Under the pieces are notes generated by a model, which saw only the letters and a program-made list of their open reading frames with translations, made no database searches and was not told the origin of the DNA. Position numbers and translations under genes: made by a program. 34,542 nt of DNA from Aquabacterium sp. (lineage in GTDB: Bacteria; Pseudomonadota; Gammaproteobacteria; Burkholderiales; Burkholderiaceae_C), in NCBI GenBank assembly GCA_004322345.1, contig SCTQ01000023.1, forward strand, positions 1 to 34,542, given 5' to 3'. Below, in pieces: positions 1 through 34,542 of the stretch. Numbering within the stretch: the stretch's first letter is position 1; each line of letters opens with the position of its first letter.

Positions 1-129
1 CGGGGTCGTGAAGCGAGGTAAAGCTGGCATACCCTCGTGCCTCATACGACGGGTGATCGCCGGCGCTGTTCCTGCAGCTTGGTTGCATCGCCCCACCGAT
101 TCCCCATTCAGTAATTCGGAGCATTGGCG

Positions 130-966
130 ATGTTCAAGAAAACGACCCTGGCCCTGGCCGCTGCAAGCGCGACCCTGCTGCTGACCGCCTGCGGCGGCGG
201 TGGCGGTGGCGGCAGCAACACCTCGTTGCCTGGGCCCACCGTCATCGGCGACGAGACCTACGCCGCCGTCTATGACACGGTGGCCATCATCGCTGGCGCC
301 GACCTGTTCGCGCGCTACGAGGACAGCGGCTCGGGCGTCAACCAGTTCGGCGGCCGCCCGACCGGCGACACCAGCCTGGCCGAAGGCACCTCCCCCATCT
401 CCTGCGGTGTGTACACCGTCAGCAGCGATGCCCGCATCGGCTCGGCCCTGGCATCTGCCCCGGCTTCTTCCGGCCACGCGGCGTATTGCTCCGTTGTCCA
501 CGCCACGGTCAGCGGCGTGCTCTATCGCCACTACTTCAAGATCGTGAAGGCTGGCACCTGGACGACAGGGAGCCCGGCCTACGAGGTCACCTCGTATTCC
601 GACACCTACAACCCGACGCTGGGCGCGCACCAGTTCAATCCGAACATCCCGCAAACCTCGACGGTGACCTTCAGCTACGTCGGCGCGGCCATCACCGGCT
701 ACACGCTCAACGGCGCGCTGCCCGCCACCTACAAGAGCAACGGCGACTTCCTGAACCAGGCCGGCCGCTCGGTGATCGCGATCAACGGATCGCGTTGGGA
801 CGCCGGCCTCACAGGCACGCGTGCGCTGGGCCTCAACGGCACGGTGAGCCTGCGTTCGAACACCGACGCACAGACCTCGCTGCGCACCTTCAACGCCGGC
901 TCCAAGGCCGACGTGGTGATCGGCTCGGGCGGTGCCATCGGCACCATCACGCTGTCGCTGCAGTGA
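130..966 (+). CDS. Putative outer-membrane or periplasmic lipoprotein of unknown function
   Basis: The protein has 278 residues. It begins with a lipoprotein signal peptide: FKK, a hydrophobic stretch, then the lipobox LTAC with Cys21 as the predicted lipidated residue. A run of seven glycines follows directly and probably acts as a flexible tether. I chose the ATG at 130 over the in-frame TTG at 124 because GGAG at 118-121 sits 8 nt before it. The mature part is rich in Ser, Thr and Gly and looks like a beta-rich extracytoplasmic domain; two cysteines (in ISCGVY and AYCSVV) could form a disulfide. I recognise no family. The gene stands alone and is followed by a strong hairpin. A link to the acyltransferases downstream is not supported by anything but proximity. 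Confidence 0.75.
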   Translation: MFKKTTLALAAASATLLLTACGGGGGGGSNTSLPGPTVIGDETYAAVYDTVAIIAGADLFARYEDSGSGVNQFGGRPTGDTSLAEGTSPISCGVYTVSSDARIGSALASAPASSGHAAYCSVVHATVSGVLYRHYFKIVKAGTWTTGSPAYEVTSYSDTYNPTLGAHQFNPNIPQTSTVTFSYVGAAITGYTLNGALPATYKSNGDFLNQAGRSVIAINGSRWDAGLTGTRALGLNGTVSLRSNTDAQTSLRTFNAGSKADVVIGSGGAIGTITLSLQ

Positions 967-978
967 GCGGGGCGGCAT

Positions 979-1028
979 CCCCACGCACCCTCGATTGAAG
1001 GGTTTCGTGGGGAAGCCCCATGTGGGGC
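979..1028 (+). terminator. Hairpin pair 3' of the lipoprotein gene, possible terminator
   Basis: CCCCACG (979-985) pairs with CGTGGGG (1006-1012), and ACCCT (987-991) pairs with AGGGT (999-1003) inside it. A second small palindrome, GCCCCA-TG-TGGGGC, follows at 1015-1028. There is no T tract, so this may be a Rho-assisted or mRNA-end structure rather than a classical intrinsic terminator. Confidence 0.4.
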
Positions 1029-1048
1029 GCGCCGGCCTCACGCATACA

Positions 1049-1075
1049 GTGAGTTCGCACCATTGACGAACTCAC
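1049..1075 (+). promoter_or_regulatory. Perfect 9-bp inverted repeat upstream of the acyltransferase pair, candidate operator
   Basis: GTGAGTTCG (1049-1057) and CGAACTCAC (1067-1075) are exact reverse complements separated by 9 nt, so the half-site centres are 18 bp apart. That is close to two helical turns, a layout typical of dimeric regulator sites. It lies 43 nt before the first acyltransferase start. No regulator gene that could bind it is obvious in the window. It could instead be an RNA hairpin in the leader. Confidence 0.4.
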
Positions 1076-1118
1076 GGCCCACCGCGCGGCAGCCTGCCGC
1101 GCAGGCAGGCCGCACAAC

Positions 1119-2486
1119 ATGCACGGCGCCGACTCCTTCGTTCCGCTGAACCGTTCCGAGCACACCTATGTCTCCATAGGCAACATGATCGGTTCGGTCC
1201 TGCAGACCTACTACCTGCGTTTCGACGTCCCGGTCTCCGAGGGACAGGTCCGCCGCGCCCTGCGCGACCTGGTGGACCGCTTTCCCCGCCTGCGTTCCGC
1301 CGTCGAGCCCACCCTGGGCTCGTGGCGCCTGCGCATCCTCAACGACGAGCGCGTCGTGGACCAGCTCTTCGACGTGGCCTTCCGCGTCGAGCGCGGCGTG
1401 GACCCGGAGTCGCGCGAGCAGATCGAGGCCTATGCCGCGCGGCAGATGAACGAGCCGGTGGCCTTCGAACGCGGCATGCCGATGCGTGCCTGCTTCCTGC
1501 CGCACGCCCAGCAGCCGGTGCTGATCTTCTGCGTCGAGCACTACGTCTGCGACGGCCGCTCGATGATCCAGCTGCTGACGGCCATCATGGCCCTGCTCAA
1601 CGGCCGGCCGGTGGAGCCGCAGCCGCTGGAGTCGCCGTCCATGCTCGCGGCCATCGTGCCGCAGCGCCTGCTGGACTGGCCGGCCCGCGTGGCTGCGTCC
1701 TGGCGCCATCGCGGCACCGAGAAGGCACTGCGCGCGCGCCACCGCATGGTCACGCTCGACACCGAGCGCATGACGCGCTTCACCACCCACGGCCTGCGTT
1801 ACCACGAGCTGCCGGTGAGCCCGGACGCGATGCGCGTGGCCGCCAAGCAGCTGGGCACCACGGTCAACACGCTGATGCTGGCGGCCACCGCGCGCGCCGT
1901 GCTCGTGCTGGCCAAGGAGGATCCGCAGGCCATGGCCGCGATCCGCCTGTCGGTGGACCTGCGACGCTATTTCCCGCAGGGCAGCGCGCCCACCTTCGGC
2001 AACTATGTCGCGACCTTCTTCGTGCACGAGCCGCACCGCGAGCAGGCCGTCGACCACATGCGCTCGATCGAGGCCCAGATGCGCGAGGGCCTGCAGCGCT
2101 TCGAGCGCCGAGAGATGATCTTCCCCTGGTTGCCGGCCGAGCTCCCGCGCTTCATCGGCCGCAAGCTCTACGCCAAGGTGGCCCTGGGCCTGCGCGAGCG
2201 CGACAAGCTGCCGGCGATGAGCTGCCACCTGTCCAACCTGGGCGACTGCACCGGCATCAACCCGCCGAACGCGCAGGTCAGGCTCATCACCTGCCACGCG
2301 ACGGCGCCCAGCTCGGGGCCCTTCCTGGTCACCGCCTCGGTGGCCGGGCGTACCTTCCTGACCCTGTGCTGGCAGAACGACCGCATGGACCGCGCCGCGG
2401 CCGATGCCTTCATCCAGCGCATCGACCGCTGCCTGCTCGACCTCGTGCCCCAGGCCGAGGGCGGCGCGGTGGCCGCCGCGGCCTGA
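1119..2486 (+). CDS. Condensation-domain/WS-DGAT-like acyltransferase, first of a tandem pair
   Basis: The protein has 455 residues, the length of a single stand-alone condensation-type acyltransferase (NRPS C domain, PapA, wax ester synthase and alcohol acetyltransferase superfamily). The active-site motif HxxxDG is present as EHYVCDG at 140-146, so the catalytic His141 and the structural Asp145 are kept, but the usual first His is Glu. A second family-like stretch reads SVDLRRYFP, followed a little later by GNYVATFF. These enzymes move an acyl group from a thioester donor to an alcohol or amine. It is about 10 nt from a paralog that shares its opening (LNRSEHTYVS here, INRTEHAYIS there), so the two are surely co-transcribed. 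Donor and acceptor cannot be told from sequence. Start ATG at 1119; no strong ribosome site is visible. Confidence 0.7.
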   Translation: MHGADSFVPLNRSEHTYVSIGNMIGSVLQTYYLRFDVPVSEGQVRRALRDLVDRFPRLRSAVEPTLGSWRLRILNDERVVDQLFDVAFRVERGVDPESREQIEAYAARQMNEPVAFERGMPMRACFLPHAQQPVLIFCVEHYVCDGRSMIQLLTAIMALLNGRPVEPQPLESPSMLAAIVPQRLLDWPARVAASWRHRGTEKALRARHRMVTLDTERMTRFTTHGLRYHELPVSPDAMRVAAKQLGTTVNTLMLAATARAVLVLAKEDPQAMAAIRLSVDLRRYFPQGSAPTFGNYVATFFVHEPHREQAVDHMRSIEAQMREGLQRFERREMIFPWLPAELPRFIGRKLYAKVALGLRERDKLPAMSCHLSNLGDCTGINPPNAQVRLITCHATAPSSGPFLVTASVAGRTFLTLCWQNDRMDRAAADAFIQRIDRCLLDLVPQAEGGAVAAAA

Positions 2487-2496
2487 GGCGCAGACC

Positions 2497-3858
2497 ATGG
2501 CCGATCTGCTCTACCCCATCAACCGCACCGAGCACGCCTATATCTCCACGCACGGGATGATGGGCTCGTTCAACCAGCCCTACCTGATGCGGCTGAACGC
2601 GCCGGTGGACGAGGCCCGCGTGCGCGAGGGCTTCCGCCGGCTGGTCAGCGCCCATCCGCGGCTGCGCTGCGTGGTCGAGCCCGGCCGGCTGCACTACGGC
2701 TTCCGCGTGCTGCCCGACGACGAGATCGTCGACCAGCTCTTCGAGATCGCCTGGAAGGTGCGCCGCGACGTCGACCTGGATGACCCGGCTGAGCTGGAGG
2801 CCTTCCACAACGAGATCCTCAACGATCCGCTGCCGCTGGAGCGTGGGTTGGGCATGCGGGCCTTCTTCCTGCCGCATCCGCAGCGTCCGATGCTGGTGAT
2901 GAACATCCACCACATGCTGCTGGATGGCCGCTCCATCCTGCATCTGCTGAGCGACCTGATGGGCTGGCTCAACGGCCGGGACATCCGGCCTTCGGAGATG
3001 GAGTCGCGTTCGATGTGGCCGGCAGCCGCCCCCCGCAGCTGGCGCCAGCTGCTGGCCGCGCGCTCGCATGCGCGCGAGGCCGCGCGCCTGGCGGCCGAGG
3101 TGCCTGCGATACAGGTGCCGACGAAGCTGACCCACAACTACTCCACGCACGCGGTGCTGCACCACCGCCTGGGCGTGGGCGCCGCGCCGCTGCGTGCACG
3201 CGCGCGCGCCATCGGCGTCTCGCTGAACACGCTGCTGGTGGCGCTGTTCGCCGAGTCCTTCCTGCGGCTGGACGCGGCCGACCCGAAGAGCGCCGCGGTG
3301 ATCCGCCTGTCGGTGGACATGCGCCGCTGCTACCCCGAGGGCCAGCAGCCGGTGATCGGCAACTTCGTCGGCGCCTTCCTCGTGCGCGAGCAGCGCCGCG
3401 GCCTGCCCTTCGACGAGCTGGCGCGTGCCATCGACGCCCAGGTCAAGGAAGGCACCCGCCGCTTCGACGAGCGCGAGATGGGCTGGACCTATCTCTTCGA
3501 GGAGCTGGTGGCCTATTTCGGCCGCACCATGACCGCCTACCTGGGCTGGAAGATGAAGCGCGCCGGCAAGTTCCCGCGCATCAGCCTGCACGCAACCAGC
3601 CTGGGCGATGCCAACCGCATCAACGCGGCCGATGCCCGCCTGCGCATCGACGAGATCTGGCCCGTGGCGCCCAGCCTGTCGCTGCTGTTCGTGACGGTGG
3701 AGATGAACGGCTCCATCTTCTTCCCCGCGGCCTTCCAGCGCTGCGAGACCGACCCGCGGGCGGTGCGCAGCTTCCTGTCGCTGGTGGACGAGGTGGCGCG
3801 GGAGATCGCAGGTGTGACGGACAGCGAACCGGTCGACGCCCGCAAGGCTGCGGCCTGA
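2497..3858 (+). CDS. Condensation-domain/WS-DGAT-like acyltransferase, second of a tandem pair
   Basis: The protein has 453 residues and is a clear paralog of the upstream gene: same opening, same VDQLFE-type segment, same SVDMRR and GNFVGAFL block. It carries the full canonical motif, IHHMLLDG, with His138, His139, Asp143 and Gly144. The ATG at 2497 is chosen because GAGG at 2485-2488 lies 8 nt upstream and overlaps the stop of the first gene; an in-frame extension further upstream would run through that gene. The reaction is probably ester or amide formation from an acyl thioester, inferred from the family. The two genes probably arose by tandem duplication and may act as a pair with different specificities or as a heterodimer. 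The gene converges on the diguanylate cyclase with only 16 nt between stops. Confidence 0.72.
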   Translation: MADLLYPINRTEHAYISTHGMMGSFNQPYLMRLNAPVDEARVREGFRRLVSAHPRLRCVVEPGRLHYGFRVLPDDEIVDQLFEIAWKVRRDVDLDDPAELEAFHNEILNDPLPLERGLGMRAFFLPHPQRPMLVMNIHHMLLDGRSILHLLSDLMGWLNGRDIRPSEMESRSMWPAAAPRSWRQLLAARSHAREAARLAAEVPAIQVPTKLTHNYSTHAVLHHRLGVGAAPLRARARAIGVSLNTLLVALFAESFLRLDAADPKSAAVIRLSVDMRRCYPEGQQPVIGNFVGAFLVREQRRGLPFDELARAIDAQVKEGTRRFDEREMGWTYLFEELVAYFGRTMTAYLGWKMKRAGKFPRISLHATSLGDANRINAADARLRIDEIWPVAPSLSLLFVTVEMNGSIFFPAAFQRCETDPRAVRSFLSLVDEVAREIAGVTDSEPVDARKAAA

Positions 3859-3874
3859 AGGCCGGCAAGCGCGC

Positions 3875-5008
3875 TCAGTGGGCCGTGATCTGGGTGCCCG
3901 CGGCCGGCGGCAGCGGATCGAGGTCCGACGTCCCGGTGTCCTTGAAATGCCGCTTGGCCTCGTACATGCGCGTGTCGGCCAGCTTGATCAGGTTCTCCGG
4001 TGAGTCGTAGGACTCGGGGCCGGTCTGGTAGACGCCCATGCTCAGCGTGACGTTCTCGAAGCGCTCGGCGAAACGGGCACGCAGGCGGCGCCAGTAGACG
4101 TTGCGTGCCTCGTCCTCGTGGCAGTTGGGCAGCAGCACGAAGAACTCGTCGCCGCCATAGCGGAAGCACAAGTCCTCGCTGCGTCCGCCCGTGCGCAGCA
4201 GCTCGCCGATCACGGCCAGCACCTTGTCGCCGTAGAGGTGGCCGAAATGGTCGTTGATGTACTTGAAGTCGTTGACGTCGAAGTACAGCGCGGTGACGGG
4301 CTCGTGCCGGCGCTGGGCCGCGCGCAGCACGCGGTCGATCGCGTCGTTGAGGTGGCGGCGGTTGGAGACGCCCGTCAGCGGGTCGATGCGGGAGATGTCC
4401 TCCAGCTGCTGGGTGCGCTCGCGCACCATCTTTTCCAGGCTCAGCGCGTATTGGGACACCTTCGCGCGGGCGGCTTCCATCTCCTGGGCGGCGATGCGCA
4501 GGTGGGTGTCCACCACGAGCGCCGCGTCGAACTGGATCAGCTTGTCCAGCGCGGACAGCACGGCCTGGGGCTGGAAGGCGGGGATGCCGGCCGGCGGCTC
4601 GGCGGTGACCACGCGGCTGAGCAACTCCTTCAGGATGGAAGCCCCGGCCAGGTAGACCTTGGACTCCACGCCCAGGCGCTTGAGGCTCAGCCCGATGTGC
4701 AGCCGCGTGTTCACGTAGTCCGGGCCGTAGTGGCCGCCGAACAGGTCCAGCACGTAGGCCCGCTGGGCCACGCGCAGGCGCTGCAGCGTCTCGGAATCGT
4801 TGATGAGGCGGGTGACCTCGGGGATGCGGATCAGCTCCTCGCACCAATGGCGCACGATGAGCTGCATTGCATGCTCGATCAGCGGCCTGCAGGAGGCCAG
4901 GCTCTGCGCGTCCTGGTGGCTGAAGAGCAGCAGTTCCCTTCGGCTGTCGATCTCGCGGGTGGAGAAGCTCAGCTGCTCCAGCAGGGTCTTGTCATCGGGC
5001 TGCACCAC
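3875..5008 (-). CDS. Globin-coupled (heme) diguanylate cyclase, DosC-like
   Basis: This 377-residue protein makes cyclic di-GMP from two GTP. Residues about 15-170 match the globin-coupled sensor fold: the segment around residue 100 reads VNTRLHIGLSLKRLGV, placing the proximal heme His at position 104 (His98 in E. coli DosC). A linker helix follows, then the GGDEF domain from about 205, with IDPLTGVSNRR, the active site GGDEF at 285-289 and an intact product-inhibition I-site RSED at 276-279. Where DosC has its distal Tyr43 in EFY, this protein has HWC, so Cys56 replaces the usual ligand-contacting tyrosine. Start is GTG at 5008 (a second GTG follows directly), with AGGGAG upstream. It lies downstream of the exporter genes but 272 nt away, so it may have its own promoter. 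Confidence 0.85.
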   Translation of the reverse strand: MVQPDDKTLLEQLSFSTREIDSRRELLLFSHQDAQSLASCRPLIEHAMQLIVRHWCEELIRIPEVTRLINDSETLQRLRVAQRAYVLDLFGGHYGPDYVNTRLHIGLSLKRLGVESKVYLAGASILKELLSRVVTAEPPAGIPAFQPQAVLSALDKLIQFDAALVVDTHLRIAAQEMEAARAKVSQYALSLEKMVRERTQQLEDISRIDPLTGVSNRRHLNDAIDRVLRAAQRRHEPVTALYFDVNDFKYINDHFGHLYGDKVLAVIGELLRTGGRSEDLCFRYGGDEFFVLLPNCHEDEARNVYWRRLRARFAERFENVTLSMGVYQTGPESYDSPENLIKLADTRMYEAKRHFKDTGTSDLDPLPPAAGTQITAH

Positions 5009-5174
5009 GGGTCGGGCTCCCTATCGCTGATTCAAGCGCAGCCGCACGAACGATCGTCCGGCCGGGAAAGCCTCGAAGCTGCGATTGGCTTGCAGCTGCG
5101 GTTCGCACCGTGGCCGCAATCGAGGCCGCCAATGACTCCCGAGTGTGCGCGCAAGGCAGCGGATTGTGAAGACG

Positions 5175-5186
5175 GCGGTATACCGC
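5175..5186. promoter_or_regulatory. Perfect 12-bp palindrome upstream of the diguanylate cyclase
   Basis: GCGGTATACCGC at 5175-5186 is a perfect palindrome in the 272-bp spacer (5009-5280) between the exporter genes and the diguanylate cyclase. It could be a regulator site for the cyclase or contain a TATACC -10 element. The rest of that spacer shows nothing I can name. Confidence 0.25.
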
Positions 5187-5280
5187 TGTTGCATCCCCGA
5201 CGCGGCGCGTGATTTACAGGCGTGAACAAAGCTCGGCAAGCGTCCGCCAGCCGACGAGACGCCTGCACGCGCGGCGGCGC

Positions 5281-6432
5281 TCAGTTCAGCGTGCGCTTGA
5301 AGCCCTTGATCGCCAGCCCGGTGAACACGATGAAAGCCAGGCCGATCGGCCACAGATGGGGCCACATGTCCATCAGGCTGAAGTCCTTCAGGAAGACCCC
5401 GCGTGAACCCCGCACGAAATACGTCAGCGGCAGCACGTCGGCGATGCGCTGGGCCCAGTAGGGCATGCCGCTGTAGGGGAACATGAAGCCCGACAGCAGG
5501 ATGGAGGGCAGGAAGTAGAAGAAGCTCAGCTGCATCGCCTGCATCTGCGAGCCGGCGGCGGTGGAGATCAGGATGCCCACGGCCAGCGTCGTCAGGCCGT
5601 AGAGCAGCAGCAGGCAGACCAGCGCGATGGGGCTGCCCGTCAGCGGCATCTTGAAGAGGAAGAAGGCGATGCCCAGGATGATCAGCACCTGGGCGATGCC
5701 GACGAAGAAGTTGGGGATGATCTTGCCGATGATCATCTCCCAGGGCTCGGTCGGGGTGACCAGCAGGAACTCCATCGAGCCGCGCTCCTTCTCCTTCGTG
5801 ATCGACATCGCGGTCATCACCAGCAGCGAGACATTGAGGATCATCCCGATCAGGCCGGGCACGATGAAGAAGGTCTGCTCGCCCTTGGGGTTGAAGCGGC
5901 GCAGCACGCGCACGTCGATGTTGGCGCCGACGGCCGACACGTTGGGCGCGTCGCGCGACAGGCCGTCGCGGCGCAGCACGTGCTCGGCGGTCTCGCGTGC
6001 GACCTCGCCGGTGGAGGAGATGGCGCCGTTGAGCGACACCGGGTCCGTCGCGTCGGCCTCCACCAGGATCTGCGCCGGCTTGCCCGACATCAGGTTGCGC
6101 GTGAAGTCCGGCGGGATCTCGATCACCACCGAGGTCTTGGCCCGGCGCAGCAGGTCGCTGGCCTGGTAGGCGCTCATCTCGCGCGGGTCGATGTTCAGGT
6201 AGTTGCTCTGCTGCAGGGCGGCGCGGTAGAGGCGCGAGAACTCGCTCTTGTCGTGGTCCACCAGCAAGGTGCTGATGTGGCGCGGATCCGGGTTGATCGC
6301 GTAGCCGAAGACGATCACGTAGCCGATGGTCACCGTCAGCAGCGAGATGAAGGTCAGCCGGTCGCGCACCATGTGCAGCGCTTCCTTCAGTGCAATCGCG
6401 AAGATGCGTTGCAGGGGCATGGGCAGGCGCAT
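5281..6432 (-). CDS. ABC-2 type transporter permease (YbhS/YhhJ-like)
   Basis: This 383-residue inner-membrane protein has the usual ABC-2 layout. One N-terminal membrane helix (around FISLLTVTIGYVIVFGYAI) is followed by a periplasmic domain of about 160 residues and then five or six C-terminal helices, including FFIVPGLIGMIL and LPSILLSGFMFPYSGMPYW. It pairs with the ATPase and HlyD-type adaptor encoded just upstream to form an exporter. I start it at the ATG at 6432; a further 30 in-frame upstream codons are Arg/Gly-rich, run into the intergenic repeat and are unlikely to be translated. Only one permease gene is present, so a homodimer is expected, unlike the two-permease ybhFSR systems. 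It probably exports the product of the neighbouring acyl pathway, which is an inference from position. Confidence 0.88.
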   Translation of the reverse strand: MRLPMPLQRIFAIALKEALHMVRDRLTFISLLTVTIGYVIVFGYAINPDPRHISTLLVDHDKSEFSRLYRAALQQSNYLNIDPREMSAYQASDLLRRAKTSVVIEIPPDFTRNLMSGKPAQILVEADATDPVSLNGAISSTGEVARETAEHVLRRDGLSRDAPNVSAVGANIDVRVLRRFNPKGEQTFFIVPGLIGMILNVSLLVMTAMSITKEKERGSMEFLLVTPTEPWEMIIGKIIPNFFVGIAQVLIILGIAFFLFKMPLTGSPIALVCLLLLYGLTTLAVGILISTAAGSQMQAMQLSFFYFLPSILLSGFMFPYSGMPYWAQRIADVLPLTYFVRGSRGVFLKDFSLMDMWPHLWPIGLAFIVFTGLAIKGFKRTLN

Positions 6433-6504
6433 GTCAGTTATCCATTCGGCATTCGCCGCACCCGCACCGCATGGCACGACGCCGGCCAAGCGGACGCCGT
6501 GGAA

Positions 6505-6557
6505 CCGGCTTCGCCGGGCCACTGGCGGCGCCCCCTTGAGGGGGCCGGCGAAGCCGG
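6505..6557 (-). repeat. Nested GC-rich palindrome 3' of the ABC ATPase gene
   Basis: CCGGCTTCGCCGG (6505-6517) and CCGGCGAAGCCGG (6545-6557) are exact reverse complements. Between them a second hairpin, GCCCCC-TTGA-GGGGGC, lies at 6530-6545. Read on the - strand, the sense of the flanking genes, the core resembles the element after atpA at 19380-19428. Such elements are common between genes in Burkholderiales. Here it could attenuate or stabilise the mRNA between the ATPase and permease genes. Confidence 0.7.
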
Positions 6558-6575
6558 TAGGGGGTGGTCGTCATT

Positions 6576-7565
6576 TCAGAACTGCGTCACTTCGCCCTGT
6601 TGCTTCAGGGTGAGGTGGAAGAAGATGTCCTCGAGGCTCACGTCGATGGGCGTGATCTCGCCGGCGGCGTCGCCCAGCAGCTCCAGCCAGGAGGCGACGT
6701 CGTCGCGGTTGCGCGCGACGATGCGGTAGCTGTTGCCCAGGCGCGAGAAACGCACGGCGCGCGGGTCGTGCGCCAGCTTCAGCTCGTGCTGGCCGTCGAT
6801 CTTGCGGCGCAGGTGCACTTGCGCCGCGATCAGCTCGGACTGCGCCAGCACGCGCTCGGGCGAGTCGTCCACCAGCAGCTTGCCGTAGAGCACGTAGGCG
6901 ATCTTGTGCGAGCGCATCGCCTCGTCCATGTAGTGCGTGGACACCATCACCGACACGCCCGAGGCGGCGATCTCCTGCAGGATGTCCCAGAAGGCCTCAC
7001 GTGCCTTCGGGTCCACGCCGGCGGTGGGCTCGTCCAGCAGCAGCACGCGCGGGCGGTGGGCCATCGCGCAGGCCAGGGCCAGGCGCTGCTTCCAGCCGCC
7101 GGACATGGTGCCGACGATCTGCCGGTCGCGGCCGTCGGCGTCGAACGCGAACTGCTTGACCAGCTCGTTGACGCGGCCGCGCACGTCGCGGATGCCGAAC
7201 AGGCGCGCGGTGAACTCCAGGTTCTCGCGCACCGTCAGGTCCGTGTAGAGGCTGAAGTGCTGGGTCATGTAGCCCAGCAGGGGCTTGATCTTGGCGGACT
7301 GCTTGACGATGTCGAAGCCCATGAAGCGGCCGCTGCCCGAGGTGGGCGGCACCAGCCCGCACATCATGCGGATGGCCGTCGTCTTGCCGCTGCCGTTGGG
7401 GCCGAGGAAGCCGTAGAGCTCCCCGGGCTCGATGGTCATCGACAACCGGTCGACGACGGTCTTCTTGCCGAAGCTCTTGGTCAGGTCGTGCACGCGGATC
7501 AGCGGCGCGCCATCGGCTACCTGCGTCGGCGGGAAGTCGTCCTGGACGGTTCTGCTGCGGGCCAC
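6576..7565 (-). CDS. ABC transporter ATP-binding protein
   Basis: This is the ATPase of an ABC-2 exporter, about 329 residues. Walker A is GPNGSGKTT (about 55-63), the signature is MSGGWKQR (about 154-161), Walker B is VLLLDEPTAGVDP (from about 174) and the H-loop is in VSTHYMDEA. The C-terminal part after about residue 220 is longer than a bare ATPase domain, as in DrrA or YbhF-like proteins. No ATG lies near the domain start. I prefer the GTG at 7565, which is 4 nt after the stop of the adaptor gene and so suits translational coupling; a GTG at 7592 inside that gene would add nine residues. It works with the permease at 5281-6432 and the adaptor at 7570-8556. Confidence 0.92.
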   Translation of the reverse strand: MARSRTVQDDFPPTQVADGAPLIRVHDLTKSFGKKTVVDRLSMTIEPGELYGFLGPNGSGKTTAIRMMCGLVPPTSGSGRFMGFDIVKQSAKIKPLLGYMTQHFSLYTDLTVRENLEFTARLFGIRDVRGRVNELVKQFAFDADGRDRQIVGTMSGGWKQRLALACAMAHRPRVLLLDEPTAGVDPKAREAFWDILQEIAASGVSVMVSTHYMDEAMRSHKIAYVLYGKLLVDDSPERVLAQSELIAAQVHLRRKIDGQHELKLAHDPRAVRFSRLGNSYRIVARNRDDVASWLELLGDAAGEITPIDVSLEDIFFHLTLKQQGEVTQF

Positions 7566-7569
7566 GGCT

Positions 7570-8556
7570 TCAGTCCCGTGCTTTCGGTACACGCACGCCC
7601 ACGGGGGTACCGGGGGGTGCGGAACAGCCTCCCTTGCTCTCCAGCCGCGCCTCCGTCAGGAAGCTCAGGCGATCGCGCAGCTCCGGGCCGAACATCAATG
7701 GCTGCGTGTACTCGGGCCGCGCGGACACGCGGGAGACGCTGGCGTGCAGCGTCGCCTCGCAGCCCGAGACCTTGATCTCGACGCTGGTGCCCGGCATGAA
7801 GCGCGGGCGCAGGTCGTTGGGGATGAAGAAGCGCACCTTCTGCGTGTCGGTGTGCAGCAGGGTCAGCACGGCCGCGCCGCTTTGCGCGAGCTCGCCCTGG
7901 CGCACGTAGATCTCCTGCACCACGCCGGTCACCGGCGCGTCCACCTGCTTTTGCTGCAGCAGCCATTCGATCTGCTTGACGTTTGCCTGGGCGGCGATGG
8001 CCTGGGCCTGGGCCGCGCGCTGCTCGTCTGCGCGTGCGCCCTGCTGGGCGGAGTCGATGGCGGCGCGCGCGTCTTCCACCTGCGAGCGGGCGATGGCCAC
8101 CTGCGTGCGGTCGTTCTCCAATTGCATCTCGGAGATGAAGTTGCCCTTCACCAGGGCCTCGGTCTTGCGCAACTGCAGCTGGGCCTGGGCGAACTGGGCC
8201 TGGGCCTGGCGCAGGCGGGCGCGCAGTTGCTCGACCTCTGCCTCGCGGGCGCCCTTGCTCAGGTTGGTGGACTGGGCCTTGGCCTGCTGCTCGCGCGCGG
8301 TGGCCTCTTCCAGCTGGGCGCGTTCGCGCGCGGACTCCAGGGTGTAGAGCGGCTGGCCGGCCTTCACCTGCTGGCCTTCCTTCACCTTGAGTTCGGTCAG
8401 CGTGCCGGAGACCGGGGAGGCCACCGCGGTCAGGTCGGCCTCGATGTAGCCGGGCAGCTCGGCCGCGTCGCGGTCGTCGTTGCAGCCGGCCAGGGCGGCG
8501 GCTGCGGCAAGCGTCAGCAGGAGCCGCTGGCGGGCGTGGGGATGGTTGGGACTCAT
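7570..8556 (-). CDS. HlyD/YbhG-type membrane fusion lipoprotein
   Basis: This 328-residue periplasmic adaptor links the inner-membrane ABC exporter to an outer-membrane channel. It starts with a lipoprotein signal ending LAGC (Cys25). A biotinyl-lipoyl-like half-motif follows (GYIEADLTAVASPVSGTLTEL), then a long Gln/Ala/Glu-rich coiled-coil hairpin at about 75-200, the second half-motif (VDAPVTGVVQEIYVRQGEL) and a beta-barrel domain. The ATG at 8556 is preferred to an upstream in-frame TTG at 8574 because it places the lipobox at normal distance. The gene lies 38 nt after the double-GNAT gene and overlaps or abuts the ATPase gene. No outer-membrane channel gene is in the window, so a TolC encoded elsewhere is presumed. 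Confidence 0.88.
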   Translation of the reverse strand: MSPNHPHARQRLLLTLAAAAALAGCNDDRDAAELPGYIEADLTAVASPVSGTLTELKVKEGQQVKAGQPLYTLESARERAQLEEATAREQQAKAQSTNLSKGAREAEVEQLRARLRQAQAQFAQAQLQLRKTEALVKGNFISEMQLENDRTQVAIARSQVEDARAAIDSAQQGARADEQRAAQAQAIAAQANVKQIEWLLQQKQVDAPVTGVVQEIYVRQGELAQSGAAVLTLLHTDTQKVRFFIPNDLRPRFMPGTSVEIKVSGCEATLHASVSRVSARPEYTQPLMFGPELRDRLSFLTEARLESKGGCSAPPGTPVGVRVPKARD

Positions 8557-8594
8557 GGCGTACTGCTCGGGCAAGGCGAAGGCTGAAGGGGGGC

Positions 8595-9692
8595 TCAGAG
8601 GCGGCCCAGCTCGACGTAGAGCGGACGGTTGTCGATGCCCGGGCGCGGATCATCGCCGTAGCTCAGCCAGAAATGGCAGCTGATGAGCTTCTGGCGCTTG
8701 TAAGTGCGGGGCACTGCAATGAGGGGGTCGCCCTCGGTCAGCGCCACCGACAGCGCGTCGACCTTCTGTCCGTCGTTGGCCATGATCCAGTCGATCAGCG
8801 CGCGGAACACGTCCTGGTCGTCGTTGGCGATGAGCACCGTGTGCAGCGTGAGGTAGTTCAGCATGCCGCCGGGCGGCGGCAACTGCATGCCGCCCACCAG
8901 GCCGAACCACAGGTTGACCAGCGGGCGCAGCGCGGCCAGCGCGGGCTTGTAGCCCAGCACGGCGGTCTGCTTGAAGCCCTTCTGGTCCCAGCTGCCGGTG
9001 ATGCCGATGATCTTCCCGCCGCGCAGCGCGAGGATGTACTTGTCGATCTTGATGCCGGCGTAGTACGGGTCGCCCTTGAGCATCGCGGCGAAGTCGTAGC
9101 AAGGGTAGCCGTTGCGGCGCGGCGCCTCGGCGTCGAAGAAGGCCTGCATCGCCGGCACGTCGGCCGCGGTGGCGCGGCGCAGCTCCACGCCGGCGGGGAT
9201 GCGCGGCTTGATCTTGCGCGTGAAGATGAAGCTGGTCTCGATGTCGTGGCTGATCCAGTAGTCGAACAGCACGCCCTCGGCGGTGTTGCGCGCGGCGTCC
9301 AGCGGTGCGGTGTTGTCCTTCAGCACGATGCCCTGCAGCAGCTCGGTGGTGCTGCGGTACTGCTTCTGGACCTTGAACATCTCCTCGGCCAGGCCCCTGC
9401 GGCGGTAGGGGAAGTCCACGCGCGTGTCGCCGGAGTACCAGACGCGGCGGCGCTGGCCGCTGATGTAGAGGTCGCGCCCGGCCATGTTGGTCAGGCCGGC
9501 GAGCTCGTTCGGCTTCTCGTCGTCGACGATCACGGTCAGCACGTGCTCGTCGCCGATCACGCCCTGGCCGATGAAGAAGTCCGGGTTGCGCTGGAAGCCC
9601 AGGCGGATCAGGCCGTTCTGGTAGATGCGGTTGACCAGCCGCACGATGGCGGGGTTGTCCTCGCGGGTGGCGAGTCGGATGGAGGTGGCCAC
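8595..9692 (-). CDS. Double-GNAT-like N-acyltransferase, cluster-associated
   Basis: This protein of 365 residues appears to hold two GNAT-fold halves. Each opens with a typical GNAT start: IRLATREDNPAIVRLV at the N-terminus and VELRRATAADVPAMQAFF in the middle. The first half has DFPYRRRGLAEEMF, a match to the acetyl-CoA-binding RxxGxA segment; the second half has no equally clear motif and may be a structural or acceptor domain. A GTG at 9692 is chosen because GAGGA lies 8 nt upstream; the longer TTG start at 9716 has no such support. The segment SGDTRV before the CoA motif recurs as SGDTVV in the product of the gene at 11459-12334, suggesting common descent. It sits between the GH3-type enzyme and the exporter and probably acts on the same small molecule; the substrate is unknown. 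Confidence 0.6.
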   Translation of the reverse strand: MATSIRLATREDNPAIVRLVNRIYQNGLIRLGFQRNPDFFIGQGVIGDEHVLTVIVDDEKPNELAGLTNMAGRDLYISGQRRRVWYSGDTRVDFPYRRRGLAEEMFKVQKQYRSTTELLQGIVLKDNTAPLDAARNTAEGVLFDYWISHDIETSFIFTRKIKPRIPAGVELRRATAADVPAMQAFFDAEAPRRNGYPCYDFAAMLKGDPYYAGIKIDKYILALRGGKIIGITGSWDQKGFKQTAVLGYKPALAALRPLVNLWFGLVGGMQLPPPGGMLNYLTLHTVLIANDDQDVFRALIDWIMANDGQKVDALSVALTEGDPLIAVPRTYKRQKLISCHFWLSYGDDPRPGIDNRPLYVELGRL

Positions 9693-9803
9693 GTCGGTCG
9701 TCCTCGATGTCTGCAATGGTTGGTTCGTTGCCTCGGATGCGGCCCGCGGATACAGCGTGGGGCGTTTGAAGCGGCGTCTCGGTTGCGGTGTCTGGCTCGG
9801 GCC

Positions 9804-11456
9804 TCAGGCGGCTTGCGCCGCGGTGCTGTGGTTCGCGTCCAGCACCTCGCGCAGGGCGGCCGGCACGTTGCCGCTCCAGTGGCGCAGCGGCTCGATCTTG
9901 ATGTTGCCCTCGATCATCCCGCGCAGGCGGCACTGCTCCAGGTAGAGGTCGCGCATGCGCGGCAGGGCCACGCATAGTGCGGGGCCGAGCTGGCCGAGTT
10001 CGCGCGCGAGCTTGTAGTGGAAGTGCTCCTGCAGGCCGCGCTCGACCTGGGCCGACAGCTGCTGCTGCAGCTGGTCGCGGTCGGCGCCGTCGGGCACCTC
10101 GACCAGCAGCACGTAGCCGGGGATGTGGCCGCGGCTGTCGTCCAGCGCCAGCAGCGTCACCGGCAGTGCGTCGGCCAGTTTCAGGCCGTCCAGCAGGCCC
10201 TGCGCGGTGGTCGCGCTGATCTTCTCGCCCACCAGGTCCACGCCGTCGTTGCGGCCGAGGAAGGTCAGGCAGGGCACCTCGCCCAGCCAGCCGTCCACGC
10301 GCACGACGTCGCTCATGCGGTAGCGCGCGAAGCCGGTGCCGGTTGTCAGGATGGGGATGACCTCCTGGCCCAGCTGCAGCTCCCAGGGCGGCAGGATGCG
10401 GTGGGTCTGCACGTCCTCGAACTCGAAGACGTGGCTCTGGTAGGCCAGCGGGAAGCGGCCCTGGAAGGGGAAGGTGACCACGCCCTCGGTGGCCCACAGG
10501 CCCTTGCCCTGGAAGTGGGCCTGCGGCAGCAGGCGCTTGAGCTTGGCGGCCCAGGGTGCGGCGGCAGCGGTGTCCCAGGAGCTGAGGAAGCCGAGCCTGG
10601 GCCACAGCTCGCGGAAGAAGGCGGGATCGGGCTTGCCGTCCCAGCGCGCCAGCAGCACTGCGGCGCGCGGCGACTTCGGGCACTTCACGCCGGCCATGCG
10701 CGGCGTGCGCGCGCCCCAGCTGCCGCGGCTGAGGCAGTCGGCCAGCTCGTTGCGCCAGGTGCCCAGCTGCTCCAGCGCGCCCAGCGCGAAGGTCGGGCTC
10801 CAGACGGAGATGAAGCCCAGCTGCTCGTCGGCGGCCAGCCAGGCCAGCGTGGCGAAGAGCGAGTCGTCCGAGGTCTGGGCGAGGGCGATCTCCTGCGGCG
10901 CGGCCTGGGTCAGGTAGGCCAGCGCGCGTTTGCCGAACGACAGCATCTTCATGTCGTCGTTGATGTCGCCGGCGGTCTGCTCGCGCATCTGCGTGGGGAT
11001 CCACGACAGCGACCAGTAGTGCGTACCGCCGGCCTGCTGCGGATAGCTGCGGTAGAGGTCGCCCACCCAGGCGGTGATCGCCGCGTCCATCTCGGACAGG
11101 AACTGCTTGGTGTAGGGCACCCACTTGACGGCCGAGGTCGAGCCGCTGGTGGGCTGGTAGCGCATCACCGGCGAGTCGATCAGCTCGCCGCGCCGGGTCT
11201 CGCGCTGCGTGGCGATGGCCTGGGCGTAGTCACCATAACCGCGGATGGGCATGCGCCGGCTGAAGTCCTCCCAGGACCAGTCGGCGCTGATGCCGTCGCG
11301 CCGGCCCTGCGGGCTGCGTGCGGCGACGGACAGCCAGCGATGCAGCAAGGCACGCTGCACCGACTCCAAGTCATCGACCTGCCGCTCGAAACGCTGGCAG
11401 CCCGGTGAGACGAGAACGCGCAGGAGCTGGTGGCCGAGGGTGTTTGCGACCCCCAT
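9804..11456 (-). CDS. GH3-family acyl-adenylate-forming enzyme
   Basis: This 550-residue protein matches the GH3 (auxin-responsive promoter) family of ATP-dependent acyl-acid amido synthetases, part of the firefly-luciferase fold group. The nucleotide-binding motif TSGSTSAVKWVPYT is at 103-116, the A-T-E-G motif at 322-325, YRMSDVV at 379-385, and the hinge region with FLGRNDG and GEK at 399-412. Plant members join acyl acids such as jasmonate or auxin to amino acids; bacterial members are little studied. Here it probably activates a carboxylic acid as an adenylate and may pass it to an amine or thiol. The ATG at 11456 lies 2 nt after the stop of the upstream gene, so the two are translationally coupled. 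Substrate and acceptor cannot be read from sequence. Confidence 0.8.
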   Translation of the reverse strand: MGVANTLGHQLLRVLVSPGCQRFERQVDDLESVQRALLHRWLSVAARSPQGRRDGISADWSWEDFSRRMPIRGYGDYAQAIATQRETRRGELIDSPVMRYQPTSGSTSAVKWVPYTKQFLSEMDAAITAWVGDLYRSYPQQAGGTHYWSLSWIPTQMREQTAGDINDDMKMLSFGKRALAYLTQAAPQEIALAQTSDDSLFATLAWLAADEQLGFISVWSPTFALGALEQLGTWRNELADCLSRGSWGARTPRMAGVKCPKSPRAAVLLARWDGKPDPAFFRELWPRLGFLSSWDTAAAAPWAAKLKRLLPQAHFQGKGLWATEGVVTFPFQGRFPLAYQSHVFEFEDVQTHRILPPWELQLGQEVIPILTTGTGFARYRMSDVVRVDGWLGEVPCLTFLGRNDGVDLVGEKISATTAQGLLDGLKLADALPVTLLALDDSRGHIPGYVLLVEVPDGADRDQLQQQLSAQVERGLQEHFHYKLARELGQLGPALCVALPRMRDLYLEQCRLRGMIEGNIKIEPLRHWSGNVPAALREVLDANHSTAAQAA

Positions 11457-11458
11457 GG

Positions 11459-12334
11459 TCAGGACGATCGCGTCTTGAGGCCTTCGTCGGCCTCGTCGGA
11501 CGTCCAGGCCCCCGCGTTGGCGTTGCCTGACGCGGACTTGCCGCGCGGATGCGGCACGCCGGGGCCGCGGTCATGCAGGCCGATGCGCTTCTTCACCCAC
11601 TTCAGCGGCACGTCGACGATGGAGCGGAAGAAGCTCTCGTAGTCGCAGGAGGCCAGGCAGGGCAGCTCGGTGCCGCGGTTCCACGTCGGGTTGCGCTGCT
11701 CGAAGAAGGCGATCTTCGGGTCGCGGGCGCGCTCCTCGGGCGTGATGTCGGCCACCGTGTCCTTCAGGGCGACGTAGTCGCCGCCGAAGTCCAGCAGCAT
11801 GCGCTCGCGGTCGAAGGCGTCGGGGAAGGTCTTCTGGCAGAACTCCTCGGCGATGCGCTGGTAGCGCTCGGACTTGGCGCCGCTGATGTTGGGGTAGTAG
11901 TTGTAGAAGTTGTTCGTCATCAGGAGGTAGGTCTTGTACCCCTTGGAGATGAGGAACCAGTAGAAAGGCACGAAGGGGTGCTTGAAGCGCTCGACGATGA
12001 GGCGGCGGTAGAAGGTGTTGGCCAGGGCGTTCTTGCCCCAGTACTCCTTCTCGACCACGGTGTCGCCGCTGAACACGCCGCGCACGCGCTTGCCGTCGAC
12101 CTCGAAGTCGAAGAACTGCAGCGTGGAGAAGCCGACGATGACGTCGTCGGACTTGCGGTAGACCAGGATCACGCCGGACTTCTTGCTCAGGTCTTGCAGG
12201 AAGATGTCCAGCGACGTGCGCTCGTAGTACTTTGCGTAGAGCTCGTACATCTGGCGGATCATCCGCACCGGAATCGCGTCGATGGACCGGTAGCAGGTAC
12301 CACACGCGTCGGTCTTGTTGGATGGGCTGCTCAT
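11459..12334 (-). CDS. GNAT-like protein of unknown function, first gene of the acyl/export cluster
   Basis: This protein has 291 residues and I do not recognise it as a named family. Its central part (about 50-115) resembles a GNAT core: a hydrophobic strand VILVYRKSDDVIVGFSTL, then GVFSGDTVVEKEYWGKNALANTFYRRL, where the SGDT and YWGKNALA pieces align with SGDT and YRRRGLA of the second GNAT-like protein in the cluster. The usual RxxGxG glycines are poorly kept, so CoA binding is uncertain. The N-terminus has a CGTC pair, and the last 40 residues are Gly/Ser/Ala-rich and probably disordered. The ATG at 12334 has GGAG 7 nt upstream. It heads the - strand gene run and is coupled to the GH3-type gene by a 2-nt gap. 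Confidence 0.6.
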   Translation of the reverse strand: MSSPSNKTDACGTCYRSIDAIPVRMIRQMYELYAKYYERTSLDIFLQDLSKKSGVILVYRKSDDVIVGFSTLQFFDFEVDGKRVRGVFSGDTVVEKEYWGKNALANTFYRRLIVERFKHPFVPFYWFLISKGYKTYLLMTNNFYNYYPNISGAKSERYQRIAEEFCQKTFPDAFDRERMLLDFGGDYVALKDTVADITPEERARDPKIAFFEQRNPTWNRGTELPCLASCDYESFFRSIVDVPLKWVKKRIGLHDRGPGVPHPRGKSASGNANAGAWTSDEADEGLKTRSS

Positions 12335-12579
12335 GTTCTGGCTCCGTCTTCGGCAGTCTGTCAGGAGCTCTCGTGCGCAATGGGCGGTCCGGTTGGGCGG
12401 CTTTGGCCGCCTGCCGGCGCTGTCGAGGAAGCACGAGGCTCGATTGGGCTTTGGTCTGGGCCGAACTGTGACCGCTGCCCTTGTCCATCCCGGGTGGGGC
12501 TTGCCCGGGCTGCCCCGTGCTTGAGGGGGCGTTCGGCTTCGGTGAATGAACTGGTACGCAGGGGATATCGCGACCCCGC

Positions 12580-12951
12580 TCAGGCAGGGTCAGCCCGCCC
12601 CCGCGACAGGCTGTGTCGCACGCAGCGCGCGCTGTCGAAGCGCGACACCAGCGCATCCATCAAGGCGGTGGCCTTTGCGCTGTTGTCGTCCATGAAGTTG
12701 CATACATAGACGTCGAGCGTGACGGCGCCGAGCTCCGGCCAGGTGTGGATGGCCAAGTGGGATTCGGCCAGCAACAGGCTGCCGGTGACCCCTCCGCCGG
12801 ACCCGAAGGCATGGAAGTGCGCGCCCACGACCGTCAGGCCGGCCTGGCGCGTCAGCCCTTCGCATAGGTTGTGCAGCAACTCCGCGTTTACCAGCAGTTC
12901 GCGCGGGCCGCGGCAGTCGAAAAGGTCGGCAGTCAGGTGCAGGCCCTGCAT
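12580..12951 (-). CDS. speD: S-adenosylmethionine decarboxylase proenzyme
   Basis: This 123-residue protein makes decarboxylated AdoMet, the aminopropyl donor for spermidine synthesis. It is the short prokaryotic (class 1B) form and is cut by itself into two chains. The cleavage site is Glu63-Ser64 in LLAESHLAIHTWPE, so Ser64 becomes the pyruvoyl cofactor. The conserved His69 and Cys84 are present. The start MQGLHLTADLF is typical of the family; no strong ribosome site precedes it. No spermidine synthase gene is adjacent. It lies 245 nt upstream of the acyl/export cluster on the same strand, far enough to be independent. A short sequence with GCCCCCTCAAG follows it on the sense strand and looks like a relic of the intergenic repeat family. 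Confidence 0.93.
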   Translation of the reverse strand: MQGLHLTADLFDCRGPRELLVNAELLHNLCEGLTRQAGLTVVGAHFHAFGSGGGVTGSLLLAESHLAIHTWPELGAVTLDVYVCNFMDDNSAKATALMDALVSRFDSARCVRHSLSRGRADPA

Positions 12952-13113
12952 GGCGGCGGGTGTGGGCGGGGGACGGTTCTGGTGGGCGTCGCGGATGGCG
13001 GCCAGGCTTGCATACCGGCATCCGCTCGGGCCATAGTGCCAGCCCGCGCCGCACTCTAACCGCCCGCGCCGGGCGGCCTGCCTGCGGACCGCGCCGCACC
13101 TTCGCAACGCCAC

Positions 13114-13617
13114 GTGAACGACATCCGCCTGGTCGTCGCCGACCATCCCACCGCGCTGGACGATGCGCGGCTGCTGCTGCGCGAGATCGCGCTGGACCTG
13201 CCCGTGGCCTTCGGCGAGAGCGGCCCCGCGCCGCGCATCGAGGAGCTGCCGGGCGACTACCGCGCGCCCGGCGGCCTGATGCTGGTGGCCTATTTCGATG
13301 AAGAGCCGGTGGGCTGCGCCGCGTTCCGCGCCCTGGTGGACGTGGACTACCCGGACGCCTGCGAGCTGCGCCGGCTCTACGTGCGTCCCGCCGTGCGGCG
13401 CTTCGGCATCGGCCGCGTGCTGGCGACTGCCTTGATCGACCATGCGCGCGAGGCCGGCTACTCGACCATGCTGCTGGACACCTTCAACGACACCGAGGCC
13501 GCCCGCGGCCTGTACACCAGCCTCGGCTTCGAGGCCATCGCACCCTATTACTTCAGCCCGCAGGGCGGTTCGCATTTCCTCAAGGTCGACATCGATGACC
13601 TCGTCTCGCGTTATTGA
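13114..13617 (+). CDS. GNAT family N-acetyltransferase
   Basis: This protein has 167 residues, a single standard GNAT domain. Strand 4 and the CoA-binding loop read ELRRLYVRPAVRRFGIG, with the RxxGxG motif at 95-100, followed by the usual helix (RVLATALIDHAREAG) and the DTFNDTEAARGLYTSLGF end region typical of small-molecule or amino-acid acetyltransferases. The start is a GTG at 13114 and no ribosome site is visible. The gene overlaps the SMP-30-like gene by 23 nt, so they are one transcription unit. It is divergent from speD, but nothing shows that it is a polyamine acetyltransferase. The acceptor is unknown. Confidence 0.85.
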   Translation: MNDIRLVVADHPTALDDARLLLREIALDLPVAFGESGPAPRIEELPGDYRAPGGLMLVAYFDEEPVGCAAFRALVDVDYPDACELRRLYVRPAVRRFGIGRVLATALIDHAREAGYSTMLLDTFNDTEAARGLYTSLGFEAIAPYYFSPQGGSHFLKVDIDDLVSRY

Positions 13618-14527
13618 CGCGTCCGGCCTGCAGGCGTTGCAGGTGGCGTCACCGCCCATGCAGCTGGGCGAGTCGCCCTTCTGGCATCCGCGTGAGCAGG
13701 TGCTGTATGGCTGCGACATCGAGGCGCGGCAGGTCTGGCGCCTGCAGCCGCCGGACGGCGGCGGAACGTGGACGCACCGCCATTGGCAATTCGACGCCGA
13801 GGTCGGCTGCGTCGTCCCGGCGCGTGGCGGCGGCCTGGTCATGGCGCGGCGTGACGGCCTGTGGCACCTGGACACGGCCAGCGGCGCGCAACGCGAGCTG
13901 GCGCCCATGCCCTACGACCCGGCGGAGTTCCGCTTCAACGACGGCCGCTGCGACGCGCAGGGCCGGCTGTGGGTGGGCAGCCTGCTGGACTCGCGCCGTG
14001 CACCGCTGGCCGCGCTCTATTGCTACGACCGCGGCCAGCTGCGGCAGGTGGCCGATGGTGTCACGGTGTCCAACGGGCTGGCCTTCAGCCCGGACGGCTC
14101 GACGATGTACTGGGCCGATACCACCAGCCACACCATCTTCGCCTTCGACTGCGAGCGGGCCTGCGGTCGCATCGCCAACCGCCGCGTGCTGGCGCGCTTC
14201 GAGCTGCGTGGCGACCGGCCGCTGTCTCAATACGGCGGCCGGCCCGACGGCGCGGCGGTCGACGCCGAAGGCTGCTATTGGGTGGCGATGTACGAGGGCG
14301 CGCGCGTGCTGCGGCTGTCCCCGGCCGGCGAGATCCTGTCGGAGCTGAGGCTGCCCGTGCGCTGCCCGACCATGCCCTGCTTCGGCGGGGCGGATCTGCG
14401 CACGCTCTTCATCACCACGGGCCGCCACAAGCGGCCGCCGGAGGAGCTGGCGGCCCAGCCGCTGGCCGGCTGTGTACTGGCCTTGCGCGTGGAGGTGCCG
14501 GGCCTGCCGGCGGCGGACTGCGCGTGA
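13595..14527 (+). CDS. SMP-30/gluconolactonase/LRE-like family protein
   Basis: This 310-residue protein is a six-bladed beta-propeller of the SMP-30 family, which are divalent-metal lactonases acting on sugar lactones. The metal-site segments are all visible in order: LGESPFW (Glu near residue 26), RFNDGRCDAQGRLWVGS, VSNGLAFSPDGSTMYWADT and GGRPDGAAVDAEGCYW. The ATG at 13595 has AAGG 9 nt upstream, inside the end of the GNAT gene. The length fits the family. A role in sugar-lactone hydrolysis is likely, but no sugar catabolic genes are nearby, and close relatives also include pollutant-lactone and esterase enzymes. The gene ends about 115 nt before the atp promoter. Confidence 0.88.
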   Translation: MTSSRVIDASGLQALQVASPPMQLGESPFWHPREQVLYGCDIEARQVWRLQPPDGGGTWTHRHWQFDAEVGCVVPARGGGLVMARRDGLWHLDTASGAQRELAPMPYDPAEFRFNDGRCDAQGRLWVGSLLDSRRAPLAALYCYDRGQLRQVADGVTVSNGLAFSPDGSTMYWADTTSHTIFAFDCERACGRIANRRVLARFELRGDRPLSQYGGRPDGAAVDAEGCYWVAMYEGARVLRLSPAGEILSELRLPVRCPTMPCFGGADLRTLFITTGRHKRPPEELAAQPLAGCVLALRVEVPGLPAADCA

Positions 14528-14641
14528 CGCGCTTCGGCAACGAAGTTGCAGGCCGGTTGTTTGAGGCGATCGCCCTAGCGTCAGGAGCGGATGCGCAGGG
14601 CATGTGCTGCACGCGTTTGAAGCGCTGCGCTGGGCCGCTGC

Positions 14642-14669
14642 TGGTCACCCCTACGGGTGCACGTATAAT
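14642..14669 (+). promoter_or_regulatory. Sigma-70 type promoter of the atp operon
   Basis: A consensus -10 box TATAAT lies at 14664-14669. A -35-like TGGTCA at 14642-14647 (four of six consensus bases) is 16 bp upstream. Transcription would begin near 14676, giving a leader of about 33 nt before atpI. The match to consensus suits a strongly expressed housekeeping operon. Confidence 0.6.
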
Positions 14670-14708
14670 CCCGCGGTTTGCCTTCCCGTGACGCCTGTTT
14701 TTCGTGCC

Positions 14709-15278
14709 ATGACCAGGTCTTCCCCAACCGGAACCAGCCTTGGTCGGACGCCCGAGGCGCCCAGTGATTCCCGGCATCAACCCGCCGTCTCCCCCTCCAA
14801 CGCACGCAGTGCGGGATGGGAGGACAGCCGAGACCCCTATGACCTGGCCGAGGTGCCCGTCAAGGTGCTCTCGCGCGATGAGGCGCAGGCTTTGCTTGCG
14901 CGCTACCGCCGGTTGACGCCCAGGGGGGTGCTGGCCGCGCAGGTGGCGGTGGGTCTGCTGGCAGCCCTGATCTGCGGCGTGCTCGTGAGTCGACCGGGCG
15001 CACCGTGGTCGGCCCTCTACGGGGCCGCGGTCGTGGTGCTGCCGGGTGCGCTGATGGCGCGGTCGCTGGCCTCGGGCCGCAACCTGCCGGTGGCCGTCTC
15101 GCAGATCCGCCTGCTCGTGTGGACCGTCGTCAAGCTCGCCATGGCGTGCGCGATGTTGGCCGGGGCGCAAAACGTGGTGCGCGATCTGCACTGGCCGTCG
15201 ATGCTGGCCACGCTGATCGCCTGCCTGCAAGTGAATGTGCTGGCCCTGCTCTGGCAGGGTCGGATGAAGAAAATCTGA
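14709..15278 (+). CDS. atpI: ATP synthase subunit I
   Basis: This 189-residue membrane protein is the assembly accessory encoded first in atp operons; it is linked to c-ring assembly and Mg uptake in other bacteria. A hydrophilic N-terminus of about 80 residues is followed by four membrane helices, around GVLAAQVAVGLLAALICGV, LYGAAVVVLPGALMA, LLVWTVVKLAMACAMLAGA and MLATLIACLQVNVLALLW. The sequence is weakly conserved across bacteria, so the call rests on topology and on position directly before atpB (24-nt gap). The ATG at 14709 fits the promoter at 14642-14669; an upstream in-frame GTG at 14688 is possible. Confidence 0.85.
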   Translation: MTRSSPTGTSLGRTPEAPSDSRHQPAVSPSNARSAGWEDSRDPYDLAEVPVKVLSRDEAQALLARYRRLTPRGVLAAQVAVGLLAALICGVLVSRPGAPWSALYGAAVVVLPGALMARSLASGRNLPVAVSQIRLLVWTVVKLAMACAMLAGAQNVVRDLHWPSMLATLIACLQVNVLALLWQGRMKKI

Positions 15279-16553
<1,275 letters not shown>

Positions 16554-16561
16554 TCCGGTCC

Positions 16562-16592
16562 TTCTCGACTGTTTTCCTCTAATCGAGAAAGG
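16562..16592 (+). promoter_or_regulatory. Intercistronic hairpin covering the atpF ribosome site
   Basis: TTCTCGA (16562-16568) pairs perfectly with TCGAGAA (16583-16589), and the flanking CC and GG can extend the stem past one bulged A. The right arm includes or abuts the AAAGG ribosome site of atpF, whose start codon is GTG. The structure could lower atpF translation relative to atpE or mark an mRNA processing point. Confidence 0.5.
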
Positions 16593-16600
16593 TCCTAGCC

Positions 16601-17071
16601 GTGAATCTGAACGCAACCCTAGGTGCGCAGATCGCGGTGTTCTTCGTCCTGGTGGTCTTCACGATGAAACTCGTGTGGCCCCCCATCGCGAAGGCACTGG
16701 ACGATCGCGCCAAGAAGATCGCCGACGGGCTGGCGGCAGCTGACAAGGCCAAGGCCGACCTGGCTGCGGCGGACACCCGCGTGGCTGCCCAGCTGGCGGA
16801 GTCGCGCGAGGAAATCGCCAAGCGCCTGTCCGACGCCGAAAAGCGTGCCAACAGCCTGATCGAAGACGCCAAGAAGCGCGCCTCCGACGAGGCGGCCCGC
16901 ATCGTCGCCGAGGCCCAGGCCCAGGCCGACCAGCTGGCCACGCAGGCGCGCGAAGCGCTGCGTGAGCAGGTGGCCGTGCTGGCCGTCAAGGGCGCCGAGC
17001 AGATCCTGCGTCGCGAGGTGTCGCCCACCGTGCACGCCGACCTGCTGGGTCGTCTGAAGACGGAGCTCTGA
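16601..17071 (+). CDS. atpF: F0F1 ATP synthase subunit b
   Basis: This 156-residue protein is the peripheral stalk. It has one N-terminal membrane helix ([21 protein letters not shown]) and then a continuous charged, Ala-rich coiled coil to the C-terminus, as in E. coli b (156 residues). The start is GTG at 16601 with AAAGG upstream, partly inside a hairpin. There is a single b gene, so a homodimer is expected. It ends 1 nt before atpH, so the two are translationally coupled. Confidence 0.97.
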
Positions 17072-17072
17072 C

Positions 17073-17606
17073 ATGGCCGAGCTCGCCACCATCGCCCGTC
17101 CCTACGCCGAGGCCTTGTTCGAGGCCGCGCCCGCCGACCAGGCACCCGCCTGGGCCGAGCAGGTGCAGGCGCTGGGCGTCGTCGCCGGCGACGAGCGCCT
17201 GCGTTCGTTCGCCGAGAACCCGCGCGTCACGCAAGAGCAGGTCTTCGACGTCATCACTTCCGCCGCCGGCCTGCAGCTGGCGCCGGGCGTGGTGAACTTC
17301 CTGCGCACCGTGCTGGACAACGGCCGCCTGGCCGCGCTGCCTGAAGTGGCAACGCAGTTCACCGCCCTGCTCAACTCGCGCAACGGCGTGTCCGATGCCG
17401 TGATCCAGAGCGCCTTCCCGATCGACGCTGCCCAGGTGGCCGAGATCGTGTCGTCGCTGGAGCGCCGTTTCGGCCGCAAGCTGCAAGCCAGCGTGCAGGT
17501 CGAGCCGGAGCTGATCGGCGGCGTGCGCGTGGTGGTGGGCGACGAAGTGCTGGACACCTCGGTGCGCGCGCAGCTCGACCGCATGCGCAGCGCGCTGACG
17601 GCCTGA
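17073..17606 (+). CDS. atpH: F0F1 ATP synthase subunit delta
   Basis: This 177-residue protein joins the b dimer to the top of F1. The N-terminal helical domain ([17 protein letters not shown]) and the C-terminal part, with [42 protein letters not shown], are typical of the OSCP/delta family, and the length matches E. coli (177). Its ATG follows the atpF stop by one base, with GGAG inside the end of atpF. It is followed by an unusually long 187-nt spacer before atpA. Confidence 0.97.
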
Positions 17607-17793
17607 CTGGCCCGCAGCCTGCTTGAACCGTGGCCACGCCGAACGACCTTCGAGGCTTTCGACACCGGACGCACCCCATAGACGTCACTTTGACCGCAAA
17701 CCCCCGCGCTGCCTGCGACACGTTCGCCTGCAGCCGGTCGTCAACGAGGCCACGCGCGACCCGCGCGGCCCTTGACCAGACTGGGAGCACACC

Positions 17794-19347
<1,554 letters not shown>

Positions 19348-19379
19348 CCATGTTCGCCCCCACGCTCTCTTCGTTCGCT

Positions 19380-19428
19380 GCCCCCCGAGGGGGCGCCGGA
19401 CGGCTTGGGGCGGCCCGGCGCCGTCCGG
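19380..19428 (+). repeat. Palindromic repeat inside the atp operon, between atpA and atpG
   Basis: A hairpin with arms GCCCCC/GGGGGC (19380-19394) is followed by an inverted pair, CCGGACGGC (19396-19404) and GCCGTCCGG (19420-19428). The 21 bases at 19401-19421 are identical to the reverse complement of 30985-31005 in the array after priA, so both belong to one repeat family. It lies in the sense direction 3' of atpA and may trim or protect the mRNA between the two cistrons. Confidence 0.75.
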
Positions 19429-19472
19429 GGGGCGTGTTCCAAGTGGCGTCCACTTACTTCTAAGGAGCTCTC

Positions 19473-20342
19473 ATGGCAGCCGGCAAGGAAATACGCGGCA
19501 AGATCAAGAGCGTCGAGAACACGAAGAAGATCACCAAGGCCATGGAAATGGTCGCGGCTTCGAAGATGCGCAAGGCGCAGGACCGCATGCGTGCGGCCCG
19601 GCCCTATGCCGAGAAGGTGCGCAACATCGCAGCCAACCTGTCCAAGGCCAACCCCGAGTACCGGCACCCCTTCGTGCTGCCGGGCGCCGCGGGCAAGCCG
19701 GTGGGTTTCATCGTGGTCACGACCGACAAGGGCCTGTGCGGTGGCCTGAACACCAACGTGCTGCGTGCCGTCACGACGCAGCTGCGTGAACTCGATGCCA
19801 AGGGCACGAAGGCCGAGATCGTGGCCATCGGCAACAAGGCAGCGGGCTTCATGAGCCGCATCGGCGCCCACGTGGTCTCGCAGGTCACCCAGCTGGGCGA
19901 CACGCCGCACCTGGAGAAGCTGATCGGCCCGGTCAAGGTGCTGCTGGACAAGTTCGCCGCCGGCGAGATCAGCACGGTCTACCTCTGCTACACCCGCTTC
20001 ATCAACACGATGAAGCAGGAGCCGGTGGTCGAGACCCTGCTGCCGCTGTCGGCCGACCGCCTGGCCGGCGAACAGATCCATTCCTGGGACTACCTCTACG
20101 AGCCGGATGCGCAGACCGTCATCGACGACCTGCTGATCCGCTACGTCGAGGCCCTGATCTACCAGGCCGTCGCCGAGAACATGGCGTCCGAACAGTCCGC
20201 CCGCATGGTCGCCATGAAGGCGGCGACCGACAACGCCGGCACGCTGATCGGCGAGCTGAAGCTGGTCTACAACAAGACCCGCCAGGCCGCGATCACCAAG
20301 GAACTGTCCGAGATCGTCAGCGGCGCTGCCGCGGTGGGCTGA
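19473..20342 (+). CDS. atpG: F0F1 ATP synthase subunit gamma
   Basis: This 289-residue protein is the central rotor shaft. The N-terminal helix ([28 protein letters not shown]) and the C-terminal helix ([45 protein letters not shown]) that form the coiled coil inside the alpha-beta ring are both typical, as is the DKGLCGGLN segment. AAGGAG lies 7 nt before the ATG at 19473. The 125-nt spacer from atpA is taken up by a repeat element. Confidence 0.98.
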
Positions 20343-20385
20343 TGCCCGCCCCAGCCCTGTTCAGGACCCGCAAAGATTTAACTGA

Positions 20386-21801
<1,416 letters not shown>

Positions 21802-21837
21802 TCGCAGCAGGCGTCCCCACTTCAAAGGAAGCACGAT

Positions 21838-22257
21838 ATGTCCACGATCCACGTCGACGTGGTGTCTGCGGAAGAGTCGATCTTCTCGGGCGAGGCCAAG
21901 CTGGTCGCGCTGCCCGGGGAGAGCGGCGAGCTCGGCATCCTGCCGCGCCACGCTCCGCTGATCACCCGCATCAAGCCCGGCGCGGTGCGCATCCAGCGCG
22001 CCGACAACGGCGAGGAAGAGTTCGTCTTCGTCGCCGGCGGCATCCTGGAAGTACAGCCCGACCGCGTGACCGTGCTGGCCGACACCGCGATCCGCGGCAA
22101 GGACCTGGACGAGGCCAAGGCCAACGACGCCAAGCGCCTGGCCCAGGAAGCCCTGCAGAACGCCAAGGGCGAGCTGGACATCGCCCGTGCGCAAAGCGAG
22201 CTGGCAGTGGCAGCCGCCCAGCTGGCCGCGATCGCACGGCTGCGTCCGAAGCGCTGA
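21838..22257 (+). CDS. atpC: F0F1 ATP synthase subunit epsilon
   Basis: This 139-residue protein is part of the rotor foot and a self-inhibitor of ATP hydrolysis. The N-terminal beta sandwich ([60 protein letters not shown]) is followed by the two-helix C-terminal domain, as in the full-length type. AAAGGAAG lies 8 nt before the ATG at 21838. It is the last gene of the operon; a strong terminator follows 17 nt later. Confidence 0.97.
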
Positions 22258-22273
22258 TCCGCAGGCACGATGA

Positions 22274-22305
22274 ACAACGCCCGGCTCGTCCGGGCGTTGT
22301 GCTTT
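22274..22305 (+). terminator. Intrinsic terminator of the atp operon
   Basis: A perfect 11-bp stem, ACAACGCCCGG (22274-22284) with CCGGGCGTTGT (22290-22300), has a 5-nt loop and is followed by GCTTT. It lies between atpC and the convergent TPM gene that ends at 22311, so it may stop transcription from both sides. Confidence 0.8.
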
Positions 22306-22310
22306 GCGGC

Positions 22311-22817
22311 TCAGCGGATCACCGGCGCATCCGGCAGCTCGTTCGGATTCGCCGCGCCCACGGCGAGCGGGAAGTGCTGGACCAGCAGATCGGTCACCTC
22401 GTCGATGGCGCGGGCCAGGCCCTCCTCGAACTGCCCGGCGCGCAAGGCATCGGACAGCGTATCGGCGATCCGGCGCCAGCGGGCCTCGCCCACGCGGCGG
22501 TGCAGGCCGCGGTCGGCGACGATCTCGATGTCGCGGTCGGCCAGCAGCAGGTAGATCAGCACGCCGTTGTTCGCCTCGGTGTCCCACACGCGCAGCTGGC
22601 TGAAGCAGTCCAGTGCGCGCTCGCGCGGCGTGCAGCCGCGCCAGGCTGCCAGCGGGGGCAGGCCGGCCTCGATGCACAGGCGGATCTCGCCGGCATGCCG
22701 GGTCTCGCTGGCGGCCACGCGGGTGGTCAGTCGGTCCAGGGCGCCGCTGCCCAGCGCGAGCGCGACGTCGCGGCGATCGGACCAGGCATGGCGCAGGGTG
22801 CGTGTCCAGCGGTTCAT
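22311..22817 (-). CDS. TPM domain protein, cytoplasmic or membrane-associated
   Basis: This 168-residue protein belongs to the TPM (TLP18.3-Psb32-MOLO1) family. The family segments ETRHAGEIRLCIEAG, NNGVLIYLLLADRDIEIVADRGLHRRV and FEEGLARAIDEVTDLLVQHFP are visible. It has no signal peptide or clear membrane helix. The ATG at 22817 is chosen because GAGGA lies 6 nt upstream. It is the third gene of a lemA, ygcG-like, TPM operon, a set often found together. Members are tied to envelope upkeep or photosystem repair in other organisms, but the biochemical role is unsettled. Confidence 0.82.
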   Translation of the reverse strand: MNRWTRTLRHAWSDRRDVALALGSGALDRLTTRVAASETRHAGEIRLCIEAGLPPLAAWRGCTPRERALDCFSQLRVWDTEANNGVLIYLLLADRDIEIVADRGLHRRVGEARWRRIADTLSDALRAGQFEEGLARAIDEVTDLLVQHFPLAVGAANPNELPDAPVIR

Positions 22818-22830
22818 CGTTCGTCCTCGC

Positions 22831-23817
22831 TCACCAGCGGCCGGAGGCGCCACCGCCACCGAAGTCGCCGCCGCCGCCGGAGGAGAAGCCCCCGCCGCCG
22901 CCGCCACCCCCCCAGCTGCCGCCGCCACCGAAGCCCCCGCCGCCTATCCACGGCCCACGCCCGCCGCCGCTCATCGCGCCGGCGATGAACAGCGCGGCGA
23001 CCGCGGCGATGAGTGCGATCACGATGCTCGCCGTGACGAACCAGCCGATGGCGCCGACGATGGCCGCCGTCGCCGCCAGCCCCAGGCCGCGGCCCAGCAC
23101 GGCGCGCAGCACGCCGCCCAGGATGGGCGCCAGGATGAAGAGGAAGACGGCCATGTCCTGCCACTGCGTGCCCTGCGCCGGGCGGGTGGCGCGCTGCGCG
23201 GCCTGCTGCTCCATTGCGGCGCCGCTGCCGGGGGCCAGCTTCTCGGCCTTGATGCGCTCGGACAGCTGGTCCACCGCGGCGTTCAGGCCGCCAGCGAAAT
23301 CGCCGGCGCGGAAGGCCGGCTTCATCGTGCGGTCGATGATGCGGAAGGCGGCGATGTCCGGCACCGCGCCCTCCAGCGCCTTGGCCACCTCGATGCGCAT
23401 GGCGCGGTCGTCCTTGGCGACGAGGATCAGCAGGCCGTCTCCGATGTCCTTGCGGCCGATCTTCCAGGTGGAGGCCACGCGCTGGGCATAGGCCGCGTCG
23501 TCCTCGGGCGCGGTGGAGGGCACCATCAGGATCACGAGCTGCGAGCCCTGGGCCGACTCGAAGGCGGCCAGCTTGGACTCCAGCGCCTGGCGCTGCGCCC
23601 CGCTGAGCGTGCCGGTCTGGTCGATCACGCGCGCGCTGAGCGCGGGCACCGGCTGCACGCCGCCCTGGGCCAGCGCCCAACTCGGAAGCAGCAGGCACAG
23701 GGCGGCCAGCAAGGGCAGCACGAGTGCCGCCACCCAGCAGGCGGGCGGCGGTCGGGCGATCGTCGGCAGGCGGGTCAACCCAGGCTCATTTCTTCTCGAA
23801 GTCCACCTTCGGCGCAT
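22831..23817 (-). CDS. YgcG-like TPM protein with glycine-rich tail
   Basis: This protein of up to 328 residues has a signal peptide ending LLLPSWALA, an exported TPM domain (VIDQTGTLSGAQRQALESKL, LVILMVPSTAPEDD, IGDGLLILVAKDDRAMRIEVAKALEGAVPD), two membrane helices at about 225-280, and a tail made almost only of Gly, Ser and Trp (GGGGFGGGGSWGGGGGG). The layout is that of YgcG. The ATG at 23817 overlaps lemA by 32 nt; an in-frame TTG at 23778 just after the lemA stop would give a more usual signal peptide, so the start is uncertain. It is probably anchored in the inner membrane and works with LemA, as the gene pair is widely conserved. Confidence 0.88.
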   Translation of the reverse strand: MRRRWTSRRNEPGLTRLPTIARPPPACWVAALVLPLLAALCLLLPSWALAQGGVQPVPALSARVIDQTGTLSGAQRQALESKLAAFESAQGSQLVILMVPSTAPEDDAAYAQRVASTWKIGRKDIGDGLLILVAKDDRAMRIEVAKALEGAVPDIAAFRIIDRTMKPAFRAGDFAGGLNAAVDQLSERIKAEKLAPGSGAAMEQQAAQRATRPAQGTQWQDMAVFLFILAPILGGVLRAVLGRGLGLAATAAIVGAIGWFVTASIVIALIAAVAALFIAGAMSGGGRGPWIGGGGFGGGGSWGGGGGGGGFSSGGGGDFGGGGASGRW

Positions 23818-24382
23818 TGCTGATCTGCGCCTCGTTCTGCACGGTGAAGTTGGGCTTGGGCTCGTAGCCGAAGATCTTCGCCGTCAGGTTGGACGGGAAG
23901 CTGCGCGCCAGCGTGTTGTAGCTTTGCACGGCCTGGATGTATTTGTTGCGCGCCACCGTGATGCGGTTCTCCGTGCCCTCCAGCGTCACGCGCAGGTCCT
24001 GGAAGCCCTGGTTGGCCTTCAGGTTGGGATAGTTCTCGCTGACGACCAGCAGGCGCGACAGCGCGCCGCTGAGCTCGCCCTGGGCCTGCTGGAACTTGTT
24101 GAAGGCCTCTGGGTTGTTCACCAGCTCGGGCGTGGCCTGGATGCTGGTGGCCTTGGCGCGGGCCTCGACCACCTTGGTCAGCGTCTCCTGCTCGAAGTTG
24201 GCCTCGCCCTTCACGGTGGCGACGATGTTGGGTACCAGGTCCGATCGGCGCTGGTACTGGCTGATCACTTCGGACCAGGCGGCCTTGACGGCCTCGTCCT
24301 CGCGCTGGAAGTCGTTGTAGCCGCAGCCCGTCAGCAGCAGGCTGGAGGCCAGCATCAGGGTGGTCAGCAGGCGTCGGATCAT
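23786..24382 (-). CDS. lemA: LemA family lipoprotein
   Basis: This 198-residue protein has a lipoprotein signal ending LLTGC (Cys20) and then the LemA helical domain: YNDFQREDEAVKAAWSEVISQYQRRSDLVPNI, VARNKYIQAVQSYNTLARSFPSNLTAKIFGYE and PNFTVQNEAQISNAPKV-type segments. The function of LemA proteins is not settled; the family is widespread and usually sits next to YgcG/TPM proteins, as here. AAAGGA lies 8 nt before the ATG at 24382. It is the first gene of a three-gene operon and is divergent from the pectinacetylesterase-like gene. Confidence 0.92.
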   Translation of the reverse strand: MIRRLLTTLMLASSLLLTGCGYNDFQREDEAVKAAWSEVISQYQRRSDLVPNIVATVKGEANFEQETLTKVVEARAKATSIQATPELVNNPEAFNKFQQAQGELSGALSRLLVVSENYPNLKANQGFQDLRVTLEGTENRITVARNKYIQAVQSYNTLARSFPSNLTAKIFGYEPKPNFTVQNEAQISNAPKVDFEKK

Positions 24383-24671
24383 GGTGGGGTCCTTTCGGGG
24401 ATCTGAGCGTCAGAGCAGGCCGGGCCGGACAAGTTCGCGCAATCTGTGCCTGCAGATGGCCGCGCGGCGCCGGTCTTCAAGAGGCGGCCAGTGTATGCAG
24501 CCGCCGCGGGCTGTATCCAGCCTCCCCTCGCCCTCAGGGCCGTGGCGCGTTTTAGAGGGATAGCCCTCTGCGGCCCGCTCGCGGCCGCGCGGACATTGCG
24601 GTTTCGTTATGCACCAGAAGCATCGCACCGGCGCCCGGCCGCCGCCGCGAAGCCCAACGAGGAGACACGCC

Positions 24672-25964
24672 TTGCACCACTCGAACACCATCGGCCGCGC
24701 GCTGGCCGTCACGGCCCGCGCCCTGGCGCTGAGCGCCGCCATCCCGCTTGCCGCCTCGGCCGCCACCAGCTACTACAAATGGGAGGCCGTCGAGCTGCCG
24801 GCTTCCAGCGGCGCCTCCTGCGGCAACGGCACACCCTACCGCTTCTTCGTCAACCGCACGCCCTTCTCCAGCAAGACGGTGGTGATCTTCGAAGGCGGCG
24901 GCGCCTGCTGGGCGCAGAACAGCTGCCAGGGCAAGGGCGGCATCCTGACCGCGTCCAACCCCAACGGCGTGCCGGCCAGCTACATGAGCGACATCAACCT
25001 GGCCGTTTTCGGCCTGGTCACGCCCTTCAGCTCGCGCATCCATCCGCTGCAGAGCGTGCAGACGCAGAGCTGGAACATCGTCTACGCCCCGTACTGCACG
25101 GGCGACGTGCACACCGGCAACAAGGTCGCCATCTACAGCGACGCCGATGCGACCAAGCCGCTGACCTACTACCACCGCGGCGGCGTCAACGGCGAGAAGA
25201 TGGCCGAGTGGCTGGGCAAGAACCTGGCGCGCCCGGACAACCTGCTGGTCACCGGCTTCTCCGCCGGCGGCGCGGGGGCGACGGCCAACTACGGCTGGCT
25301 GCGCCTGGCGCTGAACCCGAAGAAGTCGGCCCTGCTGGCCGATGCCGGCCCGCTGTTCAACGTCAACCGCAACGACACGCCCCAGCAGTCGCCCTCGGTC
25401 CTCCTGCACAACAAGATTCGCGCGGCCTGGGGCCTGGACGGCCCTGAGGGCCTGGTGACCAAGCTGCTGACGCGCTACCCGGATGCCGGCACGGCCGACA
25501 ACCTGGGCTCGCTGAACACGGGACTGTCGAAGATCTTCCCGCAGGACCGCCTCGGTTTTGCGGTGTTCCAGCAGGACGGCATCTACTCGGCCTTCTCCTA
25601 CACCGACTTCTATCCCGAGATCGCCGCCACGCCGTCGGGCGCCCAGCGCGATGCGCTGCTCAACGCCAAGTGGCGCCAGGACATCGCCAACTGGCTGCCG
25701 CAGCTGCAGTCGCGCAGCAACATCGGGTACTACATCCCCTACTCGCGTGACCTGCTCAAGGCGCACTGCCTGACCATCGCCACCTTCGGCGGCACCGCGA
25801 TCAAGGAAGCCAACCTGAAGAACGTCGGCGCCTTCGTGGACAACCTGATCGACGGCACGGGCACGCCCATCCGCTCCTTCGAGACCCAGCGCAACACGCA
25901 GAACACGCCGCTGGGCCCGCTGGACAGCCTGCTGCAGCCGGTCTACGAGATCCTGGGCCTGTGA
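24672..25964 (+). CDS. Exported pectinacetylesterase-like (Notum/PAE family) serine hydrolase
   Basis: This 430-residue secreted carboxylesterase resembles the pectinacetylesterase/Notum family. Its catalytic triad can be placed: Ser197 in VTGFSAGGAGA, Asp302 in FQQDGIYS and His365 in LKAHCLT. The oxyanion segment FEGGGACW (73-80) and YCTGDVHTG (141-149) are also family marks. I choose the TTG at 24672, because AGGAG lies 7-8 nt upstream and the product then begins with a normal Sec signal peptide (cut near ASA/ATS at 30). The ATG at 24609 would add 21 Arg/Pro-rich residues. The substrate is uncertain: bacterial members may act on other acetylated polymers. A terminator follows at 26074. Confidence 0.82.
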   Translation: MHHSNTIGRALAVTARALALSAAIPLAASAATSYYKWEAVELPASSGASCGNGTPYRFFVNRTPFSSKTVVIFEGGGACWAQNSCQGKGGILTASNPNGVPASYMSDINLAVFGLVTPFSSRIHPLQSVQTQSWNIVYAPYCTGDVHTGNKVAIYSDADATKPLTYYHRGGVNGEKMAEWLGKNLARPDNLLVTGFSAGGAGATANYGWLRLALNPKKSALLADAGPLFNVNRNDTPQQSPSVLLHNKIRAAWGLDGPEGLVTKLLTRYPDAGTADNLGSLNTGLSKIFPQDRLGFAVFQQDGIYSAFSYTDFYPEIAATPSGAQRDALLNAKWRQDIANWLPQLQSRSNIGYYIPYSRDLLKAHCLTIATFGGTAIKEANLKNVGAFVDNLIDGTGTPIRSFETQRNTQNTPLGPLDSLLQPVYEILGL

Positions 25965-26073
25965 GCCGCCACCTTCTCGACACGCGCATCAACGATAACT
26001 AGCCAGCCGGAACACACCAGCACTGGTCCGCCGAGGAGAGGCCCCCCGCTGACAGGAGCAGGGAGGTCAACGG

Positions 26074-26110
26074 GCCCGCAGGTTCACGAGACCCGCGGGC
26101 TCTTTCATTT
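26074..26110 (+). terminator. Intrinsic terminator after the pectinacetylesterase-like gene
   Basis: GCCCGCAGGT (26074-26083) pairs with ACCCGCGGGC (26091-26100) with one mismatch, and TCTTTCATTT follows. It lies 110 nt after the stop and just before the promoter-like box of the next gene. Confidence 0.65.
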
Positions 26111-26120
26111 GCGGCCCACC

Positions 26121-26126
26121 TATGAT
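26121..26126 (+). promoter_or_regulatory. Candidate -10 box for a leaderless transcript
   Basis: TATGAT lies 7 nt before the ATG at 26134. Transcription from it would begin at or next to that start codon. No clear -35 box is seen. If this is right, the upstream ATG at 26122 is inside the -10 box and cannot be the translation start. Confidence 0.35.
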
Positions 26127-26133
26127 CGCGCGC

Positions 26134-26967
26134 ATGGCAGCCCTCGATCCCGCCCTGGCTCTGCAGGCCGCGCACCGACCACCCGCCGCGGCCCGCGCCC
26201 GGCGGCCGCGCGGCGAGCTGTGCATCATCGGCGGCGCCGGCACGCTGGGTTCGGCCATCGTCGCCGAGGCCCTGTCCCGCGGCGGCTATGCCGGCGTGCA
26301 GGTGGCCGTCACCGAACCCATGCTGGCCGCGCCGCGCGGGCTGCGCGGCTCGCTGCTGCCCGAGGGGCGGCTGGACGACTGGGTGCCGCAGGCCCGCACC
26401 GCGGTGATCGTCATCGACGTTGCCCGCCCGCGCGAGGCCGGCTTCTACATGCCCGGGCTGGACGAACTGCCGCTGCTCAGCACGCGCCTGCACGCCGCGG
26501 GCGTCGAGTCGGTGGCCATCGTGCTGCCCCACGCGCCGGCCCTGCTGCCGGCAGCGCTGCGCGAGGGCCTGCACAACCTGGACGAAGCGGGCATGGCCGA
26601 GGCCGGCTTCTCGCGCCTGCTCTTCGTGCGGCCGGCGGCCGCCACCGCGCGTGGGCCGGGCCAGGCCGTCGCCGCCTGGCCGCAGCGCGTGGCGGGCTGG
26701 CTGCTGTCCAGCCTGTCGTTGATGGTGGCCGACCGCCATCGCCCGGTGCGCGTGGCCCAGGTCGCAGGCTTCGTCTTCGAGGCCCTGCGGCAGTGGGACC
26801 GCGCCGATGCCGAACTCCCGGCGGCGCTGGGCTCGCGCACGCGTGTGGCGCCGGCCGAGGTGGTGTGGGCCGCCGCCCAGCCCGGCGCCCTGCAGGAGGT
26901 GGTCTCCGACTGGCTGCTCGGCCGCATGCCGGAGGCGGGGCGAGGTGCCTCGCCCGCCAGGTACTAG
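26134..26967 (+). CDS. Rossmann-fold NAD(P)-binding protein of unknown function
   Basis: This 277-residue protein begins, after a short Ala/Arg-rich lead, with a clear dinucleotide-binding segment, ELCIIGGAGTLGSAIVAEAL, the GxGxxG-like pattern of extended short-chain dehydrogenases. A strand ending TAVIVIDVARPREAGFYMPG follows. I do not see the catalytic YxxxK of that family, so it may be a binding protein or a divergent reductase. Start: ATG 26134 is preferred over ATG 26122, which lies inside a -10-like box. It lies 60 nt upstream of hemE on the same strand. A link to heme synthesis is possible but unproven. Confidence 0.65.
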   Translation: MAALDPALALQAAHRPPAAARARRPRGELCIIGGAGTLGSAIVAEALSRGGYAGVQVAVTEPMLAAPRGLRGSLLPEGRLDDWVPQARTAVIVIDVARPREAGFYMPGLDELPLLSTRLHAAGVESVAIVLPHAPALLPAALREGLHNLDEAGMAEAGFSRLLFVRPAAATARGPGQAVAAWPQRVAGWLLSSLSLMVADRHRPVRVAQVAGFVFEALRQWDRADAELPAALGSRTRVAPAEVVWAAAQPGALQEVVSDWLLGRMPEAGRGASPARY

Positions 26968-27015
26968 AAGGCAAATCGTCGGAACGTGCGAGGCGGCCGC
27001 GTCCGGGCGGCTTCC

Positions 27016-27021
27016 TACAAT
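27016..27021 (+). promoter_or_regulatory. Candidate -10 box directly upstream of hemE
   Basis: TACAAT lies 6 nt before the hemE ATG at 27028, the same arrangement as TATGAT before the preceding gene. It would give a leaderless or nearly leaderless mRNA. No -35 match was found. Confidence 0.35.
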
Positions 27022-27027
27022 CCGCGC

Positions 27028-28182
27028 ATGCCTGCCTCCAACCTGCCCGCCCTCGTCAACGACAGCTTCCTGCGCGCCTGCCTGCGCCTGCCCACCGCGC
27101 ACACGCCGATGTGGCTCATGCGCCAGGCCGGCCGCTACCTGCCCGAGTACAACGCCACGCGCGCGCGCGCCGGCAGTTTCATGGGCCTGGCGACCAACCC
27201 GGACTACGCCTGCGAGGTCACCTTGCAGCCGCTGGAGCGCTACCCGCTGGACGCGGCCATCCTGTTCTCCGACATCCTGACCGTGCCCGACGCGATGGGC
27301 CTGGGCCTGAGCTTCCAGGCCGGCGAGGGCCCGCGCTTCGCGCATCCGCTGCGCGACGAGGCCGACGTGGCCCGACTGGCCGTGCCGGACCTGGACAAGC
27401 TGCGCTATGTCTTCGACGCCGTGTCCACCATCCGCCGCGCGCTGACATCCACCGGCGAGGATGGCCAGCCGCGCGGTCGCGTGCCACTGATCGGCTTCTC
27501 GGGCAGCCCGTGGACCCTGGCCTGCTACATGGTCGAAGGCGGCGGCTCGGACGACTTCCGCCTGGTCAAGACCATGGCCTACGCCCGGCCCGACCTGATG
27601 CACCGCATCCTGGAGATCAACGCCGTGTCCGTCGCCGCCTACCTGAACGCGCAGATCGAGGCCGGTGCCCAGGCAGTGATGATCTTCGACTCCTGGGGCG
27701 GTGCGCTGGCCGACGGCGCCTTCCAGGCCTTCAGCCTGGACTACACCCGGCGCGTGCTGGCGGCGGTGAAGACCGAACAAGACGGCCTGCGCATTCCCCG
27801 CATCGTCTTCACCAAGGGTGGGGGCAACTGGCTGGAGGAGATCGCCGCGGCTGGCGCCGACGTCATCGGCATCGACTGGACGGTGGACCCCGGCCGTGCC
27901 CGCCGCCGCACCGAGGGTCGCGTCGCGATCCAAGGCAACCTGGATCCGATGGTGCTGTTCTCCCCGCCGGACGTGGTGGCCGAACAGGCCAGGCGTGTGC
28001 TGGATCGCTACGTATCCACCGGGCCTTTGGGCGGAGTGGGCACTTGCAATGGGCAGATCTTCAACCTCGGCCACGGCATCAACCAGCACACGCCGCCGGA
28101 AACCGTGGCCGCGCTGGTCGAGGCGGTCCATGGCCACTCCAGGGTCTTGCGGCAGGCGACGGGCAGCACGCCCGCGGGCTGA
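27028..28182 (+). CDS. hemE: Uroporphyrinogen decarboxylase
   Basis: This 384-residue cytoplasmic enzyme removes four carboxyl groups from uroporphyrinogen III to give coproporphyrinogen III in heme synthesis. The family motifs are all present in order: [15 protein letters not shown] (substrate-binding Arg residues), [16 protein letters not shown] with the catalytic Asp, [29 protein letters not shown] and [10 protein letters not shown]. The ATG at 27028 gives the normal family N-terminus. It is slightly longer than the usual 355-370 residues, with an extra Gly/Ser/Ala-rich C-terminus. The atp-hemE-priA order resembles other Burkholderiales chromosomes near the origin. Confidence 0.97.
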
Positions 28183-28366
28183 ACCCCGGGCAGCAGGGGG
28201 CGCCGGGGCGGTGGTCTTTGGCTTTGGAAGTTGGTGCCTGCTTCACGTTCCGGCGCCTGAATGCTGGGGCGCAGCAACCCGGTGCATGGCGCGTCAGGCG
28301 TCTGCTAGCGCATGCACCAGCAACAAGCCAGGACTTTCCCGCGTGAGCGCGCACTAAGGGCTTGAC

Positions 28367-28375
28367 TTATCCCCA
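28367..28375 (+). promoter_or_regulatory. DnaA-box-like site, one mismatch
   Basis: TTATCCCCA differs at one position from the DnaA consensus TTATCCACA. It lies 276 nt before priA. Confidence 0.35.
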
Positions 28376-28475
28376 AAACCGCCAACGCACGCCCAAGCCG
28401 GCGAAGCCTTGTCCAACGCGGTTGACGGCGCCAGCCATCTTGGGTTAAGTGATTGATTTATAAGGATTTTGGCCA

Positions 28476-28496
28476 TTTGCCTCATTGCGAGGCAAA
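28476..28496 (+). repeat. Perfect hairpin upstream of priA
   Basis: TTTGCCTC (28476-28483) and GAGGCAAA (28489-28496) are exact reverse complements around ATTGC. A smaller palindrome, GCGCATTTGCGC, follows about 35 nt later. Either could be protein-binding DNA or an RNA hairpin. Confidence 0.5.
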
Positions 28497-28556
28497 CCAA
28501 CTGTCAACCAAGCCTGACAAGCATTTAGCGCGCATTTGCGCAGCTTGATCACAAAG

Positions 28557-28565
28557 TTATCCACA
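28557..28565 (+). promoter_or_regulatory. Consensus DnaA box upstream of priA
   Basis: TTATCCACA matches the DnaA box consensus exactly and lies 78 nt before the priA start. It could let DnaA regulate priA, or be part of a larger DnaA-binding locus. Confidence 0.5.
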
Positions 28566-28642
28566 GTTTAGGTGGACAGGTGTCTAAGCGTGATAAATCA
28601 GGGACTTAGCCCGCTTTTTTCGAATTCGCTCGAATCTTCGTG

Positions 28643-30799
28643 ATGCTTTCCATGCCGCCGTCGCCGGCCGGATCCCCGCCCCGAATTGGCACACCACGCC
28701 AGCGTGTCGCCGTCGAAACGCCCCAGCACAGCGGGCTCGATGGCGTGCTCGACTACGCCGTCGAGGCGCCGCTGCCGGCCGGGACGCTGCTGCGCGTTCC
28801 GCTGGGCAAGCGCATCGTCACTGGCATCGTGTGGGATGAGGCGACGCAGCGGGCACTCACTACGGATGGCGACGACGGGCCCGCTGAGGCGCAACTGCGG
28901 GCCCCTGTCGAGGCATGGACCGAACTGGCGCCGCTGCCCGCTGCCTGGCGCCGGCTGGTGGACTTCACCGCCGGCTACTACCAACGCTCAGTCGGCGAGG
29001 TCGCGCTGACCGTGCTGCCGCCGGAGCTGCGCCAGCTCGACGCCATCCAGCTCGCCCGCCGGCTCAAGCGCCTGCACCGCGACCTGTCCAAGGCCGCCAC
29101 GGCCCCGGCGGCCGGGCCGCCACCACGCCCGCAGTCCACGCCCGAGCAGGCCGCCGCCCTCGCCGAGCTGTCCGCCGCCGGCCCCGGCGAGGTCAGCCTG
29201 CTGTATGGCGCCACCGGCAGCGGCAAGACCGAGGTCTACCTGCAACTGGTCGATCGCGTGCTGGAGCAGGGCGGCCAGGCGCTGGTGCTGGTGCCCGAGA
29301 TCAACCTGACGCCGCAATTGCTGGCGCGCTTTCGCGAGCGTTTCGCCGGCCGGCGCGTGGTGGAGCTGCACAGTGGCCTGACCGCGGCGCAGCGCCTGCA
29401 GAACTGGTTGCAGGCCCACCTGGGCCATGCGGACGTGGTGCTGGGCACGCGGCTGGCGGTGTTCACGCCGCTGGCACGGCTGGGCCTGATCGTCGTCGAC
29501 GAGGAACACGAGCCCTCCTTCAAGCAGCAGGAGGGCGCGCGGTACTCGGCCCGCGACCTGGCGGTCTACCGCGCGCGACTGGAGGGCGTGCCCGCGCTGC
29601 TGGGCTCGGCCACGCCCTCGCTGGAGTCCTGGCACAACGCGCTGCCCAAGGAAGCCGGTGGTGCCGGGCGCTACCGCCTGGTGCGCATGCCCAGCCGCAT
29701 CGGCGGCGGCGCGCCGCCGCGCGTGCGGCTGGTGGACCTGGAGCGCGAGAAGCAGGCGCGCCGCGCCAACGACGACACGCCCCTGGCGCATCCGCTGCTG
29801 GCCGCGATCGAGGAGCGCCGCGCGCGCGGCGAGCAGAGCCTGGTGCTGCTGAACCGCCGTGGCTACGCCCCCGTCCTGCATTGCGGCGACTGCGGCTGGA
29901 AGAGCGGCTGCCCGCACTGCAGCGCCTGGCGCGTCTTCCACAAGGCCGACCGCACGCTGCGCTGCCACCACTGCGGCTTCAGCGAGCGCGTGCCGCGGGC
30001 CTGCCCGGAATGCGGCAACCAGGACATCCGCCCGATCGGCCGCGGGACGGAGAAGCTGGAGGAGCAGCTGGCCGCCGCCCTGCCCGGTGCCCGCGTGGGC
30101 CGCATCGACGCCGACGTGACGAAGAAGGCCGGCGCCCTGGAAGCCCAGCTGGCCAGCGTGCATGCCGGCGAGGTCGACGTGCTGGTGGGCACGCAGATGG
30201 TGGCCAAGGGCCACGACTTTCGCCGCATCACGCTGGTGGCCGCGGTGAACCCGGACGGCGCGCTGTTCTCCAGCGATTTCCGCGCGGCCGAGCGCCAGTT
30301 CGCGCTGCTGCTGCAGGCTGCGGGCCGCGCCGGCCGCGATGCCGAGGCCGCGGGCCGCAGCGAAATGTGGGTGCAGACCTGGCACCCCATGCATCCGCTG
30401 TACGGCGCCCTGGTGCGCCACGACTTCGAGTCCTTCGCCGCCGGCCAGCTGGAAGAGCGCCAGGGCGCGGGCCTGCCGCCCTATACCCACCTGGCCCTGC
30501 TGCGCGCCGACGCCCGCACGCAGGAAACGGCCCAGGCCTTCCTGCAGCTGGCGCGCGAGGCCTCGCAGGCACTCGAAGGCGTGGAAGCGCTCACCGTCTA
30601 CCCGCCCGTGCCCACGCCGGTGGCACGCGTGGCCAACGTGGAGCGGGCGCAGATGCTGGTGGAGGCACGCAACCGCGTGGCCCTGCAGCGCCTGCTGGCG
30701 GCGTGGATGCCGCAGCTGCACGAGCTGGCCGCGTCACAAAGGCGGGCCGGGAAGCCGGTGCTGCGCTGGGCGGTGGACGTGGACCCTCTTCAGATCTGA
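28643..30799 (+). CDS. priA: Primosomal protein N', replication restart helicase
   Basis: This 718-residue 3'-to-5' DNA helicase recognises stalled forks and reloads the replisome. The N-terminal 3'-DNA-binding domain (HSGLDGVLDYAVEAPLPAGTLLRVPLGKR) is followed by Walker A GATGSGKT at about 189-196 and DEEH at about 286-289. Next come eight zinc-binding cysteines with the same spacing as E. coli PriA (in CGDCGWKSGCPHC and CHHCGFSERVPRACPECG), and helicase motifs including GTQMVAKGHDF and QAAGRAGR. The ATG at 28643 is chosen; GTG at 28640 and ATG at 28652 are alternatives. E. coli PriA has 732 residues. The region upstream has DnaA-box-like sites, and the gene runs into a repeat array 19 nt after its stop. 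Confidence 0.96.
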   Translation: MLSMPPSPAGSPPRIGTPRQRVAVETPQHSGLDGVLDYAVEAPLPAGTLLRVPLGKRIVTGIVWDEATQRALTTDGDDGPAEAQLRAPVEAWTELAPLPAAWRRLVDFTAGYYQRSVGEVALTVLPPELRQLDAIQLARRLKRLHRDLSKAATAPAAGPPPRPQSTPEQAAALAELSAAGPGEVSLLYGATGSGKTEVYLQLVDRVLEQGGQALVLVPEINLTPQLLARFRERFAGRRVVELHSGLTAAQRLQNWLQAHLGHADVVLGTRLAVFTPLARLGLIVVDEEHEPSFKQQEGARYSARDLAVYRARLEGVPALLGSATPSLESWHNALPKEAGGAGRYRLVRMPSRIGGGAPPRVRLVDLEREKQARRANDDTPLAHPLLAAIEERRARGEQSLVLLNRRGYAPVLHCGDCGWKSGCPHCSAWRVFHKADRTLRCHHCGFSERVPRACPECGNQDIRPIGRGTEKLEEQLAAALPGARVGRIDADVTKKAGALEAQLASVHAGEVDVLVGTQMVAKGHDFRRITLVAAVNPDGALFSSDFRAAERQFALLLQAAGRAGRDAEAAGRSEMWVQTWHPMHPLYGALVRHDFESFAAGQLEERQGAGLPPYTHLALLRADARTQETAQAFLQLAREASQALEGVEALTVYPPVPTPVARVANVERAQMLVEARNRVALQRLLAAWMPQLHELAASQRRAGKPVLRWAVDVDPLQI

Positions 30800-30818
30800 T
30801 CCACCGCGGACGCAGCAG

Positions 30819-31335
30819 GGGGCCGAGCGCCGGGCCGCCCCAAGACGGCCCCCGTCCCCCCCGGGGACCGGGCCACGTACTCGTGGACCGAGGGGCCCAC
30901 ATGACACGAGCGCCGGGCCGCCCCAGCAGCGCCCGTTCACCGCTCCCGCCGGCATCACCGGCTGGCGGAGGCGGCAGGGGCCGAGCGCCGGGCCGCCCCA
31001 AGCCGGCCCCCGTCCCCCCGGGGGACCGGGCCACGTACCCGTGGACCGAGGGGCGCGTGTGACACGAGCGCCGGGCCGCCCCAGCAGCGCCCGTTCACCG
31101 CTCCCGCCGGCATCACCGGCTGGCGAAGACGGCAGGGGCCGAGCGCCGGGCCGCCCCAAGCCGGCCCCGCCCCCTCGGGGGACCGGGCCACGTACTCGTG
31201 GACCGAGGGGCCCACATGACTCGCTCCCGCCGGCATCACCGGCTGGCGGAGACGGCAGGGGCCGAGCGCCGGGCCGCCCCAAGCCGGCCCCGTCCCCCCG
31301 GGGGACCGGACCGCGTACCCGCGGGCCGAGGGGCT
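30819..31335 (-). repeat. Tandem array of 158-bp hairpin repeats between convergent priA and Cache gene
   Basis: Four copies begin with GGGGCCGAGCGCCGGG at 30819, 30977, 31135 and 31258. The first two units are 158 bp; the third is 123 bp because about 35 bp are missing; the fourth is cut short beside the next gene. Each unit holds a hairpin with loop TACC or TACT (30873-30886, 31031-31044, 31188-31201, 31311-31324) followed by CGAGGGG. In copy 4 the stem changes on both sides (CCACG/CGTGG to CCGCG/CGCGG), so pairing is kept. Part of each unit matches the reverse complement of the atpA-atpG repeat. The array fills nearly all of the 539-nt space without genes; open frames through it give only Pro/Gly/Arg-rich nonsense and are not taken as coding. 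Confidence 0.85.
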
Positions 31336-31338
31336 CCA

Positions 31339-31809
31339 TCAATCTGTCTCGTACACGCCCACGCCGACAAAGCCGTCGAAGCCGTCGATGCGCACCAGGA
31401 AGGCCGACTTCGGTTCGATCCTGCGCGTCAGTGGGTCCGCCCACTTGTAGCTGATCCAGCCCGAGCCCTTGGTGCGGGCCAGCGTGGCCATCTCCAGCAC
31501 GATGCTGCGGCGCTGATCGTCCAGCAGCTCGGCCAGGTTGCGGCCGACCATCTTGCGGTTCACGCCGTGGGCCAGGCAGGTGCCGCTGAAGTCGAAGGCG
31601 AAGACGTAGAGGTCCTTGCGTACCCACTGCGTGCGGTCCTGCTGGAAATCGGCAAAGGCCTGGGGGCGACCGGCCTTCTGGATGTGGGCCGCGGCGGCCT
31701 CGGCCATGGCCTGGGCCTCGGCACGGCTGCCGCGGTCCTGGGCCAGGACACCGGTCGCGCCGAACAGGAACAGGTAGCCCAGCAGGGCTCGGCGGATTGG
31801 GGATCGCAT
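31339..31809 (-). CDS. Secreted single Cache-domain protein
   Basis: This 156-residue protein has a Sec signal peptide (RRALLGYLFLFGATGVLAQ) and then a small Cache-type sensor fold: AHIQKAGRPQAFADFQQDRTQWVRKDLYVFAFDFSGTCLAHGVNRKMVGRNL and GSGWISYKWADPLTRRIEPKSAFLVRI are typical of Cache_2-like domains that bind small organic acids. It has no kinase, methyl-acceptor or cyclase part, so it is a free periplasmic binding protein or a partner of another sensor. It is coupled to the AEC permease gene, whose stop lies 4 nt upstream, so it may sense what the permease moves. Its own stop lies 4 nt from the repeat array. Confidence 0.8.
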   Translation of the reverse strand: MRSPIRRALLGYLFLFGATGVLAQDRGSRAEAQAMAEAAAAHIQKAGRPQAFADFQQDRTQWVRKDLYVFAFDFSGTCLAHGVNRKMVGRNLAELLDDQRRSIVLEMATLARTKGSGWISYKWADPLTRRIEPKSAFLVRIDGFDGFVGVGVYETD

Positions 31810-31813
31810 GCGA

Positions 31814-32890
31814 TCAGGCTAAACGCATCAGCACGCCGGCCCACAAGGTGAAAGCGAGCATGCCGGCGACCGTCGAGATGACGATGAGGCGCGCGATGCG
31901 TGCCGCGTCGGCACCGTGGCGTTGCGCCAGCATGCCGACGTTGCCGGCGCAGGGCAGGGCGGCAGTGAGGCTCAGCGCCAGCCAGGCCTGGGGCGAGAGC
32001 TGCCAGGAGCCACGGCCTTCGTGCCAGGCCAGCCAGCCGATGCCGGCGACCAAGGCGGGATGCGCCACCAGCTTCAGCGCTACCGGCCAGAGGATGCGAA
32101 CTCCGGCGCGTACGCCGGCCGATCCGCCGGGAGGACGGCCGCCCGGCGTGGGGTGGGCCGGCGCGGGGTCGGCCGCTGCCGCTGCCGTCGATGCCTTCGC
32201 CTTCGCGGCGTGGTGCTGGTCCAGCATCGCGCCGAGTGCGAACAGCGCCACCGGGGTGGCTGCGTGGCCCAGCATGTCCAGCGTCTGCGCCAGCACGCCG
32301 GTCGGCGCGACACCGGCCCAGCCCAGGCCGGTGCCGACGGCGATGGACCACGGCAGCGGGTTGCGCAGCGCCGGCAGCAGGCTGCCCAGCAGGCGGCGCG
32401 GCAACGGGTGCGCCGCGTCGGCCGGCTGCGACCAGGCCAGGCAGATCGAACTGGTGAAGAAGAGGTCGACGACCAGCGTGCTGGCGATGGGCCCGGCGGC
32501 CTGCGGGCCCAGCAGGCCGATCAACAACGGCAGGCCCAGGAAGCCGGAGTTGGGAAAGGCCGCGGCCAGGGCGACGAAGGCCGAGTCGCGGCGCGTGGCG
32601 AGTGCATCAACGGGGTCCCGCCTGAGCTGCTCGCGCCGCGCGGCCCAGCCGGCCAGCACGACGATGACCAGTGCCGCCGCCGCATAGACGGCCAGCGCGG
32701 CGAGGTTCAGGCCGGCCAGCAGCGAGCCGCCGCTGCCCAGGCGCAGCAGCAGCGCAGGCAGCGCGAAGTACAGCGTGAAGACGTTGAGGCCCGGCACCGC
32801 GGCGGCCGGCAGCAGGCCGCTGCGCGCGGCGGCATAACCCAGGCCCACGAGCGCGAAGAAGGGCAGGGCGGCAAGGAAGACGGCTTGCAT
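31814..32890 (-). CDS. AEC (auxin efflux carrier) family transporter
   Basis: This 358-residue membrane protein has about ten helices in two five-helix halves. The N-terminal half starts AVFLAALPFFALVGLGYAAARSGLLP and has FPNSGFLGLPLLIGLLG, a family mark; the C-terminal half has AALPCAGNVGMLAQRHGADAARIARLIVISTV, also typical. Between the halves is an Ala/Pro/Gly-rich low-complexity loop. Bacterial members move organic acids such as malate or malonate; the auxin name comes from plants and says nothing about substrate here. The ATG at 32890 gives the normal start; a longer frame upstream is Arg-rich and overlaps the repeat element. It is in an operon with the Cache gene. Confidence 0.88.
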   Translation of the reverse strand: MQAVFLAALPFFALVGLGYAAARSGLLPAAAVPGLNVFTLYFALPALLLRLGSGGSLLAGLNLAALAVYAAAALVIVVLAGWAARREQLRRDPVDALATRRDSAFVALAAAFPNSGFLGLPLLIGLLGPQAAGPIASTLVVDLFFTSSICLAWSQPADAAHPLPRRLLGSLLPALRNPLPWSIAVGTGLGWAGVAPTGVLAQTLDMLGHAATPVALFALGAMLDQHHAAKAKASTAAAAADPAPAHPTPGGRPPGGSAGVRAGVRILWPVALKLVAHPALVAGIGWLAWHEGRGSWQLSPQAWLALSLTAALPCAGNVGMLAQRHGADAARIARLIVISTVAGMLAFTLWAGVLMRLA

Positions 32891-33000
32891 GCCGCCAGTA
32901 TCGGCGGCGGCGATGAACCGGGGCCTGCCGAGCCTGCATCGCTGCTCCCGCTGGTTCAGCAGGAAGAAGCGCCATCCATGTCCCCGGTCCGTCCAGGATC

Positions 33001-33027
33001 GATCAACGTACCCGTTGATCGAGGGGC
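33001..33027 (-). repeat. Single copy of the TACC-loop hairpin element at the end of a glutaredoxin-like gene
   Basis: GATCAACG (33001-33008), loop TACC, and CGTTGATC (33013-33020) form a perfect 8-bp stem, followed by GAGGGGC. It has the same layout as the hairpins of the array at 30819-31335, but the stem sequence differs on both sides (CAACG/CGTTG against CCACG/CGTGG). On the - strand it encodes the last residues (PLDQRVR) and stop of the gene at 33003-33575. Confidence 0.7.
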
Positions 33028-33575
33028 TCACGTTTCAGGAGGTCGACGAGGCGCATGAGGTGGAAGCCCGACAGCTCCTCCCGGCCACGCACGACGAAGT
33101 GCGGCACGGTCGAGGCGCCCAGCGCGCGCAGCTCGCGCGCGCAGTTGCGCTCGCGCACGCTGCATTCGGCGTAGGCGACGTGGTGCTTGTCCAGCCACCG
33201 GCGCGCCTGGTCGCAGCCGTCGCAGGCCGGCGAGCTGTAGAAGCGCAGGTCGCCGGGCTTCACGCCGGCCGCCAGCTCCTGCAGGGCGCCGTTCTGGATG
33301 TCGGCGCCGCGCTCGGCCAGTTCGCCCACGCCCCAGGCGCAGCAGGCCAGCAGCGCTGCGGCGCCGGCCCACAGGCGCCAGGCCGCGGTACGGCGCAGCG
33401 TCGGCACATGGGTATGGGTGTAGGCAGTGGCCATCAGCTGGCGTGCGCCGTGGGCGCTGAGGGCCTCGGCCTTGTCGTAGGCCACGCCGCAGGCGGGGCA
33501 TTGCCAATCGGGCACGGGGACGAAGCCGTTGGCGGGCTCGCGCTCGTGGCGGCAGCTGGGGCAGATCCGGGACAT
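33003..33575 (-). CDS. Membrane-anchored glutaredoxin-like protein with N-terminal zinc ribbon
   Basis: This 190-residue protein has three parts. A zinc ribbon holds Cys5, Cys8, Cys26 and Cys29 (CPSC and CPAC). One membrane helix is at about 66-84. A C-terminal glutaredoxin fold carries CDGC at 118-121 after FYSSPA, and cis-Pro158 in STVPHF. The ATG at 33575 is chosen because GGGAGG lies about 9 nt upstream. The thioredoxin-like part is probably periplasmic and the ribbon cytoplasmic, inferred from the single helix. It is a relative of the next gene upstream (both have QARRWL, then AEC and GRE segments). A role in thiol or disulfide exchange is likely; targets are unknown. The C-terminal residues come from a repeat element. 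Confidence 0.82.
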   Translation of the reverse strand: MSRICPSCRHEREPANGFVPVPDWQCPACGVAYDKAEALSAHGARQLMATAYTHTHVPTLRRTAAWRLWAGAAALLACCAWGVGELAERGADIQNGALQELAAGVKPGDLRFYSSPACDGCDQARRWLDKHHVAYAECSVRERNCARELRALGASTVPHFVVRGREELSGFHLMRLVDLLKREPLDQRVR

Positions 33576-33652
33576 GCTGGCGCCCTCCCTGGACGCGCAA
33601 TCGTGTTGTATCGACGAGCGCGATCTTGGAATAGGGCGGAGCGGATGTGATC

Positions 33653-33674
33653 CCCGCGGGCCGAGGGGGACCCG
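33653..33674 (-). repeat. Partial copy of the CGAGGGG element 3' of the second glutaredoxin-like gene
   Basis: CCCGCGGGCCGAGGGG at 33653-33668 is identical to 31318-31333 in array copy 4. The TACC loop is lost, so the hairpin is degenerate. It lies 37 nt downstream of the stop of the - strand gene at 33711-34082. Confidence 0.55.
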
Positions 33675-33710
33675 CAAGCACGGGTACGAAACGCTAGAAC
33701 GCGCAGGCGC

Positions 33711-34082
33711 TCAGCGCAGGGTCTGGACCAGGCTTTCCAGGGCGCCCGGACTGAAGCCGGCCATCTCGCGGCCCTGCAGGACGAAGTAGGGCACGCCGCG
33801 CCCACCGTGGGCAGCGAACTGCTCGGCGCAGGCGGGCGAGCGCTGCACGTCGCACTCGGCGAAGGGCAGCTCGCGCTCGCGCAGCCAGCGACGGGCCTGG
33901 GCGCAATAGCGGCAGCCCGGTGCGGTGTAGACGGTGAGCTCGTTGCTGCCCAGCTGGGCCCGCACGGTGTCGTAGGCCGAAGGGTCGACGCTGCCGGAGC
34001 CGGCGTTGGCCGGCAGGACGGCCAACGCGCCGGCTGCCAGCAGGGACTGCAGCAGCAGGCGCGGGAAGGCGGGAGGGAACAT
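33711..34082 (-). CDS. Exported glutaredoxin-like protein
   Basis: This 123-residue protein has a Sec signal peptide (LLLQSLLAAGALAVLPANA, cut near residue 27) and then a single glutaredoxin fold. The redox motif is CRYC at 57-60 after VYTAPG; cis-Pro98 is in GVPYF. Shared segments (TAPGC or SSPAC, QARRWL, FAEC or YAEC, F-V-x-GRE) show it is a paralog of the membrane-anchored protein encoded next. It is probably a periplasmic thiol-disulfide protein. No good ribosome site precedes the ATG at 34082; it follows the HDOD gene by 41 nt. Confidence 0.8.
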   Translation of the reverse strand: MFPPAFPRLLLQSLLAAGALAVLPANAGSGSVDPSAYDTVRAQLGSNELTVYTAPGCRYCAQARRWLRERELPFAECDVQRSPACAEQFAAHGGRGVPYFVLQGREMAGFSPGALESLVQTLR

Positions 34083-34123
34083 GGGTACTGCCGGGCGCGC
34101 ACGCAGGCCGCGCCGCGTGGAAG

Positions 34124-34542
34124 TCAGTTGACCAGCGCTTCCAGGCCGGCGCTCAGCTCGGCCAGCGGCGGCATCTGCTTGAGCAGCACGTCGGCCGACA
34201 GCGAGAGCTTGGCGGCCACGGCGGTCGGCAAGGTGCCGGCCAGCTCGTCGGCATTCAGGCCGTTCTCCTCGGCGCGGGCGCGCCAGGCGGCCAGATGCAG
34301 CACCGCGGCCATCGGGTCGAACGGGTTGCGCTCCAGCGGGTTCGGGAAACCGGCGATCGCGTCCGCGAAGGCGGGCGGGAACTTCCACTGCTTGGCCAGC
34401 TCGGCGCCGACGTCGGCGAAGTTGTAGCCGAAGGAGGCCGACTCGATGTCCAGCCGGCGCGGGTCGGTGGACGAGGCGATCTTGTCGATCGGCAGCATCT
34501 GCTCGGGCATGCCGGCATGCATCACCAGCTGGCCGATCCCGT
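34124..34542 (-). CDS. HDOD domain protein, 5' end outside the window
   Basis: Only the C-terminal 138 residues are in the window. They match the second half of an HDOD domain: GIGQLVMHAG, RRLDIESASFGYNFADVGAELAKQWKFPPAFADAIAGF and DPMAAVLHLAAW. HDOD is a catalytically inactive relative of HD phosphohydrolases used in signalling proteins. A regulatory domain could lie in the missing N-terminal part. The reading frame is open to the window edge, so no start is proposed. Confidence 0.85.
   Translation of the reverse strand, partial: GIGQLVMHAGMPEQMLPIDKIASSTDPRRLDIESASFGYNFADVGAELAKQWKFPPAFADAIAGFPNPLERNPFDPMAAVLHLAAWRARAEENGLNADELAGTLPTAVAAKLSLSADVLLKQMPPLAELSAGLEALVN

Follow-up and report, generated by a model that had tools for sequence, protein, structure and literature searches.

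A probable TTG start, preceded by a Shine-Dalgarno motif, for a predicted exported esterase of the pectinacetylesterase/Notum family in Aquabacterium sp.

Results

The open reading frame and its two candidate start codons

We analysed a stretch of 34,542 nucleotides from Aquabacterium sp. (contig SCTQ01000023.1), here called the window. An open frame of 451 codons, counted from the ATG at 24609, runs along its plus strand from 24609 to 25964 and ends with TGA. A TTG (24672-24674) lies in the same frame 21 codons downstream of this ATG, and a protein begun there (24672-25964) would have 430 amino acids. Apart from these two, the gene (locus L001) has no ATG, GTG or TTG in the interval that runs from the in-frame stop upstream to the conserved YKWE motif, which we used as an anchor, so the choice of start is between ATG 24609 and TTG 24672.

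The TTG is preceded, as a preliminary description of this DNA had noticed, by the Shine-Dalgarno (SD) motif AGGAG, which lies at 24660-24664 (plus strand) with a spacer of 7 nt. A motif scan of the 20 nt before ATG 24609 found no SD motif of at least four bases. We counted how often such an arrangement occurs around the TTG triplets of the window, of which the two strands together contain 597. A five-base SD motif at 4-10 nt was present in 11 cases and AGGAG at 5-9 nt in 3, TTG 24672 being included in both counts. Since so few triplets are equipped in this way, the presence of AGGAG before TTG 24672 by chance is unlikely, though possible. In the region 24300-26140 the promoter scan found no sigma-70-like site, and the terminator scan gave one weak terminator-like stem (24588-24600), which is no more than shuffled sequences yield.

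Start codons in homologues

Within the genus, members of the esterase family are widespread. Our search of 42 genomes returned 94 matches in 38 of them, with up to five per genome. We read 83 of the 94 for their start (74 and a further 9, the window gene included) and left out 11 fragments or matches at contig edges. The window gene itself is not counted among the 82 close homologues used below, of which 79 are from the genus and three from other genera (L133-L135). The counts of stops and the statistics of n-regions cover 73 homologues only. L130, L131 and L132 were excluded from the 82 as remote matches with a different N-terminus and no SD-led start near the anchor. These three are 32-33% identical, have long N-termini of another kind and lie in open frames of 577-589 codons.

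Among ATG, GTG and TTG codons, the one whose SD motif at 4-10 nt was longest was taken as the start; in a tie we chose the codon nearest the domain. A few cases were ambiguous. In L077 a single SD motif serves both an ATG at 33 and a TTG at 32; the rule chose the TTG, and we set the start to the ATG against the rule, its spacer being 7 nt compared with 10 nt for the TTG. L056 has an adjacent GTG and ATG (the rule gave the ATG), L083 two ATGs with four-base motifs, and L135 two adjacent ATGs. Four homologues lacked an SD motif (L028, L067, L086 and L089) and were assigned their last ATG, so that in these four the start is an ATG by construction.

With these assignments, the start of all 82 close homologues fell on an ATG at the corresponding position, and the window gene was the sole member with TTG. 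An SD motif of at least four bases stood 4-10 nt before the start in 78 of the 82. The ATG lies 20-59 residues before the anchor in the homologues, and the TTG of the window gene falls within this range at 34. The two paralogues in the host genome (L056 and L057) both have an ATG with an SD motif. The nine nearest homologues, all of the same genus (L002-L009 and L038), are 68-71% identical and resemble the window gene in having an N-terminus like a signal peptide and a start preceded by an SD motif; they differ from it in that all nine start with ATG. When 74 start contexts were aligned, the window gene among them, purines peaked at about -12 to -8 and C occupied position -1 in 66. These observations agree with the preliminary description, which had proposed the TTG as the probable start.

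The uniform use of ATG in the relatives, the host paralogues included, also raises the question of whether the T at 24672 is real. The base is known from a single assembly of 453 contigs, and a sequencing or assembly error at this position would turn a true ATG into the TTG that we see. TTG is, however, a legitimate start codon and the remaining reading frame is intact, and we regard such an error as improbable. It would leave the start at the same position, so this estimate overlaps with that for the TTG start itself.

The stretch between the two codons scores as non-coding

According to the preliminary description, the TTG would be refuted if relatives conserved the sequence upstream of 24672. 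We therefore compared the 21 residues encoded by 24609-24671 with the 30 residues translated ahead of each homologue's start. Against the nine nearest homologues the extension reached a mean score of 20.3, compared with 19.5 (sd 1.6) for shuffled versions, and 60 of 200 shuffles reached the observed value. Against all 73 homologues 89 of 200 did so. The sequence between the TTG and the anchor behaved differently: its mean against the nine nearest homologues was 48.3, the shuffles averaged 22.8 (sd 2.6), and none of 200 reached the observed mean, either here or against all 73. The extension is no more like the upstream sequences of the relatives than its own shuffles are, and this test does not refute the TTG.

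Codon usage was assessed with a crude start scorer. It was built from a sample of the host genome amounting to 267,451 bases, the window and the paralogue loci included. For training, 156 ORFs were picked by GC3 contrast and 155 were used, the window esterase gene being omitted; among the starts chosen for these 155, 74 lacked an SD motif. The extension had a codon log-odds of -3.86, and the 21 codons after the TTG had +11.3. For comparison, the first 21 codons of the 155 crudely called host genes gave a median of +7.4 (5th percentile -1.4), and 105 open upstream stretches from the same sample gave a median of -5.1. The extension scores as non-coding, and codon usage agrees in this with the comparison of homologues.

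An in-frame stop within 21 codons before the start was found in 30 of the 73 homologues and was lacking in 43. Among the nine nearest, five have such a stop (L002, L003, L007, L008 and L038) and four do not. In L008 (1501-1563) a TAG lies inside the matched stretch upstream of the start, and the long frame is closed there directly.

If translation began at ATG 24609, the product would be a preprotein of 451 amino acids with a basic n-region of 37 residues ahead of the hydrophobic core. The host's preference for ATG (codon weight +0.82, versus -3.13 for TTG) favours this start, and n-regions of 33 and 39 residues do occur in the family (L004 and L068). Against it stand the missing SD motif, the non-coding score of the extension and its dissimilarity from the relatives' upstream translations, as well as the in-frame stops in the corresponding span of the 30 homologues and the rarity of an n-region as long as this one (1 of 73). 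We consider a start at ATG 24609 very unlikely. The use of both codons seems to us less probable still: they are in frame with each other and the hydrophobic core is kept with either, but the upstream ATG has no SD motif and the extension no coding signature. We judge the stretch 24609-24671 (plus strand) to be untranslated, and the start call at 24672 has a high probability of being correct.

A predicted signal peptide

Read from the TTG, the N-terminus is (M)HHSNTIGRALAVTARALALSAAIPLAASA-ATSYYKW. It resembles a Sec-type signal peptide, with a basic n-region of charge +2, the hydrophobic core ALALSAAIPL (mean Kyte-Doolittle value 2.07) and an A-x-A site, ending in AASA. The predicted signal peptide would cover residues 1-30 (24672-24761, plus strand) and would likely be cleaved after AASA. 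The preliminary description had called this signal peptide clean, a judgement that fits both its composition and the comparison with 73 homologues, on which our own assignment of Sec-type features rests.

The n-region counted from the TTG has 16 residues, which falls within the range of the homologues (3-39, median 12, n=73). Counted from ATG 24609 it has 37, a length matched in only one of the 73. The length of the n-region alone is not decisive against ATG 24609, since L068 has 39 residues and, among the nine nearest homologues, L004 has 33 with an AGGAG-led ATG of its own.

There is no twin arginine in the n-region that starts at the TTG, and among the 73 homologues RR occurs before the anchor in seven and is not conserved, so the Sec route is the better guess. 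The 21-codon extension contains TRRHAL, and with the ATG as start this sequence might be misread by a Tat predictor. Four cysteines (Cys50, Cys79, Cys85 and Cys142) are invariant among the 74 aligned members and would suit an exported protein. From its N-terminus, the window esterase is probably exported.

The hydrophobic core and the A-x-A site are present with either start. The preliminary description had held that the upstream ATG has neither an SD motif nor a clean signal peptide; the first part stands, and the second does not hold for the core and the cleavage site. Its warning that a mis-started annotation would hide the export signal was for the same reason overstated.

Imitation of a gene caller

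We used the scorer to see how the two codons would rank. ATG 24609 scored +0.34 (SD -0.48, codon +0.82) and TTG 24672 scored -0.70 (SD +2.43, codon -3.13). Once the extension (-3.86) is dropped, the summed weights give the TTG a lead of about 2.8 nats over the ATG; the SD and codon-usage terms outweigh the heavy penalty on TTG. The prior for a TTG start is low, as only one of the 155 crude start calls in the host sample is a TTG. Given the narrow lead, the crude model and this single TTG, real gene callers could pick either start. The warning in the preliminary description that standard annotation may mis-start the gene is reasonable, although the narrow preference of our scorer is for the TTG.

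Family, fold and putative active site

The protein matches PF03283, the pectinacetylesterase family, with 57.9 bits against a gathering cut-off of 26.6 (E 1.2e-15 from the ATG and 1e-15 from the TTG), over profile positions 6-199 of 355 only. This bears out the family assignment made in the preliminary description. All 74 aligned members match PF03283 at E 0.001 or better. NCBIfam gave no family match for the window esterase. A phmmer match of residues 174-249 to entries for phage L-shaped tail fibres (E 0.003-0.006) was taken as chance because the profile search did not recover it at E 0.001.

The AlphaFold2 model has a mean pLDDT of 90.5. In a Foldseek search of the PDB, the best 50 of 252 matches at E 0.001 or better were all Notum, each with probability 1.00.

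Three residues stand out as a candidate catalytic triad, and none of them varies among the 74 aligned members. With numbering from the TTG, Ser197 (25260-25262), within GFSAGG, is the predicted nucleophile and comes directly after the strand 190-196 of the model. Asp302 (25575-25577), the predicted catalytic acid, comes after the strand 293-297, and His365 (25764-25766), the predicted catalytic histidine, after the strand 351-355. In the alpha/beta-hydrolase fold the nucleophile, the acid and the histidine follow strands in such an order. This comparison covers the positions of the three residues relative to the strands. His365 is followed by Cys in 44 of the 74 members and by Thr in 29. Judged from sequence and model, the window protein is probably an esterase of the PF03283 (pectin acetylesterase/Notum) family in which the three residues would act as a Ser-Asp-His triad.

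Distribution and gene neighbourhood

Outside the genus the esterases are sparse. In a sample of 150 genomes from 141 genera of the wider taxonomic family, eight had a match, and two of these (the host and G026) belong to the same genus. One could speculate that this is a lineage-expanded group of secreted Notum-like esterases whose true substrate is an acyl or polyester ester instead of pectin, a reading that we hold only tentatively and think doubtful.

We searched six neighbours of the gene in the window (atpC, a 205-aa ORF, a TPM-domain protein, LemA, a 281-aa protein and hemE) by tblastn at E 1e-4 against the loci up to L094, with flanks mostly of 1.5 kb, some ending at a contig edge. The only matches were in L001 and L033, both of them loci of the window itself. 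The 281-aa ORF (26122-26967) lies between the esterase gene and the putative hemE and has no Pfam match; among the 42 genus genomes it has matches in two, namely itself and G024 (45% identity).

The wider context was viewed as crude ORFs in nine loci, and 10 ORFs from five of them (L115, L117, L118, L119 and L123) were scanned with Pfam. In two of the nine nearest homologues (L003 and L007) an acyl-CoA dehydrogenase gene adjoins the esterase (L115 3948-5765 and L117 7471-9288). The other contexts among these 10 ORFs contained FIST, PnrA-like, topoisomerase, molybdopterin oxidoreductase, ferric-reductase-like, AraC regulator, GH31 and M19 peptidase proteins. The acyl-CoA dehydrogenase might hint at an acyl-ester substrate, a weak hint since the other loci differ in context. 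Taken together, the five Pfam-scanned loci and the tblastn of flanks yield no consistent story about the substrate.

Discussion

Our results are best explained by a start at TTG 24672, led by AGGAG, that gives a 430-aa Sec preprotein and, from it, an exported PF03283 esterase with a Ser-Asp-His triad. We hold this explanation with strong confidence. The computation shows where the SD motif and the starts of the relatives lie, the family match and the Notum-like fold of the model; from these we infer initiation, export, cleavage, the roles of the triad residues, activity and substrate. Translation would initiate at 24672, read as TTG and directed by AGGAG at 24660-24664. The first 30 or so residues of the preprotein would serve as the Sec signal peptide, and export and cleavage would release an alpha/beta-hydrolase esterase of about 400 residues from the PF03283 (CE13/Notum) family. 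On the simplest reading, an ATG has changed to TTG in this lineage, or the assembly carries a wrong base here, within a family that otherwise uses ATG.

The gene is ordinary, and the TTG start matters mainly for annotation. With it the N-terminus of one enzyme, probably an exported one, is fixed, and the case illustrates that a TTG start can be settled by a genus-wide comparison. Apart from annotation, the practical use lies in cloning, where expression constructs should begin at 24672 and not at ATG 24609.

We looked through titles and abstract openings of the literature on bacterial pectinacetylesterases, CE13 and Notum, and on TTG starts and signal peptides, and among these none was about the window gene and no paper joined pectinacetylesterase with Aquabacterium. 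As for the substrate, pectin acetate, other sugar esters and lipid or polyester esters are all candidates.

The pectinacetylesterases of PF03283 (CAZy CE13), to which the plant enzymes (PAEs) belong, conserve a Ser, an Asp and a His, as does the window protein. One report describes a Ser-Asp-His triad in plant PAEs, and the His-Cys pair of the window protein resembles the HCQ motif given there (PMC5465549). Another known relative is animal Notum, a palmitoleoyl-protein carboxylesterase, whose triad is given as Ser232, His389 and Asp340 (PMC8172013). The window protein matches Notum in a sequence-profile comparison (E 3.6e-10) and in fold (best E 7.3e-15; TM-score 0.54 by query and 0.63 by target). 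The likeness of fold is distant, with 14-18% identity, an rmsd of 6.1-8.2 and query TM-scores of 0.50-0.56 among the matches listed. The two also differ in their setting: the window protein is bacterial, whereas Notum is an animal esterase that acts on lipidated proteins.
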